From: Paraburkholderia phytofirmans OLGA172
GTDB lineage: Bacteria; Pseudomonadota; Gammaproteobacteria; Burkholderiales; Burkholderiaceae
Direction of reading: 5' to 3'
DNA: 64,000 nucleotides
Assembly: GCF_001634365.1 (NCBI RefSeq)
Contig: NZ_CP014579.1
Location: 2,480,001-2,544,000, forward strand
Position numbers and translations under genes: made by a program
Notes under the pieces: generated by a model
The model's input: the letters and a program-made list of their open reading frames with translations, nothing else
Told to the model about the DNA's origin: nothing
Database searches by the model: none
Shown here: in pieces, positions 1 through 64,000 of the stretch
How positions within the stretch are numbered: the stretch's first letter is position 1
Layout: each line of letters starts with the position of its first letter

Positions 1-330
1 CAGCGGCAAATCGACGTAAGTGGTGACGGCACGTTGAGCGCATTGCGCGACGAGCTAGCCGCGTATCCTGCTCCGCCCGGCGCGGAAGTGGCCGGCCACG
101 ACGACACCGCAAGTCATCAAGTCGCCGTGCCGCTGCGGCTGCGCACGCCGATCGGCGAGCTATCGTTCCTCAGCACGACCACGGTATTCGGCACACCGGT
201 GGATGTGACACTGTCGGAACTTGCCATCGAAGCGTTCTTTCCCGCCGATCAGCAAACCGCAGCGGCCTTGCGCGAGTTCGCCGAAAGCCAACGCGCAGAG
301 GGGCAAAAGGCTGAAGCCGTGAAGCCATAG
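1..330 (+). CDS. C-terminal part of an MmyB-like XRE-family transcriptional regulator (5' end outside window)
   Basis: The frame is open from base 1 to a TAG stop and no start is visible, so this is the last ~109 residues of a longer protein. The stretch containing LRLRTPIGELSFLSTTTVFG followed by DVTLSELAIEAFFPAD matches my memory of the C-terminal ligand-binding domain of MmyB-type regulators, which carry an N-terminal XRE helix-turn-helix that would lie upstream. In this family the C-terminal PAS-like domain is thought to bind a small lipid or fatty acid, and targets are often neighbouring oxidoreductases. The tail after the domain is charged and Ala/Glu-rich. Family assignment is from pattern recall, and the HTH cannot be checked here. 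Confidence 0.7.
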   Translation, partial: QRQIDVSGDGTLSALRDELAAYPAPPGAEVAGHDDTASHQVAVPLRLRTPIGELSFLSTTTVFGTPVDVTLSELAIEAFFPADQQTAAALREFAESQRAEGQKAEAVKP

Positions 331-340
331 CAGGACCGCC

Positions 341-406
341 GAACTGCAGAACTGCAGAACTGCAGAAGGCAGAACGCAGAACGCAGAACGCAGAACGCAG
401 AACGCA
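341..406. repeat. Short tandem repeat, 8-bp then 7-bp units
   Basis: Three copies of GAACTGCA are followed by one GAAGGCA and five copies of GAACGCA, directly after the stop of the MmyB-like gene and before the acetyltransferase. The unit changes from 8 to 7 bp part-way through, as expected for replication-slippage expansion of a degenerate array. It lies outside coding sequence, and copy number is likely to vary between strains. Confidence 0.9.
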
Positions 407-471
407 GGGCATCATCGAACACTGCGTTGTTACAGTCTGCAGCGCCATTCGAACCACACAGAGAGACCCAT

Positions 472-1002
472 TTGATCAACAGCGCCCCACTGATCCGCCA
501 ACTCGGTCCGGCCGACCGCGACGCCTACTTCCAGCTTCGTCTGCGCGGACTGAAGGCACATCCGGAGTCGTTCGGTCAAAGCTACGAGGAAGCAGTGGCC
601 AAAGGCGCCGCGCGACATGACGCAATGTTGCAGGGCGCGCGCGCAGCCGAAGGCGACTTTTTGCTCGGTGCTTTCGCATCAGCCAATGCGCCGTTGATCG
701 GCGTGGTCGGATTACTGCGCAGCCAGCGCGACAAGGAACGGCACAAGGCCTCCGTCGTCGGCATGTATGTCGCTCCGGAAGCTGCGGGCCGTGGGGTCGG
801 GCGCGGGTTGCTTGACGAGTTGCTGGCGCGAGCGGCGCAAATAGAAGGCCTGCGGCAAATCCAGTTGATGGTGGGTAGCCGGAACGAGGCGGCACGCAAA
901 CTCTATGAGTCGCTTGGCTTTCGCAAATATGGCTGCGAGATCGGCGCGTTGAACGTCAACGGCGTGTTTCACGACGCCGATCTGATGGCGCGCTTCATGT
1001 AA
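472..1002 (+). CDS. GNAT-family N-acetyltransferase
   Basis: This predicted cytoplasmic acetyl-CoA-dependent acetyltransferase of ~176 residues has the usual GNAT order. It begins with IRQLGPADRDAYFQLRLRGL, the strand 1/helix 1 region, has the acetyl-CoA pyrophosphate-binding motif A around VAPEAAGRGVGRGLL (R/Q-x-x-G-x-G/A type), and ends with NEAARKLYESLGFRKYG, the typical motif B. The substrate is unknown. I prefer the TTG start at 472, which follows GAGAGA and begins just before the conserved fold; an in-frame TTG at 427 would add 15 unconserved residues. No ATG precedes the domain, so the start is uncertain. It appears to be a single-gene unit. Confidence 0.85.
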   Translation: MINSAPLIRQLGPADRDAYFQLRLRGLKAHPESFGQSYEEAVAKGAARHDAMLQGARAAEGDFLLGAFASANAPLIGVVGLLRSQRDKERHKASVVGMYVAPEAAGRGVGRGLLDELLARAAQIEGLRQIQLMVGSRNEAARKLYESLGFRKYGCEIGALNVNGVFHDADLMARFM

Positions 1003-1084
1003 CAGCTATCGGTGACCAATCCTGCCCTCAGGGCGTGCGGCCCGCGGCGCAGCGCGCACCGATCGTTACGCATCGCTCTGGAAG

Positions 1085-1291
1085 ATGCCGGTCCGCTCGC
1101 TGATTACGGCGCTGGCCGGCAGCCTGATGCTCGGCTGCAGAACCCGTCTGGCCTACGGTTGTCACATCGGAGCCTATTTCAGCGGCATCGTGTCAGACAG
1201 CTTACGCGGCTGGCTGTGGCTGGTCGCCGCCTTCGCGCAACGTACTCGTACTCGTCACCCGCCTGCGTCCGGCGTTCGTACTCGAAGTCGA
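1085..1291 (+). pseudogene. Remnant of the C-terminus of a YeeE/YedE-family (sulfur compound) transporter
   Basis: Translation from an internal ATG gives LAGSLMLGCRTRLAYGCHIG, then AYFSGIVSDSLRGWLWLVAA. This closely resembles the last transmembrane part of YeeE/YedE (TsuA-like) proteins, where G-x-R-L-A-x-G-C-N-I-G and FSGI-x-S-x-S-L-x-G-W are conserved. Only ~60 residues of a ~350-400 residue membrane protein remain, with no upstream transmembrane segments in any frame, and the reading after VAAFAQ becomes basic and non-membrane-like. I read it as a decayed gene fragment between the acetyltransferase and flhD. Family recall is the only basis. Confidence 0.6.
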
Positions 1292-1838
1292 ACGGGTCCG
1301 CGCAAACGGTTGCTAGAAGTTACAAATGCCGCCTCATTTGTAACCGGGGCCACATCGACCTGTTACACCTCTGATTTGTCCCCCACAGCCGTGCAAGTGA
1401 GCGGTATTTATTACTTTTAATCGGCTCCGCTTTCTATTTCCTTTCCGATTCCATACTGATTTTCCGGTTCTCGACCGGGCACCCATCATTGTTCAGATGA
1501 AAGACTCTATATCCCACCACACAAGGGTTTTCATGGATCAGACAAAATTCACAGGCGACAAAAAATCTGCTAAGCACCCTCTATTACAGGACCGTGAAAT
1601 AGTTACCGAAATTTGACGTATCTTTTCGGGATATTTTTTTTAGAAGGGATTGATTTCTTGTTTTACCCTTCATACAATTCGTCCCAAGCTGTTACGAGAT
1701 GTAACGCTATGTATCAAAGAGTCGCTGTCTGTATCAGGTGGTGACATGTAGCCGGAGGACAACATTTCCGGCGAGGCACAAAAGACATAACGGCAAAAAA
1801 TGCCGACATAGTAATTCGGGGCTTCGGAAACACAGAAA
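1292..1838 (+). promoter_or_regulatory. Non-coding leader region upstream of flhD
   Basis: From about 1400 this ~550-bp stretch is clearly richer in A+T than its surroundings and no convincing gene is open on either strand. Long upstream regions are usual for flhDC, which integrates many regulators in other bacteria. A weak hairpin (CCGAAA at 1606-1611, TTTCGG at 1624-1629) followed by a T-rich run to 1641 could terminate read-through from upstream. I cannot assign a promoter with confidence. Confidence 0.45.
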
Positions 1839-2159
1839 ATGGACCGTAGCAGCGAGACGCTGGATTCAATCCGCGAGATCAACTTGTCTTACATCATGCT
1901 CGCGCAACGTATGTTGCGTGAGGACAAACCGGTCGGCATGTTCCGGCTGGGACTGTCGTCGGAACTGGCTGATTTGCTTGCCGGGCTGTCGCTCGCGCAG
2001 ATCGTCAAGCTGGCCGCTTCCGATCAGCTTTTATGCTTCTTCCGCTTCAACGACCACGCCATGTTGTCGGCGTTGACACAAACGACGAAGCATGCAGCAG
2101 TTGCACCAACTCACGCGGCGATCCTGCTTGCAGGCCAGCCCGCTGAGCAGTTTGCTTAA
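1839..2159 (+). CDS. flhD: Flagellar master transcriptional regulator subunit FlhD
   Basis: FlhD forms the FlhD4C2 complex with FlhC and activates class II flagellar operons with sigma-70. The 106-residue product starts MDRSSETLDSIREINLSYIM and continues LAQRMLREDKPVGMFRLGLS, the classic FlhD N-terminal helices. QIVKLAASDQLLCFFRFNDH corresponds to the conserved C-terminal region. The length is right for beta-proteobacterial FlhD (E. coli: about 116). flhC follows after a few bases, so the two form one operon. The ATG is preceded by AACACAGAAA rather than a strong Shine-Dalgarno, but the protein start matches the family. Confidence 0.96.
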   Translation: MDRSSETLDSIREINLSYIMLAQRMLREDKPVGMFRLGLSSELADLLAGLSLAQIVKLAASDQLLCFFRFNDHAMLSALTQTTKHAAVAPTHAAILLAGQPAEQFA

Positions 2160-2173
2160 TCGAGGTGACCGCG

Positions 2174-2743
2174 ATGCTCAAGCGTAGCCTGACGGAAGAC
2201 GCACAAGAAGTATTCCGTGCCATCGCGCTGATTGAACTTGGCGCGCGCATGCAGGTGCTAGAAAGCGAGTTGACGCTTTCGCGCGACCGCATGATCCGCC
2301 TGTACCGCGAGGTCAAAGGTGTATCGCCGCCCAAGGGCATGCTGCCGTTCTCGGCGGATTGGTACATGACATGGCTGGCGAACATCCACGCGTCGTTGTT
2401 CTACAACACGTACCTGTTCCTGAAGAACGAAGCACGTTGCTCGCACCTGGATGCGCTGACCAAAGGGTATCGGCTGTATCTGGAACATTGCCAGCACAGC
2501 GAAACCGAACCGGTGCTGGATCTGACGCGTGCATGGACGCTGGTGCGTTTCTTCGACGCCAACATCCTGCAGCTGACCAAATGCTGCCGTTGCACCGGTA
2601 AGTTCGTCGCGCACAAGCACGACCTGCAACACAACGTGGTGTGTGGCGCCTGCCAGCCGCCGTCGCGCGCCGGCAAGACCAAGAAGGCCGCCGCGGCTCG
2701 CCAGGAAGCGCTCGAAGCAGCGCAGATTGCGCAAGCCGCCTGA
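2174..2743 (+). CDS. flhC: Flagellar master transcriptional regulator subunit FlhC
   Basis: FlhC is the zinc-containing, DNA-contacting partner of FlhD. The 189-residue protein begins MLKRSLTEDAQEVFRAIALI and contains the signature SADWYMTWLANIHASLFYNT. Zinc ligands are visible as Cys137/Cys140 (CCRC) and Cys157/Cys160 (CGAC), the same positions as in E. coli FlhC. The C-terminus is an Ala/Lys/Gln-rich tail. I chose the ATG at 2174 over the upstream in-frame GTG at 2165 because family members start with M-L-x-K/R-S, and GAGGTG lies just upstream. It is in an operon with flhD. Confidence 0.96.
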   Translation: MLKRSLTEDAQEVFRAIALIELGARMQVLESELTLSRDRMIRLYREVKGVSPPKGMLPFSADWYMTWLANIHASLFYNTYLFLKNEARCSHLDALTKGYRLYLEHCQHSETEPVLDLTRAWTLVRFFDANILQLTKCCRCTGKFVAHKHDLQHNVVCGACQPPSRAGKTKKAAAARQEALEAAQIAQAA

Positions 2744-2811
2744 GTTGAGTTGAATCGATGAGGGCCGGTCCAGCCTGATTCGAACCGAAGCACCCAGGAA
2801 AAAGGTCCGCC

Positions 2812-2846
2812 CAAAAAAACCCGGGCCGCGCTTTTGCGCAACCCGG
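2812..2846 (-). terminator. Rho-independent terminator of the efflux operon
   Basis: A GC-rich hairpin (CCGGGCCGCGC / GCGCAACCCGG around a TTTT loop at 2821-2846) is followed on the minus strand by a run of seven T (A-run 2813-2819). It sits between the convergent ends of flhC and oprC and is oriented to end the oprC transcript. Confidence 0.8.
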
Positions 2847-2880
2847 CGTTCTTCACCAGCCAACCAGCTAAAAGCAAACC

Positions 2881-4497
2881 CTAGCGCGTCGCGACCTGAT
2901 CCACCGGCACAGAAGCAGTTGCATCAGCAGAAGCCCGAGCCGCACCCGAAGCCGGCGCAACCGCCCCCACCGCCTCATCGCCCGCAGGCTTCACATCGCC
3001 CCAGCCGCCGCCCAGCGCGCGAATCAGATTCACGGTCGCCACCGCCTGCGTGCCCGACAGGTGACTCGCCTGCAATTGCGAAGTCAGCACCTGCCGCTCG
3101 CCGTCGATCACATCCAGATAACTGACCGCGCCTTCCGTGTACTGCGTGCGCGACAGATGCGCCGCACGTTGCGAGGCCACGACCGCATCGTTCTGCTCGC
3201 GAATCTGATCGTCGAGCAAACGCAGATCGGCCAGATTGTCCTCGACCTCACGGAACGCCACGAGCACCTGCTGACGATACTGGGCCACATCCTCGTCGTA
3301 CTTCGAGCGAGCCTGCGCGAGGTTTGCCTTGCGACGGCCGCCGTCGAACAGCGGCACGGTCAACGCGGTACCGGCAAACGGCCCGAGAATGAACGCACGG
3401 CTCGACCACATGAACAGATCGCCGAGCGTCGCCGACTCGAACCCAAGCGCGCCCGTGATGTCGAGCTTCGGGAAAAACGCCGACTTCGCCAGGCCGACCC
3501 GCGCATTCGCCGCCATCATCGCCCGCTCTGCCGCCGAAATGTCCGGCCGACGTTCGAGCAGCGCCGAAGGCAAACCTGGCGGCACGCGCACCGTCACCGG
3601 CACGAGCGGCGCTTCCGCGAACGAGAAGTCCGCCGGCGGCTTGCCGAGCAGAATTGCAAGGCTATGCTCGGAGGCCGCGCGCTGACGCGCCACGCCCACT
3701 GCATCCGCACGCGCACTCGCCAGTTCGTTGCGAGCGCGAGAAACATCCAGCTCGCCGATATCGCCTTCCCTGAAACGGCGCTCGACCAGTTTCAGCGTGT
3801 CCTCGCGCAACGCCACGGTACGGCGGTACAGGTCCTGATCCGTGTCGAGCTCGCGCAACTGGAAGTAGTTCTGCGCGACGTCAGCCTGCAGCGACAACTG
3901 CACCGATCGGAACAGTGCCTCGGTTTGCTGCTCGTCGGCACGCGTCGCATTCACATTCGACCCGATTCGCCCGAACAGATCGGTCTCATACGACGCGCCC
4001 ACCTGGGCGCGCCAGATCGTGCCCGTCGTGCCGCCCGCGCTATCCGGCTGGAATTGCGAGGCCGCCGACGCACGTTCGCGCGTCGGCCCAAAGCCCCCGT
4101 CGAGCTTAGGGAACCAGTCCGATTTCGCCGCCTGGGTCACCGCGCGCGCCTGTTGCACACGCGCCGCGGCCGCCTTCAGGTCCTGATTCGCAGCAGCAGC
4201 CTGCTCTTCCAGCGCATTGAGCTGCGGGTCGCCGAAAACCGTCCACCATGCGCCGCGATGCGCGTCGTCCGCGGGTTGAGCCTGCTTCCAGGTGCCCGTG
4301 TCCTGCGGCGATGCGGCGGACGTAGCCGATGTAGCCGACGCACCCGACGCAGCAGCAGGCGCTTCCTTGAACGCAACCGGCGTATCCACCTCCGGGCGCT
4401 TATACGTGGGCTCCACGGAGCAGGCTGCAAGCAGCGCCACCAGCAAGCCGCTGGCAGCCGCTCCGCCCCACCCGCTTAAAGATTCAAAACGCTTCAT
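2881..4497 (-). CDS. oprC: RND efflux outer-membrane lipoprotein (OprC/OpcM, NodT/OprM family)
   Basis: This is the outer-membrane channel of a tripartite RND multidrug pump. The 538-residue protein starts with a lipoprotein signal peptide (lipobox LLAACS, Cys ~26) and ACSVEPTYKRPEVDTP, typical of the OprM family. Two TolC-like repeats follow, including LLVALL-type N-terminal sequence, ELDTDQDLYRRTVALREDTL and PSALLERRPDISAAERAMMA, the R-R-P-D-I/V hallmark. The C-terminus has an extra Ala-rich tail. ATG is preceded by GAGGAG. It is the last gene of llpE-bpeE-bpeF-oprC, 13 bp after bpeF. The operon order and divergent LysR gene match Burkholderia bpeEF-oprC (ceoAB-opcM), which exports chloramphenicol, trimethoprim and fluoroquinolones in related species. 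Substrates here are inferred. Confidence 0.92.
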   Translation of the reverse strand: MKRFESLSGWGGAAASGLLVALLAACSVEPTYKRPEVDTPVAFKEAPAAASGASATSATSAASPQDTGTWKQAQPADDAHRGAWWTVFGDPQLNALEEQAAAANQDLKAAAARVQQARAVTQAAKSDWFPKLDGGFGPTRERASAASQFQPDSAGGTTGTIWRAQVGASYETDLFGRIGSNVNATRADEQQTEALFRSVQLSLQADVAQNYFQLRELDTDQDLYRRTVALREDTLKLVERRFREGDIGELDVSRARNELASARADAVGVARQRAASEHSLAILLGKPPADFSFAEAPLVPVTVRVPPGLPSALLERRPDISAAERAMMAANARVGLAKSAFFPKLDITGALGFESATLGDLFMWSSRAFILGPFAGTALTVPLFDGGRRKANLAQARSKYDEDVAQYRQQVLVAFREVEDNLADLRLLDDQIREQNDAVVASQRAAHLSRTQYTEGAVSYLDVIDGERQVLTSQLQASHLSGTQAVATVNLIRALGGGWGDVKPAGDEAVGAVAPASGAARASADATASVPVDQVATR

Positions 4498-4510
4498 TAT
4501 TGTTTTCTCC

Positions 4511-7500
4511 TCAGGCGTCCGTCACCGGCGCCCCAAGGTGCGGTGCGTCTTTCTGCGCGACGTGAATCGTCCCGCCCGCCAACGAACGCAGCACCACATA
4601 GAACACGGGGGTCAGCATCAGGCCGAACAGCGTCACGCCGAGCATGCCGAAGAACACCGCGATACCCATCGCGTGACGCATCTCCGAACCCGCACCGCTC
4701 GAGATCACCAGCGGCACCACACCCATGATGAAAGCGATCGACGTCATCAGAATGGGACGCAGACGCAAACGGCTCGCCTCGATCGCCGCCGCCAGCGGCG
4801 TACGCCCGTCATGCTCCAACTCCCGGGCGAACTCGACGATCAGAATCGCGTTCTTCGCGGACAGCCCCACCAGCACCATCAAACCGATCTGCGTGAAGAT
4901 GTTGTTGTCGCCACCCGTGAGCCACACACCGGTGAGCGCGGACAGCACGCTCATCGGCACGATCAGGATCACCGCGAGCGGCAGGGTCAGGCTTTCGTAC
5001 AACGCTGCCAGCACGAGAAACACGAGCAGCACGCTGATTGGGAATACCCACAAGCCCGCGTTGCCGGCGATGATTTGCTGATACGTCAGGTCGGTCCATT
5101 CGAGCTTCACACCGTGCGGCAAGATTTCGGCCGCCACGCGTTCGGCCGCGGCTTGCGCCTGGCCCGACGAGTAGCCCGGCGCCGGACCACCATTGATGTC
5201 GGCAGCCGTATAGCCGTTGTAACGCACCACCATTTCCGGACCGTATGTAGGCGTCACCGTCACCAGCGACGACAAAGGCACCATGTCGCCCGCAGCATTG
5301 CGTGTCTTCAGTTGCAGGATGTCGTCCGCACGTTGACGGAACGGCGCATCTGCCTGCACCCGCACCTGATACACACGGCCGAAGCGGTTGAAGTCGTTGA
5401 CATACAGCGAGCCCAGATAGATCTGCATCGTGTTGAACACGTCCGTGACCGGCACGCCGAGTTGCTTGGCCTTCACGCGATCCAGATCGACGTTCAGTTG
5501 CGGCACATTGATCTGGTAGCTCGAGAACGTCGGTCCAAGTTCAGGCGTTTGCGCTGCTTTTTTCACGAACGCTTCCGCCGCCTTGTTCAACTCCGCATAG
5601 CCGACCGCGCCGTGGTCCTCCAACTGCATCTTGAAGCCGCCCAACGTACCGAGGCCGAGAACGGGCGGCGGTGGGAACACCGCGACGAACGAATCCTTGA
5701 TTGCGCCGTACTGCTGGTTCAACGCGCCGGCAATCGCACCGGCCGAGAGCTTCTTGCTGCCGCGTTCCTTGAAAGGCTTCAACGTCACGAACACGATGCC
5801 GGCGCTCGAGCTATTGGTGAAACCGTTCACCGACAAACCCGGGAATGCCACCGCGCTTTCAACGCCCGGCTGCTTCAGCGCAATCGCGCTCATGTCGCGG
5901 ATCACTTTTTCCGTGCGATCCAGCGATGCACCGTTCGGCAGTTGCGCAAACGCGATCAGATACTCCTTGTCTTGCGCCGGCACGAAGCCACCCGGCACGA
6001 CACGCGAGATCAGCACCGTTGCGCCCAGCAGGATCGCGTAGACCGCGAGCATCGCGCCCTTACGGCGCAGCACGCCCGTCACGCCGCGGCCATATTCCGT
6101 CGAGCCGCGCTGGAACACCTTGTTGAAGCCCTTGAAGAAGCGGCCCAGCACGCGATTCATCACCCGCGTCAGGAAGTCTTCCTTGGCGCCATGGCCACGC
6201 AACAGCATCGCGGACAAAGCCGGCGACAAGGTCAGCGAATTGAATGCCGAGATCACCGTCGAGATCGCGATGGTCATCGCGAACTGCTTGTAGAACTGGC
6301 CCGTCAAGCCGGTCATGAAAGCGAGCGGCACGAACACGGCGACCAGCGTCAGCGCGATGGCGATAATCGGCCCACTCACTTCCTGCATGGCCTTATAGGT
6401 CGCATCGCGCGCACTGAGTCCGTTTTCGATGTTCCGTTCGACGTTCTCCACCACCACGATCGCATCGTCCACCACGATCCCGATGGCCAGCACCATCCCA
6501 AACAATGACAACGCATTGATCGAGAAGCCGAACGCAAGCAGCAACGAGAACGTTCCGACGATCGACACCGGTACCGCAATCAACGGAATGATCGACGCAC
6601 GCCACGTCTGCAGGAACACGATCACCACGATCACCACCAGGGCAATCGCTTCGAGCAGCGTGTGGATCACCGCTTCGATACTCGCGCGCACGAACTGTGT
6701 CGGGTCATAGACGATCTTGTATTCGACGCCCGGCGGCATGTCTTCCGCCAGCTCTTTCATCGTTGTACGAACCTGATCGGAAATCGCCAGCGAGTTCGCC
6801 CCCGGCGCCTGATTGATGGCGAGCGCAACCGCCGGCTTGTTGTCGAGCAGCGAACGCAGGCCGTATTCCGACGCCGCCAGTTCGATACGCGCGATATCAC
6901 GCAGGTACGTCACGCCGCCGTCCGGCGCGGTTTTGACGATGATGTCACCGAATTCGCCCTCAGTCTTCAAACGGCCACGCGCATTCACCGACAACTGCAA
7001 TTGCGTGCCCGGCACCGAAGGCGATGCGCCGATCACACCGGCTGCCACCTGAATGTTCTGCTCGCGGATTGCGTTGACCACTTCGGTCGCCGTCAAACCG
7101 CGCTGTGCGACCTTCTGCGGATCGAGCCAGATGCGCATCGAGTAGTCGCCCGAACCCCACAACTGTACTTCGCCGACGCCCTGAATCCGCGCCAGCCGGT
7201 CCTTGACGTTGAGCAGTGCGTAGTTGCGCAGATACGTCATGTCGTAGCGGTTGTTCGGCGAGATCAGGTGGACCACCATTGTCAGCGTGGGCGAACTCTT
7301 GATGGTCGTGATGCCGAGGCGCTGCACGTCTTCCGGCAAGCGCGGCAGCGCCTGGTTGACGCGGTTCTGCACCAGCTGCGTCGCAAGGTCCGGATTGGTG
7401 CCGAGCTTGAAGGTCACCGTCAGCGTGAGATTGCCGTCGCTATTGGCTTGCGACTGCATGTACAGCATGTTCTCGACGCCGTTGATCTGCTCTTCGAGCG

Positions 7501-7696
7501 GCGCGGCGACGGCCTCGGCGATCACTTTCGGATTGGCGCCCGGATATTGCGCGTGCACCACCACCGAAGGCGGCACGACTTCCGGGTACTCCGAAATCGG
7601 CAGCTTGAAGAGCGCAATGATGCCCCCCAGCAGGATCAATACCGAGAGCACGCCGGCAAAGATCGGTCGATCGATGAAGAATTTGGATATGTTCAT
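4511..7696 (-). CDS. bpeF: RND efflux inner-membrane transporter (BpeF/CeoB-like, HAE1 family)
   Basis: This is the proton-driven inner-membrane pump subunit, 1061 residues, the usual HAE1 length. It starts MNISKFFIDRPIFAGVLSVL, the conserved N-terminal helix. The proton-relay aspartates are present in TM4 (GIVVDDAIVVVENVER, about residues 407-408), and the TM10 lysine lies in SAKNAILIVEFAREL. Two large periplasmic loops carry porter and docking domains, e.g. LPNGASLDRTEKVIRDM. The last third shows the paired transmembrane block expected. It lies between bpeE and oprC and is probably co-transcribed under BpeT. All key residues looked for are intact. Confidence 0.95.
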   Translation of the reverse strand: MNISKFFIDRPIFAGVLSVLILLGGIIALFKLPISEYPEVVPPSVVVHAQYPGANPKVIAEAVAAPLEEQINGVENMLYMQSQANSDGNLTLTVTFKLGTNPDLATQLVQNRVNQALPRLPEDVQRLGITTIKSSPTLTMVVHLISPNNRYDMTYLRNYALLNVKDRLARIQGVGEVQLWGSGDYSMRIWLDPQKVAQRGLTATEVVNAIREQNIQVAAGVIGASPSVPGTQLQLSVNARGRLKTEGEFGDIIVKTAPDGGVTYLRDIARIELAASEYGLRSLLDNKPAVALAINQAPGANSLAISDQVRTTMKELAEDMPPGVEYKIVYDPTQFVRASIEAVIHTLLEAIALVVIVVIVFLQTWRASIIPLIAVPVSIVGTFSLLLAFGFSINALSLFGMVLAIGIVVDDAIVVVENVERNIENGLSARDATYKAMQEVSGPIIAIALTLVAVFVPLAFMTGLTGQFYKQFAMTIAISTVISAFNSLTLSPALSAMLLRGHGAKEDFLTRVMNRVLGRFFKGFNKVFQRGSTEYGRGVTGVLRRKGAMLAVYAILLGATVLISRVVPGGFVPAQDKEYLIAFAQLPNGASLDRTEKVIRDMSAIALKQPGVESAVAFPGLSVNGFTNSSSAGIVFVTLKPFKERGSKKLSAGAIAGALNQQYGAIKDSFVAVFPPPPVLGLGTLGGFKMQLEDHGAVGYAELNKAAEAFVKKAAQTPELGPTFSSYQINVPQLNVDLDRVKAKQLGVPVTDVFNTMQIYLGSLYVNDFNRFGRVYQVRVQADAPFRQRADDILQLKTRNAAGDMVPLSSLVTVTPTYGPEMVVRYNGYTAADINGGPAPGYSSGQAQAAAERVAAEILPHGVKLEWTDLTYQQIIAGNAGLWVFPISVLLVFLVLAALYESLTLPLAVILIVPMSVLSALTGVWLTGGDNNIFTQIGLMVLVGLSAKNAILIVEFARELEHDGRTPLAAAIEASRLRLRPILMTSIAFIMGVVPLVISSGAGSEMRHAMGIAVFFGMLGVTLFGLMLTPVFYVVLRSLAGGTIHVAQKDAPHLGAPVTDA

Positions 7697-7770
7697 GGGA
7701 AGCTCTTAACGTTGGAGCATGTGCCAGCTACGGCCAGGTACCAAGACCGGATAAGCGCGGCGCACGAGGC

Positions 7771-8982
7771 TCACGAATTCTTGTCCGCTGGTTTCGCTCG
7801 TGTCTGCGCGAGCGGCGCGCTGTTCGGATCCTGATCGGCGCTCATCGGCACCATGTGAGCGCGTACTGCATCGCCCGGACGCACGCGCTGGATACCGTTC
7901 ACGACGATCCGGTCGGTCGCCTGCAAACCGCCCTTGACGACGCGCAGGTTGCCCTGCATGTCGCCCACCGCGATTTCCCGGTACACGACGTGGTTGCTCT
8001 GGTCGAGCACCAGCACGAACTTCTTGTCCTGATCGGTGCCCACCGCGGCGTCGTCGATCAGCAGTGCGGGATGCGGCTCGCTGCCGCCGACCTTCACGCG
8101 TGCATACAGGCCTGGGATCAATGCCCCATCCTGGTTGTCGAAGCGCGCGCGCACCCGGATCGTGCCGGACGACGTATCCAGCCGGTTGTCGACGGATTCG
8201 ATCGTGCCGCTGCGCGAGTAGCCGCTTTCATCCGCCAGACCCAGACCCACCGGCACCTTGCTGCCATCCTTCGCGCGGCTCAGGTATTGCAGGTAGGTTT
8301 GTTCGTCGACGTCGAACGATGCATAGATCGGCGAAACCGACACCAGCGTGGTTAGGGGCGCCGAGCTTGCGCCCGCCGACACCACATTGCCCACCGTGAT
8401 TTCCGCACGCGAGACGCGGCCCGACACCGGCGCGACGATCTTCGTGTAGCCGAGATTGATGCGTGCGGTTTCGACGGCGGCTTGCGCGGCCTTCAGGTTG
8501 GCGCTCGCTTCGCGCGCGGCGTTCTGCTTCTCGTCGTAATCGCGCCGGGCGATCGCGTTGTCGGTGATCAGGCGTTGCGCGCGTTCCCAATCGCTTTGCG
8601 TGTAGCCCGTCCGCGCTTGCGCCGCCGCGAGTTGCGCTTCGGCGCGATCGACTTCGGCTGCGTACGGACGCGGATCGATCACGAACAGCGTGTCGCCCTT
8701 CTTCACGAGCGCGCCGTCCTTGAAGTTGACGGACACGATCGTGCCCGGCACCTGCGAGCGGACGTCCACTTTTTCGACCGCTTCGAGGCGGCCCGAATAG
8801 CTTTGCCAGTCGGTGATGGTCTTTTGCACCACGGTGGCCACATCGACTTCCGGCACGATGGTGGGCGCAGCGGGCGAGCTCGCGTCGACACGAATCGCGC
8901 CGAACGTGCCCAGCCCGGCCACGACGATGACGGCTAGCGCGGCAATCGCCACACGGCGACGGGAAAGAGGAAGGATAGTCAT
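7771..8982 (-). CDS. bpeE: RND efflux periplasmic adaptor (membrane fusion protein, BpeE/CeoA-like)
   Basis: This periplasmic adaptor links BpeF to the outer-membrane channel. The 403-residue protein has an N-terminal membrane anchor/signal (VAIAALAVIVVAGLGTFGAI). It then has the split barrel-sandwich (lipoyl-like) halves EAVEKVDVRSQVPGTIVSVN and YTKIVAPVSGRVSRAEITVG flanking an alpha-helical hairpin of Ala/Gln-rich heptads (VDRAEAQLAAAQARTGYTQS). Beta-barrel and membrane-proximal domains end at about residue 380. ATG is preceded by GGGAG. It is ~75 bp upstream of bpeF and ~50 bp downstream of llpE, all on the same strand, consistent with one operon. Confidence 0.93.
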   Translation of the reverse strand: MTILPLSRRRVAIAALAVIVVAGLGTFGAIRVDASSPAAPTIVPEVDVATVVQKTITDWQSYSGRLEAVEKVDVRSQVPGTIVSVNFKDGALVKKGDTLFVIDPRPYAAEVDRAEAQLAAAQARTGYTQSDWERAQRLITDNAIARRDYDEKQNAAREASANLKAAQAAVETARINLGYTKIVAPVSGRVSRAEITVGNVVSAGASSAPLTTLVSVSPIYASFDVDEQTYLQYLSRAKDGSKVPVGLGLADESGYSRSGTIESVDNRLDTSSGTIRVRARFDNQDGALIPGLYARVKVGGSEPHPALLIDDAAVGTDQDKKFVLVLDQSNHVVYREIAVGDMQGNLRVVKGGLQATDRIVVNGIQRVRPGDAVRAHMVPMSADQDPNSAPLAQTRAKPADKNS

Positions 8983-9031
8983 GAGAAGCTCCCGGTATCG
9001 TTGATTAAAGTTCTGCTTATTTGTTTGTGTC

Positions 9032-9907
9032 TCAGCGATGAGCGCGCGCGTCGAAGCGCCACTGAAAAAATCGCACCGCTTCCTGCAAGGCGGGCGGATG
9101 GTCGGCCAACGCGGCGTGCGAGATGCTGGGACAGCGGACCACGAGGGTCAGCACACCCGCGTCGATCAGACTGCTCGCGTACTTCTCCGCTTCCACATGC
9201 AGCACGTCGTTTTGCGCCGTCACGATCAGCGTGGCCGGCAGCCCCGCGAGGCGTGACGATTCGAGCGGCGCGGCATACGGATGCATGCGTTGCGACGCTT
9301 GCGGCAGATACGCGCGATAACACGCCGCGCATTCCTTCGCGGTGATGTCCGAACCTAAGCGCTGCTCGTCCCCCAGACGCGTGAGGCTCGGATCGAGCAT
9401 CGGCCCGAACAGCGCCTGCGCGGCGATGCGCACGTCGCCGCGATCGCGCGCGATGAAAGCGAGGCAATTGGCCAACTGCCCGCCCGCATCGTGGCCCGCC
9501 ACGGCGATCTTCTTGCTATTCCCGCCAAACGCGCGTGCTCTTGTCCGCACCCACAGCGCCGCGCGATGTGCGTCTTCAGGCGCCGCCGGAAACGGAAATT
9601 GCGGCGCCAGCGAATAACCGACCGAAACGACCAAAGCCGGTAAGTGTTCTGCGAAATAACGCGCGGCGTAGTCGGCCTGATCGATCGAGCCCTTGGTAAA
9701 ACCGCCGCCGTGGAAATAAAGCAGTACCGGCAGTGCGGTTTTCTGTGACGGCCGGTACAAACGCAGCGTAATGTCCTGTGCGTGCCCTTCGATCTGCACG
9801 TCAGTGATCTCGAGTGCCGTGCTGTTGGCCTGTGCCGGGCCGCTGCCGGCGGGCACAAAGGCGTACGGCGGTTTAAATGCATCCATGTCGAGCCGCGCAA
9901 TGCGCAT
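9032..9907 (-). CDS. llpE: LlpE-like alpha/beta hydrolase, HSL family, with Asp in the nucleophile position
   Basis: A 291-residue cytoplasmic alpha/beta-hydrolase-fold protein encoded first in the efflux operon, where Burkholderia carries llpE. It has the hormone-sensitive-lipase oxyanion motif HGGG (residues ~66-69) and the later Asp (TAQNDVL) and His (SISHAALADH) of the triad. The nucleophile elbow, normally GDSAGG, reads GHDAGG (138-143), so residue 140 is Asp instead of Ser; the DNA on the minus strand near 9490 reads GGC CAC GAT GCG. It may be a pseudoenzyme, or use an Asp nucleophile like haloalkane dehalogenases or epoxide hydrolases. No substrate is known. The start could be Met1 or Met8 (9886), and no strong Shine-Dalgarno decides it. 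Confidence 0.8.
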   Translation of the reverse strand: MRIARLDMDAFKPPYAFVPAGSGPAQANSTALEITDVQIEGHAQDITLRLYRPSQKTALPVLLYFHGGGFTKGSIDQADYAARYFAEHLPALVVSVGYSLAPQFPFPAAPEDAHRAALWVRTRARAFGGNSKKIAVAGHDAGGQLANCLAFIARDRGDVRIAAQALFGPMLDPSLTRLGDEQRLGSDITAKECAACYRAYLPQASQRMHPYAAPLESSRLAGLPATLIVTAQNDVLHVEAEKYASSLIDAGVLTLVVRCPSISHAALADHPPALQEAVRFFQWRFDARAHR

Positions 9908-10071
9908 AGAACTTCAATGGTGCGAATTGTGGGTTCGGCAGATTCCTAAATAAATGCCTATAATCCGGCAACACAATTCGGCGTCCCCGAACAATCGGAC
10001 GGGATTACTCTGTGGATTCGCTGCAGATTCGAACCCTGCCTGGAGCGCCGGCCCCTTTTAGGAGGTTTGCA
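9908..10071. promoter_or_regulatory. Divergent llpE/bpeT control region with inverted repeat and -10 box
   Basis: A perfect 9-bp inverted repeat, CGAATTGTG (9923-9931) and CACAATTCG (9972-9980), flanks an AT-rich centre holding TATAAT (9959-9964), a consensus -10 reading toward bpeT. This is the expected place for a LysR-type (BpeT) binding site controlling the efflux operon and itself. No obvious -35 at 17 bp was found. Assignment to BpeT is inference. A strong AGGAGG (10060-10065) sets the bpeT start. Confidence 0.55.
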
Positions 10072-11076
10072 ATGGACCGGCTTCAGGCCATGCAAGTGTT
10101 CACGCGCGTCGTCGACACCAACAGCTTTACCCGTGCGGCGGAAACGCTCGACCTGCCGCGCGCATCGGTTACCACCATCATTCAGAACCTCGAAGCGTTC
10201 CTCGGCACGCGTCTGATGCACCGGACCACGCGGCGTTTGTCGCTGACGCCGGACGGTGCTGCGTATTACGAGCGCTGCGTGCGCATCCTTGCGGACGTCG
10301 AAGAGACCGAGGCCAGCTTCCAGAGCGGCAATAAGAAACCACACGGCAAGCTGCGCATCGACATGCCGGGATCGATCGGGCGCTTGCTGGTGATTCCTTC
10401 GCTGTGCGAATTCCACACGCGTTACCCGGACATCGACCTGCAGCTCGGATTGACGGACCGGCCCGTCGATCTGCTGCAGGAAGGCGTGGATTGCGTGGTG
10501 CGTGTGGGTGCGCTACAGGATTCTTCGCTGGTAGCGCGGCGTATCGGTTTGTTCGAGGGCGTGACATGCGCGGCCCCCGGCTACATCGAGCGCGCGGGCA
10601 TGCCGGCTTCGCTCGACGACCTCGACAATCACAAAGCAGTCAATTACTTTTCGAGCCGCACGGGGCGCACGATCGATTGGGCCTTCATGGTTGATGGCAA
10701 AGAGATCGAAGTAAAGATGAAGGGCATTGTGTCGGTGAACGACGCCGATGCCTACGTAACTTGCGGACTGGAAGGCTTTGGCCTGATTCAGCCGGCGCTC
10801 TTCATGGTGCTGCCGCATCTGCGTTCGGGCCAGCTGGTTGAAGTGCTGCCGGAGCTGAAGCCTTTGCCGATGCCGATTTCCGCGGTTTATCCGCACAGTC
10901 GGCATCTGTCGCCTAAAGTCCGCGTTTTCGTAGACTGGATTGCCGAGCTGTTTGACCGCTGCCCGTTGCTGAGCGGACGCGGCGGTCTGGACGCGACGTG
11001 CACGAAGCGTACTTTCGAAGAACGCGAATCTGCTCCAATGCTCGATACGCCGGTGATAACGGAGTGGGTTGCTTAA
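10072..11076 (+). CDS. bpeT: LysR-family regulator of the efflux operon (BpeT-like)
   Basis: A 334-residue LysR-type transcriptional regulator. Its N-terminal winged HTH is MDRLQAMQVFTRVVDTNSFT, then RAAETLDLPRASVTTIIQNL. An effector-binding domain of the CrgA/AaeR type starts at about residue 90 (GKLRIDMPGSIGRLLVIPSL). The C-terminal ~40 residues after FVDWIAELF form a long extension, as in BpeT. It is divergent from llpE-bpeEF-oprC and probably activates it in response to inducers. In B. pseudomallei, BpeT C-terminal mutations cause pump overexpression, while the related ceo system is salicylate-inducible. The start is fixed by AGGAGG 6 bp upstream of ATG; an in-frame GTG at 10012 lacks one. 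Confidence 0.9.
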   Translation: MDRLQAMQVFTRVVDTNSFTRAAETLDLPRASVTTIIQNLEAFLGTRLMHRTTRRLSLTPDGAAYYERCVRILADVEETEASFQSGNKKPHGKLRIDMPGSIGRLLVIPSLCEFHTRYPDIDLQLGLTDRPVDLLQEGVDCVVRVGALQDSSLVARRIGLFEGVTCAAPGYIERAGMPASLDDLDNHKAVNYFSSRTGRTIDWAFMVDGKEIEVKMKGIVSVNDADAYVTCGLEGFGLIQPALFMVLPHLRSGQLVEVLPELKPLPMPISAVYPHSRHLSPKVRVFVDWIAELFDRCPLLSGRGGLDATCTKRTFEERESAPMLDTPVITEWVA

Positions 11077-11116
11077 CGCGGGTTATTTGAAGTACAAAAT
11101 CTGGAACAGTGAATTT

Positions 11117-11142
11117 CAACCGCGGCTCTAATGCCGCGGTTG
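11117..11142 (+). terminator. Strong hairpin after bpeT, no T-run
   Basis: A perfect 10-bp stem CAACCGCGGC / GCCGCGGTTG with a 6-nt loop lies ~40 bp after the bpeT stop. No U-tract follows, so it is either a Rho-assisted/transcript-end hairpin or an mRNA-stabilising structure. Confidence 0.5.
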
Positions 11143-11299
11143 CCCGACAGTAACCGGGTGACACGCGCGTTGCCGCGATTGTTCCAGAATCGCGACAATT
11201 CATTTCGCGAAAGTGCGATTTATCCACACCGCTTCGAAGTCTACATTTCACCCTGTCGCAGCGCTGCTTGCGCTGCCAATGAATCGACAGGAGTGAATC

Positions 11300-11608
11300 A
11301 TGAAACGCAAACTCTTAGCAGGTCTGGTTCTTTCGCTGCTTGCCAGCGCACCGGTGTTCGCTCAAAGCAACGGCGGCGGCATTGGCCGTGCAGGCACATA
11401 CGAAACGCAACCGACGCCGACTGTGGGCGGCAAGACCCGTGCAGAGGTGAATGCCGAATTGGTCGCGGCGTATCGCGATGGTTCGCTGCCTGCGCTGAAT
11501 CGTACGTCGTATCCGAATAAAGGTCTGATTGGTCAGACGCAGGCTGCGCGGATTGCATTGCAGGAAGGCACCGGCGGTGACGTCACCCGCGTCGCCAACG
11601 GGCAGTAA
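11300..11608 (+). CDS. Small secreted DUF4148 protein
   Basis: A 102-residue protein with a clear Sec signal peptide (MKRKLLAGLVLSLLASAPVF, cleavage near AFAQS-like VFAQS). Its mature part contains GKTRAEVNAELVAAYRDGSL, the DUF4148 signature T-R-A-x-V-x-A-E-L. DUF4148 proteins are small, periplasmic or exported, abundant in Burkholderiales and of unknown function. ATG is preceded by AGGAG. It stands alone between bpeT and the purine permease gene. A paralogue lies on the opposite strand at 33.6 kb. Confidence 0.85.
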   Translation: MKRKLLAGLVLSLLASAPVFAQSNGGGIGRAGTYETQPTPTVGGKTRAEVNAELVAAYRDGSLPALNRTSYPNKGLIGQTQAARIALQEGTGGDVTRVANGQ

Positions 11609-11691
11609 GGCGAATACGCCGCGATGATTCGGTTTCCAAAAGAAATTTTCATCGCGGTGGGATTTTTTCACTCTTTACAAAGGAGCATGTT

Positions 11692-11766
11692 ATGACACCG
11701 TCTGAACTTGATCATTGGGATATGGATGCGCCGGTGTGGACGCCTTATCGGGCGCCGCAGCGATAA
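11692..11766 (+). CDS. Possible 24-residue small protein
   Basis: A short ORF, beginning MTPSELDHWDMDAP and ending VWTPYRAPQR, is preceded by AAAGGAGCATGTT, a near-perfect Shine-Dalgarno at good spacing from ATG. It is acidic, with two Trp and no hydrophobic segment, and lies ~85 bp after the DUF4148 stop, possibly on the same transcript. I recognise no family. The ribosome site is much better than expected by chance, but coding status needs conservation or ribosome-profiling evidence. Confidence 0.4.
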   Translation: MTPSELDHWDMDAPVWTPYRAPQR

Positions 11767-11769
11767 AGG

Positions 11770-11905
11770 TTCGGTTTGTTTTTTTGCCTGCGCGGCGCGC
11801 GGTTTTTCTGTATGCCTGCTGGGTTGGTCTTTTTTTGCTTGTCTGTGCGGCGTTTTTTTCTGTGCGCTTGTGCCATAAAAACACAGACAAACAAGCGCTG
11901 CCAAA
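11770..11905. repeat. Degenerate Burkholderia-type intergenic repeat (T-rich, 'gcctgc..gttgg.cttt' family)
   Basis: This T-rich stretch carries TGCCTGCTGGGTTGGTCTTT followed by GCTTGTCTGTGCGGCG. It is a diverged version of the repeat downstream of gabT (TGCCTGCGGCGTTGGCCTTT, then GTTTGTCTGCGCGGCG). The right part, ACACAGACAAACAAGCG, is complementary to TTGTCTGTG upstream and may fold into a long imperfect hairpin. It begins right after a stop codon, as does the 31-kb copy. It has no coding capacity. Confidence 0.55.
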
Positions 11906-11915
11906 GGCAAAAAAT

Positions 11916-12989
11916 CTACTTCTTCGGCACCCCCTCCCGCCACTCGCCCCAATGGGCAACAATTTCCTGCACAAGCGGATTCCCCGACCTGTACAGGTTC
12001 TCAATAGCAATCGTAAAACCCCCTTGCGCAGCATAGTCAAGCAGATTATCCGCACTAGTCTGCCCATCGTATGGCCGATCAAAATCAGACCCAGCCCGCA
12101 GCACGGCAACGCGATTCAAATCGACCTTATGCACGGAGGCCGCGCGCTTAAGCGCCTCATACGTAGCGTTATCCTCCTGCTGCGTAGTGCAATAGACACC
12201 GTTGCCCTCCGTCAAGATTCTGGTCCAATCCCGAGCCCGCTGCCCAAGCAGCGTCCCTGACCACCAGGTATCCCCTGCCAACGTATCGCATTGAATGACA
12301 GTAGGTGGCCGATTCGCAGGCGCATACGAATACTTGGCCCGCGCAGCCTGCGCCTGAGCGTTATCGGACAGCACAACTCTACGGGACAAAGCAAACGCAG
12401 TATCGGCCAACTGGGTATTCAACTGAAACACCTCCGTCCGATAGTCGAGCGGCGGCTTATCCGCAGGGCTCCTGGTGTTGATTCCAAGGTAGCCGGTATT
12501 CCAGCCGGCCGGAATCTCCCGCCCATCGATCTCCCACTGAATTCCAAAATCGACGAGATACTTCGCCCACGCGGCAGACCCGACCGTGCCCTGCTGCGGA
12601 TCGATCCCGGCAATACCCGCCACCATAAAGTACGTATGCCGCAAATCGAAGCGCGGCGAGAAGGTCAACGCCATGATCGACGCGGCAGCGTTGCTATGCC
12701 CCATGCCAGTGGTCATGACACACACGTCCTGCTTATTGCAATGAACCGTCGGGTAGTCGGGCGATAAACCTTCGACCGCAATCTCGCGCCATGGCCCAAG
12801 CCGATCGAGCCACACTTGCCCCTCCGGTCCGAACATCGAAATGATCATCACCTTGACCGGTTGCCCGTGCGAGCCGCCGTCGCCTTGCGAGAAGCCATCG
12901 TTGCCGTCCGCGCTGGCAGGGCCGGATGTGAAGGCGGCGCAAGCCGCGAGGGTAATGACGGAGATTGCACCGAGTGCGCGCGTCAGCAT
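11916..12989 (-). CDS. Purine nucleoside permease-like secreted protein (NUP family)
   Basis: A 357-residue protein with an N-terminal signal peptide (alanine-rich, ending near TSGPASADG). The body matches the NUP/PF06516 family by recall: VKVMIISMFGPEGQVWLDRL near the start, HCNKQDVCVMTTGMGHSNAA, and FMVAGIAGIDPQQGTVGSAA. The last two resemble the nucleoside-phosphorylase G-x-G-x-x-N / AGIAG core. The fungal founder is annotated as a purine nucleoside permease, but the fold is phosphorylase-like and the bacterial members are probably periplasmic nucleoside-binding or -cleaving proteins. The Asp-containing motif GSDFDRPYDGQTS is near the C-terminus. It appears monocistronic. Confidence 0.85.
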   Translation of the reverse strand: MLTRALGAISVITLAACAAFTSGPASADGNDGFSQGDGGSHGQPVKVMIISMFGPEGQVWLDRLGPWREIAVEGLSPDYPTVHCNKQDVCVMTTGMGHSNAAASIMALTFSPRFDLRHTYFMVAGIAGIDPQQGTVGSAAWAKYLVDFGIQWEIDGREIPAGWNTGYLGINTRSPADKPPLDYRTEVFQLNTQLADTAFALSRRVVLSDNAQAQAARAKYSYAPANRPPTVIQCDTLAGDTWWSGTLLGQRARDWTRILTEGNGVYCTTQQEDNATYEALKRAASVHKVDLNRVAVLRAGSDFDRPYDGQTSADNLLDYAAQGGFTIAIENLYRSGNPLVQEIVAHWGEWREGVPKK

Positions 12990-13105
12990 CGTGATCCTTC
13001 CTTTTGCTTGTGATGCAGATTGGCTAATGGGCTGCTTTCAAGCCGAATGAAGTATAGATGCGAAGAATTTATTTTCCACTACGTATCGCGGTATCAGACA
13101 ATGCA

Positions 13106-14011
13106 TCAAACCCGCGGCACATCCGGTTCAAAAAACACCCAGCGCACTTGCGGAAATGCCGCCTGCAGGTCCGCTTCGATCACGTTGATCGCATCGACCA
13201 TCGCTCGGCCGCTCGCGTAGTCGATCATTTCGGCCTGCACGGCCACCACTACATGACGGCCCCACTGCAGCGTAATCATGTTGATGATGCTGCGAATCTC
13301 CGACCGGGCGCGCAGATGCGACTCGATCGCGCGACGCACTTCCGGGCCCGCCGATTCGCCGACGATCATCGACTTCACTTCGCGCGCCACCAGCCACGCA
13401 ATCACCATCAGCAGCAAACCAACGCCGATCGAGCCCAACGCGTCGTAGACGGGATTACCGGTCACCATCGTCAGCAGCACGGCGACGAAGGCCATCGCAA
13501 GACCCACCAACGCGGCAATGTCCTCGCCGGCCACCACCAGCAGCTCGGACTCGCGCGTTTCGCGAAACCAGCGCCATAGGCTTTTGTCGGGATGCGTCTT
13601 GCGGATTTCCTTAACCGCGCCCCACAACGAAAGCGCTTCGAGCACCACCGAAACGCCGAGTACGACGAGCGCCACATAGGCATGCTGCAAAGGCTCGCGC
13701 GCAAACAGACGATGCACGCCCTCGTACACCGAAAACGCGCCGCCGACAAAGAACAGCAGCAACGCCACCAGCAGCGAATAGAAATTGATCTCGCGGCCGC
13801 CGCCCATGGGATGCAACGGGCTCGCGGGCTTGCGCGCTTCACGCAAGCCGAATAGCAGCAGCAGTTGGTTACCGCAGTCGGCGGTCGAGTGAATGGCTTC
13901 GGCGAACATCGAGCCGGAACCGGTAAACGTGGCAGCAGCGAACTTGCAGACGGCAATGCCGAGGTTGGCGGCAAGCGCATAGAAAATGGCTTTCGGCGAT
14001 TCTTCGTTCAT
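13106..14011 (-). CDS. Cation diffusion facilitator (SLC30A9/ZnT9-like) transporter
   Basis: A 301-residue inner-membrane metal/proton antiporter of the CDF family. Visible features are an opening MNEESPKAIFYALAANLGIA, TM2 with H-x3-D in FAEAIHSTADCGNQLLLLFG, and a later ETRESELLVVAGEDIAALVG block. There E-D replaces the H-D pair, as in the ZnT9-like subgroup. A C-terminal cytoplasmic domain follows (MIVGESAGPEVRRAIESHLR). Six membrane segments are recognisable. The ATG at 14011 is chosen because 26 upstream residues of the open frame are basic and unconserved. Metal specificity cannot be read from the sequence. Confidence 0.85.
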   Translation of the reverse strand: MNEESPKAIFYALAANLGIAVCKFAAATFTGSGSMFAEAIHSTADCGNQLLLLFGLREARKPASPLHPMGGGREINFYSLLVALLLFFVGGAFSVYEGVHRLFAREPLQHAYVALVVLGVSVVLEALSLWGAVKEIRKTHPDKSLWRWFRETRESELLVVAGEDIAALVGLAMAFVAVLLTMVTGNPVYDALGSIGVGLLLMVIAWLVAREVKSMIVGESAGPEVRRAIESHLRARSEIRSIINMITLQWGRHVVVAVQAEMIDYASGRAMVDAINVIEADLQAAFPQVRWVFFEPDVPRV

Positions 14012-14167
14012 CGTCGTGGAGGGCGTCCGGGAGTTTACAGAGCGCTTTCGGTTGGCAATAGTTCGTATTATGGACATGCCAGACTGCATGCGTCCAACCC
14101 CGGCGCTGTTTTGTGCCGGGTTCCGTGACGCATGCAGTGCCTCTACCTTCGCTCGCGGTCCCTCGCG

Positions 14168-17100
14168 CTATGCCCTTTCGAGCGCAGCCATCTCCCGCAC
14201 GATCACCAGCAGCATCGACAGGCTCGCGCCGCCCGTGGCCCGCAGATCGGCCAGCAGGCGCGCGTAACGCTCGAGTTGCGCGGTGCGCTTCTCGCGCCAC
14301 GCGTGAACCAATAGGTCCGGCGTCGAAGCCTCGTCGGCGTCGGCCAGTGCGCTCGTGGTCAGCGCACGTTTCAGGCGGGCGAGTTCCGCCAGCGCCGTCG
14401 CGCGCGCCAGCATGTCCCAGTGCGTGGGCGCCGGCAGTGCGGCCGCGCGCTCGCTGATCCAGCTGTAGTTCAGCAGCGTACCGAGCGCGAAGTAGACGCC
14501 AGCCACGAGTTCGAGACTGCGCCCGCAGGTCGACGACACCTCGGCGATGTCGAGCAAAGCCGCCGAGATCTCGCCGCTGGCGATTCGCACCGCCAGTTCG
14601 CTATCGACACCGGCGTCCACGAGCGCGCGTTGCCGCTCGGACAGCGTGTCGAGATCGGCGCCCGGCAGCAGCGCGGGCCATTGCGGCGCGAGGCGTTGCG
14701 CCGCGTCGCGACAACGTGCAAGCAAGCCGGCGACGTCGCCGTCGCTGACCGCCCCCGATTGCAACTGCCGCAGAAACCACAGCGCAGAGCGTTCGACGAG
14801 CCGCGCCACTTCGACGAACATGCGTGCCTGCACATCGTCGGCGACACGGTTATCCAGCGCGTCGATACTGCGCCACACGTCGTCGAGATCGAACACGTCG
14901 CGCGCCATGATGCAGGCCCGCACGATGTCGCCGGGCTTCGCATCGGTCTCTTCCATCAGGCGATGCACGAACTCGCAGCCCACGCGATTCACCAACGCAT
15001 TGGTCAGATGCGTTGCGAGGATTTCGCGCCGCAAAGGGTGACGTTGCATCGGTTCGCTAAAGCGCTGCCGCAACGGCTTCGGAAAGTATTCGATCAGCAT
15101 GTCGCTGACGAGCGGGTCTTCCGGCATCGACGATTCGAGCAGTGCGTCGTACAGCCACATCTTGCTATAGGCAAGCAGCACCGCGCGCTCGGGCGTGGTC
15201 AGCCCTTGTTTCGCCGCCTGGCGTTCGGCGACTTCTTCGTCAGTCGGCAAGAACTCGATCACGCGGTTCAGGCGGCCCGCGCGTTCCAGGTAACGCATCA
15301 GGCGCGCTTCGGCATCGAGCAATTCGACGCCGTAGCGGCCCGCAATCGAGAGCGCCTGGGTCTGGTAATAGTTGTCCTGCAAGACGAGCAAGCCGACTTC
15401 ATCGGTCATTTCCGCGAGCAGTGCATTGCGCTGTTTCTCAGTCATTTCACCGTCGGAGACGACCAGCCCCAGCAGAATCTTGATGTTGACCTCGTGGTCC
15501 GAACAGTCGACGCCGGCGGAGTTGTCGATCGCATCGGTATTGATGCGGCCGCCGCGCTGCGCAAATTCAATACGCCCGAGTTGCGTGAGGCCGAGATTGC
15601 CGCCTTCCGCGACGACTTTGCAGTGCAGATCGGCGCCGTTGACGCGGATCGCATCATTGGCGCGGTCGCCGACCTGCAGATGCGTTTCACCGGTCGCCTT
15701 CACATAGGTGCCGATGCCGCCGTTGTAGAGCAGATCGACCGGCGCCTGCAGAATGGCGCGCATCAATTCAGCGGGTGCGAGCGCCGGCGCGCTGATGCCA
15801 AGTACCGACTGCACCGCCGCAGACAACGGAATCGTCTTGGCGGTGCGGGGAAACACCCCCCCGCCGGCCGAGATCAGCGACGGATCGTAGTCGGCCCAAC
15901 TCGACCGGTCGAGAACGAACAGGCGCCCACGTTCCGCAAGGCTTATCGCTGGATCGGGATTCGGATCGAGGAAAATATGCCGGTGGTCGAACGCGGCCAC
16001 CAGCTTGATATGCGGCGACAACAGCATGCCATTGCCGAACACGTCGCCCGACATATCGCCGACGCCCACCACGGTGAAATCAGCCGCCTGCGTATCGACG
16101 CCCATTTCCCGGAAGTGCCGCTTGACCGACTCCCACGCGCCGCGCGCCGTGATCGCCATTTTTTTGTGGTCATAGCCGACCGAACCGCCCGACGCAAAGG
16201 CGTCGTCGAGCCAGAAGCCGTATTCCTGTGAAATCGCGTTCGCGTAGTCGGAGAAGGTGGCCGTGCCCTTGTCGGCGGCGACCACCAGATAGGGATCGTC
16301 GGGATCATGCCGCACCACATCGGGCGGCGGCACCACTGCCGTACCGGCGAGGTTGTCGGTCAAATCGAGCAGGCCGCGCAGGAACGTCTGATAGCAGGCG
16401 ATGCCTTCACGCATCCATGCGTCGCGCTCGGTCTGCGGCGGCGGATTCTTCACGACGAAACCGCCTTTGGAGCCGACCGGCACGATCACCACGTTCTTCA
16501 CCATCTGCGCCTTCATCAAGCCGAGCACTTCCGTGCGGAAGTCCTCACGCCGATCCGACCAGCGCAGCCCGCCGCGCGCGACACGGCCGCCGCGCAAATG
16601 CACACCCTCCACTCGCGGCGAGTACACCCAGATTTCGAACATCGGTTTCGGTTCAGGCAAACCGGGCACATGCGCGGGATCGAATTTGAACGACAGATAC
16701 GGCTTCGGATGGCCGTCGGCATTGAAGCGATAGTAATTCGTGCGTTGCGTCGCCTTGATGACGCCGAGGAATTGCCGGAGTATCCGGTCCTCGTCGAGAT
16801 TCGGCACCTGATCGAGCGCGCTGTCGATCGTCTTCAACAAGCTGGCGACGCGGATCTCGCGCGTATCGCCGAGCACCGGATCGAAGCGCGCAATGAACAA
16901 CTCCACGAGCATGCGGGCGATCGCCGGATTGCCGGTGACCGCGCGTTCGATATACGCGTCGCTGAAGGTCGAACCCACTTGCCTCAGGTACTTGGCATAA
17001 GCACGCAGAATCGTCACCTCGCGCGCGCTCAGTTGCGCGCGCAGCACGAGGCGGTTGAAATCGTCGCTTTCGATGCCGCCGGTCCACACCTGTTCGAACG

Positions 17101-19009
17101 CATCTTCGAAAAGATCCTTCACGCGTTCGATATCGAACTCCGCATCGTCCGCGAGTTCGAGGCCGAAGTCGTGAATCCAGGCTGGCGTGGCGTCGAGCGC
17201 TTCGATCAGATAAGGCCGCTCTTCATCGACACGCACGCCGAGATGCTCGAGCATCGGCAAGCTGCGCGACAACGCAATGGGCAAGCCCGCACGATAAACC
17301 TTGAAACGAAACGCGCGCGGCCCTGCTTCGATCGGGCGGTACAGGTTCATGGCGAGCCGCTCGCTGCCCTGCACGCGCTCGATCAGCTCGATATCACGCA
17401 CCGCGGTGCGGGCCGGATAGTCGTCGCGATAGCCTGGGGGAAACGAATCCGCATAGTGTTGCAAGAGACGGTTGCCCTGCTCCTCGCCGAACGCGTCGAT
17501 CAATGCGTCAGCGAGATCGTCCTGCCAGCGGCGCGTGACCTGCACGAGCCGCGCTTCGAGTTCGCGCGTATCGACACGGGGCATGCCACCCGGCTTCGCA
17601 TGCACGACGAAATGAATACGCGCGAGGGTCGACTCGGACAACAGCGGCGTGAATTCGACACTTTCGCCATTGAATGCATCGGCCAGCAGGTTGGCAATGC
17701 GCTGCCGCAGATCGGTGTTGTACTTGTCGCGCGGGACGAATACGAGGCACGACACGAAGCGGTCGAACCGGTCACGCCGCACGAACAGGCGCGTGCGCTG
17801 ATGCTCCTGCAAACGCAGCACACCCAGCGCGATATCGTAGAGCTGGTTTTCCTCGGCCTGAAAGAGTTCGTCGCGCGGATAGGTTTCGAGCACCGTCACC
17901 AGCGATTTGGCCAGATGGCCCTTCGGCAGGAAACCGGCCCGCCGCACGATGTTCGCGCATTTGCGCCGCACGATCGGAATCTCCGAGGCCGACACCAGAT
18001 ATGCGGTAGACGTATACAGGCCGATAAAGCGCCGCTCGCCGGTCACCTTGCCGTCCGCCCCGGTCAGCTTGATGCCGACATAATCCAGATAGCCCGGCCG
18101 ATGCACCGTCGCGCGCGAGTTGGCCTTGGTCAGGAAAATGGGCGACGAGCCGGAGATGATCTCCGCGGCCGCCGGTGGCAACGGCGTGACTTCGGCCGCG
18201 CCCTCGGGACGCGGCGCGTCACGCAGGATGCCGAGCCCGGAGCCGGGCACCGCGCGCAGGCCAAAGCCGATATCGTGCTGCACCAGTTCGTAGTCGCGCT
18301 GGCCGAGAAACGTGAAATGATCGGCCACCATCCATTCGAGGAACGCGCGAGCCTCGACACCTTCGGGCCCTGCCTCGCCGGCCTTCATGCCTTTGACGGT
18401 GACACGCGCGAGTTCGACGATCTTCGGCCAGTCTTCCACCGCGGCGCGCACGTCGTGCAGCACTCTGGCGATCTCGTCACGCAATGCGTCGAGCTTCGCT
18501 GCGTCGCCGCAACGGTCGACTTCAAAGTGAATGAACGAGGCGAGCTGCGAGCGCGTATCGGCTGCGTCCTCCGCGCCTTGGCCCACGCGCACGATGCTGC
18601 CATCCGGCCCACGCCAGATGCGAAACACCGGATGCACGACGGAATGCAGCGCGAGTCCGAGGCGGTTGACCGCCATCGAGACCGAATCGACCAGAAACGG
18701 CATGTCGTCGTTGACGATCTCGATCACCGTGTGATCGGAATGCCAGCCGTGCTGTTCGAGTATCGGGTTGTAGACGCGCAGCCGTTCGCTGCCTGGCACG
18801 AAGCGCTGCGCGGTTTGCCAGTGCGCGAGCGCCGCGCCGTAAAGATCGGCGATCGAGCGGCTCTGCAGATCGTCGGCGTCGACGAAATCGTAGTAGTGCC
18901 GCAGGAAAGGCTCGACGACTTTGAAGGTCGGCTCCGGCAAGCGCCCGCGTGCAAACTCGACGACATCGTTCAGCAGGTGCGTGACGGCTTCTTCATTCTT
19001 TGCTTGCAT
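14168..19009 (-). CDS. gdhB: NAD-dependent glutamate dehydrogenase, 180-kDa class
   Basis: Oxidative deamination of glutamate to 2-oxoglutarate with NAD+, a catabolic nitrogen/carbon link. The product is 1613 residues, the size of the L-GDH180 class. It has a long N-terminal regulatory region (ACT-like segments), a catalytic core beginning near [20 protein letters not shown], then [20 protein letters not shown] and [17 protein letters not shown], which hold the substrate-binding Lys residues. Rossmann NAD-binding and helical C-terminal domains complete it. The start at 19009 has GGGGAG 6 bp upstream and begins [20 protein letters not shown]; the open frame extends 25 codons further without support. 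It appears monocistronic, and no frameshift is seen. Confidence 0.94.
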   Translation of the reverse strand: [1613 protein letters not shown]

Positions 19010-19154
19010 GATCAACTCCCCTGGCGGGCGGCAATAGCGAGTATCGCTTGATTCGCATGCATCGTCTGAACGGGAATTATGCACCTGCCGCCCGAAAAGC
19101 GATGCGTGAGCTCACTTAGGTTATACCCGCTGCCGGTGAGCGTGCGGCCTCTGT

Positions 19155-19931
19155 TTAAAGCGCGGCTTTCAGTCCCCCTGCCTCTTGCTTCAGCCATGCA
19201 TGAACCTGTTCGCTGATCCACGCCGGGTCGTCGTGAGGCAGGTCGTGACCGGCCCATTGATGCTCGCAATGCGTGGCGCTCCACGCCGCCGCGAGCTTCG
19301 CCGAACACACCGGGTTGACTAGCCGATCGGCGCGCGAAGAAAGAATCAGCAACGGGCAACGCGGTTTCGTTGCCGCCGCACTAAAACGCGCGGCGGCCCA
19401 CAGTTGCCGTAAGGCATTGCCCCGGCTCACTGGTGCGCTCCGGCGGATTTCGCTCCATGCATCGAGATCCGCGCCGAGCGTTTCGACGTTATTGCACGTC
19501 AGCCGATGAATGCCGCTTTCCGCGCGCGGCGCGTCGCGCCAGTGTGCTGCGACACCCAGAAGGCCCGGCCAGGCGGATGGACGCAAGCGTTCATGCATGC
19601 GGCTGAACGGCCGCATGCTGGTATTGATCAGCACAAGCCGCTCGATCTCGCCGGGATGCCGTTGCGCCCAGTCGGTCGCCACCATGCCGCCAAGCGACAT
19701 CGCCAGCACGCGATAGGGGCTTGGCGCTCCGGTTTGCAGCGCAGCAATTCGCACGAAGCCCACCATGTCCTCTACCGCCGCCGGCGCGCGCAAGTTAGCG
19801 AACTCGCCGTTGCCGGGCAGATCGAGCAGCAACAGGCGATCCGTGCCGACCACCTCGCGCAGCAAGCCGGGCAAACGGCCCCAGTGGCGTGTTTCGCGCG
19901 TCAGGCCCCGCAATAGAATCCACGTGCTCAT
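19155..19931 (-). CDS. Alpha/beta hydrolase coupled to an M14 peptidase
   Basis: A 258-residue alpha/beta-hydrolase-fold protein. MSTWILLRGLTRETRHWG opens the first strand (LRG replaces HG). The nucleophile elbow is AMSLGGM (G/A-x-S-x-G), with Asp in LSSRADRLV and His in WAGHDLPHDD completing the triad. Its ATG overlaps the TGA of the upstream carboxypeptidase (ATGA at 19928-19931), so the two are translationally coupled and probably work together. The substrate is unknown; an ester or amide released by the peptidase is conceivable but unsupported. Confidence 0.8.
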   Translation of the reverse strand: MSTWILLRGLTRETRHWGRLPGLLREVVGTDRLLLLDLPGNGEFANLRAPAAVEDMVGFVRIAALQTGAPSPYRVLAMSLGGMVATDWAQRHPGEIERLVLINTSMRPFSRMHERLRPSAWPGLLGVAAHWRDAPRAESGIHRLTCNNVETLGADLDAWSEIRRSAPVSRGNALRQLWAAARFSAAATKPRCPLLILSSRADRLVNPVCSAKLAAAWSATHCEHQWAGHDLPHDDPAWISEQVHAWLKQEAGGLKAAL

Positions 19932-20962
19932 GACGCTTCCGGTTTGGTCCAATGGTCGATCGCGCTTTGCAGCAATTGCTCGCGACGATTACCCTGCGGC
20001 AGCCAGCGTTGCGACGAGAACGCCGCGCGCGCGAGAAAATCGAGCAGATTCGCGTGACGCCGCAGCACGCGCGCGGTGCGATGCGCCTTCACCGGATTGA
20101 ACATGCCCTGACGCGAAAACAGTTGGCGCGGATTCTTCTTGATCCACAGCCACGAACCGAGTTCGAGCGTCATCGGCAGGAACACGTTCGGCGGCGGCGC
20201 ACGGTCGTACGCGAAGTCCCACAGATCGCCGTGCAACAGATACTGGTGGCTCTGCGGTTCGAACGCATAGCCATGATGCGGATGCGCACGCTCGAACATG
20301 GTTTTCAGCAGGTACATTTCAGGCAGATGCGGCATCAGCTTGCGCGTGCGCGCGTAAGGAAACCAGATGCTATCCCTCCAGCCGTAACCCGAGTGGCAAT
20401 CGAGCGCAAAACTCAGGGGCCGCGCGGCCATTTCAGTTTCGACCACCCGCAGAAGCGCCGCCGCCTCCGGCTCCATGGGATCGCCCTGCCGGCCGCGATA
20501 CCAGGGCAGCCATGCCCCCACCCGCTGGCCGCCGGCGAGCAGCGGCACGCGTTCGTCCGCATTCTGCGGCGCGTTGCGCATCAGATCGACACCGTTGGGG
20601 TTGGCGCGCGTGGCGGCCCACATGCCGCCCGGATTGACGATCGGCATAAAGATCAGACGAATCGACTGCAATTGCCGCACCAGCAGTTCGTCCCATTCCA
20701 GCCGGGCGAGCAGCGCGCGCATGTAGTCGAGCACGAGTTGCGAGCCAATCCGCTCGAGCCCGTGAATGCCGCCAAAAAAGCCGATTGCCGGTGCGAGTGG
20801 ATCGGTCGAACCAATACTCGCGGTGTGCACGGCAAATTGCCGGCCCCGCACCGTCGTCTCGCAGACGGTGCAGATCTCGAAACTGGCGCTGCCCTGGTCG
20901 AGGATCGCCTTGAGATCTTCGTACTCCGCAAAACTGTCGGGAAGAAAGCTCAAAGGCTGCAT
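19928..20962 (-). CDS. M14-family zinc carboxypeptidase-like protein
   Basis: A 344-residue predicted metallopeptidase or deacylase of the M14 (carboxypeptidase A/succinylglutamate desuccinylase-like) group. The zinc motif H-x-x-E is HGLE (residues ~67-70) within IGFFGGIHGLERIGSQ, the third ligand is in FALDCHSGYGWRDSIWF, and the catalytic Glu is probably in MTLELGSWLWIKKNP. Asn/Arg of the substrate pocket may be in ANPNGVDLMRN. No signal peptide is visible, so it is probably cytoplasmic. It is first in a two-gene unit with the downstream hydrolase. It is divergent from phnC, sharing a 291-bp intergenic region that holds phosphonate regulatory sites, but I see no functional link to phosphonates. 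Confidence 0.85.
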   Translation of the reverse strand: MQPLSFLPDSFAEYEDLKAILDQGSASFEICTVCETTVRGRQFAVHTASIGSTDPLAPAIGFFGGIHGLERIGSQLVLDYMRALLARLEWDELLVRQLQSIRLIFMPIVNPGGMWAATRANPNGVDLMRNAPQNADERVPLLAGGQRVGAWLPWYRGRQGDPMEPEAAALLRVVETEMAARPLSFALDCHSGYGWRDSIWFPYARTRKLMPHLPEMYLLKTMFERAHPHHGYAFEPQSHQYLLHGDLWDFAYDRAPPPNVFLPMTLELGSWLWIKKNPRQLFSRQGMFNPVKAHRTARVLRRHANLLDFLARAAFSSQRWLPQGNRREQLLQSAIDHWTKPEAS

Positions 20963-21070
20963 GACGACGTCGAAAGGAACTGCAAGGTTATTGGGGACGG
21001 CACGCCGATTGACGCAATATAGCCTGGCTGCGGGCGATCATGCGCAGCGGACCCGACCCAATGCAAATCG

Positions 21071-21087
21071 TGTCATACGGGTGTCAT
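21071..21087 (+). promoter_or_regulatory. Pho box (PhoB site) upstream of phnC
   Basis: Two exact TGTCAT hexamers at 21071 and 21082 have the 11-bp period of the PHO box (TGTCAT-N5-TGTCAT, T-rich 3' flank). It is oriented toward phnC, ~165 bp before its ATG. This implies activation by PhoB at phosphate starvation; binding itself is inferred. Confidence 0.75.
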
Positions 21088-21155
21088 TTTTTATTCGAAC
21101 GAATGACTTCTGCCTGTCTTTCTGGCGACGCAAAAAAGACATATAAAGATATAGT

Positions 21156-21165
21156 CGTCTAGACG
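21156..21165. promoter_or_regulatory. Putative PhnF operator upstream of phnC
   Basis: The perfect palindrome CGTCTAGACG directly abuts TATAGT (21150-21155), a possible -10. The same core, within a longer palindrome, lies before phnG at 54.6 kb. GTCTAGAC resembles HutC/PhnF-type GntR operators (TGGTCTAGACCA-like). A repressor here would occlude initiation of phnCDE. Confidence 0.6.
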
Positions 21166-21253
21166 TTGCGATGCCTTCACTCAACCGTCACAGACGCTTC
21201 CTAGAATGAGCCCCACACATGCCGGTAATGGCCGGATGCATCAAGGGGTACTT

Positions 21254-22171
21254 ATGGACGCAATTCGGGAAGCAATTCGTATCGAACGGTTGAGCAAGAC
21301 GTTCAGCAACGGCCGCAAGGCGTTGGACGAAATCGATCTGCGAATCGAGCCGGGCGAAATGGTTGCCTTGATCGGCGCCTCGGGTTCGGGCAAGTCGACG
21401 CTGCTGCGGCACATCGCGGGCTTCACGGCCTCGGATGCGCAGCCGTCGCAGATCGCGATTCTGGGCCGGCCGATCCAGCAGAACGGCCGCATCGTGCGAG
21501 AAGTGCGCAGCATTCGCCGCGATATCGGCTTCGTGTTCCAGCAATTCAATCTGGTGAACCGGCTTTCCGTGGAAAGCAACGTGCTGATCGGCGCGCTGGC
21601 GCGGCTGCCTTTGTGGCGCCGTTTGAGCGGGTGCTTTCCGAACGCGGAGCGGGTGTTGTCGATGGCCGCGCTCAATGAAGTCGGCATCGGCGAGCACGCG
21701 CGCGAACGCGCGGCCAACCTCTCCGGCGGTCAGCAGCAACGCGCGGCATTGGCGCGAGCGCTGGTGCAGCGCGCGCGCATCGTGCTCGCCGACGAACCGA
21801 TCGCCTCGCTCGACCCCGAATCGTCGCGCCGCGTCATGGAGATGCTGCGCACGCTCAACGTCGAGCATCGACTGACGGTGCTGGTGTCGCTGCATCAGGT
21901 CGACATCGCCATGCAGTTTTGCCCGCGCACCGTTGCGCTGCGTCGCGGCAAGGTGGTCTACGACGGCCCCTCTGCCGCGCTGAGCCCTGCCCTGCTCAAG
22001 AAGCTCTATGGCGACGACGCTTGCGAACTGCTCGACGAGGCCAGCGCCAATAGCCCGGCCAATCATGCGGACCACAACGCTAACGAGGAAAACGCCGGCG
22101 CAGCGGCGCAAGACGCCGCACCCACCTCGACGCGTTATGCGTTCGCCCTCAATCCGGCGCACTCGAACTGA
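21254..22171 (+). CDS. phnC: Phosphonate ABC transporter, ATP-binding protein PhnC
   Basis: The cytoplasmic ATPase that powers phosphonate import with PhnD and PhnE. The 305-residue protein has Walker [10 protein letters not shown]-loop ([12 protein letters not shown]), signature [15 protein letters not shown], Walker [15 protein letters not shown] and the switch His in [10 protein letters not shown]. There is a ~40-residue charged Ala/Asn-rich C-terminal extension beyond the usual ~260-residue PhnC. The ATG at 21254 follows AAGGGG; upstream codons of the open frame lack a ribosome site. It is the first gene of phnCDE, separated by ~29 kb from the C-P lyase genes. Confidence 0.95.
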
Positions 22172-22213
22172 GCGCGCCCACCCATTCTGTTCACTCAACC
22201 GGACCTCAAAGCG

Positions 22214-23191
22214 ATGAAATTCCTGCGTTCATTGATCACGCTGACCGTCGGCGCCGCCGCATTCGCTTGCGTCGCCAGCGCTCAAGCCGAAGACATCAGC
22301 CTCGGCATCATCTCGACCGATTCGTCCTCCGTGCTGAAACAGCGCTGGGAGCCGCTGATCGTAGACATGAACAAGCAAACCGGCCTGAACGTCAAAGCGT
22401 TCTTCGCGACCGACTACGCCGGCATCATCGAAGGCATGCGCTTCAACAAGGTACAGGTCGGCTATTTCGGCAATGCGTCGGCGATCGAAGCGGTGGATCG
22501 CTCGCAAGGCGAAGTGTTCGCGAAGGTCCAGTATGCGAACGGCGACGCCGGCTATAAATCGGTGCTCATCACCAACGTCAACAGCCGCTTCAAAACGCTC
22601 GACGACGTGTTCAAAAACACGAAGGACGTCACGCTCGGCTTCGGCGATCCGAACTCCACCTCAGGCACGCTGATCCCCGGCTACTACCTGTTCGCCAAGC
22701 ACAACACGCCGGTCAACACGTCGTTCAAGGCCGTGCTGCCGTCGAGCCACGAAGCGAATCTGCTGGCCGTGGTGAACAACAAGATCGACATCGCGACCAA
22801 CAACACCGAAATGCTCGACACGCTGAAACAGCAGCATCCGGACAAATTCGCGCAAGTACGCGTGCTGTGGACCTCGCCGCTGATTCCGTCGGACCCGCTC
22901 GTTTGGCGCAAGGATCTGCCGCAAGCCACCAAGGACAAGATCCGCAACTTCTTCCTGAACTACGGAAAGACCGATCCGCATGAAAAAGCGGTCATGGCGG
23001 CGATTACGGGTTACGCCGGTTTCGCGGCATCGTCGGATGCGCAGCTGCTGCCGATTCGCCAGGTCGCGTTGTTCCAGCAGAAGCAGAAGATCGAGAGCGA
23101 CACGCATCTTTCCGACGACGACCGCAAGACCCAGCTGGCCGCGCTCGATGCGAAGCTGAGCGCACTCAACAGCGCCGTAGCCAGGCAATGA
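22214..23191 (+). CDS. phnD: Phosphonate ABC transporter, periplasmic binding protein PhnD
   Basis: The periplasmic receptor that captures phosphonates and delivers them to PhnE. It is 325 residues with a Sec signal peptide ([20 protein letters not shown], cleavage near SAQAED). The mature part is typical Phn[32 protein letters not shown], and [20 protein letters not shown], whose Ser/Thr residues bind the phosphonate. It lies 42 bp after phnC and its stop overlaps the phnE start (ATGA), so phnCDE is one operon. Confidence 0.95.
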
Positions 23192-24030
23192 ACACCGTTG
23201 ATCTGATCACGTCGCCCACGCGTGCGAGCGAAGCGCTCGCCGCGCAGGCGGCGCGCCGTGCCAGCCCCGCTGCGGGCAAGCGCAGCTGGCTGTCGCTGAT
23301 CGGCTGGATCGCCGTGCTTGCCGTGCTGGGTGGCGCATGGCATGGCGCCGATATGCGTCCGCTCGACCTGTTCTCCGACTCCGGCAACATGGGCCAGTTC
23401 GCCCGGGACTTCTTCCCGCCGGACTTCACCGAATGGCGCAGCTATCTTCATGAGATGGTTGTGACGCTGTCGGTAGCGGTGTGGGGCACGGCCCTCTCAC
23501 TGGTATGCGCGGTGCCGTGCGGACTCATGTCCGCACATAACATGGCGCCAATGTGGATCGTGCAGCCCATGCGCCGCATGATGGACGCTTGCCGCGCGAT
23601 CAATGAAATGGTCTTCGCGATGCTGTTCATCGTCGCGGTGGGACTCGGTCCGTTCGCCGGCGTGCTGGCGCTGTGGGTGCACACCACCGGCGTGCTCGCC
23701 AAGCTCTTCGCCGAAGCGGTCGAGGCCATCGATCCGCGTCCGGCCGAAGGCGTGCGCGCCACCGGCGCGACCAGTCTCGACGAAATCATTTACGGCGTGC
23801 TGCCGCAAGTGCTGCCGTTGTGGATCTCGTACGCGTTATATCGCTTCGAATCGAACGTGCGCTCGGCGATGGTGGTCGGCATGGTCGGCGCGGGCGGGAT
23901 CGGTGTGGTGCTGTACGAGGCGATCCGCTCGTTCAATTACGCGCAGACAGCCGCGGTGATGATCATGGTGATCGTCGTCGTGACGGCGATCGATCTGGCG
24001 TCCGCGTGGCTGCGCGAACGGGTGACGTGA
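23188..24030 (+). CDS. phnE: Phosphonate ABC transporter, permease PhnE
   Basis: The inner-membrane channel of the PhnCDE importer. It is 280 residues with about six membrane segments. The coupling (EAA-like) loop is in [20 protein letters not shown], followed by [20 protein letters not shown]. The last helices are [20 protein letters not shown] and [18 protein letters not shown]. It has an extended Ala-rich N-terminal cytoplasmic tail. Its ATG overlaps the phnD stop. No clear terminator was found downstream; AT-rich DNA with an IS remnant follows. Confidence 0.95.
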
Positions 24031-25094
24031 CGGACGGTCGAACGCGCGGCGCTCAAAGCGGAATGCTGAGTTTCGGCGAGAAGGCGTCGCAGGGCTCGTG
24101 GTCCAGCGCCGTCTTCGCCCTCGAATCACCCACGCTCTCTGCGCCCCATTCCATGGGCAAAGTGCGCACTGCCCGCCCGAAGGCGACTAGCACGCTGACG
24201 CGCGTGGCCGTGCGCTGACGAGAGCGAACTCAGCCGGCAAAACGTAGCGTCCAGCGTTGATAAATTCGTGCATCTTTTTTTACATGGCGGTTTCAAAATA
24301 CAAGTGCAACAGCATCAGCTAGGATACGTTGCATGGGAAAAATATAAGAACATCTGAGCGCCGAAGAGCGCGGTGTGATCTTTGCGATGAAATTCGAGGA
24401 CCGTAGGACAAGCGAACCTGAATTGACGCCCTCGAGAAACACTTGAATGGCGCCGGCCGGGCAAGGTCTTCATTGAAACTGCGCAAAGCAAGGTATTGCT
24501 ATCGACCCCGCTGTTGCACCTGGCATTTGAAACCGCCCATTTTTATAAAAAATCCAGTTATAAAAAATTTTTACCAGACCATAATTTTATTTCAACATCG
24601 CCGCCCGTCTCCGGCTGCCCGCACCACCTAAACCATCTTTAGTACTTTTCAAGACAGGCGTATCGCATAGCCCTGCAAGCCTACCGCACTCACAACCGAT
24701 AAGAGCGACGGCAGATTAAAGCGAACCCTATATTTTTCACATTCAGGTGAGCGAACTAATCGATCTTTAGATATCGGATAAGTCCTAATTTCGTATCGGG
24801 CTTCCCCTGGTTTCTAGCGCATCGGCTTTAGTCTGATGATTGTCACAATAGTCAGACGCCTCCTCCGAGAAACGGTGACTCCGCGTTGAAGGGCGCTGCA
24901 GCACCCACGCACTCAATCACTTATCTACCTACCCACAAAACCGAAGCTCACGAAGCTTAGTAATTGATCAACAAGGCTGGCTTCTAGCCAACTGCTTTAG
25001 CTCCATCGAAAAGATGGAAGCCCGTATTAAAGACGTCTCAAACAAAGATAAATCTCAAAACCCATCGGGGCCACTGTTTTCAAGCGAGGCTCGT
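24031..25094. other. AT-rich intergenic region holding an IS remnant
   Basis: About 1.06 kb without an intact gene. From ~24250 onward A+T content rises well above that of the neighbouring operons. It contains the transposase fragment listed separately. I see no other genes, and no terminator that I would defend after phnE. The composition and the IS scar suggest a past insertion or exchange point just upstream of the lipoprotein hydrolase gene. Confidence 0.6.
24333..24445 (+). pseudogene. IS30-family-like transposase N-terminal remnant
   Basis: Reading from ATG gives M-G-K-I-stop, then in the same frame EHLSAEERGVIFAMKFEDR, ending at TGA. This resembles the start of IS30-group transposases (Y-x-H-L-S/T-x-E-E-R-x-x-I). 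The stop falls where a Tyr codon would be expected. Less than a tenth of a transposase remains, and no terminal repeats could be identified. Confidence 0.5.
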
Positions 25095-27182
25095 ATGAAA
25101 CAATCATTGATTAGTTGTGCAATTAATTTATTGGCATTTTTTCTCGCGGCCATAGTACTGAATGGATGCGGCGGCAAAGACCCCGGAGTTCCTGTTTCCC
25201 CTGCGCCAAGTCCGAACGCGGCGGTGCCAGGAACCGCAACCCCCGTACCCGGCACTGACGTTGTTCCTGCTGTCGCTCCAAGCAATGGAAGCACCAACAT
25301 TCCAGAATCGGCAGGGCTGGCCCCCGCTTCCAATGCAGCGCGCTTCACCAGCGTGGCCCCGGCAACGACGGAACAGGCAGCATTTCAGTCATCGCCAGCA
25401 ATCGCCTACGACCTTGGCAACCTCGCGGCGCAGTCGGGCATAGACAATCACGTTTTCATTACACCGGTAAGAGGCTGGGTGCGCTATCCCCTCGCGAGCA
25501 CTTCCGTGACGAAAACCAGCACTCGATTTCCGATCGTCATTTTTTTGCACGGACAACACGATCCAACCGTGCCGAGCTATCAAGGCTACGACTACCTGGC
25601 GCAGGATCTGGCGACCCAAGGCTATGTCGCAATCTCAATCGACGCGAATGCCATCAACGGTAGTGCGGGCAACGGAGACGCATCGAGCAGGTCGCGCGCC
25701 CAGTTAGTGCTGGGCACCTTGGATCGGCTTCGAGATATCGACAAGCGTGGCGGCCCTGGCATGCTGGACCAACTGAAAGACAAACTGGATTTCACCCGAG
25801 TTGGAATCATGGGCCATTCGCGCGGCGGGCAAGGTGTTGCAAACACACTAAAATACAACATCACCCGAGTTGGTGTCACCGACGACGACCTGAAAGCCGC
25901 ACTTCTCGCCGACCCCTCGTCGTTCAACACAGATTATCCCGACCTTGCCGCTGCCGTCATTGATACGGCCCCCGGCACGCGGACTATCGACACGCCCAGA
26001 TTCCAGGCTGCCCTCTGGGAATACAACATCTTCGGCGCCGCCGGCGCGGAATCGACTCCCCCGTATAACTTCAAAGCAGCGCTCATGCTGGCACCGACGG
26101 ATTTCAGCGGCAATCTCGGCTTGAACAACGTAGCACTCGCCGTGCTGCTTCCATCCTGCGACGGCGACATGGCGGACCTCGAAGGTGCGCGCACGTTCGA
26201 CCACAATCGCTTTGGCTTCGATAGCGACATGGCACCGCGCTTCCAGATTCTGGTGCGAGGCGCAAACCACAACTTCTTCAACACAATCTGGACTGACGAC
26301 GACTACCCGTCGACCAATGCAACCGACTACTGCGCCAATCGACCTGACGGTATCCGTCTAAGCGCGCAGGATCAGCGGCGCGGAGGGCAGTTTCTTGTCA
26401 ATTCATTCATGCGCCGCTTCGTAGGAGATGAGCAGCAATTTGCCGCTTACTGGAATGGCACGGCACAACTACCTGAGGCGGCATGTCCAGAGGGGAAAGG
26501 TCCATGCGACTCACGCACGGTGCTCTCCGTTCAGAAAAGTGCGGCGTATCGCACATTAGTTCAGCGTTTCGAGCGGAATGACAGTCTAAGACGCAATGAT
26601 CTGGGTGGCGCTATTGCACTATCAGGATTCGACTCCATTGCGAATTGCCGGATGCCATTCGGCGACTCGGACACAGTTGGGATATGCACTCCAGAAAGAC
26701 TCCCAGCCTTTGAGTATTCAGGCCCGCATACCAAGGGACTCCTCTCGATTGCCGATCACCTCGAGCTATCATGGTTCAAGCCGAATGCTACGCTCATTAC
26801 CGTTTTGGGCGGCATGTCCGCCTCCGCATACGATTCACTGACTTTCCGCATCGCAATTGTGCGTCCTGCTGGCCAGGAGGTGCTGGTCACCATGACTGAT
26901 ACCACGGGCCATTCGGCTACGGTCAATGCAAGTGATTTCAGTGATGCTTTATACCTCGGACCACAGCCAAAAGCGGACGGCCGCCCGATGACGGACGATC
27001 CAACCGACGCCCCTTTTGCCGCAGGCGGAGTCGCACAGTTACTCAACATGATCGCGATCCCGCTGGCGGCCTTCCCCGGGGTTGACTCGGGTAGTCTGTC
27101 GCAACTGAAGCTAACGTTTCCCAAGGCAATCGGCAAAGTCGCGGTGACCGACATCGAGTTTCAGAAACTCGGGCGGCCGTGA
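25095..27182 (+). CDS. Large lipoprotein with alpha/beta hydrolase domain
   Basis: A 695-residue predicted lipoprotein. Its signal peptide ends in lipobox LNGC (Cys ~23), followed by a Pro/Ala/Thr-rich linker (residues ~25-75). The domain then shows FPIVIFLHGQHDPTVPSYQG with the oxyanion HG, and the nucleophile elbow GIMGHSRGGQGVANTL (GHSRGG); a late FQILVRGANHNFFNTIWTD probably supplies the His. The last ~200 residues look like a separate beta-rich module (ITVLGGMSASAYDSLTFRIA). It is probably an envelope-anchored esterase or lipase-like enzyme of unknown substrate. Base and codon use are less GC-biased than in the neighbours, fitting acquisition together with the AT-rich region upstream. 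The first Met of the open frame (25014) would put 27 polar residues before the signal, so 25095 is preferred. Confidence 0.75.
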   Translation: MKQSLISCAINLLAFFLAAIVLNGCGGKDPGVPVSPAPSPNAAVPGTATPVPGTDVVPAVAPSNGSTNIPESAGLAPASNAARFTSVAPATTEQAAFQSSPAIAYDLGNLAAQSGIDNHVFITPVRGWVRYPLASTSVTKTSTRFPIVIFLHGQHDPTVPSYQGYDYLAQDLATQGYVAISIDANAINGSAGNGDASSRSRAQLVLGTLDRLRDIDKRGGPGMLDQLKDKLDFTRVGIMGHSRGGQGVANTLKYNITRVGVTDDDLKAALLADPSSFNTDYPDLAAAVIDTAPGTRTIDTPRFQAALWEYNIFGAAGAESTPPYNFKAALMLAPTDFSGNLGLNNVALAVLLPSCDGDMADLEGARTFDHNRFGFDSDMAPRFQILVRGANHNFFNTIWTDDDYPSTNATDYCANRPDGIRLSAQDQRRGGQFLVNSFMRRFVGDEQQFAAYWNGTAQLPEAACPEGKGPCDSRTVLSVQKSAAYRTLVQRFERNDSLRRNDLGGAIALSGFDSIANCRMPFGDSDTVGICTPERLPAFEYSGPHTKGLLSIADHLELSWFKPNATLITVLGGMSASAYDSLTFRIAIVRPAGQEVLVTMTDTTGHSATVNASDFSDALYLGPQPKADGRPMTDDPTDAPFAAGGVAQLLNMIAIPLAAFPGVDSGSLSQLKLTFPKAIGKVAVTDIEFQKLGRP

Positions 27183-27533
27183 CGTGGTGTTGTCGGCTCT
27201 GCAAGTCGTAGCCAATTCTGGAAGCCACACAAACGGTACCTGATCCTGGAAGCGGCGATTCGAGGGGTGAGCAGGCGAGGATGACTCGCCGGCTTCTTTC
27301 CCCTTGACGAACGCGAGGGTCCACAATTCCAACCGCCAGCCTCGCACGATGCCGTCCGGTCGCGGGTTGAGAGCGTTTCCCAGCTGCCTGTTCAGCCCCC
27401 CCTGCCGGACCGAACGTGAATCTTTAAAACCCTTCGGGACTCGTACGTCAATTGCCGACGCAAATGTTCTAGTGGAATAATCATACGGTTGCGGCCGCAC
27501 GCTTCCTACCTTTAATCCGAGTCCTCGCCTCAG
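27183..27533. other. Intergenic region, no gene recognised
   Basis: 350 bp between the lipoprotein hydrolase and the EamA transporter. Open frames here are short or antisense and match nothing I know. A possible promoter for the transporter would lie in its last 100 bp (AT-richer stretch 27450-27485), but no clear -35/-10 pair is visible. Confidence 0.4.
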
Positions 27534-28370
27534 ATGCAAACGCTCTTTGTCTTGCTGGTGCTGCTCTCCGCGCTGCTTCACGCCACCTGGAACGCGTTTT
27601 TGCATCTATCCGAAGACCGTGTATGGCTGCTCGGCATGATGGCGATTCCGTATATCGCCGTCAGCGCGGTCGGCGTAATCGTGCTGCCTTTGCCTGCACC
27701 GGCGGCCTGGCCTTACATCTTCGCGTCGGTAGTACTCGAATTCGGCTACCTGCTGGCGCTGATCCGCGCGTACAGGAGCGGCGACTTCGGCCAGATCTAT
27801 CCGATTGCGCGCGGTCTTTCGCCAATGCTCGTGTTCGTCGGCGCGCTGGTGTTCGCGCACGAAACGCTCAAGCCGCTGGCGGTGATCGGCGTGGGGCTGG
27901 TGTCGCTTGGCATCGTCTCGCTGGCGTTCCGGCGCGGCATGCGGCTCTCCGGCGAAAGCGTGCCGTTCGCGCTGCTAACCGGCTTCTTCATCGCGACGTA
28001 TTCGGTGGTCGACGGAATCGGCGCGCGCGTGGCGGGCAACGGCCTGAGCTACATCATGTGGGTCTATCTGATCTGGAACATCCCGCAGTTTCTGCTCGCC
28101 TGGCATTGGCGCGGCGGCGCCAAGGGGCTGTTCATCGGCCGCACGGAGGTGCTCAAGGGCATCGCGTCCGGCGCGCTCGCCCTCACCGCCTATTGCCTGA
28201 TCATCGAAGCCTACCGCTATCTGCCGATTGCGATGGTTTCCGCGCTGCGCGAGCTGAGTTCGATCTTCGCGGTGCTGATCGGCTGGCTGTTCATGCAGGA
28301 GAAGCTGACGACGCGGCGTATCGTGGCATGCGCACTGGTGACGCTGGGGGCTGTGTTGATCCGGATTTGA
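27534..28370 (+). CDS. EamA/DMT-family transporter
   Basis: A 278-residue inner-membrane protein of the drug/metabolite transporter superfamily with ten predicted helices in two EamA halves. Visible are LLSALLHATWNAFLHLS at the N-terminus (the A-x-x-W-N hallmark), GQIYPIARGLSPMLVFVGAL in the first repeat, and YRYLPIAMVSALRELSSIFA, then FMQEKLTTRRIVACALVTLG closing the second. EamA proteins export amino acids or metabolites; the substrate here is unknown. It is convergent with gabR and probably monocistronic. Confidence 0.88.
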   Translation: MQTLFVLLVLLSALLHATWNAFLHLSEDRVWLLGMMAIPYIAVSAVGVIVLPLPAPAAWPYIFASVVLEFGYLLALIRAYRSGDFGQIYPIARGLSPMLVFVGALVFAHETLKPLAVIGVGLVSLGIVSLAFRRGMRLSGESVPFALLTGFFIATYSVVDGIGARVAGNGLSYIMWVYLIWNIPQFLLAWHWRGGAKGLFIGRTEVLKGIASGALALTAYCLIIEAYRYLPIAMVSALRELSSIFAVLIGWLFMQEKLTTRRIVACALVTLGAVLIRI

Positions 28371-28456
28371 CGCACAGTGGCGTTATGTTGATGCCACGTC
28401 ATTGCCGCCTCGCTGCTCTGCTCTGAAGCCGCCTTGAGGCCGTAAAGCCCCCCCGC

Positions 28457-29974
28457 TCAAGCGAACTGCACAAGAGTCGCGTCGATCGCGTCGGCCAGCG
28501 TATTGAAAGCAGGCGCAATCTCCTCGTCCGGCACGCACGCGTAGCCGATCAGCAGACCCGACGGCGCCAGCGCCGGTTGCGCGTAATACCCCGACAAAGG
28601 CCGCACGACAATATTGCGCTGCAGTGCGGCAGCCGCCACCGCGCGGTCGTCGCTGCCTTCAGGCAATTGCATCACCAGATGCAAACCGGCATCGCCGCCC
28701 ACGGCCGGCAGCGCATCGCCATAACGGTGCGCGGCGGCATCCAGCAGGGTCTGGCGACGCTGCCCGTAAAGCGTGCGCATCTTGCGGATATGCGACGTGA
28801 AATGCCCTTCCGCGATGAACTCCGCGAGCATCGCCTGCTGCAACAACTGCCCTTCCCGATATAACTCCGCGCTCGCGGTCGCAAAGCTCTCGGCCAGCGC
28901 TTCAGGCACGACCAGATAGCCGATGCGCAACCCCGGAAACAGCGTCTTGCCGAAGCTGCCCACGTAAATCACCTGCCCGGACCTGTCCAGCCCCTGCAGC
29001 GATGCCAGCGGCCGGCTGCCGTAGCGGTATTCGCTGTCGTAGTCGTCCTCGATGATCCAGCACTGGTTCTGCCGCGCGTACTCGAGCAGCATGCGCCGCC
29101 GCGCGAGGCTCATCACCATGCCGAGCGGATATTGGTGCGATGGCGTGACGAGCATCAGCTTCGGCGGTTGCGCGAGATCGTCAGCGGAGGGATTGATGCC
29201 CTCTTCGTCGACGGCGATCGGCCGCGATTCCAGGCCGGACACGTGCAGCACGCTGCGCACGCCCCAATAGCAAGGGTCTTCGGTCCAGATCAGATCGCCT
29301 GGATCGGACAGCAGGCGCACGGCCAGGTCGACCGACTGGTGGATCCCGGTCGTGATGATGATCTGCTCGGGCGTGCAACGCACCGAACGCGACGTGCGCA
29401 AATAGTCGGCCAACGCGTGCCGCAACGAGGCCAGCCCGCCGCCCGGCGCGTAGGTCAGCAGGTCCGGGCGCAGCCGGCGCCAATACTTGTTGTGCAGGCG
29501 GCTCCACACACGCGCTGGAAACTTCGTGACATCCGGCACCCCGGGCATAAACGCGCCCCATTGGCGCTTCGACACACCTGCCCCCGCGATGAGCCGCGCG
29601 CCGCGCGTCGACAACGCGCGGTTGCCCTGCACCGGCAGCGGCGGCGGCAACGACTCGAGCGGCGCGGCCAGCACCTCGGCATCGGACACGCCGACGATCT
29701 CGTCCGGCGCGCTATCGGCGACGAACGTGCCGCGACCGGTCGCCGAACTCACATAGCCCTCAAGCACCAACTGCTCGTACACTTGCGTGACGGTATTGCG
29801 CCCGATGCCCAGTTCCTGCGCCAATAGACGCGATGACGGCACCTTGCTGCCCGCCGGCAATTCGCGCGACAGGATCGCCTGCTGCAACAGCCGATGCAGC
29901 TGACGATAGATCGGCTGGCCGTTACCGCGGTCGAGGCGCTGTGCCAGCCAGTCGGACAACACGCTCGCGCGCAT
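28457..29974 (-). CDS. gabR: MocR/GabR-type GntR regulator with aminotransferase-like domain
   Basis: A 505-residue PLP-dependent regulator divergent from gabT. The N-terminal GntR winged HTH is LPAGSKVPSSRLLAQELGIG, then RNTVTQVYEQLVLEGYVSSA. After a linker, a fold-type I aminotransferase-like domain starts near residue 130. The PLP lysine lies in YVGSFGKTLFPGLRIGYLVV, and IIEDDYDSEYRYGSRPLASL supplies the PLP-ring Asp. By analogy with Bacillus GabR it would bind PLP and GABA and activate gabT while repressing itself. The assignment of GABA as effector rests on the divergent gabT and downstream gabD. Confidence 0.88.
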   Translation of the reverse strand: MRASVLSDWLAQRLDRGNGQPIYRQLHRLLQQAILSRELPAGSKVPSSRLLAQELGIGRNTVTQVYEQLVLEGYVSSATGRGTFVADSAPDEIVGVSDAEVLAAPLESLPPPLPVQGNRALSTRGARLIAGAGVSKRQWGAFMPGVPDVTKFPARVWSRLHNKYWRRLRPDLLTYAPGGGLASLRHALADYLRTSRSVRCTPEQIIITTGIHQSVDLAVRLLSDPGDLIWTEDPCYWGVRSVLHVSGLESRPIAVDEEGINPSADDLAQPPKLMLVTPSHQYPLGMVMSLARRRMLLEYARQNQCWIIEDDYDSEYRYGSRPLASLQGLDRSGQVIYVGSFGKTLFPGLRIGYLVVPEALAESFATASAELYREGQLLQQAMLAEFIAEGHFTSHIRKMRTLYGQRRQTLLDAAAHRYGDALPAVGGDAGLHLVMQLPEGSDDRAVAAAALQRNIVVRPLSGYYAQPALAPSGLLIGYACVPDEEIAPAFNTLADAIDATLVQFA

Positions 29975-29977
29975 GAT

Positions 29978-30035
29978 TGGCTCCTACATTTTTATTGAAA
30001 TGGCTCTGAAGTTAAGAGCCAAATCTCATTATAGT
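29978..30035. promoter_or_regulatory. GabR-type operator and gabT promoter region
   Basis: TGGCTC occurs at 29978 and again at 30001, a direct repeat 23 bp (about two turns) apart. The second copy also begins a perfect inverted repeat TGGCTCT-N7-AGAGCCA (30001-30021). TATAGT (30030-30035) is a likely gabT -10, with a weak -35 inside the inverted repeat. Paired direct repeats are the expected architecture for dimeric MocR regulators. Assignment is inferred. Confidence 0.55.
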
Positions 30036-30096
30036 CGCTGCATGTGCTGCGCTGAGCGCGCGGACCCCGCCAAACCGAGGAGCGAAGGAGATATCC

Positions 30097-31380
30097 ATGA
30101 AGAATGCTGAACTGAAGAGCCGCAAAGACGCTGCCACGCCGCGCGGCGTCGGGGTGATGTGCGATTTCTACGCCGAGCGCGCGGAGAACGCCGAGTTGTG
30201 GGACGTCGAAGGCCGCCGTTTCATCGATTTCGCCGCGGGTATTGCGGTGTGCAATACGGGCCACCGTCACCCGAAGATTCTGGCGGCGATCCGCGACCAG
30301 CTCGATCATTTCACACACACCGCGTATCAGATCGTGCCGTACGCGTCGTACGTCGAGCTGGCTGAGAAGATCAACGCGCGTGCGCCGGGCGACTATCCGA
30401 AGAAAACCACCTTCTTCACGACGGGCGCCGAAGCCGTTGAAAACGCGATCAAGATCGCGCGTGCCGCGACTGGCCGTCCGGGCGTGATCGCATTCACCGG
30501 CGGTTTCCATGGCCGCACGATGATGGGCATGGCGCTGACTGGCAAGGTTGCGCCGTACAAGATCGGCTTTGGGCCGTTCCCGGCGGACGTGTTCCACGCC
30601 CCGTTCCCGAATCCGCTGCATGGCGTGACGACGGCTGATTCGCTGAAGGCGATCGAGTTTCTGTTCAAGGCCGACATCGATCCGAAGCGCGTCGCGGCGA
30701 TTATTTTCGAACCGGTTCAGGGCGAAGGCGGTTTCTATCCGGCGCCGGCCGAGTTCGTGCGCGCCTTGCGCAAGCTGTGCAACGAGCATGGCATTTTGCT
30801 GATTGCCGATGAAGTGCAGACGGGTTTTGCCCGTACCGGCAAGTTGTTCGCGATGCATCACTATGACGTGGTGCCTGATCTGATGACGATGGCCAAGAGT
30901 CTGGCGGGCGGGATGCCGTTGTCGGGTGTGGTTGGCCGTGCTGACTTGATGGATGCGGCGGCGCCTGGCGGCCTGGGTGGCACCTATGCGGGTAACCCGC
31001 TGGCGGTGGCTTCCGCGCATGCCGTGCTCGATATCATCGATGAAGAGAAGCTCTGCGAGCGGGCTACGGTTTTGGGTGACCGTGTCAAGGCGAAGCTGAT
31101 CGCGCTTCAGGGCGAAGTTCCGCAGATCGCCGATGTGCGCGGGCCGGGCGGGATGGTGGCTGTTGAGTTCTGCAAGGCAGGCGGGACGGAGCCGGATGCC
31201 GACTTCACCAAGCGGGTGCACACGCTGGCGCTTGAGCGCGGGTTGTTGCTGCTGGTTTGTGGTGTTTATTCGAACGTGGTTCGGTTCCTGTTCCCGCTTA
31301 CGATTCAAGACTCCGTCTTTGATGAGGCGATGGGGATTCTGGAAGCTGTGCTTAAGGAAACTGTTTCTGTAGCTGTTTGA
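30097..31380 (+). CDS. gabT: 4-aminobutyrate--2-oxoglutarate transaminase
   Basis: PLP enzyme converting GABA plus 2-oxoglutarate to succinate semialdehyde plus glutamate. The 427-residue class III aminotransferase has all usual blocks: FIDFAAGIAVCNTGHRHPKI, FFTTGAEAVENAIKIARAAT, AFTGGFHGRTMMGMALTGKV, AAIIFEPVQGEGGFYPAPAE, LLIADEVQTGFARTGKLFAM, and the PLP Lys in MTMAKSLAGGMPLSGVVG. GGCG/GGAG-type ribosome sites (GAAGGAG) precede the ATG. gabD follows ~550 bp later on the same strand, the space being filled by a repeat element. Probably controlled by the divergent gabR. Confidence 0.95.
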   Translation: MKNAELKSRKDAATPRGVGVMCDFYAERAENAELWDVEGRRFIDFAAGIAVCNTGHRHPKILAAIRDQLDHFTHTAYQIVPYASYVELAEKINARAPGDYPKKTTFFTTGAEAVENAIKIARAATGRPGVIAFTGGFHGRTMMGMALTGKVAPYKIGFGPFPADVFHAPFPNPLHGVTTADSLKAIEFLFKADIDPKRVAAIIFEPVQGEGGFYPAPAEFVRALRKLCNEHGILLIADEVQTGFARTGKLFAMHHYDVVPDLMTMAKSLAGGMPLSGVVGRADLMDAAAPGGLGGTYAGNPLAVASAHAVLDIIDEEKLCERATVLGDRVKAKLIALQGEVPQIADVRGPGGMVAVEFCKAGGTEPDADFTKRVHTLALERGLLLLVCGVYSNVVRFLFPLTIQDSVFDEAMGILEAVLKETVSVAV

Positions 31381-31408
31381 TGGTGTTTTGGCCTGCGCTG
31401 CGGTTGTT

Positions 31409-31870
31409 GTTTGCCTGCGGCGTTGGCCTTTCCTTGATTTGTTTGTCTGCGCGGCGCTGGTTTGTCTGTCTGCCTGCGGCGTTGGCCTTTCCTTGAATTG
31501 TTCGTGGTCTATTAGCGTCGCCCCTATGCGGGGCGGCACTCACTTTCTTTGCCGCCGCAAAGAAAGTAAGCAAAGAAAGCGGCTCAAACCGCTAATGCTA
31601 AGCGGGTCCCGTGGCCTGCACCGGGTAGTGGTGCATCTGGAATCCGGGCCCTCGCACCTTCAGGCGCTAGTGACAAAGGATTCATCAGCTCCCACTCCGC
31701 ACTACGTGCGTCGCGGATGGGTCTGCATGGGAAACCAGGGGCTTCGGTTCTAGTCTGTGGGAGCCAGCGGCTTCGCCTCGGCGAGGTGCCCTAGTGTCCC
31801 AGTGACGAGTTTCGCAAGTGAATGAAAGTGCAAACTCGCAGACCGAATGAAAGGCCAACGCCGTACGTGC
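31409..31870. repeat. Burkholderia-type intergenic repeat element between gabT and gabD
   Basis: This ~460-bp non-coding element starts ~30 bp after the gabT stop. TGCCTGCGGCGTTGGCCTTT is present twice in direct orientation (31412 and 31471, 59 bp apart). Its inner 14 bases, CGGCGTTGGCCTTT, recur inverted at the far end (AAAGGCCAACGCCG, 31850-31863). Inside are a GC-rich hairpin (CGCCCC...GGGGCGGC near 31516-31531) and an imperfect ACTTTCTTTGCCGCCGCAAA / GAAAGT inverted repeat, which I recall as common between genes in Burkholderia genomes. A diverged copy lies at 11.8 kb. It separates gabD from gabT and may act as a terminator or folded RNA. Confidence 0.65.
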
Positions 31871-31930
31871 ACAGAAACCATCGCCGCGCGGGCAAAGACC
31901 GATATTTAAAGACCCAGGAGCAAACCAAAA

Positions 31931-33391
31931 ATGCCGACGCTAGTCCTAAAAGACCCCTCCCTCCTAAAAACACAAGCCTACATAGCAGGCGAATGGCAAC
32001 CCGCCGACGACGGCGCAACCTTCGAAGTAAAAAACCCCGCCACAGGCGAAACAATCGCCACAGTGCCCCGCATGGGCACAACCGAAACCCGCCGGGCAAT
32101 CGATACAGCAAACGCCGCATGGCCAGCATGGCGAGCAAGCACCGCCAAACAACGCGCCACGATCCTGCGCAAATGGCATGACCTGATGCTGGAAAACGTC
32201 GACGATCTGGCAACGATCCTGACCACCGAACAAGGCAAGCCCCTCGCCGAAGCCAAAGGCGAAATCCTCTACGCCGCCTCGTTCCTGGAATGGTTCGCAG
32301 AAGAAGGCAAACGCGTCAGCGGCGACACCATCCCCACGCCGGCAAACGACAAACGCATCGTCGTGACGAAAGAACCGGTCGGCGTCTGCGCAGCCATCAC
32401 GCCGTGGAATTTCCCGGCAGCAATGATCACTCGCAAGGTCGGCCCAGCGCTCGCCGCCGGCTGCCCGATCATCGTCAAACCGGCGGAAGCCACCCCCCTG
32501 TCGGCATTCGCCCTCGCCGTGCTGGCCGAACGCGCCGGCGTGCCGCGCGGCGTGTTCAACGTCATCACCGGCGAGCCGAAAACCATCGGCGCCGAAATGA
32601 CCGGCAATCCGATCGTGCGCAAACTGTCGTTCACCGGCTCGACGCCAGTGGGCCGTCTACTGATGGCGCAGTGCGCGCCGACAATCAAGAAAGTGTCGCT
32701 CGAACTCGGCGGCAACGCGCCGTTCATCGTCTTCGACGACGCGGATCTGGATGCGGCCGTCGAGGGCGCCATCGCGTCGAAATATCGCAATAGCGGCCAA
32801 ACCTGCGTTTGCACGAATCGCTTCTACGTGCACGATAAGGTCTACGACGCATTCGCCGAAAAACTGCGCGTCGCCGTCGAACAACTCAAAGTCGGCCGCG
32901 GCACCGAAGACGGCGTCACACAAGGTCCGCTGATCAACGAAGCCGCCGTGCTCAAGGTCGAATCGCATATCGAAGACGCCCTCGCCAAAGGTGCGCGCAT
33001 CGTCACCGGCGGCAAGCGCCATGCCCTCGGTCACGGCTTCTTCGAGCCGACCGTGCTCGCGGATGTCACGCCGGCCATGAAGGTCGCACACGACGAAACC
33101 TTCGGGCCGCTCGCGCCGCTGTTCCGCTTCTCGTCGGATGAAGAAGTGATCCGCCTCGCCAACGATACGGAATTCGGCCTCGCGTCGTACTTCTATAGCC
33201 GCGATATCGGCCGCGTCTGGCGTGTCGCGGAAGCGCTCGAATACGGCATGGTGGGGATCAACACCGGGTTGATTTCCAACGAGGTCGCGCCGTTCGGCGG
33301 CGTCAAGCAATCCGGTCTTGGCCGCGAGGGCTCGCATTACGGTATCGACGATTACGTCGTGATCAAGTACATGTGCGTCGGCGGAATCTGA
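31931..33391 (+). CDS. gabD: Succinate-semialdehyde dehydrogenase
   Basis: NAD(P)-dependent oxidation of succinate semialdehyde to succinate, the step after GabT. The 486-residue aldehyde dehydrogenase has PWNFPAAMITRKVGPALAAG (Asn of the oxyanion hole), ELGGNAPFIVFDDADLDAAV with the general-base Glu, and the catalytic Cys in NSGQTCVCTNRFYVHDKVYD, the GabD-specific double-Cys sequence context. The C-terminus is GGVKQSGLGREGSHYGIDDY. AGGAG lies ~10 bp before ATG. The first ~30 codons are unusually AC-rich compared with the rest of the gene, in line with the adjoining repeat element. Confidence 0.93.
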   Translation: MPTLVLKDPSLLKTQAYIAGEWQPADDGATFEVKNPATGETIATVPRMGTTETRRAIDTANAAWPAWRASTAKQRATILRKWHDLMLENVDDLATILTTEQGKPLAEAKGEILYAASFLEWFAEEGKRVSGDTIPTPANDKRIVVTKEPVGVCAAITPWNFPAAMITRKVGPALAAGCPIIVKPAEATPLSAFALAVLAERAGVPRGVFNVITGEPKTIGAEMTGNPIVRKLSFTGSTPVGRLLMAQCAPTIKKVSLELGGNAPFIVFDDADLDAAVEGAIASKYRNSGQTCVCTNRFYVHDKVYDAFAEKLRVAVEQLKVGRGTEDGVTQGPLINEAAVLKVESHIEDALAKGARIVTGGKRHALGHGFFEPTVLADVTPAMKVAHDETFGPLAPLFRFSSDEEVIRLANDTEFGLASYFYSRDIGRVWRVAEALEYGMVGINTGLISNEVAPFGGVKQSGLGREGSHYGIDDYVVIKYMCVGGI

Positions 33392-33463
33392 GCCTTTACT
33401 GTAAAGGGTCGAATATAGGCCTTACGCTGCAAGCTACGTGTTTCGTTCAACGCTCAATCGCAA

Positions 33464-33503
33464 AGCGGCCTTGCATTCACGTCGACGTGAATGCAAGGCC
33501 GCT
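33464..33503. terminator. Perfect 40-bp palindrome between gabD and a convergent DUF4148 gene
   Basis: Twenty-base arms AGCGGCCTTGCATTCACGTC and its exact complement meet with no loop. Lying between convergent genes, it most likely acts as a bidirectional transcript-end hairpin. There is no T-run on either side, so termination would be Rho-assisted or the element may serve another role. Confidence 0.65.
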
Positions 33504-33556
33504 GCGCAAAGATGGGAATCAGGCGGGTGCGAGACTATCGCTCACACCGCCGCCTA

Positions 33557-33883
33557 TTAATGACCGAAGCTGGCGACCGGAACTGAATAGGAGCTCGACG
33601 TCGTTTCGGTGTGGCCGCCTGCTTGCGACGAACCGTTGGTAGCCGTTCCGTAACCGCTGGCTTGAGCGGTGCCGTTTTGTGCCGCAACGCGTGCTTCGGC
33701 GGCCTGAAGGTTTTCCGGGTAGTCGTCCACATTCGCTGTTGACGGGTTGTAGCCGGCCTTTTCCAGTTGGACCAGCTCAGCGCGCACCTGGGCGCGGGTC
33801 ACCGGCTGGTTGGATTGGGCAAACGCAGCGAGCGGCGCGGTGATGAGAGCGGCGATAACAACAGCTTCGATCAGGGATTTCAT
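33557..33883 (-). CDS. Small secreted DUF4148 protein
   Basis: A 108-residue protein with a signal peptide (MKSLIEAVVIAALITAPLAA, cleavage near AAFAQS) and the DUF4148 core TRAQVRAELVQLEKAGYNPS, followed by DDYPENLQAAEARVAAQNG. The C-terminal ~35 residues are Gly/Ser/Thr-rich and low-complexity. GGAGGT precedes ATG, which settles the start against a longer frame beginning 13 codons upstream. It is a paralogue of the 11.3-kb protein; the function of the family is unknown. It is monocistronic. Confidence 0.85.
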   Translation of the reverse strand: MKSLIEAVVIAALITAPLAAFAQSNQPVTRAQVRAELVQLEKAGYNPSTANVDDYPENLQAAEARVAAQNGTAQASGYGTATNGSSQAGGHTETTSSSYSVPVASFGH

Positions 33884-34196
33884 GACGACTACCTCCAGAG
33901 TTTGTTTTTTGCCGTGCTGCAAACCCGTTTGTTTGCAGCCAGTGGAAGCAGTCTAGGAGTCAATTAATTTAGGGTAAACGCCTAAGCAACGAATTCACTG
34001 TTGCTAGAATCGGCACAATCACATTTGCATTACGAGTGCGCTGGCGGCGATCGGGGAAGCCAAGGCGCGGCATGGCCTGCTTCCCGCGGAGTGATGCCGC
34101 AGTGTGCGGGCAAGCGCACCGCTGCATGGGCCCGACGCGTTCCCGAAGCGGCCGATGCAGCCGATGCAGCCCATACTTATGACGGAGACCATGCAT

Positions 34197-34697
34197 ATGC
34201 CGGACCACGCAACGCTACCCTGCTATCGCGATTCCGTACGCGCGGAATGGGTCGATTACAACGGCCACTTGCGCGACGCGTTCTACATGCTGATTTTTAG
34301 CTTCGCGACTGACGCGCTGATTGATGTAATCGGGCTGCCTGATCCGGTGCGCAAAGAACGCGGCCGCTCGATCTATACGCTCGAAGCGCATATCAACTAC
34401 CTGCATGAAATCAAGGAAGGCGTGCAGGTTCGCGTCGATATGCGCGTGCTTGGGCATGACGCGAAGCGGCTGCATCTTTACCTCGAGATGTTTGCCGATG
34501 ATGGCGTCGAACCGGTGGCCGCAGGCGAACAGATGCTGCTGCACGTCGATACCGGTGGCCCGCGCGCTGTTGCCTTCGACCCTGATGTCGAGGCGCGCGT
34601 TCGGGCGCTCGCGCAAGCGCATGCTGTGTTGCCGCCAGCCAGGTTTGCGGGCCGCGTAATTGGATTGCCGGTCAAGACGCCGCGCAACGGAAGTTAG
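34197..34697 (+). CDS. Hotdog-fold thioesterase (carnitine-locus type)
   Basis: A 166-residue protein. EWVDYNGHLRDAFYMLIFSF holds the D-x-N-G-H-x-x-D/N motif of 4HBT-type hotdog thioesterases, and YTLEAHINYLHEIKEGVQVR is the conserved strand pair. It resembles the thioesterase domain fused to or beside L-carnitine dehydrogenase, where it cleaves betainyl- or dehydrocarnitine-CoA; no carnitine genes are visible nearby, so the substrate is open. Several in-frame ATGs exist; CGGAG (34183-34187) gives a 9-bp spacing to the ATG at 34197, with 34191 as alternative. A short GCCGATGCA tandem repeat lies just upstream. Confidence 0.75.
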   Translation: MPDHATLPCYRDSVRAEWVDYNGHLRDAFYMLIFSFATDALIDVIGLPDPVRKERGRSIYTLEAHINYLHEIKEGVQVRVDMRVLGHDAKRLHLYLEMFADDGVEPVAAGEQMLLHVDTGGPRAVAFDPDVEARVRALAQAHAVLPPARFAGRVIGLPVKTPRNGS

Positions 34698-34735
34698 GCA
34701 AGCGAGGGGGAGGATGCAATTTGCGAGCGCTATGC

Positions 34736-34756
34736 GGCGGCGCTCACGCCGCCTTT
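34736..34756 (+). terminator. Possible intrinsic terminator after the thioesterase gene
   Basis: GGCGGCG-CTCA-CGCCGCC, a 7-bp GC stem with a tetraloop followed by TTT, lies ~40 bp past the stop codon. The U-tract is short. Confidence 0.5.
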
Positions 34757-34852
34757 ACCCCCGATGTAGCCGAAGTGCGTTGCATCGCACTGTGTGCCAG
34801 ATTCTAGACGCGCATTCCGCCGTCGCGTGATGCCATTGGCGTATCAATCCCT

Positions 34853-35695
34853 TCACGTCTGCGCCGTTCCCCCACTCCGCTTGAACGAACTGGCAAAAAA
34901 TAGCACCTGGTATTGCACTGCATTCGCCCAATACGTCCACGTATGCCCGCCAGGCCGCTCCGCATAATCATGCGGCACGCCCAACTCGACAAGCCGCGCA
35001 TGCAGCATCCGGTTCGACTGAACAAGCGAATCATTCACCCCGCAATCGATCGTCAGCGCAATATGCGCATTGCCCAAACTACGAGCGTTCTCAACAATCG
35101 CCTCGTCGTTCCAGAAGTCGGCGTGACGAGCCGGATCCCCAAACACCTGATCGATCCCAGGCTCGTCCTCGCACCCGCGTGGATCGACCGCTCCGCTAAT
35201 ACTTCCCGCGGCGCCGAATTCGTCCGGCCGGTCCAGCGCGATATGCAACGCCCCGAACCCGCCCATGCTCAAGCCCGTAATCGCGCGCGCCTGGCGCGTC
35301 GCAATCGTGCGGAAATGCGTGTCGACATACCCGACGACTTCTGTACCGACATAGGTTTCGTAACGGCTGCGTGGGTCGACAGGGCTGTCGATATACCAGC
35401 TCTCGTGACCGCCGTCAGGCATGACGAGGATCACGTGATAACGGTCGGCGAGCTTGGCAATATGCGAATTCGCGGTCCAGTCGGTGTAATCGCCGCCTGA
35501 ACCGTGCAGCAAGTAGACGACGGGGAAGCGATCGGCCGCTTTGCCGTGCGTGTACTGGTCGGGCAGCACCACAGTCGCCTCGAACGACTTATGCATGGCC
35601 GCGCTGGGAATGGTGACGACCCTGGACTGAAACGCCCAGACCGGGTTCGTGAACAGCAGCGTCAGAATGAGCCAGAACGCACGATTCATTTTCAT
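34853..35695 (-). CDS. Secreted esterase D/FrmB-like serine esterase
   Basis: A 280-residue alpha/beta hydrolase of the esterase D (S-formylglutathione hydrolase/antigen 85) superfamily. It has a signal peptide (MNRAFWLILTLLFTNPVWAF) and is therefore periplasmic or exported. The core includes RFPVVYLLHGSGGDYTDWTA, nucleophile elbow GLSMGGFGALHIAL (G-L-S-M-G-G), Asp in DCGVNDSL and His in PGGHTWTYWANAVQY. The trait is a typical secreted acyl-esterase; substrate unknown. Two Met codons two residues apart can serve as start; GGGGAG lies upstream. It is in the same direction as, but ~280 bp beyond, the aldo/keto reductase gene. Confidence 0.85.
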   Translation of the reverse strand: MKMNRAFWLILTLLFTNPVWAFQSRVVTIPSAAMHKSFEATVVLPDQYTHGKAADRFPVVYLLHGSGGDYTDWTANSHIAKLADRYHVILVMPDGGHESWYIDSPVDPRSRYETYVGTEVVGYVDTHFRTIATRQARAITGLSMGGFGALHIALDRPDEFGAAGSISGAVDPRGCEDEPGIDQVFGDPARHADFWNDEAIVENARSLGNAHIALTIDCGVNDSLVQSNRMLHARLVELGVPHDYAERPGGHTWTYWANAVQYQVLFFASSFKRSGGTAQT

Positions 35696-35978
35696 GGTTT
35701 GTCGCTCTCCCCTTTCTTTGTGTCCGAAGAACACTGTCTGGCATCTGGCGGCAAAATTCTGACGAGGACTCTAACAACGGCGACTTACAGCCAAATTTCA
35801 GCGAAGCATACGGTCTCGTCAGCTTGGCGCCGCTCCAGAGGGAGCCGGACCGGCCCAAACCGAGCCTCCCTTCAACGCTATTGAACGACTACGCCCCGCA
35901 CGTGAATGCATTCCGGGACCGAGGTCGACATCAACGCAATGAACGGTTGAAAAAATACGTGCGTTGCCGCGTGCGCGA

Positions 35979-36860
35979 TCACGCTTCCCCATTCCCTGCG
36001 CCGATCGCATCCAGTTCCGCGCGCACCTCGTCGCTCAGGCTCAGGCGTGCTGCCTGCAGGTTTTCACACAGATGCCCTAGCGAAGAAGTGCCCGGAATCA
36101 GCAGAATGTTAGGCGCGCGATGCAGCAGCCAGGCGAGCGCCACCTGCATCGGCGTCGCGCCGATCGTTTGCGCGACCGTGGACAGCGCTGATGACTGGAT
36201 CGGCGTGAATCCGCCAAGCGGGAAGAACGGTACATAAGCGATCCCCTTCCCCGCCAATTCATCGACCAGCGCATCGTCTTCCCGATGAACCAGGTTGTAG
36301 TGATTCTGGACGCAGACAATTTCCGCGATGCCTTGCGCCTCGGCGACCTGGGCCGCGGTCACGTTGCTCAAACCGATATGGCGAACCAGCCCTTGCTGTT
36401 GAAGTTCGGCGAGCGCGGCGACCTGCTTTTCAATCGATCCTTCGGCAGGTGCATGCACACTGCCCATGATTCGCATATTGACGACGTCGAGCGCGTCGAC
36501 ACCGAGATTGCGAAGATTGTCATGAACGCCGCGCGCGATGTCTTCCGGCTCGAGTGCCGGCAGCCACGAACCGTCGTTACCGCGGACCGCGCCAACCTTG
36601 GTGACGATCACGAGGTCGTCCGGATAAGGATGCAGTGCTTCGCGAATCAGCTGGTTGGTGATGTGAGGCCCGTAGAAGTCGCTCGTATCGATGTGATTGA
36701 CGCCCGACGCCACCGCTTCGCGCAGCACGGCGATGGCGACGTCACGATCTTTCGGTGGCCCGAATACGCCGGGTCCGGCCAGTTGCATGGCGCCATAGCC
36801 CATGCGTTGCACGGGGTGGCCAGCCAGCAAAAATGTGTCCACGGAGGTGAAGTTCGACAT
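35979..36860 (-). CDS. Aldo/keto reductase
   Basis: A 293-residue NADPH-dependent oxidoreductase of the AKR superfamily (TIM barrel). The catalytic Asp-Tyr segment is NHIDTSDFYGPHITNQLIRE, the Lys is in DDLVIVTKVGAVRGNDG, and the His position, usually H in the strand after, falls in DVVNMRIMGSVHAPAEG, where N-x-R replaces the canonical H. RHIGLSNVTAAQVAEAQGIA and IPGTSSLGHLCENLQAARLS are the NADP-binding parts. AAGGAG precedes the ATG at 36860. The open frame extends upstream to 37625 but that part is antisense to a LysR gene. It is divergent from that LysR pseudogene, its probable former regulator. Confidence 0.88.
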   Translation of the reverse strand: MSNFTSVDTFLLAGHPVQRMGYGAMQLAGPGVFGPPKDRDVAIAVLREAVASGVNHIDTSDFYGPHITNQLIREALHPYPDDLVIVTKVGAVRGNDGSWLPALEPEDIARGVHDNLRNLGVDALDVVNMRIMGSVHAPAEGSIEKQVAALAELQQQGLVRHIGLSNVTAAQVAEAQGIAEIVCVQNHYNLVHREDDALVDELAGKGIAYVPFFPLGGFTPIQSSALSTVAQTIGATPMQVALAWLLHRAPNILLIPGTSSLGHLCENLQAARLSLSDEVRAELDAIGAGNGEA

Positions 36861-36966
36861 AGCGCGCTCCTTGATGTGAGGTGTTGAGCGGCAGTATGGC
36901 GCGGATTGCGTTGTTCGATAATCCAGCCAAAATTGGACGGGTTGTTGAACATTTTGAACAACGACC

Positions 36967-37598
36967 ATGGAATTCAACGATCTTGCCGCATTCGTTTCGG
37001 TCGCTCGCGCCGGGGGCTTTCGCGACGCCGCGCGCATCAGCGGTGTCTCCGCCTCCAGCCTAAGCATTGCCGTGCGTCGCCTCGAGTCGAAGCTCGGGTT
37101 GCGCTTGCTCAACCGAACCACGCGCAGCGTGGCCCCGACCGAAGCGGGACTGCGTCTGATCGAAAAGCTGAAGTCGGTCCGCGCGTGCAGCGTTTCGCTA
37201 CGGCCGCGGCGCCGGAGTATCTCGACACGCACGGCAGACCCGAGCATCCGCGCGACCTGCTCTCTCATGCGTGCTTGCGTGGTCAATTTGCCGGCGGCGC
37301 TACGCCGACCTGGTATTTCGAGCGCGACGGCGAGGTGGTCCAGTTGAATCCGTCGGGACCGCTCCTCGTCAGGCCTGGCGCAGCAATCGACCTTGCAGTC
37401 AGTGCCGCTGTCGCAGGCGTGGGGGTGATTCACCTTTTCGAGGACATGCTGCGCCTGCATCTCGACAGCGGCGCCCTGGAGCCGATCCTGGAGCCGTGGT
37501 GGCAGCGCTTTTCGGGGCCGTTTCTTTACTATCCCGGCCGTCGTCATTTGCCCGCACCGCTGCGCGTATTTGTCGATTTCCTGAAGACGGGTGGTTAG
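36967..37598 (+). pseudogene. LysR-family regulator inactivated by an internal deletion and frameshift
   Basis: The N-terminal HTH is intact: MEFNDLAAFVSVARAGGFRD, then ASSLSIAVRRLESKLGLRLL and NRTTRSVAPTEAGLRLIEKL. Immediately after, around 37168-37175, the sequence jumps in the +1-shifted frame to VGPRVQRFATAAAPEYLDTH, which in the family belongs ~90 residues further on. The rest (LRGQFAGGATPTWYFERDGE to FVDFLKTGG) continues to a normal C-terminus. About 270 bp of effector-domain sequence are therefore missing and the frame is broken. The upstream region contains GTTGTT-N10-AACAAC (36941-36962), a possible LysR site shared with the aldo/keto reductase. Confidence 0.8.
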
Positions 37599-37611
37599 GC
37601 GGGTACGGTGC

Positions 37612-37645
37612 CGACGGATGCCCACCAGAATGCGGGCATCCGTCG
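37612..37645. terminator. Convergent-gene hairpin between the LysR pseudogene and porin gene
   Basis: A perfect 12-bp inverted repeat CGACGGATGCCC / GGGCATCCGTCG with a 10-nt loop lies between two gene ends. There is no T-run; a bidirectional Rho-assisted terminator is likely. Confidence 0.55.
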
Positions 37646-37671
37646 TTACGGGTCGCGTATCGCGAGTCCGA

Positions 37672-38832
37672 TCAGAATGCGTGACGCATCCCCACCGTGA
37701 CCGCCACTTGCGTGTTCGACGACGAAGGCGAGAGCGTGTTGATCATGGCATGCGAGAGCACGGAGTCCGCAGGTGCGCCGTGCACGTTCTGATAGACGCC
37801 TTCAAGATAGAAGTCGGTGCGCTTGCTGAGCGAATAATCGGCCTGAAGCATCCCCGTATTCCATCCCGGCGACGAGCCGTTATAGGCGCCATGCGTGTAC
37901 GTATACGCGCCCGATACGCTCAACGCAGGCGTGAGCGCGTACTTTACGTTCGCTTCGTAGTTGTCGAGGCGCAGCGAGCCAGTCAGGCTTCCGGCGGAAG
38001 GGTCGTTTGCACCGAGGTAAGTGCCGGTTCCGAACGAAAAGACACCCGACGCGTTGTCCAGTTGCGTATGGCTCCAGACCAGGCCAACGGTAGCCGGCCC
38101 GAACGTGTAGTTACCGCCAAGCGACCAGATGCGCTGGCGTTGTGCAAGGAAGTTCGCGCTGGTGTCACCCGTGGTAACGGCACTCCCTGCGCCGCCTGCG
38201 TTGTTGAACTGCAGGTATCCGGCGGCAAGATTGACAGGCCCTTCCGTATAGGAAACGCCGAAGCCGTACGAGCGGTTGTTCGCGAAGCTGCCTGCCTTGT
38301 TGCTGAAGGCGTACATCGTTTCGAACGTAACGCCACGATATGTCGGGCTGGCGTACTTGACCATATTGTTGACAACGACCGAGTCCGCAGCAAGGTTGTC
38401 GTTTTCGAACGGATGCGCAGCCATGTTGCCGCCCCACGTGTTGGTCCCTGCCGTGAGCGGTCCGACGAGGTCGTTCATCACGTCAAACTGGCGGCCGAAC
38501 GTCAAGGTGCCGTAGGGATCGCTCTGCAAACCGACCCACGCCTGAGAGCCGAAACCGTCGCCGGAGAAGGCCTGCGCGCCGTTATTCAGCAGGAATCCCT
38601 GCTCCAGTTTGAAGACCGCATGCAAGCCGCCACCGAGATCCTCCGTGCCTTTGAGGCCGAAGACCGTGTTTTGCGTCGAGCTGGTCACTTCCTGCCAGTT
38701 GCTATGGCCGCCTTGATTGTTCGTGTAGATCAATCCCGCATCGATAAGACCATAGAGAGTCACGCTGCTTTGCGCATGCGCCGACATAGCAAAGGCGCCG
38801 GAAAGCGCGACCACGAGTAAAGATTTTTTCAT
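37672..38832 (-). CDS. Outer-membrane general porin (OpcP/Gram-negative porin family)
   Basis: A 386-residue porin with a signal peptide (MKKSLLVVALSGAFAMSAHA, cut before QSSVTLYG). Mature QSSVTLYGLIDAGLIYTNNQ is the standard beginning of Burkholderiales trimeric porins. FGLKGTEDLGGGLHAVFKLE, QAWVGLQSDPYGTLTFGRQF and the aromatic C-terminal strand ending GMRHAF are all present. It forms a 16-strand channel for small hydrophilic solutes. It is monocistronic, with an AT-rich upstream region containing its promoter. Confidence 0.94.
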   Translation of the reverse strand: MKKSLLVVALSGAFAMSAHAQSSVTLYGLIDAGLIYTNNQGGHSNWQEVTSSTQNTVFGLKGTEDLGGGLHAVFKLEQGFLLNNGAQAFSGDGFGSQAWVGLQSDPYGTLTFGRQFDVMNDLVGPLTAGTNTWGGNMAAHPFENDNLAADSVVVNNMVKYASPTYRGVTFETMYAFSNKAGSFANNRSYGFGVSYTEGPVNLAAGYLQFNNAGGAGSAVTTGDTSANFLAQRQRIWSLGGNYTFGPATVGLVWSHTQLDNASGVFSFGTGTYLGANDPSAGSLTGSLRLDNYEANVKYALTPALSVSGAYTYTHGAYNGSSPGWNTGMLQADYSLSKRTDFYLEGVYQNVHGAPADSVLSHAMINTLSPSSSNTQVAVTVGMRHAF

Positions 38833-39388
38833 ACCTGTTGGCTCCGTGATTTAGCGGTGATGGTGTAATCAGTTGTGTGTGTTCGATACTTACTGGCGAG
38901 CGTGTTGAGCGCCAACAAGTTCTACCAATGGACGGGCAACGCATTCGCACGCTGGTGCTACGCGAATTGCGGAAACATTCGATATCGCTTGCTGATTATT
39001 GCGTGTAGTGCATTCCAATGACTTACGAATGGCGCGTACTGACTACAGTATGGTTTTCAATCAGGTTACGCAGGCGCGTCTTGCGAGCGCTGCCGGAAAC
39101 GAACAGTGCGATGATATGGCTTCGAAAATAAATAGCGCGTCAAAAATAAAATGACGTGTTGCCAAAAGAACACGAGTGGCCTACGTCGGCAACGTTGTAG
39201 TGAAACTCGAATGGCACGTTCAGGCGACGTGCCGCATCAAGAGTCAACGGCTCACCCTCCTACCGCCACGCTTGCGTCAACGCCTCCCACACTTGCGAGG
39301 ATTCTTGCTCGCGGGTTACGCGATACGTGTTCCACGATCAGCAATTGCGGCGATAATGGGGCAGCAACTTCACCCCGATGCACCCAAT
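38833..39388. other. Intergenic region between divergent porin and histidine kinase genes
   Basis: ~555 bp, AT-richer than the surrounding genes (particularly 38980-39160), with no convincing coding region. It must contain the promoters of both genes. The kinase frame is open from 39176, but that part shows no conserved sequence. Confidence 0.45.
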
Positions 39389-40606
39389 ATGACCGAAACA
39401 CACGTTAGCCCGCTGCGCAAATTTGCCGATTTCGTTCGCGAGCAACGGACGCGCCTGACCGCGCAATGGATGAAAGCGGTGTTCGGCGATGTCGACCTCG
39501 TCGAAGCGGACAAGCTCACCTATCAGCAGCTCGCCGATCACCTGCCGGACATTCTCGAAGGACTGTGCCTTGCGCTCGACGTCGAAGATCTCGAACGCGT
39601 CGAGCCGGCCATCGAACGCAATGCGAGAAAACACGGCATGGTCCGCTGGCGCCAGGGCTACCGGATCGAGGAACTCGTGCGCGAGCTCGACCTGTTTCAT
39701 CAGCTGCTCGCCGACGCGCTGGAAGAATTCGCCGGCCAGGACAGCACGTTCACGCGCCGTCACGAAGGCCGGGCGCGGCGCCTGATCGCCGAAACACTCA
39801 GCATGGTGACGTTCACGTCGATCAAGGAGGCGGTCAGCGAACGGGACCGCAAGATCGATGAGTACACCGGCAGGCTCGAGCGCGCCAATCACGAGTTGAC
39901 GCTCAAGCAGCGGCTGGTCGGCGATCTTTACGAGTCACGCATGCAGATCACCCGCAGCGTGGTCCACGATCTGCGCAATTTTCTGAACGCGTTTTCGATT
40001 GCGTTGCAATTGATCGGACGAGCGCCTTCAAAGGCCGATATGGCGTTGACGCTGGCCAACCGGCAGGCCTCGGACATGAAACAACTCGTCGACCAGATGG
40101 TCGAGTACTCGGTCGTGCTCGGCGACGACGCTCCGCTCGCCCGCGACCGGGTCGAGCTGCGTGAGCTTTACGATGAACTCGTTGACTCCTCGCGTCCGGC
40201 AATCGAGGCCAAAGGACTGAAGTTGCGTGCAGCGTTCGATCCGGCGCTATCCGTGGTTACGTCCAATCGTCTCAAACTTAAGCAGATTGCCGTCAATCTG
40301 CTCTCCAACGCGACAAAGTACACGAAGTCCGGCGAGATCGAACTTGCCTTCGCAACGGCCGGCGCGGACCACTGGCTGATTCGCGTATCGGATACTGGCG
40401 TGGGCATTGCGCCTTCGGATGCGGACCGGGTGTTCGACGAATTCGAACGCGCTGCGGGCGAAGGTATTCCCGGCACGGGCCTCGGTCTCGCGATCGTCAA
40501 GGAGCTTTGCCACGTGTTGAACGGTCAGATCGATTTCGTGTCACGCGAAGGCGTGGGGACCACGTTCGAAATCCGGTTCCCGCTGGTGCTGGCTGAAACC
40601 GAATAA
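39389..40606 (+). CDS. Sensor histidine kinase with RsbRD-like N-terminal domain
   Basis: A 405-residue soluble histidine kinase; no membrane segment is visible. An N-terminal helical domain of RsbRD type (residues ~8-150, LTAQWMKAVFGDVDLVEADK to YRIEELVRELDLFHQLLADA) precedes a coiled-coil and the H-box ITRSVVHDLRNFLNAFSIAL. The HATPase domain has N-box NLLSNATKYTKSGEIELAFA, G1 VSDTGVGIAPSDADRVFDEF and G2 GTGLGLAIVKELCHVLNG. No response regulator is adjacent, so its partner is unknown. The start is uncertain: the ATG at 39389 has a weak ribosome site, with an alternative ATG 11 codons earlier. Confidence 0.85.
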   Translation: MTETHVSPLRKFADFVREQRTRLTAQWMKAVFGDVDLVEADKLTYQQLADHLPDILEGLCLALDVEDLERVEPAIERNARKHGMVRWRQGYRIEELVRELDLFHQLLADALEEFAGQDSTFTRRHEGRARRLIAETLSMVTFTSIKEAVSERDRKIDEYTGRLERANHELTLKQRLVGDLYESRMQITRSVVHDLRNFLNAFSIALQLIGRAPSKADMALTLANRQASDMKQLVDQMVEYSVVLGDDAPLARDRVELRELYDELVDSSRPAIEAKGLKLRAAFDPALSVVTSNRLKLKQIAVNLLSNATKYTKSGEIELAFATAGADHWLIRVSDTGVGIAPSDADRVFDEFERAAGEGIPGTGLGLAIVKELCHVLNGQIDFVSREGVGTTFEIRFPLVLAETE

Positions 40607-40641
40607 ACGGAACGCTTGCTGCGGCTCGGGTCGTTTGACAA

Positions 40642-40670
40642 GCGCGAATGGCCACTCCGGCCAATCGCGC
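40642..40670. terminator. Hairpin between convergent kinase and small membrane protein genes
   Basis: GCGCGAATGGCC / GGCCAATCGCGC, a 12-bp stem with one mismatch and a 5-nt loop, fills the gap between two convergent stop codons. There is no U-tract. Confidence 0.5.
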
Positions 40671-40672
40671 GT

Positions 40673-41065
40673 CTACCCCGCCTGGGCGTTTCTGCCGGCC
40701 GGCAAACATCCGCTCATTGCGCCGCCGCGGTCGCTCAGCCCCCGCACCACGACCTCGGACGATTTGCCATCACGTCTCGCCAATTCGGCGAGGTCGAGCA
40801 ACGCCGCGTATTTCGCCGAACAGTCCTGCTGGGGTTCGATCGTTCGGCGCACGGCATGCGTTTCAGTGTTTGTGACGCCCTCACCCACTGCAATCGCCAC
40901 ACCTGCAGCAACGATCATCGTTGCCAACGCAACTACCTTGCAGCACGTCCGCGTGCGGATCGCGTTGAAACGTGACCGGACCGCCTGCGCACGTCCCTGC
41001 CGGCGACGAGGCCGACCAATGTGCCCGGCCTCGTCGCCGGCTCTCACTTGCGTGTTTTCACTCAT
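40673..41065 (-). CDS. Hypothetical single-pass membrane protein coupled to the upstream repetitive protein
   Basis: A 130-residue protein I do not recognise. A basic N-terminus (GRPRRRQGRAQAVRSRFNAI) precedes one membrane segment (KVVALATMIVAAGVAIAVGE). The remainder, presumably periplasmic, has CSAKYAALLDLAELARRDGK and a Cys near the end. Its ATG overlaps the TGA of the gene upstream (ATGA at 41062-41065). This coupling is the main reason to accept it as real and implies a joint role with the repetitive secreted protein. Confidence 0.6.
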   Translation of the reverse strand: MSENTQVRAGDEAGHIGRPRRRQGRAQAVRSRFNAIRTRTCCKVVALATMIVAAGVAIAVGEGVTNTETHAVRRTIEPQQDCSAKYAALLDLAELARRDGKSSEVVVRGLSDRGGAMSGCLPAGRNAQAG

Positions 41066-42093
41066 GACCAGTGCGCCGGCACCCAGACATTGCCCACCCA
41101 GTGCCCCGGCACCCACACCACTGGGCGCGGCGCAGGCGCCACATAGACAACGCGCGGTGCGACATACACAGCAGGCGGCGGGGGTGGCGGCGGAACGTAG
41201 ACAACTGGAGGCGGCGGAACGTACACCGCCGGCGGCGGTGCGACAACAACCGGAGGCGGCGGCACATACGCAACCGGCGGCGGTACGACGACAACCGGCT
41301 TCGGTGCAACCACGACCGTCGTGCCGCCCGTCGTGACGACGCCGGTGGTCGTAACCGTTCCGCTTGTCGTCACCGTGTTGCCGTGTGTCCCCGTCGTGCT
41401 CGTCGACGTCGTCACGACACCTGGTGCAACACGCGTGGCCGTACCGGAGTGATTGACGGTGCCACCGTCAGACCCCGTCACCGTGCCCGAACGTGAACAC
41501 GAAGCCCCCGCACAGCTGGTCGATGCAGAATGGTTGACCGTGTTGCCGTTCGAGCCCGTGATCGACCCGGACGACGAATACTGGCCAGGCGCGGTTTTGG
41601 TCACATCGCCTGAGGTGGTGGCGGTTTTGCCGTCCGGTCCGGTGAGGGTGCCGGTATGCGAGCAGGTGCCACCCGCGCAATTGGTGTCGCCGGCGTGCTG
41701 GACCTGGTTGCCGTAGCGTCCCGTCGCCGTGCCTGAATTCGAGAACTGCCCGGGGGCATTGCGGGTCACCGTGCCGGTGTTGGTCGCCACGCCACCGTAG
41801 GGGCCGGCCACGCCGCCAGCATGCGAACAACTGCCGCCGCCACACGAGCCGTAACGCGCGCCGTTGTAGGTGCCACGGGAGGTGTACGCGGTGCCGTGCT
41901 GCGACCAGGCGAAAGCTGAAGCGCTGCCGAGCGAGAGTACGGTGACGGTTGCGGTAAGCGCGAGCTTGCGCAGCGCGCGGCGCACGGACGCGGAGGGCGT
42001 CATGGAGGCAGCTGAAGCGGCGGAGGCGGAGGCGGAGGCGGAGGCGGCGGTGGCGGTGGCGGTGGCTGGGACGACGAACGAACAGTTCTTCAC
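41062..42093 (-). CDS. Secreted Gly/Ser/Thr repeat protein with Pro-rich and Trp-rich C-terminus
   Basis: A ~343-residue exported protein without a known catalytic domain. The N-terminus carries an (Ala-Thr)n(Ala-Ser)n tract encoded by a GGAGGC/GGTGGC hexamer array, then a signal-like segment (LRKLALTATVTVLSLGSASA). Next come about three ~48-residue repeats with a C-A-G-G/A-x-C-S-H/R-x-G-T-x-T-G pattern. A Pro/Val/Tyr-rich region (PPPPVVYVPPPPPPP type) follows, and the end is PVVWVPGHWVGNVWVPAHWS, like the W-x-P-G-H-W repeats of YXWGXW surface proteins. GTG at 42093 follows AAGGA. Probably cell-envelope or matrix-associated; the downstream membrane protein is translationally coupled. Confidence 0.7.
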   Translation of the reverse strand: MKNCSFVVPATATATAASASASASAASAASMTPSASVRRALRKLALTATVTVLSLGSASAFAWSQHGTAYTSRGTYNGARYGSCGGGSCSHAGGVAGPYGGVATNTGTVTRNAPGQFSNSGTATGRYGNQVQHAGDTNCAGGTCSHTGTLTGPDGKTATTSGDVTKTAPGQYSSSGSITGSNGNTVNHSASTSCAGASCSRSGTVTGSDGGTVNHSGTATRVAPGVVTTSTSTTGTHGNTVTTSGTVTTTGVVTTGGTTVVVAPKPVVVVPPPVAYVPPPPVVVAPPPAVYVPPPPVVYVPPPPPPPAVYVAPRVVYVAPAPRPVVWVPGHWVGNVWVPAHWS

Positions 42094-42447
42094 GATATGT
42101 CCTTCTTGATTTCGGGCCACTTCTGCGCACTGCGGCGTGGCGACAAACGGACTATAGAGGGACGCCTTCCATTAATCAGCAGCGAAGATATGTCACCCTG
42201 TTTCACCGCGACAGAGGTCCGCTGGACAAGGGTTTGCGAACGTTTCGAACGGGCCGTGACATAGGTCGACATACATTGCCACAGGCTGGGCCCCTCCCCG
42301 GCCGCGCGAAGGGTCAAACGCGACAGCGAACCAGGTTTGACACCACCGCGACACTTTTCCGAAATACTCATGTCGTACGGTTCGATGAACGCAACGGCGA
42401 AAGCCGCTTACCTGTCACCCCGCTTACTCTTCCTTCAAGAGGCGCTC
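42094..42447. other. Intergenic region between divergent genes
   Basis: 354 bp between the repeat protein and the metallophosphoesterase. No gene is supported. TGTCAC occurs at 42191 and TTTCAC ten bases later, which does not satisfy Pho-box spacing. Confidence 0.4.
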
Positions 42448-43914
42448 ATGTCGACAAAACGCGAGTCGAAATCCAAAGCCAGGACGAAAGAAAGCACGGC
42501 GAAAGCAGAAGACAAACGAAAGCCGGCCAGCAAGGCCGCCGCATCCGGCAAAAGGGCCACTGCGCTCGCCAGCGGCTCAAACCAGCCTGCCGGGACTGCC
42601 ACCCCGACAGCGCTCAGTCCGCGGATGCTGGACAAGCCCGTGTTCGCACAACCTCAGCCGACCGCGGACCCCACAGTGTTTCGTGTGCCCCATCCATCGG
42701 ACGATGCGGCCTATCAGGAAATCGACAAGCTCAATGCGGAGCACAAACTGTTTCCGTTGCCGTTTCCCGCGCCGAGGGGCGGCGCGGAGCCCCAGTTCAC
42801 CCTGGCCGATGTCATGGGCGGCAACGCAACCGCCATCGACAGACTCACAGCCGCCGGACAACTGGTATTTCACGCGCTAGGCGATTGCGGCAATACGAAA
42901 GGCCCGGCGACCCAAAACGAAGTGGCCGACAAATTGACCGCCGACTTCAACGAAGCCAACGCCGCCGAAGTGCCGCAGTTCGCGTTGTTGCTCGGCGATG
43001 TCGTCTATAGCTTTGGCGAGGGCCAGTACTATTACGATCAGTTTTACGAACCGTATCGAGACTATCCGGCGCCGATCCTCGCCTGCGCCGGCAATCACGA
43101 CGGAATGGTTTCGCCGGAAGCGCACGCCGCGAGTCTCGCCGCGTTCCTGCGAAATTTTTGCGCGGAGACCTTCGCCGTGACGCCCGAAGCGGGCGGATTG
43201 TCGCGCACCGCGCAAATCCAGCCGGGCGTGTCCTTCACGTTCGATGCGCCGTTCGTGCGCGTACTGGTGATTTACAGCAATACGCTCGAAGATCCCGGTG
43301 TGATTTCAGACCCGAAGATCGGGAGTACTCAGCTCGACTTTCTCGACGCCGCGCTCAAGCGCGTCAAAGCCGAGAAGTTCACCGGCGCACTGCTGATCGC
43401 GGATCATCATCCGCCGTACAGCGCGGGCGGACACGGATCGAGCGTCGATATGCTGGCGCAGATCGACAAAGTCTGCGAAGCCAACGACGTCTGGCCGCAT
43501 GCGTTTCTTTCCGGCCATGCCCACAACTATCAGCGCTTCACGCGCACGCGAAATGCGGACGGCACGCAGATTCCCTACCTCGTCTGCGGCAACGGCGGAC
43601 ACGGTTTGATCAAGCTCGCCGCACAGGGAGCACCTGCCATCCGCGCGCCGCAAATCATGCAGGCAGCGTCGGCCACCGCCGATCAGGTCGTGCTGGAAAA
43701 CTACGATGACACCAACTACGGCTATCTGCGCATAGTCGTCACCGCCGCGCAGTTACGTATCGAGTATCACTCGGCGTCCGACGGCCTCAACACGAAAGCG
43801 CCGAACGATTACGTGACGGTCAACCTCGCCGAGCGCAAAATGGCTCATTTCGTTGCGGCGGACATGGGGCACCCGATGGCGGCGAGAGCGGTGCGTGCTT
43901 TGGTACACCGCTAG
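42448..43914 (+). CDS. Calcineurin-like metallophosphoesterase
   Basis: A 488-residue protein. A Lys/Ala-rich, disordered N-terminal ~60 residues (KAEDKRKPASKAAASGKRAT) precede a metallophosphatase domain with all five motifs: GDCG (LVFHALGDCGNTKG), GDVVY (ALLLGDVVYSFGEG), GNHDG (ILACAGNHDGMVSP), HHPP (GALLIADHHPPYSAG) and GHAHNY (HAFLSGHAHNYQRF). It would bind two metals and hydrolyse phosphomonoesters or diesters. No signal peptide is seen at this start, so location is uncertain. The ATG at 42448 follows AGAGG; the open frame begins 37 codons earlier without a ribosome site. Confidence 0.88.
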   Translation: MSTKRESKSKARTKESTAKAEDKRKPASKAAASGKRATALASGSNQPAGTATPTALSPRMLDKPVFAQPQPTADPTVFRVPHPSDDAAYQEIDKLNAEHKLFPLPFPAPRGGAEPQFTLADVMGGNATAIDRLTAAGQLVFHALGDCGNTKGPATQNEVADKLTADFNEANAAEVPQFALLLGDVVYSFGEGQYYYDQFYEPYRDYPAPILACAGNHDGMVSPEAHAASLAAFLRNFCAETFAVTPEAGGLSRTAQIQPGVSFTFDAPFVRVLVIYSNTLEDPGVISDPKIGSTQLDFLDAALKRVKAEKFTGALLIADHHPPYSAGGHGSSVDMLAQIDKVCEANDVWPHAFLSGHAHNYQRFTRTRNADGTQIPYLVCGNGGHGLIKLAAQGAPAIRAPQIMQAASATADQVVLENYDDTNYGYLRIVVTAAQLRIEYHSASDGLNTKAPNDYVTVNLAERKMAHFVAADMGHPMAARAVRALVHR

Positions 43915-44241
43915 CGGCGGGACTTCGCGATTAAAAACCCAACAATGCATGCCACGATCGGCAGGCATTTGGACGCATGTGCACGTTAGCAGTCTGTATC
44001 TGCAAAACAGGACCCAAAGGCCCCGCCGGTAACGGCAGGGGCCTGGCCTTTGGTTTTGTGGGTGCCGCCGTCCACCGGCTCGAGGCGTCTGCTGATCAGC
44101 CAAGCCAGCTCCGAGGCGCCCGGCATGCCGTGTTGCGCAGCTGCTTGATGTGGCTTAAATGCGGATTGCTCAAGCACGGACTGCTGAAACGCGGGCTGCC
44201 TGAACGCGTGCCTCATACCGGCGCGGCATGGACTGCGCCAA
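43915..44241. other. Intergenic region with hairpin after the phosphoesterase
   Basis: 327 bp. AGGCCCCGCCG-GTAA-CGGCAGGGGCCT at 44018-44044, an 11-bp stem with one bulge and a tetraloop, is followed by GGCCTTTGGTTTTG and probably terminates the phosphoesterase transcript on the plus strand. Open frames in the rest are unconvincing. Confidence 0.5.
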
Positions 44242-44814
44242 TTATTGCGGTGTCACCTGCACGGCCGCTGCCGAAACGAATACCGCGTGGATCGTATCGC
44301 CGACCTTGACGCCCTTCAGATCCACGTCCGGTCCGACTGCGAGCGTTTGCGTCTGATACGCACCGCGCAGCGTGACGAGGCGCTTCTTGTGATCGATCTT
44401 CTGCACGGTGGCGAGCACTTCGATCTGACGCGCGGATTCAAAGCCACCCGAAGCCGGGGCATACACCTGCGTATCGACACGTTCACGAATGCCCTTGTCT
44501 GCGCCGGTGACCTTGTCGGCCTTCACCAGCAACGCATTCTTGTACAGCACGTCCACCCGATCGCCGACCTTGAGTTGATCGAAGCTGGCCACCTGCTGGC
44601 TCACCAGCACGACCACCGCATTGCCGCCCGGCCCTTTGAGCGTGAGCGTGCGGCTGCCCGGATCGATACCGACGATCTGCGCCTTCACATGCACCGGCTG
44701 CACCGAACTGACGATGCCTTGCGCGGCACTGGCCATTGCATCTTGCGCCCACGCCGGTTGCGCCGCGGCGAAAGCCGCTACCATCAACGCTGCTCCAATC
44801 GTCGCTGCCTTCAT
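44242..44814 (-). CDS. Hypothetical periplasmic beta-rich protein
   Basis: A 190-residue protein with a signal peptide (MKAATIGAALMVAAFAAAQP, cleavage near AWAQDA). The mature part has two similar halves: VHVKAQIVGIDPGSRTLTLK...VGDRVDVLYKNALLV and EVLATVQKIDHKKRLVTLRG...VGDTIHAVFVSAAAV. Each is an OB-like beta module of the form V-x-x-I-D-x-x-x-R-x-x-T-L-x-G, then V-G-D. It may be an internal duplication; the function is unknown. GAGGAG precedes ATG. It is probably monocistronic. Confidence 0.7.
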   Translation of the reverse strand: MKAATIGAALMVAAFAAAQPAWAQDAMASAAQGIVSSVQPVHVKAQIVGIDPGSRTLTLKGPGGNAVVVLVSQQVASFDQLKVGDRVDVLYKNALLVKADKVTGADKGIRERVDTQVYAPASGGFESARQIEVLATVQKIDHKKRLVTLRGAYQTQTLAVGPDVDLKGVKVGDTIHAVFVSAAAVQVTPQ

Positions 44815-45248
44815 TTACGCTCTCCTCGAGAAATTGTTCGATCTGGCGTTACGGCGATCTGAAACCGCAGAATGCCGATTAACGCCACGAATGCATACAG
44901 CTTCAGGGTGACCATTACTAAATGGGTACGGCGCAACGATTGTACATGCCTTACAAGAAGCTACGATTGTTTATATTGCGATTTTAAAATCAGTGGGCGG
45001 CATGATGCAAAATGCCGCCACACGGCGTCGCAGCGGCATCTTGCCGGTTGACAACACTGCTTTAATCTTGCGGACCATCCATATAAAGCGACAATATTTT
45101 ATATGCATACAGCATTAAACTCATACTGCATGACTGCCAGACGGCTCATTATTATTTTTATCGACGGCATTCGCCGCGATGCAATCAAAAGCCGTCATTA
45201 GCATGGATTGAACATCAATTGAATAGCCGGTTAATCCATGCGCGGCAC
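44815..45248. other. AT-rich intergenic region
   Basis: ~430 bp with no gene. The stretch 44940-45200 is markedly AT-rich (e.g. ACAATATTTTATATGCATAC) compared with the rest of the window. It contains the upstream region of the periplasmic protein gene. No mobile-element signature was recognised. Confidence 0.4.
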
Positions 45249-45287
45249 CAAATAAAACAGCCCCGTCGCCTGAGCGAAGGGGCTGTT
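45249..45287 (-). terminator. Rho-independent terminator of pcaF
   Basis: AACAGCCCC and GGGGCTGTT (45256-45287), with an inner TCGC-CTGA-GCGA helix, form a stable stem. On the minus strand it is followed by TTTTATTT. It lies ~80 bp after the pcaF stop. Confidence 0.8.
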
Positions 45288-45369
45288 CATGATACGGCCA
45301 GAGGAGCGCCAGGCGCGTCGCCTCAACGCTAACGACGCTGCAGCGCTTCCCTGCCCAGGCTCCAGACCA

Positions 45370-46572
<1,203 letters not shown>

Positions 46573-47035
46573 GTGATGTCTCCAGTTGGTGTGCTACGTG
46601 CGCTGCGCGGCTAGCGGATATCCGCTAGCCGCGCGGGCCGCTTGCAGCCTGGCGCGAGCCGGCTGCTCCACAGCATCGACCCGGCTAGTGCAATGGGAAA
46701 CGGCCGCATAGCAGCCGTTACTTCAGATCAGCTTAGCGCAGGATGGTGAGCGAGGGGCCTGAAATTGCGGCCATTTGTTCTATATACGAACATGCGGTCA
46801 TGTATCGAACAACTAGGCTCAATAATAGGCGCGCGCCCGAAACCATGTCAAGCAAAGCCCGTCCCGAATCAGGGAATACGCGCAGGCTGGCGGCCTTGTT
46901 GCAATGGCTATGCAAAGGGTCTGAAGATTGACGCGCTCGTGCCGGCAAACGTGCTTCCGCGCCTGCCGGCATGAGGCTTTGGAGCGTTCTGCTGTGCTCG
47001 GTGTCCTTGAAACACCAGCCCCGACCTGCGCGCAA
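46573..47035. other. Intergenic region upstream of pcaF
   Basis: 463 bp holding the pcaF leader and the 3' flank of the denD remnant. Apart from the palindrome listed separately, I see no gene or clear promoter. Confidence 0.4.
46605..46634. promoter_or_regulatory. Perfect 30-bp palindrome upstream of pcaF
   Basis: Fifteen-base arms GCGCGGCTAGCGGAT and its exact complement meet at GATATC without a loop. It ends 33 bp before the pcaF start codon. It could be a regulator-binding site, a leader hairpin, or the terminator of the genes upstream; its position near the start favours a role in pcaF expression. Confidence 0.5.
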
Positions 47036-47443
47036 TCAGCTGATCGGAATCTGTTCGTCGGCGATATAGCCCCGAATCACATCGGCGAAGCTGCGGTCGC
47101 CGCTCAGCCCGAGCCGTTCGGCACGCGCGGAATCCCACTGCCCCGGCCAACTGCCGACAATCTTCTCCACCCGCGCATCCGGCGCCCATACGATTCGCTT
47201 CACGGCCTCTTCGCCCGCCACCTCGCGCAACGCCGCCACCATCTCGTCGACGCTCACCGAAATCCCCGGCAGATTCAGCACGCGGCTGTCGCCGAAATCG
47301 CTTCCGTGCACCACGTCGAGCAGCACCAGTTCGGTAATCGCTTGCGGCTTGCCATGCTCGTCCTTCACGGCACCGCGTGCCAATAGTTCGCGCGCGAGAC
47401 GCTGGCCGAGAAAACCCGCACCGCCGGTAACCAGTACTTTCAT
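47036..47443 (-). pseudogene. denD: denD-like NAD-dependent sugar-acid epimerase/dehydrogenase with large internal deletion
   Basis: The 135-residue ORF has the Rossmann start MKVLVTGGAGFLGQRLAREL and then, at about residue 50, runs from VLLDVVHGSDFGD into SRVLNLPGISVSVDEMVAAL and KIVGSWPGQWDSARAERLGL. In D-erythronate dehydrogenase (DenD, ~320 residues) these blocks are separated by ~190 residues that contain the catalytic Tyr-x-x-x-Lys. The deletion is in frame, but the product lacks the active site. It is last in the broken C4 acid-sugar operon. Confidence 0.8.
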
Positions 47444-47468
47444 GATGTGCTTTGTCCTTGCTTTGCCC

Positions 47469-48284
47469 TTATTGGCCGGTGGCGTTCAGATACGGTTTGA
47501 GCCAGCCGAGCCCTGCCGATGTGCCGGCTCGCGGCCGGTATTCGCAACCGATGTAGCCGTCATAGCCCAGCGTGTCGATCAGCTCGAACAGGTACGGATA
47601 ATTCAGCTCGCCGATATCGGGCTCGTGGCGTTCCGGCACACCCGCAACCTGAATGTGGCCGATGCCTGCCATATCGCGTTTGAGCTTCACTGCCAGATCG
47701 CCTTCGACGATCTGGCAGTGATAGCAGTCGAACTGCACCTTGAGATTCGGCGCGCCCACTTCCGCGCAAATCGCCTGCGCGTCGTCCTGGCGGTTCAGAA
47801 AGAAGCCCGGCATATCGCGCGTATTGATCGGCTCGATCACGACGGTGAGGCCCTCCTCTTGCGCGGCCTTGGCGGCATAGGCGAGATTCTTCAGATACAC
47901 CTCGCGATGCTTCGCCCGCGGCTGATCCGCGCCGATCAAGCCGGCCATGACATGCAGCTTGCGATTGCCGAGCACGCGCGTGTAATCGAGTGCGGTCTCG
48001 ATGCTGCGGCGAAATTCGTCTTCGCGGCCCGGCAGCGAAGCAATGCCGCGTTCGCCCGCGGCCCAGTCGCCAGGTGGCGCGTTGTAGAGCGCCTGGGTCA
48101 GCGCGTTGTAGAGCGCCTGGGTCAGCGCGTTGTCGTCGAGCCGCGCCTTGATATCCGCAGCGGGAAAATCGTACGGAAACAGAAACTCGACCGCCTTGAA
48201 GCCGTCTTTTGCGGCAGCGGCAAAACGGTCGAGGAAAGCGTGCTCGTTGTACATCATGGTCAGGTTAGCGGCGAAGCGAGGCAT
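47469..48284 (-). CDS. otnI: 2-oxo-tetronate isomerase / hydroxypyruvate isomerase family (OtnI)
   Basis: A 271-residue TIM-barrel isomerase of the Hyi/OtnI family, which interconverts 2-oxo- and 3-oxo-tetronate 4-phosphate precursors in threonate/erythronate use. [20 protein letters not shown] is the standard start. Metal ligands are in [20 protein letters not shown] (Glu), [20 protein letters not shown] (Asp, His) and [20 protein letters not shown] (Glu). AAGGAG precedes ATG. Residues ~55-70 contain a tandem ALTQALYN duplicate from a 24-bp repeat, near the family's L-x-x-F/Y-N-A-P-P-G-D-W site. It is the only full-length gene left in its operon. Confidence 0.85.
48077..48133. repeat. 24-bp tandem duplication inside otnI
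   Basis: Two exact copies of a 24-bp unit (beginning GCGCGTTGTAGAGCGCC at 48077 and 48101) are followed by a partial third copy, GCGCGTTGT. It adds eight residues in frame. Probably a recent slippage event. Confidence 0.9.
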
Positions 48285-48299
48285 GACGGCAACTCCTTG

Positions 48300-49117
48300 G
48301 AAACGGTTTGGTTCAGCCCGGAAGATCGTTGCGGTGGCGGGCACGCCCGGATCGATCTGCGCGCCGATCCGCAACCTGCGCACGTCGAGCGCCTGCGCCA
48401 CGGCGGAAAGTTGCCGGGCAGGCCTAGCGCAACCCCAGAGCCGCCCGTGATCAGCGTAAGGTCGGCACACGCCTCGCCGAGTACGTAGAGGTCCGCGTCC
48501 GATACGGCATCGGCGATCGCCATTCGCACGCCGTCGCCGCGCAGCGCATCGAACGATTCGCGCAGGGTCGACACGCCCTTCGCCACTGTGTCGTAACGCA
48601 CGAGGCCAACTTTCGATCCGGTCTGCCGCTGGAGCACGCGCACGAGGTTCGCATCGCGCATCGGCGTCAGCGGATGGTTTTCCATGCCCGATTCGTTCAG
48701 CAACGTATCGCCGACGAACAGATAACCGCGATAGATCGTGCGGCCGTTCTCAGAAAACGCCGGGCAGGCAATCGTGAAAGCCATTGCGCCAACCTCGGCG
48801 GACAAGGCATCGAGCAAGGCATCCGTGACCGGGCCGATGTTGCCGGCGTCGGTCGAATCGAACGTCGAACAGTATTTGAAAAAGAACTGACGGCATCCTT
48901 GCGCGCGCAACCAGTTGAGTGCGGCAAGCGATTGCGCGACCGCATCGGCGGCGGGAATCGTGCGCGATTTCAGCGCGACGACTAACGCGTCGGCTTCGAC
49001 GGCATCGTCCTCGCCGCCGTACCCTGCGGCCGACGCCATCATGAACATCTGATGCGCCGCCGCCGACAAGGGCAAGGTAGCACCGTTTCGGTTTGAGCGG
49101 CGTTCACGACTGGACAT
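48300..49117 (-). pseudogene. otnK: Deletion fusion of ltnD C-terminus to a broken 3-oxo-tetronate kinase gene (otnK)
   Basis: The frame starts MSSRERRSNRN then TLPLSAAAHQMFMMASAAGY and GGEDDA, which looks like the extreme C-terminus of an LtnD-type 3-hydroxyacid dehydrogenase. It passes directly into VEADALVVALKSRTIPAADA and KYCSTFDSTDAGNIGPVTDA, unmistakable OtnK (DUF1537 kinase) sequence, but without the kinase N-terminal A-D-D-F-T-G block. The kinase breaks off after [15 protein letters not shown] (near 48405); its very C-terminus ([20 protein letters not shown]) resumes in another frame. At least two deletions have removed most of ltnD, the kinase N-terminus and a C-terminal ~150 residues. 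Confidence 0.75.
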
Positions 49118-49195
49118 GCCTGACCTCTACATTGATTAGCCGCAAGCGCCCCGATGGAGCCCAACCCGGCCCAACCCGGGCCGGCTCGATTCAGT

Positions 49196-49900
49196 TCAGC
49201 AAATACCCGCTTCCGCGAGCCGCCGTGCCGCGTTGTTCATATGGGTGCTCGCCGCGTTACGCGCCGCCAGCGGATCGCCCGCCCGGATCGCCGCGACGAT
49301 GGCCGCATGTTCTTTGCGCACCTGGCGTGAGAAGTCATCGCGCAACGCTTCGTTGCGGCGGGTGACCACGGTGCCGGCTTCGAGGTACTGATTCAGGAAG
49401 CTAAGCGTCTTGAGAAAATAGGGATTGCCGGTGGCCACGGCAATGGCGCGGTGGAAAGCGACGTCTTCGGCGACGCCGTTCTCGCCTTCGGCCACCGCTT
49501 CGTCAATTCTGGCGAGGGCGGCGTCAATCGACATCATGTCCGTTTCGCTGCGGCGCATGGCGGCTTCCGAGGCAACTTCCGCCTCGATCGCCCGCCGCAG
49601 CGCGAGGATTTGCAGCACCGAGCCCGTTTCAACCGCTTCCGCGTAGTCGATCCGCAGCGGCCGGATCGCGCCGTGCGCGGCGATGAACACACCGCTGCCC
49701 TGGCGCGGCTCGACCACGCCTTCGTTCTTCAGCCGGGAAATCGCCTCGCGGATCACCGTGCGGCTCACGCCGAACTGCTGCGCCAGCACCGCCTCGGTCG
49801 GCAGTTTGCCGCCGCGGGCAAAGGTGCCTTTGTCGATCTGCTTGAGCAACTGCTGCGCAACGGTATCGCTCAGCGCGCGGGCAGGAATCTTCTCGAACAT
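49196..49900 (-). CDS. FadR-type GntR regulator (FCD domain) of the broken C4 acid-sugar operon
   Basis: A 234-residue GntR/FCD transcription factor. The winged HTH is LPTEAVLAQQFGVSRTVIRE, then AISRLKNEGVVEPRQGSGVF, and the all-helical FCD ligand domain is LALRRAIEAEVASEAAMRRS to EHAAIVAAIRAGDPLAARNA, with metal-binding Asp/His positions (EDVAFHRAIAVATGN). GAGG precedes the ATG at 49900; the frame is open 20 codons upstream. Regulators of this type sit upstream of ltnD-otnK-otnI-denD and sense the sugar acid. It appears intact although its target genes are mostly destroyed. Confidence 0.85.
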   Translation of the reverse strand: MFEKIPARALSDTVAQQLLKQIDKGTFARGGKLPTEAVLAQQFGVSRTVIREAISRLKNEGVVEPRQGSGVFIAAHGAIRPLRIDYAEAVETGSVLQILALRRAIEAEVASEAAMRRSETDMMSIDAALARIDEAVAEGENGVAEDVAFHRAIAVATGNPYFLKTLSFLNQYLEAGTVVTRRNEALRDDFSRQVRKEHAAIVAAIRAGDPLAARNAASTHMNNAARRLAEAGIC

Positions 49901-50104
49901 GGGTGCCTCGATGCATGTTGTCGGGTCATCATACAAATTTGAGACCGCGGAGGCATCCATGCAAACCCTGAGTTCTTTTTGGCAAAAGCGGCCAAAGTTG
50001 GCGAAACAGAAGGCTTAAGCTATCGTCACGCCTTTGCCCAGCATTGCGCCGGCTGAACCGTGCCGGCGCTGTGCGCCCCTCTTCGAACGCATCTTTCAAG
50101 GTCC

Positions 50105-50929
50105 ATGAGCAAAGCCCTGCCGCCGTCTTCTGCCGATCCTGTCAGCGCCGAACCGGCCGCGGACAAACCGGGCGACTCATATGTGCAGTCGTTCGCACGA
50201 GGCCTCTCGGTGATCCGCGCGTTCAGTGCAGACCGCCCCGAACAGACGCTCACCGACGTCGCGGCCGCCACCGGCCTGACACGCGCCGGCGCACGCCGCA
50301 TCCTGCTGACCCTGCAGACGCTCGGCTACGTGGAGGCCGAAGGCCGGCTTTTCCGCCTCACGCCGAAGATTCTCGACCTCGGTTTCGCGTACCTGACCTC
50401 GATGCCGTTCTGGAATCTCGCCGAACCTGTGATGGAAAGTCTGTCGGCGCAGGTTCACGAGAGTTGCTCGGCGGCCGTGCTCGACCGCACCGAGATCGTC
50501 TACGTGCTGCGCGTGCCGACTCACAAGATCATGACCATCAACCTGTCGATCGGCAGCCGCTTGCCGGCGTATTGCACGTCGATGGGCCGCGTGCTGCTGG
50601 CCGCGCTCGACGACGAAACGCTCGAAGCGACGCTGGGTTCGTCGCCGCTCTACGCGCACACGCCGCGCACGGTGACCGACAAGGAGGAGTTGAAAAAGCT
50701 GATCGCGCAGGTGCGCCAGCAAGGTTGGGCAATCGTCGATCAGGAGCTGGAAGGCGGTCTGATCTCATTGTCCGCGCCGATTCGCAACCGCCAGGGGCGC
50801 GTGATCGCGGCGATGAATATCAGCGGCAACGCTCAGCGCAATTCGGCCAGGCAGATGGTGAAAGCGTTTCTGGAGCCCCTGCAGCAGGCCGCGCAGGCTG
50901 TCTCGGAGATGGTCGCGCGGCGCGGTTGA
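50105..50929 (+). CDS. IclR-family regulator, PcaR/PcaU-like
   Basis: A 274-residue IclR-type transcription factor. The N-terminal HTH is VQSFARGLSVIRAFSADRPE, then LTDVAAATGLTRAGARRILL, and the effector domain has LSAQVHESCSAAVLDRTEIV, LPAYCTSMGRVLLAALDDE and GWAIVDQELEGGLISLSAPI. The pattern is that of PcaR/PcaU/PobR, which respond to protocatechuate, 3-oxoadipate or 4-hydroxybenzoate. pcaF lies 4 kb away and could be a target, but the linkage is not close. The ATG at 50105 follows AAGG; the frame begins 15 codons earlier. Confidence 0.85.
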   Translation: MSKALPPSSADPVSAEPAADKPGDSYVQSFARGLSVIRAFSADRPEQTLTDVAAATGLTRAGARRILLTLQTLGYVEAEGRLFRLTPKILDLGFAYLTSMPFWNLAEPVMESLSAQVHESCSAAVLDRTEIVYVLRVPTHKIMTINLSIGSRLPAYCTSMGRVLLAALDDETLEATLGSSPLYAHTPRTVTDKEELKKLIAQVRQQGWAIVDQELEGGLISLSAPIRNRQGRVIAAMNISGNAQRNSARQMVKAFLEPLQQAAQAVSEMVARRG

Positions 50930-51014
50930 GACGCGGTGAAACCGGAAAATTCGAGCCAGTTGCCGATCATCGTCGCGGCAATCGCGCCGCGACGGACGGC
51001 GCGCCTCAGACCCC

Positions 51015-52205
51015 TCATTGCCCCAGATACCGCTCCACCAGCCGCGCCCAGAATGCCGCCCCGACCGGCAGATTGCGATCGTTGAAGTCGTAATGGGGGT
51101 TGTGCACCATGCAGCCGTCTTCGCCCGCGCCGTTACCGATCCGCAGGAACGTGCCGGGCCGTTTCTGCAGCATGAAGGCGAAGTCTTCGCTGCCCATCAG
51201 CATATCGGTCTGCTCGACCACGTTGTCGTCGCCGACCAGTTCGCGCGCCACCTGCACCGCGAAATCCGTTTCGGCATCCGAATTGATCACCACCGGATAG
51301 CCTTCGATGTACTCCACCACCGCCTTGCCGCCATAGCTCGCGGCCTGGCTTTCGGCGAGTTCGGTGATGCGCTTTTTCAGCAATGCGCGCACTTCGGGGC
51401 TGAACGAACGCACGCTCAATTCCAGCCTCGCGCTGCTGGAAATCACATTGTTCGCGGTGCCCGCATGCATCGAGCCGACCGTCACCACCGCCGGCTGAGA
51501 CGGATCGACGTTACGCGCGACGACCGTCTGCAAAGCCATCACGATGCTCGCCGCCACCACCACCGGATCGACCGTCAGATGCGGACGCGCCGCATGACCG
51601 CCGACGCCTTCGATCGTGATGATCGCCTTGTCGCCCGCCGACATGAACGGCCCCTTGCGGAACAACATCACCCCCGGTTCCTCGCCCGGATGGTTGTGCA
51701 GGCCGAACACCGCGTCGCACGGGAAGCGCTCGAACAGGCCGTCGTCGATCATCTTCAAGGCACCGCTGTCGATGCCGCTTTCTTCGGCCGGCTGGAAGTA
51801 CAGAAGCACAGTGCCCGAGAAATTGCGCGTGGCGGCAAGGCGCTGCGCGGCGCCGAGCAGCATCGTCGTGTGGCCGTCGTGGCCGCATGCGTGCATCTTG
51901 CCGTGGCTGCCGCTCGCATAAGGCAGACCGGTCTGCTCGATGATCGGCAGCGCATCCATGTCAGCGCGAATGCCGATGCTGCGCGTGCCGCTGCCCACCT
52001 TGAGCGTGCCCACCACACCCGTTCGACCGACGCCGCGCGTGACCTGCCAGCCCCATTGTTCGAGCTTCTCAGCCACCAGTGCGCCGGTTTGCACTTCCTC
52101 GTAGGCCAGTTCCGGGTGGTGATGGATGTGATGGCGGATCTCGCGCAGGCTTTCGGCGGCAGGCACCAGGTCGGACACTTCAGTAAAACGCGCGGCTTCG
52201 CTCAT
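51015..52205 (-). CDS. M20-family amidohydrolase (hippurate hydrolase/HipO-like)
   Basis: A 396-residue metal-dependent amidohydrolase that removes acyl groups from N-acyl amino acids or opens amide bonds. It has LREIRHHIHHHPELAYEEVQ at the N-terminus, the metal motif MHACGHDGHTTMLLGAAQRL, the catalytic Glu in LYFQPAEESGIDSGALKMID, and HAARPHLTVDPVVVAASIVM in the lid domain. The final ligand is in MGSEDFAFMLQKRPGTFLRI. It is convergent with the IclR gene, to which it may be linked. A long hexamer microsatellite lies ~200 bp upstream. Confidence 0.92.
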   Translation of the reverse strand: MSEAARFTEVSDLVPAAESLREIRHHIHHHPELAYEEVQTGALVAEKLEQWGWQVTRGVGRTGVVGTLKVGSGTRSIGIRADMDALPIIEQTGLPYASGSHGKMHACGHDGHTTMLLGAAQRLAATRNFSGTVLLYFQPAEESGIDSGALKMIDDGLFERFPCDAVFGLHNHPGEEPGVMLFRKGPFMSAGDKAIITIEGVGGHAARPHLTVDPVVVAASIVMALQTVVARNVDPSQPAVVTVGSMHAGTANNVISSSARLELSVRSFSPEVRALLKKRITELAESQAASYGGKAVVEYIEGYPVVINSDAETDFAVQVARELVGDDNVVEQTDMLMGSEDFAFMLQKRPGTFLRIGNGAGEDGCMVHNPHYDFNDRNLPVGAAFWARLVERYLGQ

Positions 52206-52400
52206 CTATCGCTCCATGGAATTCACGCCGCTTAACGCGGCAAACAGGCAAGCACTATAACCACGCCGCGTTGTCGTGTCGCGCAAATTGAAGAAGCGCT
52301 GCCGAATTACGATCCCAGCATCATTTCGCGGCCTGAGTTGCTGCCGACACCGGCGGTGTTGCAGTTCGTGTCGTGCTTGCAGGAAACGACCAGCGAGCGG

Positions 52401-52463
52401 CGGTGGCGGTGGCGGTGGCGGTGGCGGTGGCGGTGGCGGTGGCGGTGGCGGTGGCGGTGGCGG
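52401..52463. repeat. Hexanucleotide microsatellite (CGGTGG)x10.5
   Basis: Sixty-three bases of perfect CGGTGG repeats lie between the 3' end of phnN and the start of the amidohydrolase gene (both minus strand), so in the latter's upstream region. Copy number is expected to vary by slippage, which could alter spacing of promoter elements. A related hexamer array lies in coding DNA at 42.0 kb. Confidence 0.9.
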
Positions 52464-52474
52464 AGTAGTCGAGC

Positions 52475-53038
52475 TTATCGAACGTCGGGAACGTCGGCTT
52501 CCGTCTGCAAAAACGCAATCAGCGCATGCCCGGCTTCTTCCAATGCCCCGGAGTTATCGATCGTCGTGCACCGAAGCCCTTCCGGCAGCGAAAACGGCAC
52601 CCGCCGCGCGAGCCTGGCCGCGACCTGTTCCGCCGACTCACGCGCCCGTGCGCCGAGCCGGGCTTCGAGAATATGCGGCGCTGCGTCCACATGCACGACT
52701 TCCGTGTGCGGATAACGCGCCAATGTATGCTGCAAATGCTGACGCGAGCCATTGACGACGACCGTGCAACCGCGTGCAAGCCATGCATCGAGCTCGATAC
52801 CGATGCCGTAACGCAGTGAGTGGCTCGACCATTCGAGCGCGAACAGACCGAGCACCGAGCGCGCCGCGAATTCTTCGACGCTCAACGCAACATGCTCTTC
52901 GCCGTTGCCGCTCGGCCGCGTGACGTAGCGATGCGCAAAGACAATCGGCTCGCCCATCAGGCGGCGGCGCGCAAAACTCAGCAATGAATCCTTGCCTGCG
53001 CCGGACGGCCCCATTACATAGATCAATCGACCTGCCAT
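52475..53038 (-). CDS. phnN: Ribose 1,5-bisphosphate phosphokinase PhnN
   Basis: ATP-dependent phosphorylation of ribose 1,5-bisphosphate to PRPP, the salvage step ending C-P lyase metabolism. It is 187 residues with P-loop MAGRLIYVMGPSGAGKDSLL and VFAHRYVTRPSGNGEEHVAL, the guanylate-kinase-like PhnN signature. CTVVVNGSRQHLQHTLARYP and RRVPFSLPEGLRCTTIDNSG follow. The start at 53038 begins at the P-loop, two bases after the DUF1045 stop; the longer frame lacks support. It is third in phnF-DUF1045-phnN. Confidence 0.93.
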   Translation of the reverse strand: MAGRLIYVMGPSGAGKDSLLSFARRRLMGEPIVFAHRYVTRPSGNGEEHVALSVEEFAARSVLGLFALEWSSHSLRYGIGIELDAWLARGCTVVVNGSRQHLQHTLARYPHTEVVHVDAAPHILEARLGARARESAEQVAARLARRVPFSLPEGLRCTTIDNSGALEEAGHALIAFLQTEADVPDVR

Positions 53039-53040
53039 TG

Positions 53041-53763
53041 TTACTTCACCTCGCGGATCTGAAACGGCATGCGCTGCCACAGGACGAACGGCTCACCGGG
53101 CGCGGGCTCGACAAAGAGCGCCGCGTGATCGAGAGCGAGCGGTCCGAGCGCGGGCGTTTGCGCCTGCCACCACGCCACCAGCGTCGCGCGCTCATCGGCA
53201 TCGGCGAGCGAACTGGAAAGCGTCATGTGAAAACGGAACTCGTCGAAGACGTACGGATAACCCCATTCGATCAGCAATGCACGCTGCCGTTCACTCAACG
53301 GCGTGGCGAGACGGCGTGCGACGTCTGCAGCGGACGGCCTGGCGCGCAGTGCATCGAGCGTTTGCAGCGCACTGGATGCAACGTGACGAATGTTCGCTTC
53401 GCCATCCGGATCGGCAGGACGCAGTGCGACGAAATCGCCGAGCGTCGCGGCTTCGACAGGCAGCGCGAATGGACTTTGCGCGCCGGCCCATTTGCGCGCC
53501 GCTTCCAGCAGATCCTGCTGGGTAACGCCTTCAGCAAGACGGAATGGTGCAACCAGCGTGCCGTGCCAGCCATAGCGGCGCGGCGCTTCGGTCAGATCGG
53601 CCAGAGGGCGTGCCAGCGCTTCCGGCTGCGGCGACACGCATCGCTCGCCGCTTTCCGCATCACGGCCCAACCACGCCGAACCCGCCCGCCACCACGCCGA
53701 CTCGCGCGACGGCGCGTAATACACCGCGAAACGTGCCCCGGCGCCCCATACGGCGCCGCTCAT
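53041..53763 (-). CDS. DUF1045 2H-phosphoesterase-superfamily phosphonate protein
   Basis: A 240-residue protein of the DUF1045 / 'phosphonate metabolism protein' family found with C-P lyase genes. Two H-x-T motifs of the 2H phosphoesterase fold are visible: YGWHGTLVAPFRLAEG (HGT) and FDEFRFHMTLSSSLADADER (HMT). 2H enzymes hydrolyse 2',3'- or 1,2-cyclic phosphates, so it is a candidate for opening the 5-phosphoribosyl 1,2-cyclic phosphate made by PhnJ, the job of PhnP in E. coli; no phnP is visible in either phn block. Its ATG overlaps the phnF stop (ATGA) and it ends 2 bp before phnN. The role is inferred. Confidence 0.88.
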   Translation of the reverse strand: MSGAVWGAGARFAVYYAPSRESAWWRAGSAWLGRDAESGERCVSPQPEALARPLADLTEAPRRYGWHGTLVAPFRLAEGVTQQDLLEAARKWAGAQSPFALPVEAATLGDFVALRPADPDGEANIRHVASSALQTLDALRARPSAADVARRLATPLSERQRALLIEWGYPYVFDEFRFHMTLSSSLADADERATLVAWWQAQTPALGPLALDHAALFVEPAPGEPFVLWQRMPFQIREVK

Positions 53764-54518
53764 ACGTCATGCTCCACGAGCAACTGCACGCGGTCCGCCG
53801 CAAAATGCGTAAAGCCGTATTTAACCGGCGTGCCTTCCAGATCGACGTCGACGTTTTCGACCCACAACACCGGCTGCTGCCGGTTGATATTCAAACGCCG
53901 TGCCACCTCCGGCTCAGGCAAGACGCTGCCAATACGGCTCCACTTGCGCAAATAATCGGTCACGCCCAATTCAGCCATCGACTTCGTAATGCTGCCGGTG
54001 CGCCGCAGCACCTCCGGCAAGTCCGGAAAACGCGCAGCCGGATACCAGTTGCGCGCGAACGTGAGCGGCACGCCATCCGATTCATGCAGCGTCTCGATCC
54101 GGTAGACCGGCGCACCCGCCCGCAGGCTGAGCGCCTTCGCGACATTCGGCTCGGCCTTCACGCGTGCGGCCGACAACATCGTGCCCGCCGCCGCATGATG
54201 CTGCTGACGCAAGTTTTCCGTAAACCGCGTGCGCCGGCCAATCGTATAGTCGATCGCGCCGGGTTGCACGAACGTGCCACGCCCCTGCTCGACGCTGACG
54301 AGACCCAGTGCGGCCAGACCGAGCATGGCGCGGCGCACGGTATGCCGGTTCACGTCGAAGCGCTTGGCCAGTTCGCCTTCGCTCGGCAAACGGCCTTCTT
54401 CGCCGAAGCCGCTCGCGGCGATTTCCGCCGCCAGAATCCGCTCGATCTGCCGCCAGACGGCAACGCCCGCGCCGCGTTCGAGCAGCGTGCCCGGCGTCGC
54501 GTTGTCGTTCGATGTCAT
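53760..54518 (-). CDS. phnF: GntR/HutC-family phosphonate regulator PhnF
   Basis: A 252-residue repressor-type regulator. The N-terminal winged HTH is RLPSEGELAKRFDVNRHTVR, then RAMLGLAALGLVSVEQGRGT, and a UTRA ligand-binding domain (residues ~90-245) contains FTENLRQQHHAAAGTMLSAA and APVYRIETLHESDGVPLTFA. It is divergent from phnGHIJKLM and first in its own operon. The palindromes before phnG and phnC are its likely targets. The phnF start codon itself lies inside a Pho box that points toward phnG. Effector unknown, possibly phosphate or a C-P lyase intermediate. Confidence 0.92.
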   Translation of the reverse strand: MTSNDNATPGTLLERGAGVAVWRQIERILAAEIAASGFGEEGRLPSEGELAKRFDVNRHTVRRAMLGLAALGLVSVEQGRGTFVQPGAIDYTIGRRTRFTENLRQQHHAAAGTMLSAARVKAEPNVAKALSLRAGAPVYRIETLHESDGVPLTFARNWYPAARFPDLPEVLRRTGSITKSMAELGVTDYLRKWSRIGSVLPEPEVARRLNINRQQPVLWVENVDVDLEGTPVKYGFTHFAADRVQLLVEHDV

Positions 54519-54529
54519 GGTGCTGTCAT
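54513..54529 (+). promoter_or_regulatory. Pho box upstream of phnG, overlapping the phnF start codon
   Basis: TGTCAT at 54513-54518 and 54524-54529, 11 bp apart, the second preceded by C as in the consensus CTGTCAT. It is oriented toward phnG. The first hexamer contains the complement of the phnF ATG, so PhoB bound here could also affect phnF transcription. Confidence 0.7.
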
Positions 54530-54632
54530 TCCCTTGGGTTCAAATATTCGCTATGCCATGCATTGTAGTGCGCAAGCCGTGATGGAAATGTGAAACGGCG
54601 GCCATGCGCGACAACGCTCGACAAGCATACCC

Positions 54633-54652
54633 CTAAACGTCTAGACGTTTAG
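54633..54652. promoter_or_regulatory. Putative PhnF operator upstream of phnG
   Basis: A perfect 20-bp palindrome, CTAAACGTCT with its exact complement, centred on CGTCTAGACG. Its 10-bp core is identical to the site before phnC at 21156-21165. It lies between phnF and phnG, 48 bp before the phnG ATG, the expected repressor position. Confidence 0.7.
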
Positions 54653-54699
54653 ATGAATAGATGGTCAAATGTCCATTCGCTGGATCAACAGGAATTCCG

Positions 54700-55185
54700 A
54701 TGAGTGCCACTTCCGCCTCGCCTTCCTCTGCCATGCGGCGCGCATGGATAGCCGTGCTGGCCCGCACGCCGCGCGCCGATCTCCAAGCCGCACTGGATCT
54801 CGCGCTGCAAGGCGTCCCGCCCCCCGCTTACGACTGGCTGCGGCCACCCGAAATCGGGCTCGCAATGGTGCGCGGCCGCGTTGGCGGCAGCGGCGACCCG
54901 TTCAATCTCGGCGAAGCCACCGTCACGCGCGCCACGTTGCGTTTGCGCGTCACCGCTGACGCAACCGCAGCCGTCGGTGTTGCATGTCATCTAGGCCGCG
55001 ACCGCCGCCGCGCCGAACTGGCGGCGCTGGCCGACGCGCTGCTGCAAATGCCCGAGCATCACGCTGCCTTGCATCAGCAATTGATCGAGCCGTTTGCCGC
55101 ACGGCAGGCCGCGCAACGCGCCGAGCGCAGACAGGACGCTGCAGCCACGCGAGTCGAATTCTTCACGATGGTCCGGGGCGACTAA
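54700..55185 (+). CDS. phnG: C-P lyase core subunit PhnG
   Basis: Part of the PhnGHIJ core that converts ATP and phosphonate to 5-triphosphoribosyl phosphonate and then breaks the C-P bond. It is 161 residues. RRAWIAVLARTPRADLQAAL and WLRPPEIGLAMVRGRVGGSG are the PhnG signature, with GEATVTRATLRLRV following. The ATG at 54700 has AGGA 6 bp upstream; the open frame begins 13 codons earlier. Its stop overlaps the phnH start (TAATG). First gene of phnGHIJKLM. Confidence 0.94.
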   Translation: MSATSASPSSAMRRAWIAVLARTPRADLQAALDLALQGVPPPAYDWLRPPEIGLAMVRGRVGGSGDPFNLGEATVTRATLRLRVTADATAAVGVACHLGRDRRRAELAALADALLQMPEHHAALHQQLIEPFAARQAAQRAERRQDAAATRVEFFTMVRGD

Positions 55186-55820
55186 TGGAAAACTCGCCGA
55201 TTGCATTGTCTACTTCGTTGTCCAGTTCATTGGCTACATTGACGCCCGGTTTCGCAGACCCGGTGCACGACACCCAGGCGGTATTCCGTACCTTGCTCGA
55301 CGCGCTATCGCGTCCCGGCACGGTGGGCGTCGTCGAAAGCGGTTTGCCCAAAGTACGGGCCACCCGCGCCGAGCTCGCCGCATTCGCCGCGCTGCTGACA
55401 CTGTGCGACTACGCCACGCCCGTCTGGCTCGCACAAGCCGACACCGCGCTGGCTTCGGCACTGCGGTTTCATACCGGCGCGCCGCTCGTCGACGAACCGG
55501 GACTTGCCGCCTTCGCCTATATCCACGACGCAAGCGCAATGCCGGCGCTGGAAAGCTTTCCGCTTGGCGAAGCGGAGTCCTCTGAGCACTCGGTGACGTT
55601 GCTGATCCGCGTCGAAGCACTGACGGGCGGCACGCCGGTCGTGCTGAGCGGCCCCGGCATTGCGCACACCACGACGATCGCGCCGGCCGGCCTGCCCGGG
55701 CATTTCTGGCGCGAACGCGCCGCCCTCGCGCCGCTCTTCCCGTGCGGCATCGATTGTTATCTCGTCTGCGGCAGCTCGTTGATCGGCCTGCCGCGCACAA
55801 CTCAAGCGAAGGTGAACTGA
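55185..55820 (+). CDS. phnH: C-P lyase core subunit PhnH
   Basis: A 211-residue dimer-forming subunit of the PhnGHIJ core. GFADPVHDTQAVFRTLLDAL is the typical PhnH start, followed by SRPGTVGVVESG and LLTLCDYATPVWLAQADT. GIDCYLVCGSSLIGLPRTTQ is the conserved C-terminus. It overlaps phnG by one base and phnI by one base, so translation is tightly coupled. The N-terminal ~20 residues are Ser/Leu-rich. Confidence 0.94.
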   Translation: MENSPIALSTSLSSSLATLTPGFADPVHDTQAVFRTLLDALSRPGTVGVVESGLPKVRATRAELAAFAALLTLCDYATPVWLAQADTALASALRFHTGAPLVDEPGLAAFAYIHDASAMPALESFPLGEAESSEHSVTLLIRVEALTGGTPVVLSGPGIAHTTTIAPAGLPGHFWRERAALAPLFPCGIDCYLVCGSSLIGLPRTTQAKVN

Positions 55821-56947
55821 TGTACGTTGCCGTCAAGGGTGGAGAACGCGCGATCGGAGCGTCGTGGCGTCTGCTCGACAAGGCGCGCCGTGGCGATACA
55901 CGGCTGGCCGAACTCAGCGTCGCGCAGATTCGCGAGCAATTGCGCCTCGCCGTCGCTCGGGTGATGACCGAAGGCTCGGTCTACGACGAAGAACTCGCCG
56001 CGCTCGCGATCAAACAGGCCGCGGGCGACCTGGTCGAGGCGATCTTTTTGTTGCGTGCGTATCGCACGACGTTGCCGCGTTTCGGTTATACGCAGGCAAT
56101 CGACACGGAAGCCATGCAGGTGCAGCGCCGCATTTCGGCGACGTTCAAGGACGTGCCCGGCGGGCAGCTGCTTGGCGCGACTTACGATTACACGCAGCGT
56201 CTGCTGGATTTCGCGCTGCTCGCCGAAGGCGATGCCGGAACCGATGCGGCCGCAGCCCCATCGTCCAATCAAGCCGCCCAGTCTGCAGCAGAAGCCATGC
56301 CACGCGTGGTCGCGCTGCTCGACAAGGAAGGTCTGATCGAGCAGGAACGCCCCGCACCGGAAGCACCTGAACCCGGCGACCTCTCGCGCGAGCCGCTCGC
56401 GTTTCCCGCGAGCCGCGCCACGCGTTTGCAGAATCTCGCTCGCGGCGACGAAGGCTTCCTGCTCGCGATGGGCTACGCCACGCAACGCGGCTACGCGCAT
56501 TCGCATCCGTTTGCCGGCGAGATCCGCTTCGGCACGATCGCCATCGAAATGGAACTCGACGAGTTGGGTGAGGCGGTCGAAATCGGCGACATCGATGTCA
56601 CCGAATGCCAGATGATCAACCAGTTCGCCGGCAGCGGCGATGTGCCGCCTGCTTTCACGCAAGGCTATGGCCTCGCGTTCGGAAACTCGGAACGCAAAGC
56701 GATGGCGATGGCACTGGTGGACCGCGCGTTGCGCGCCGAGGAGCTCGGTGAAACGCTCGCCTCGCCGACGCAAGATATCGAATTCATGCTCTCGCATAGC
56801 GATAACGTCGAAGCGTCCGGCTTCGTTCAGCATCTGAAATTGCCGCACTACGTCGACTTCCAGTCCGAACTGGAACTCGTGCGGCGCCTGCGGGCGCAAC
56901 ACAGCATAGAAAGCAAAGATCAGGATCAGCAGGAGCAAGCCGCATGA
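55820..56947 (+). CDS. phnI: C-P lyase core subunit PhnI (nucleosidase/transferase component)
   Basis: With PhnG, PhnH and PhnL, PhnI replaces the adenine of ATP with the phosphonate; alone it shows purine nucleosidase activity in E. coli. It is 375 residues, starting MYVAVKGGERAIGASWRLLD. RISATFKDVPGGQLLGATYD and HPFAGEIRFGTIAIEMELDE are conserved blocks, and the C-terminal HSDNVEASGFVQHLKLPHYV carries conserved His residues. The end is Gln-rich. Its start overlaps the phnH stop and its stop overlaps the phnJ start (ATGA). Confidence 0.95.
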   Translation: MYVAVKGGERAIGASWRLLDKARRGDTRLAELSVAQIREQLRLAVARVMTEGSVYDEELAALAIKQAAGDLVEAIFLLRAYRTTLPRFGYTQAIDTEAMQVQRRISATFKDVPGGQLLGATYDYTQRLLDFALLAEGDAGTDAAAAPSSNQAAQSAAEAMPRVVALLDKEGLIEQERPAPEAPEPGDLSREPLAFPASRATRLQNLARGDEGFLLAMGYATQRGYAHSHPFAGEIRFGTIAIEMELDELGEAVEIGDIDVTECQMINQFAGSGDVPPAFTQGYGLAFGNSERKAMAMALVDRALRAEELGETLASPTQDIEFMLSHSDNVEASGFVQHLKLPHYVDFQSELELVRRLRAQHSIESKDQDQQEQAA

Positions 56948-57867
56948 ACGCGCCGGACGCACCCCTCACCACCGCTTCGTACGACAGTGCAGCGGACGGC
57001 TACAACTTCGCCTACCTCGACGAACAGACCAAGCGCATGCTGCGCCGCGCGTTGCTCAAGGCGGTCGCCGTGCCGGGCTATCAGGTGCCGTTCGGCTCGC
57101 GGGAAATGCCCTTGCCGTACGGCTGGGGCACGGGCGGCATTCAGGTGACCGCGGCGATCATCGGCAAGAACGATACGCTGAAGGTCATCGATCAGGGCTC
57201 CGACGAAACCACCAACGCGGTCAATATCCGCCGCTTCTTCGCGCGCACCACGGGCGTGGCGACCACGCGCCGCACCACCGAAGCGACGATCGTCCAGACA
57301 CGTCACCGGATTCCCGAAGCGCCGCTCACCGATAAGCAGATCCTGGTCTATCAGGTGCCGATGCCCGAACCGTTATACCGGCTGGAGCCGCGCGTCGCCG
57401 AATGCAAGAAGCTGCACGCGCTGGCTGATTACGGCTTGATCAGTGTGAAGCTGTACGAGGACATCGTCCATCACGGCAGCATCGCCACCACGTACGACTA
57501 CCCGGTGATCGTCAACCACCGCTATCTGAGCTCGCCGTCGCCGATTCCGAAGTTCGACAACCCGAAGATGCATATGAACCCCGCGCTGCAATTGTTCGGC
57601 GCTGGCCGCGAACGGCGCATTTATGCCATACCGCCGTACACCGCCGTACGCAGTCTCGACTTCGACGATCATCCGTTCGAAGTGCAGAAGTGGCAGCACG
57701 CGTGTGCGCTATGCGGATCGACGGAGAGCTTCCTCGACGAAATGATCGTCGACGACGCCGGCAAGCGCATGTTCGTTTGCTCGGATAGCGACTACTGCCA
57801 TGAACGCCGCGGCGATCAGGACCTGGAGCTGCCGTCTTACGAAGCGCGCAAAGGAGAAACCGCATGA
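56944..57867 (+). CDS. phnJ: Alpha-D-ribose 1-methylphosphonate 5-phosphate C-P lyase PhnJ
   Basis: The radical-SAM enzyme that breaks the C-P bond, yielding methane (or other alkane) and 5-phosphoribosyl 1,2-cyclic phosphate. It is 307 residues. Four Cys near the C-terminus, Cys254/257 (CALC) and Cys279/285 (C-S-D-S-D-Y-C), match E. coli Cys241/244/266 (Fe-S ligands) and Cys272 (thiyl radical). TASYDSAADGYNFAYLDEQT and LPYGWGTGGIQVTAAIIGKN are highly conserved. All catalytic residues are present, so a functional lyase is expected. Confidence 0.97.
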   Translation: MNAPDAPLTTASYDSAADGYNFAYLDEQTKRMLRRALLKAVAVPGYQVPFGSREMPLPYGWGTGGIQVTAAIIGKNDTLKVIDQGSDETTNAVNIRRFFARTTGVATTRRTTEATIVQTRHRIPEAPLTDKQILVYQVPMPEPLYRLEPRVAECKKLHALADYGLISVKLYEDIVHHGSIATTYDYPVIVNHRYLSSPSPIPKFDNPKMHMNPALQLFGAGRERRIYAIPPYTAVRSLDFDDHPFEVQKWQHACALCGSTESFLDEMIVDDAGKRMFVCSDSDYCHERRGDQDLELPSYEARKGETA

Positions 57868-58634
57868 CGCCGCTGTTGAGCGCCCGTTCGCTCACCAAAC
57901 AATTTGGCGGCCGCAACGGTTGCAGGAACGTCAACTTCGATCTTTATCCGGGCGAAGTGTTGTGCATCGTCGGCGAATCCGGCTCGGGCAAGACCACGCT
58001 GCTGAATGCACTCGCCCTGAAAACCGAAGCCGATAGCGGCTCGCTCCACTACACGGCCACGCATGGCGAAAAGCTCGATCTGCGCGCTTTGTCCGAACCG
58101 CGCCGGCGTCTGTTGATGCGCACCGAGTGGGGCTTCGTGCAGCAGAATCCGCGCGACGGCCTGCGCAGCGGCGTCTCCGCCGGCGCGAATATCGGCGAGC
58201 CGTTGATGGCCGTCGGCGCTCGCCACTATGGCGATATTCGCCACACGGCAACGCAATGGATGGAGCGCGTCGAACTCGACGCCACCCGCATCGACGAATT
58301 TCCGGCGGCGTTTTCCGGCGGCATGCAGCAGCGTTTGCAGATCGCGCGCAATCTCGTCACCGGTCCGCGGCTCGTCTTCATGGACGAGCCGACCGCCGGT
58401 CTCGACGTATCGGTGCAGGCGCGTCTGCTCGATCTGCTGCGCACATTGACGTCCACGCTGCATCTGTCGGTGCTGATCGTGACGCACGATATCGGCGTGG
58501 CGCGTCTGCTTGCGCATCGCTTGATGGTCATGCAAGGCGGCGAAGTGGTCGAGGCCGGCCTGACGGACCAGGTGCTCGACGATCCGCAGCACCCGTACAC
58601 GCAAACGCTGGTTTCCTCGGTTCTGCCGGTTTGA
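57864..58634 (+). CDS. phnK: C-P lyase ABC-type ATPase PhnK
   Basis: A 256-residue ABC ATPase that docks on the PhnGHIJ core rather than on a transporter. Walker A GESGSGKTTLLNALALKTEA, Q-loop FVQQNPRDGLRSGVSAGANI (characteristic of PhnK), signature FSGGMQQRLQIARNLVTGPR, Walker B LVFMDEPTAGLDVS and the switch His IVTHDIGVARLLAH are all intact. It starts by ATGA overlap with phnJ. Confidence 0.95.
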   Translation: MTPLLSARSLTKQFGGRNGCRNVNFDLYPGEVLCIVGESGSGKTTLLNALALKTEADSGSLHYTATHGEKLDLRALSEPRRRLLMRTEWGFVQQNPRDGLRSGVSAGANIGEPLMAVGARHYGDIRHTATQWMERVELDATRIDEFPAAFSGGMQQRLQIARNLVTGPRLVFMDEPTAGLDVSVQARLLDLLRTLTSTLHLSVLIVTHDIGVARLLAHRLMVMQGGEVVEAGLTDQVLDDPQHPYTQTLVSSVLPV

Positions 58635-58642
58635 GGCTCACA

Positions 58643-59410
58643 ATGCGATCCATTGAAACAAGCAAGGAATCACACGCTACTGAACGCGCGTTCAGCGAGA
58701 ACAACGCACTAATGCTGCGCGCGGTCGGCATCGGTAAAACCTTCACGCTGCACGGTCAGGGCGGCGTGCAGATCGAAGCGCTCGCGGACGTGTCGCTCGA
58801 TGTCGAACGCGGCGAGTGTGTCGTGCTGGTCGGGCCTTCAGGCGCTGGCAAGAGTACGCTGCTGCGCTGTTTGTACGGCAACTATCTGGCCAGTACGGGC
58901 TCCATTGCGATTCGCGCTGCGGCGGCGGATGACGCGCCGCCGGTGTCGATCACCGGCGCCGAGCCGCACGACGTGCTGCGTCTGCGCCGCGGCGTGGTCG
59001 GCTACGTCAGCCAGTTTTTGCGCGTGATTCCACGCGTGCCGACGCTCACGCTCGTCGCCGAACCGCTGCTGTCGCGCGGCGTCGCGGAAGACGAAGCCCG
59101 TGCGCGTGCTGCTGCCCTGCTGGCGCGGTTGAACGTGCCCGAGCGGCTGTGGTCGCTCGCGCCCGCCACCTTCTCCGGCGGCGAACAGCAGCGCGTGAAC
59201 ATCGCCCGCGGCTTGATCGCCGGGCATCCGCTGCTGCTGCTCGACGAACCCACGGCCTCGCTCGATGCGGAGAACCGCGACGTGGTCGCCGAACTGATCG
59301 TTGAAGCACGCGAGCGTGGCGCGGCGATCGTCGGCATCTTTCACGACGAAGATACCCGCAACAAGGTGGCCACGCGCCGCCTCGAACTCCAGCCGCCGCT
59401 ACGCCATTAA
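58643..59410 (+). CDS. phnL: C-P lyase ABC-type ATPase PhnL
   Basis: A second ABC ATPase required for formation of the ribosyl-phosphonate. It is 255 residues, ~30 longer than E. coli PhnL because of an N-terminal polar extension (IETSKESHATERAFSENNAL). Walker A GPSGAGKSTLLRCLYGNYLA (the C-L-Y-G-N-Y is PhnL-specific), GVVGYVSQFLRVIPRVPTLT (Q-loop), FSGGEQQRVNIARGLIAGHP and LLLLDEPTASLDAENR are present. The last residues differ from PhnK (GIFHDEDTRNKVATRRLELQ). An internal ATG at MLRAVG would remove the extension. Confidence 0.95.
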   Translation: MRSIETSKESHATERAFSENNALMLRAVGIGKTFTLHGQGGVQIEALADVSLDVERGECVVLVGPSGAGKSTLLRCLYGNYLASTGSIAIRAAAADDAPPVSITGAEPHDVLRLRRGVVGYVSQFLRVIPRVPTLTLVAEPLLSRGVAEDEARARAAALLARLNVPERLWSLAPATFSGGEQQRVNIARGLIAGHPLLLLDEPTASLDAENRDVVAELIVEARERGAAIVGIFHDEDTRNKVATRRLELQPPLRH

Positions 59411-59454
59411 TTGACACGAAACGGCACTAAACTAAACCACTGAGCTGAAACATT

Positions 59455-59485
59455 GAGTCGAAGCGCTGAGTCGAAGCGCTGAGCT
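59455..59485. repeat. 13-bp tandem repeat between phnL and phnM
   Basis: TGAGTCGAAGCGC occurs twice in tandem and a partial, diverged third copy follows, in the 107-bp gap before phnM. A hypervariable spacer within the operon; no function is apparent. Confidence 0.8.
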
Positions 59486-59517
59486 GCGGCACTCAAGACA
59501 GACTACGGAGCAAGTCG

Positions 59518-60651
59518 ATGTTGATCAGGAACGCTCGCATCGTGACGCGAGACGAAGTATTTACCGGTGTGATGCGCATCGAAGACGGCGCGATTCGCGA
59601 CGTCGAGCGTGGCACGACCTCAGCGCGCGAAGCGGAAGATTGGGAAGGCGACTATCTGTTGCCGGGTCTGATCGAACTGCACACGGACAACCTCGAGAAG
59701 CATCTGGTGCCGCGTCCGGGCGTGCAATGGAATACCGACGCCGCCTTCGTGATCCACGACGCGCAGGTGGCGGCGGCCGGCATCACCACGGTGTTCGATG
59801 CCCTCGCGATCGGTTCGCGCTCGAACGTCGGGCTGCGCGGCCGCGAGATGCAAATGCAATGTGCCGCATCCCTTACGCGCTTCTCCGAGCGCGAGCTGCT
59901 GCGCGCTGAACACTTTCTGCATCTGCGCTGCGAAATCGCCACCGCCGACGTGGTCGAGTTGTTCGATTCGTTGTGCGCGCATCCGTTGCTGCGGCTCGCC
60001 TCGGTCATGGATCACACGCCCGGCCAACGTCAATGGCACGACCGCGAACAATGGCGCCGCTTCCAGGAGCGCAACGGCAAACTGACTGACGAACACGTAG
60101 CAACCGCGCTGGTCGAACTGTCCGTCGAACAGGAACGTTACGCCGACGCGCACCGTCGCGAGATCGTGACGCGCTGCAAGCGGCTCGGCATTCCGGTGGC
60201 CAGCCATGACGACACGCTGATCGAGCACGTCGAACAGGCCAAGGCCGAAGGCATCGTGCTGGCGGAATTTCCGACCACCCGCATCGCCGCCGAGGCCGCA
60301 CGCGAGCACGGTATTTCGACCATCATGGGGGCGCCGAATATCGTGCGCGGCGGCTCGCATTCCGGCAACGTGTCGGCCCTCGAACTGGCGAAGGCTGACC
60401 TGCTCGATATCCTGTCCTCGGATTACGTGCCGTCCAGTTTGATGACCGCCGTGTTCGAACTCGTCAACAAGGCCGGCTGGACCCTGCCGCGCGCGATGGC
60501 GACGGTCTCCGCCGCACCGGCCCGCACGGCGGGCCTGCGTGACCGCGGGGCGATCGAAGCGGGTTTGCGCGCGGACTTCGTGCGCGTCACGATGCTCGAC
60601 ACACTGCCGGTGCCTCGCGCGACGTATCGCGCCGGCGCGCGGATCGTCTGA
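59518..60651 (+). CDS. phnM: Alpha-D-ribose 1-methylphosphonate 5-triphosphate diphosphatase PhnM
   Basis: Removes pyrophosphate from 5-triphosphoribosyl phosphonate, giving the PhnJ substrate. It is 377 residues of the amidohydrolase superfamily. The signature LPGLIELHTDNLEKHLVPRP (H-T-D-N), SRSNVGLRGREMQMQCAASL, VMDHTPGQRQWHDREQWRRF, VASHDDTLIEHVEQAKAEGI and MGAPNIVRGGSHSGNVSALE contain the usual His/Asp metal ligands. It lies 107 bp after phnL, the only sizeable gap in the operon. The stop is ~10 bp from a convergent small gene. Confidence 0.96.
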   Translation: MLIRNARIVTRDEVFTGVMRIEDGAIRDVERGTTSAREAEDWEGDYLLPGLIELHTDNLEKHLVPRPGVQWNTDAAFVIHDAQVAAAGITTVFDALAIGSRSNVGLRGREMQMQCAASLTRFSERELLRAEHFLHLRCEIATADVVELFDSLCAHPLLRLASVMDHTPGQRQWHDREQWRRFQERNGKLTDEHVATALVELSVEQERYADAHRREIVTRCKRLGIPVASHDDTLIEHVEQAKAEGIVLAEFPTTRIAAEAAREHGISTIMGAPNIVRGGSHSGNVSALELAKADLLDILSSDYVPSSLMTAVFELVNKAGWTLPRAMATVSAAPARTAGLRDRGAIEAGLRADFVRVTMLDTLPVPRATYRAGARIV

Positions 60652-60660
60652 CGATGGTGT

Positions 60661-60951
60661 TCAGGCCTCGCTGGTTACGGGCAGCAGCGGTTCAATCGCG
60701 GCCCAACGCGTCCAGCGGGGTGTCTGGTCGGGCGCTTCGACACGCAGGGTGCGCGAGCCGTCACCGAAAACGAGAGATTCGATATTGAATGCGCCCCCCT
60801 CTTCGAGGCCGGCTTCGCGCACGTGACCGGATTGATAGGTGAAACTGAGGTTGCCTTCGCGCAACAAGTCGAGATAAGCGTCGAAGTCGGTTGTTGACGA
60901 ACGTGTGGCCCAACGGTTCAGGAGGGTGGCGGCGATTTCGGCGTCGTACAT
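60661..60951 (-). CDS. Small hypothetical protein convergent with phnM
   Basis: A 96-residue protein beginning MYDAEIAATLLNRWATRSST, then FDAYLDLLREGNLSFTYQSG and RTLRVEAPDQTPRWTRWAAI. I do not recognise the family. It has no membrane segment and is acidic, with two Trp-x-R-W motifs near the end. GAGAGG lies 8 bp upstream of the ATG at 60951, favouring it over two upstream in-frame starts. Its transcript end probably overlaps phnM. Confidence 0.6.
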   Translation of the reverse strand: MYDAEIAATLLNRWATRSSTTDFDAYLDLLREGNLSFTYQSGHVREAGLEEGGAFNIESLVFGDGSRTLRVEAPDQTPRWTRWAAIEPLLPVTSEA

Positions 60952-61049
60952 TTTTTGTACCTCTCTGGGCATAAGCCGTATCGCGACTATAGCTGAAAAA
61001 TCAGTATCCTGCTGCACCGCACCATTGTCTGCTCACTACGCCCATTCCT

Positions 61050-61814
61050 ATGACTGCTCGCGCGCCAAACCGTCATTTCCCACGCATGTCTTGCGTCATC
61101 TGTGCCTATAACGAAGCGCCCCGCATCGGCACGGTGCTCGCCGTGGCCTGTGCCCACCCTTTGCTCGGCGAAATCATCGTGGTGGACGACGGTTCGAGCG
61201 ACGGCACCGCTGAAATAGTCGAACGCTTCGCGTCCGTGCGGCTGATTCGATGCGTCGAGAACCGTGGCAAAAGCGCTGCCATGGCAGCCGGAATCGCCGC
61301 AGCGACAGGCGAGTTGCTGATGCTGCTCGACGCCGATCTGAAAGGGCTGACCGCCGAGTGCATCGGCGCGCTCGCCCTTCCCGTTTTGCAAGGCAAGGCG
61401 CAAGTCAGCCTGAGCCTGCGCCAGAACAGCCTGCTGGCGTTTCGCGCCATCGGCCTCGATTTTGTCTCCGGCGAACGGGTCGTCACAAAAGCGTTTCTGA
61501 GCGAAGTCCTGCAGGAGGTTCACGGCTTGCCGCGCTTCGGGGTCGAAGTGTTCATGAACCGCCGCATCATCGAACGCCGCCTGCCTATTGCAGTGACTCA
61601 CTGGCCGCGCGTCACGCAGGCTCGCAAAACCGAGAAGCTCGGCTACTGGAGAGGCTTGCGCGCGGAATGGCGCATGATCGCGGACCTCTTCAAGGCTGTT
61701 TATCCGCTTGCGCTGATTTCGCAGACCTTTCAATTACTCCGCTTACGCATCGACCACGGCCCACGGGCGAGTTTTGCGGCACGGATGAGAAAAGTGTCCG
61801 ATAGTCCGCGCTGA
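61050..61814 (+). CDS. Family 2 glycosyltransferase
   Basis: A 254-residue GT-A fold glycosyltransferase. MSCVICAYNEAPRIGTVLAV opens the fold, IIVVDDGSSDGTAEIVERFA carries the nucleotide-binding D-D-G-S, ENRGKSAAMAAGIAAATGEL follows, and LLMLLDADLKGLTAE is the D-x-D metal-binding block. The C-terminus (FKAVYPLALISQTFQLLRLR) is hydrophobic/amphipathic, suggesting membrane association. The broken flippase-like gene is convergent with it, and the two may once have acted on one lipid glycoside. The donor and acceptor are unknown. The start has no clear ribosome site; Met13 is an alternative. Confidence 0.85.
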   Translation: MTARAPNRHFPRMSCVICAYNEAPRIGTVLAVACAHPLLGEIIVVDDGSSDGTAEIVERFASVRLIRCVENRGKSAAMAAGIAAATGELLMLLDADLKGLTAECIGALALPVLQGKAQVSLSLRQNSLLAFRAIGLDFVSGERVVTKAFLSEVLQEVHGLPRFGVEVFMNRRIIERRLPIAVTHWPRVTQARKTEKLGYWRGLRAEWRMIADLFKAVYPLALISQTFQLLRLRIDHGPRASFAARMRKVSDSPR

Positions 61815-61860
61815 AGCGCTCACGGTGCCGGGCCAGCCGCCCGCGCCCGGCCTCGACGAC

Positions 61861-62288
61861 TCATTCCGCCGCCGGCAATGCGTTGCGCCCCCTCGCGGCG
61901 AGCGCAACGAAACTCGCCGCGCCGAGCATCAACGGACAGTAAAGCGTCGCGAAGCGCCACAGTACCAGCGCCGTCGCGATGCTCGCCCGGGGCACCCAGC
62001 TAGCGAACGCGGCCGCGAGCGCGATGTCGCCGGTGCCGCCTCCTGCGGGCACCCCGGTCCACAGTGCAGCATGCAGGGCGAGCGCCTGCACGAATTGAGA
62101 ACGAAAGGCGCGCCGACGGCGAGGCCGATACCGGCAAGCGCCACCAACACCGCCGCTTTACGCGTATGTGATCTGATCAACGAGGGCCTCAGCAAGTACA
62201 GCGTGGCCCTGCTTTCTCCGCGCGATGCGGCATGGAAGCGCTGCTTCGCGGGTGAAACCGGGGCCGTCCGGGGCCTCATGATAACCAC
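61861..62288 (-). pseudogene. Frameshifted, N-terminally truncated flippase-like (LPG synthase TM region) membrane protein
   Basis: Two minus-strand frames carry consecutive membrane segments. The first has RKAAVLVALAGIGLAVGAPF; a frameshift near 62095-62110 leads to QFVQALALHAALWTGVPAGG and GTGDIALAAAFASWVPRASI, then ATALVLWRFATLYCPLMLGA. P-A-G-G-G-T-G-D-I-A-L and L-W-R-F are hallmarks of the flippase-like/UPF0104 family related to the MprF membrane domain. Family members are ~300 residues; only ~110 remain, so both truncation and frameshift are present. Confidence 0.65.
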
Positions 62289-62308
62289 CCGACGCTGCGT
62301 TTTCGTGA

Positions 62309-62776
62309 CTAGCGGCTAGCGGCCAGCGACTCACGGGCGGACGGCAACTGCCCCCAGGCGACCAGCACCTGCTGAATGCTGCGTGCGTAGGCGTCGCGCT
62401 GCTTCGGCGTTTCCGAGTGGTACGCGCCGATCGCGCGCCAGGTATTGCCGTGCTTGACCATCTTCTGCTTGAGCAGCCAGGCCGCCACATAGACGTTCAC
62501 GCACGGGTCGGTCAGCGCACGATGCGGCACACCCTCACGCGCGAGATCGCCGAAATGAATCGAATTGATCTGCAACTGACCGACGTCGATCGAACCGTCC
62601 GCGTTCCGGTGTATCGCGCCCGGGTCCCCCTTCGACTCGTACCATGCGACGGCCCGCAATATCCATGGATTGACGCCCTGGTAAGCTGCGGCCTCATTGA
62701 AGCAATCATCCGCCGCGCGTGCCACACCGCACATCGACAGCCACGCCAGCGCAATACAGAAGTTTTTCAAGGACAC
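62309..62776 (-). CDS. Secreted lytic transglycosylase (IagB/PilT-type SLT domain)
   Basis: A 155-residue specialised lytic transglycosylase that opens peptidoglycan locally, often for an envelope-spanning machine. A signal peptide (MSLKNFCIALAWLSMCGVAR, cleavage near ARAAD) is followed by AAYQGVNPWILRAVAWYESK, with the catalytic Glu in WYESKG, then GSIDVGQLQINSIHFG and WRAIGAYHSETPKQRDAYAR, the SLT family motifs. It resembles IagB/VirB1-like small enzymes of secretion and pilus systems. The two upstream secreted proteins on the same strand may be functionally linked. Confidence 0.88.
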   Translation of the reverse strand: MSLKNFCIALAWLSMCGVARAADDCFNEAAAYQGVNPWILRAVAWYESKGDPGAIHRNADGSIDVGQLQINSIHFGDLAREGVPHRALTDPCVNVYVAAWLLKQKMVKHGNTWRAIGAYHSETPKQRDAYARSIQQVLVAWGQLPSARESLAASR

Positions 62777-62833
62777 GATTCATCCTTCCGCTTGATCGCG
62801 ATAAAAATTGGAGGCAGCGGACCGCTGGCCGAA

Positions 62834-63190
62834 TCACTTGGCGAGAGCCTGATCGATTTGCCGTTGCACGGAGTCGAGGTACGCATGTGAAGCATCGGAC
62901 ACGACGAGCCGGACAGTCGGCATCGGCGGCGCCTTGCGCTCCTGCATCTGTACCGGCGCATGTGATTTCTTTCGATGCAGCGCCGGCTTCACAGGCAAGT
63001 CATCGTCACTGCCACTCGACGGCGGCAGCATCGCAAGCGATGGCAACGGCGGATAAACCTTGTCCGCCGCGGCGGGAAATGCGGCGGCCGACTGCAGATC
63101 CGTTCCCGGCTGGCCTGCAAAGGCAGGCGCGGCGAGCAGCGTGGCCACCGTCAGTAAGGTGATTCGAAGCATCGCGATGGCCCCCCTCAT
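62834..63190 (-). CDS. Hypothetical secreted proline-rich protein
   Basis: A 118-residue protein with a signal peptide (AMLRITLLTVATLLAAPAFA, cut before GQPG). A Pro/Ser-rich region (YPPLPSLAMLPPSSGSDDDL) and a basic stretch follow, ending in the amphipathic TVRLVVSDASHAYLDSVQRQ. No family recognised. Its start overlaps the stop of the lipoprotein gene upstream (ATGA at 63187-63190), and it is 57 bp before the lytic transglycosylase, so the three genes probably form one operon. Confidence 0.65.
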   Translation of the reverse strand: MRGAIAMLRITLLTVATLLAAPAFAGQPGTDLQSAAAFPAAADKVYPPLPSLAMLPPSSGSDDDLPVKPALHRKKSHAPVQMQERKAPPMPTVRLVVSDASHAYLDSVQRQIDQALAK

Positions 63191-63558
63191 TGCACCGTCC
63201 TGATCGACACGCTATACGGCTGACCAAGACCGGCGGTTCGATTTTCGAAGCTCACCTTCGACATGCGTTGCACAGGCACGCCCTTCCATACCGCCTGGTT
63301 CAGGTACGCGAAATCCTGACCCAGCGCGGTGACCTGCACGACCGTGGACTGCTGCTGCGCGGCAGCCAAGGCGCCTGCCTTGGCAAGCACGGTGGTGAGT
63401 TGCGGGTCATGCGCCCCGAGCGCATCCGGCGGAATCTCGAAGCTGATGACTTCGTTGGGCGCCTTGTCAGTATGCGCGGCATTCTGCGCAGACATCTGAG
63501 CGCAGCCGGCCAACGCGAGAACGGTCACCAAAAACCACACTTGTCGCTTCACACCCAT
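63187..63558 (-). CDS. Hypothetical lipoprotein
   Basis: A 123-residue predicted lipoprotein: signal MGVKRQVWFLVTVLALAGCA with lipobox LAGC (Cys ~19). The mature part contains LTTVLAKAGALAAAQQQSTV and ALGQDFAYLNQAVWKGVPVQ, ending SVSIRTVQ. The overall size and layout are compatible with small secretion/pilus-type lipoproteins (DotD- or PilP-like), but I do not recognise the family. It is first gene of a three-gene unit with the proline-rich protein and lytic transglycosylase. Confidence 0.65.
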   Translation of the reverse strand: MGVKRQVWFLVTVLALAGCAQMSAQNAAHTDKAPNEVISFEIPPDALGAHDPQLTTVLAKAGALAAAQQQSTVVQVTALGQDFAYLNQAVWKGVPVQRMSKVSFENRTAGLGQPYSVSIRTVQ

Positions 63559-63771
63559 CTCCAGTCAATCCCGTTGCTATAGCGATGTTTTCGGCAGGCC
63601 GGCGGGAAAAGTTGATAGGCCGAAAACGCGCCCGCGAAAATCAAAAAGAGTTATCTCAAGATCGGCGCAAACGATTGCTTCGGCGCTCGATGAAGCGCCG
63701 AACGAGGCGAAGTTGCCTCGCGTTTCGGGCGGGTTATTCGTATGAGGATTATGAGACCGGCTATCGGCGCT

Positions 63772-64000
63772 TCAGGCAGTCGGCTCCGCTTCACGGCCTT
63801 CCGTTGCCCCTTCGCCCGTCTGCTCCAGCGCGTGCCTCCGCGCCGCCAGCACATCCTGGTAGCGCAGATACCCACACCGTCCATCGGATTTGGCCCCATA
63901 CATCGCCGCGTCGGCGTTGAGCAGCAGCTCCTCTGCCGTAGCGCCATCGTCCGGAAACTGACTGATGCCGATGCTCGCGCCCACCGTCACGCTTTGTCCG
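63772..64000 (-). CDS. C-terminal end of a GGDEF-domain diguanylate cyclase (5' part outside window)
   Basis: The minus-strand frame is open to the window edge and ends at 63772. The visible ~75 residues, SVTVGASIGISQFPDDGATA, then EELLLNADAAMYGAKSDGRC, are the last part of a GGDEF domain (V-T-x-S-I-G-I-S-x-F-P and N-A-D-x-A-M-Y-x-A-K). The GGDEF motif itself lies beyond the window, so catalytic competence cannot be judged. The tail is Glu/Arg-rich. Confidence 0.85.
   Translation of the reverse strand, partial: GQSVTVGASIGISQFPDDGATAEELLLNADAAMYGAKSDGRCGYLRYQDVLAARRHALEQTGEGATEGREAEPTA

Follow-up and report, generated by a model that had tools for sequence, protein, structure and literature searches.

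The regulator gene phnF and the C-P lyase gene phnG of Paraburkholderia phytofirmans OLGA172 probably share a single control region, in which a PhoB box holding the start codon of phnF would drive a phnG promoter that faces the phnF promoter, with mutual hindrance between the two. Five things are seen directly in the DNA: the box, a fixed gap of 10 bases from the box to a T..AAT element, a TACAAT element that opposes it, a palindrome, and the conservation of all of these. PhoB control of phnG is very likely, control by PhnF and overlap of the two promoters are likely, and their mutual hindrance is plausible.

Genes of the phnF-phnG locus

The window, meaning the whole stretch of 64,000 nucleotides that was analysed, lies on a 3.5-Mb contig of an 8.57-Mb genome. 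On the minus strand, phnF (53760..54518) encodes a GntR/HutC-family regulator that scored 248.5 bits against TIGR02325 (cut-off, 156.8); among 27 matches in the genome, PhnF was the single protein over this cut-off. The end of phnF is overlapped by a gene for a putative phosphonate metabolism protein (53041..53763, minus strand; TIGR03223, 256.6 versus 248.95 bits), the end of which is in turn overlapped by phnN, encoding ribose 1,5-bisphosphokinase (52475..53080, minus strand; TIGR02322, 210.6 versus 156 bits). Excerpts of two reports describe phnN as an accessory gene of the phosphonate pathway (PMC10574752, PMC7866108). On the plus strand, the C-P lyase operon begins with phnG (54700..55185; TIGR03293, 173.8 versus 89 bits) and continues with phnH (55185..55820; TIGR03292, 194.9 versus 91.5 bits). 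One protein in the genome, encoded about 4 kb from pstS, exceeded the TIGR02154 cut-off for PhoB. Just beyond the end of phnN, a mismatch-free GGCGGT repeat of 10.8 copies occupies 52399-52463.

A predicted Pho box over the phnF start codon

Pho box 1, TGTCAT-GGTGC-TGTCAT, is located at 54513..54529 on the plus strand and is the predicted PhoB site of the phnG promoter. Its hexamers occupy 54513-54518 and 54524-54529, exactly where the earlier note on this DNA had placed them. The start codon of phnF appears as CAT at 54516-54518 and is read as ATG on the minus strand, forming bases 4-6 of the first half-site, and codon 2 is ACA. The same note had described the Pho box as covering the phnF initiation codon, and this was observed in 110 of 110 Paraburkholderia loci, with the first half-site ending on the start codon.

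The exact pair TGTCAT-N5-TGTCAT is found twice in the 8.57-Mb genome, upstream of phnG and phnC only, compared to 0.25 occurrences expected from base composition (0.0019 in the window; both strands), and a chance origin was rejected on these numbers. Across 58 genomes of the genus, the exact pair gave 92 matches versus 5 for the reversed pattern. The five genomes among these 58 that lacked the exact pair all lacked phnG as well, three of the phnG-lacking genomes having been identified by elimination. When two mismatches were allowed, the genome held 293 matches versus 114 for the reversed pattern; with three mismatches, the frequency of the pattern in the window was no higher than in shuffles. 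Only exact or matrix-scored sites are informative here, and looser matching is not.

To avoid circularity, the half-site matrix was trained solely on pstS promoters of the genus, using 22 distinct promoters from the 26 of 30 loci that matched; the other four (L145, L146, L147, and L173) did not match the four-half-site pattern. These promoters read TGTCAC-N5-TTTCAC-N4-AGTCAC-N5-TGTCAC-N10-TAAGCT, with variations. Scored with this matrix, the TGTCAT pairs upstream of phnG and phnC tied for the top score among all window positions on both strands. Box 1 has the two TGTCA-type half-sites, 11 bp apart, of a PhoB-type site, as an exact pair with the tied top score. The signals of the earlier note, hexamers and palindrome alike, are real.

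On the opposite strand, any TGTCAT-N5-TGTCAT forms a frame of four codons, ATG ACA NNN NNA TGA, with a stop that overlaps the next ATG. Here this frame is at 54515-54529, and the overlapped ATG is the phnF start.

Conservation of the box and of its overlap with phnF

The phnG gene was present in 121 of 144 genomes of the genus. Counts were made first on 110 Paraburkholderia loci and then on 149 loci, to which Paraburkholderia contributed 118 and nine further genera of the family 31; the 31 were taken from among the matches and are not all of them. The 149 were drawn from 150 loci, and the one dropped (L214) was the second phnG of genome G009, which has no divergent phnF. This second copy is 55% identical, and in the 1.2 kb around it neither a divergent phnF nor a strong Pho box nor the operator was found. 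In the first set, phnF was divergent from phnG in 106 of 110 loci, which are all those where tblastn found both genes; at the remaining four, tblastn found only phnF in the stretch.

A lack of hexamer conservation in relatives, which the earlier note had named as evidence against its reading, was not seen at phnG, where the TGTCAT pair was exact in 110 of 110 Paraburkholderia loci. Codon 2 of phnF was ACA in all 110, although ACA made up 70 of 1238 Thr codons when counted from codon 11 onward; the fixation of a codon that is rare later in the gene suggests that it is the DNA sequence that is constrained, not the protein. The spacer was GGTGC in 103 of the 110 Paraburkholderia loci and varied in Caballeronia. 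A Pho box alone does not account for a spacer so nearly fixed in Paraburkholderia.

A start codon can be supplied by a Pho half-site, since TGTCAT read on the opposite strand is ATGACA. The start codon coincided with bases 4-6 of the first half-site in 15 of 15 loci from eight genera, regardless of the length of the N terminus: the conserved ERG motif of PhnF was preceded by 5, 12, 13, 16, 21, 22, or 28 residues in these loci, with the phnF start of genera g14, g18, g25, and g11 picked by the analyst among in-frame ATGs. Within a set of 80 loci from named relatives, an in-frame ATG was likewise present at the half-site position in 46 of 46 loci of Paraburkholderia, Caballeronia, Burkholderia, and Pandoraea, a set that partly repeats genomes already counted. 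That the start codon stays put while the N terminus changes in length suggests either a function or a trap. A likely activator half-site here also provides the start codon of phnF, the gene read in the opposite direction, and has been retained despite these changes.

Among the more distant relatives of that set of 80, an in-frame ATG fell on bases 4-6 of the best box in just 4 of 34 loci, and the overlap is therefore not needed for phn control generally. At five of six Cupriavidus loci and both g16 loci (2/2), the best box lay away from the phnF start, still with a -10-like hexamer at N10; at the Cupriavidus locus L198, the best box was over the phnF start. An NGTCAT hexamer still ended at the start of phnF in all six Cupriavidus loci, though in most of them it had no good partner.

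The predicted phnG promoter

Exactly 10 bases past Pho box 1 lies the predicted -10 element of phnG, TCAAAT (54540..54545, plus strand), the position of which puts the predicted transcription start region at 54550..54553 on the plus strand, near 54552. In 142 of 149 loci, a T..AAT element stood at offset 10 from the best box, while each of the other offsets from 0 to 19 accounted for at most one locus. Six of the seven exceptions were Cupriavidus (four with TCTAGT, one with TGTAGT, and one with CGATTT), and the seventh was g25, with N9. The N10 distance matches that of the genus pstS promoters to their own -10 element. A search for a -35 element of phnG at 15-19 bp gave no match above 2 of 6 bases. 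What was found, a -10 element 10 bases past the second half-site, is the arrangement of PhoB-type promoters, for which no -35 is needed. Box-like pairs were present upstream of phnG also in Achromobacter and other more distant relatives, and in several of the distant relatives the N10 hexamer was unlike a -10. Judging from its top score, its N10 distance to a -10 element, and its conservation across genera, box 1 looks like a PhoB-type site that drives phnG.

These data bear on a different reading of the hexamers, namely, that they are conserved as the translation-start context of phnF (ATGACA) and form no PhoB site. We regard this as very improbable. Both hexamers do fall in the leader and start of phnF, and the spacer between them is near-fixed too within Paraburkholderia. 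A translation context, however, does not account for the N10 distance to T..AAT, which lies on the other strand and holds in 142 of 149 loci, for the retention of the hexamers while the spacer changes in Caballeronia, or for the presence in other genera of the same grammar at a distance from the start codon; the fixation of ACA at codon 2, rare later in the gene, also speaks against it. Translation context alone was rejected on the N10 T..AAT, the Caballeronia spacer change, and the boxes of other genera that lie off the start.

A predicted opposing phnF promoter and a second Pho-like box

The predicted -10 element of phnF, TACAAT (54562..54567, minus strand), faces the phnG promoter. Its plus-strand form, ATTGTA, was found at a distance of 41-51 bases from where the Pho box begins in 138 of 149 loci; from this element, the phnF transcript is predicted to start near 54555. 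The opposing conserved -10 elements, 54540-54545 on the plus strand and 54567-54562 on the minus strand, have centres 22 bp apart; judged from sequence alone, two close and opposing conserved -10-like elements of this kind constitute a face-to-face arrangement. In a search for a phnF -35 element, TTGACA was matched at 2, 0, and 0 of 6 bases at distances of 16, 17, and 18 bp. The hexamer TTTCCA, 15 bp from the -10, matches 4 of 6 -35 bases, and with it phnF might do without an activator.

Pho-like box 2, TTTCAC-ATTTC-CATCAC (54579..54595, minus strand), is a candidate PhoB site 11 bases upstream of the phnF -10 element. It ranked 10 in the window by the pstS-trained matrix; its half-sites are spaced by 11 bp, its second half-site (CATCAC) is weak, and its distance to the -10 is N11, not N10. 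Both TCA cores were kept in 116 of 138 loci and one was lost in 22 of 138; 15 of these 22 loci are Paraburkholderia, with CGCCAC or CGCCAT as the second half-site. The combined score of box 2 and the -10, with weights that were chosen by the analyst, was equalled by 0 of 400 shuffles and by 10 of 1000 random pieces of the window. Among 33 distant loci, none combined a comparable box with a 5-of-6 -10. Box 2 is weak, and we propose it as the PhoB site of phnF as a candidate only.

Boxes 1 and 2 are nearly mirror images about 54554. It is possible, if rather unlikely, that the region works as a mirror-symmetric switch, with opposed PhoB-type promoters around this one centre, each PhoB site inside the transcript of the other promoter, and the stronger site in the start codon of the regulator. 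A phosphate-starved cell would then make either C-P lyase or the regulator and PhnN at a given moment, and bursty or mixed phosphonate use would be expected in Paraburkholderia and related genera.

The modules of the region might also be independent, PhoB activating phnG while phnF is expressed constitutively from TACAAT and the overlap arises incidentally because the intergenic region is short; this reading is possible but not probable. It draws on the reading of TGTCAT as ATGACA in reverse, which makes extension of PhnF to that ATG easy, on the variable spacing between modules, and on TTTCCA, which could serve as a weak -35 element of phnF. Yet the start codon has held its exact place within the half-site despite several changes in N-terminal length, and with the centres of the facing -10 elements 22 bp apart, physical interference would be expected.

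The palindrome as a predicted PhnF operator

The perfect 20-bp palindrome that the earlier note had reported at 54633-54652 was borne out: CTAAACGTCTAGACGTTTAG (54633..54652, no strand) is one of four perfect palindromes of at least 16 bp in the window and is the predicted PhnF operator. Two other perfect palindromes, at 33464-33503 (40 bp) and 46605-46634 (30 bp), are possibly terminators.

Within the 110 phnG loci, GTCTAGAC was exact in 107, and the other three carried ATCTAGAC. The core CGTCTAGACG occurs four times in the genome: at the two phn sites, within a 669-amino-acid open reading frame (ORF), and at the 3' end of an ORF. The HutC-family operator consensus given in excerpts of PMC4494728 is NyGTMTAKACNy, and GTCTAGAC fits it. 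Of the genomes with phnG, 113 of 121 contained ACGTCTAGACGT, compared to 5 of 23 without phnG; the corresponding figures for a reversed control of ACGTCTAGACGT were 64 of 121 and 11 of 23. We thus predict that the palindrome is a HutC/PhnF-type operator, the link to PhnF coming from this co-occurrence with phnG.

The operator lies 99 to 121 bases from the phnF start in the 110 loci. Since the spacing between operator and box differs by as much as 22 bp among loci, no fixed geometry between PhnF and PhoB is indicated. In OLGA172, it spans +82 to +101 relative to the predicted phnG start and -78 to -97 relative to that of phnF. A site that far upstream of phnF likely acts on phnG, and action at +82 to +101 is likely to be that of a roadblock. 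A repressor at +82 to +101 can be a roadblock only, which is a less usual mode and counts against the model.

The phnC region

A second TGTCAT pair, TGTCAT-ACGGG-TGTCAT (21071..21087, plus strand), forms a distal Pho box upstream of phnC with the tied top score in the window. A proximal Pho box, CTTCAC-TCAAC-CGTCAC (21175..21191, plus strand), ranks 4 in the window, and the predicted -10 element of phnC, TAGAAT (21202..21207, plus strand), lies 10 bases past it. Upstream of phnC there is also the core CGTCTAGACG of a predicted PhnF operator (21156..21165, no strand).

Conservation was counted at phnC in the closest 30 of 118 phnD matches, so that it in part reflects recent kinship. Within these closest 30 of 118, the half-sites of the proximal box were invariant (30/30), and the operator core stopped 9 bases short of this box; TAGAAT stood at N10 from the proximal box in 30 of 30, and GTCTAGAC was present upstream of phnC in 30 of 30. 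The distal box was exact in 13 of these closest 30 and lost in 3. The pair at 21071 was accordingly rejected as the main promoter element of phnC in favor of the box at 21175, with its N10 -10 and its 30/30 record among the closest 30. The earlier note had spoken of the same pair of signals; the pair does exist at phnC, but among the closest 30 of 118 it is less conserved (13/30 exact) than the box at 21175 (30/30). A TATAGT that abuts the phnC operator was considered as the -10 element of phnC and lacks the N10 distance to a box.

The phnC gene (21254..22171, plus strand; TIGR02315, 283.4 versus 266.1 bits, for the frame from 21206) likely starts at the ATG at 21254 rather than at 21206 if the predicted -10 at 21202-21207 is used. 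The ATG at 21254 is preceded by AAGGGG.

A model for PhoB and PhnF control

During phosphate starvation, PhoB-P bound at 54513-54529 would bring RNA polymerase to the -10 at 54540, and phnG mRNA would begin near 54552. The phnF promoter (-10 at 54567-54562), with no good -35 at 16-18 bp, would likely be aided by PhoB at the weaker site, 54595-54579. Two polymerases would share the same DNA, and each PhoB site would lie at about +27 to +44 within the other transcript, so that the promoters should compete. With a polymerase footprint of the usual size, both promoters would not be occupied simultaneously, and the stronger box 1 would tilt the competition toward phnG. Transcription of phnG would be halted by PhnF at 54633-54652 (+82 to +101) for as long as no inducer connected with phosphonate degradation frees the site. 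At phnC, PhnF would act from a position immediately ahead of the proximal Pho box.

The earlier note had favored a different switch, in which PhoB, by binding across the phnF start codon, would turn phnG on and keep phnF from being transcribed, such that PhnF falls in phosphate starvation and phnG is derepressed. Its first part agrees with the PhoB-type phnG site and the conserved overlap, and a block is in keeping with the position of box 1, which spans +27 to +43 relative to the predicted phnF start, together with the conservation of the start-codon overlap. As a whole, this switch is unlikely. The phnF gene is the first of several overlapping genes, the last of which, phnN, is accessory to the same pathway, and to shut such an operon during phosphate starvation would be odd. 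In addition, the phnF promoter has a PhoB-like site of its own, and a substrate sensor that is gone in starvation could not sense. Because of phnN in the operon and box 2, a one-way shut-off of phnF is the less likely part of that proposal, and two competing promoters seem likelier than a simple PhoB shut-off.

Comparison with known systems

As in Pho regulon promoters such as pstS of the genus and the phn operon of E. coli, TGTCA(C/T)-type half-sites spaced by 11 bp are followed here after 10 bases by a predicted -10 element with no good -35, and phosphonate genes are the likely Pho targets. Unlike in pstS and E. coli phn, the box here holds the start codon of a divergent regulator and is opposed by a second, predicted promoter. 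E. coli phnF sits within the phn operon. The Pho box of that operon is located upstream of phnC, according to excerpts of PMC10574752.

In Mycobacterium smegmatis, as excerpted from PMC7866108, PhnF represses the divergent phnDCE. The likeness is that a GntR-family gene diverges from phn genes with repressor sites, predicted ones in the present case, in between; in that system, as the excerpts present it, a phosphate transporter is controlled by two sites within a bidirectional promoter region, whereas here one palindrome stands beside a C-P lyase operon, with a Pho box on the start codon. The scbA-scbR pair of Streptomyces coelicolor, as described in excerpts of PMC3134472, has, like the arrangement predicted here, face-to-face overlapping promoters with one gene encoding a repressor; it has 53 bp of overlapping DNA, in contrast to a few bases of predicted transcript overlap here, and involves other regulators. 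HutC-type divergons, in the excerpted survey of Suvorova et al. 2015 (PMC4494728), resemble phnF-phnG in having a single site between divergent genes, nearer to the structural operon. Single sites in that survey, as excerpted, usually control both genes, while the site here lies 78-97 bp ahead of the predicted start of phnF transcription.

In a literature search of titles and abstract openings, no paper describing the phnF-phnG region was found. We present as new the predicted N10 -10 of phnG, the putative facing phnF promoter, the start codon fixed in a half-site, the candidate box 2, and the candidate phnC box at 21175. Through C-P lyase, soil bacteria use phosphonates, including herbicide residues; to our knowledge, how general phosphate hunger is combined with substrate sensing has been little worked out. 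Predictions at the level of single bases, with two start sites and three binding sites conserved in many species, make dual PhoB-PhnF control directly testable.

Related loci

In Pandoraea capi (L242, 334-1272), a relative of PhnF that is 75% identical to the protein of the window diverges from a phosphonate-type substrate-binding-like gene, and the intergenic region again contains the box, TCAAAT at N10, and GTCTAGAC. In Caballeronia udeis (L250, 3-1281), the sequence divergent from phnF is a short PhnL-like fragment, and a phnM-like gene comes next. It looks as though phnG to phnK were lost here, while sites resembling the box and the operator are still present.
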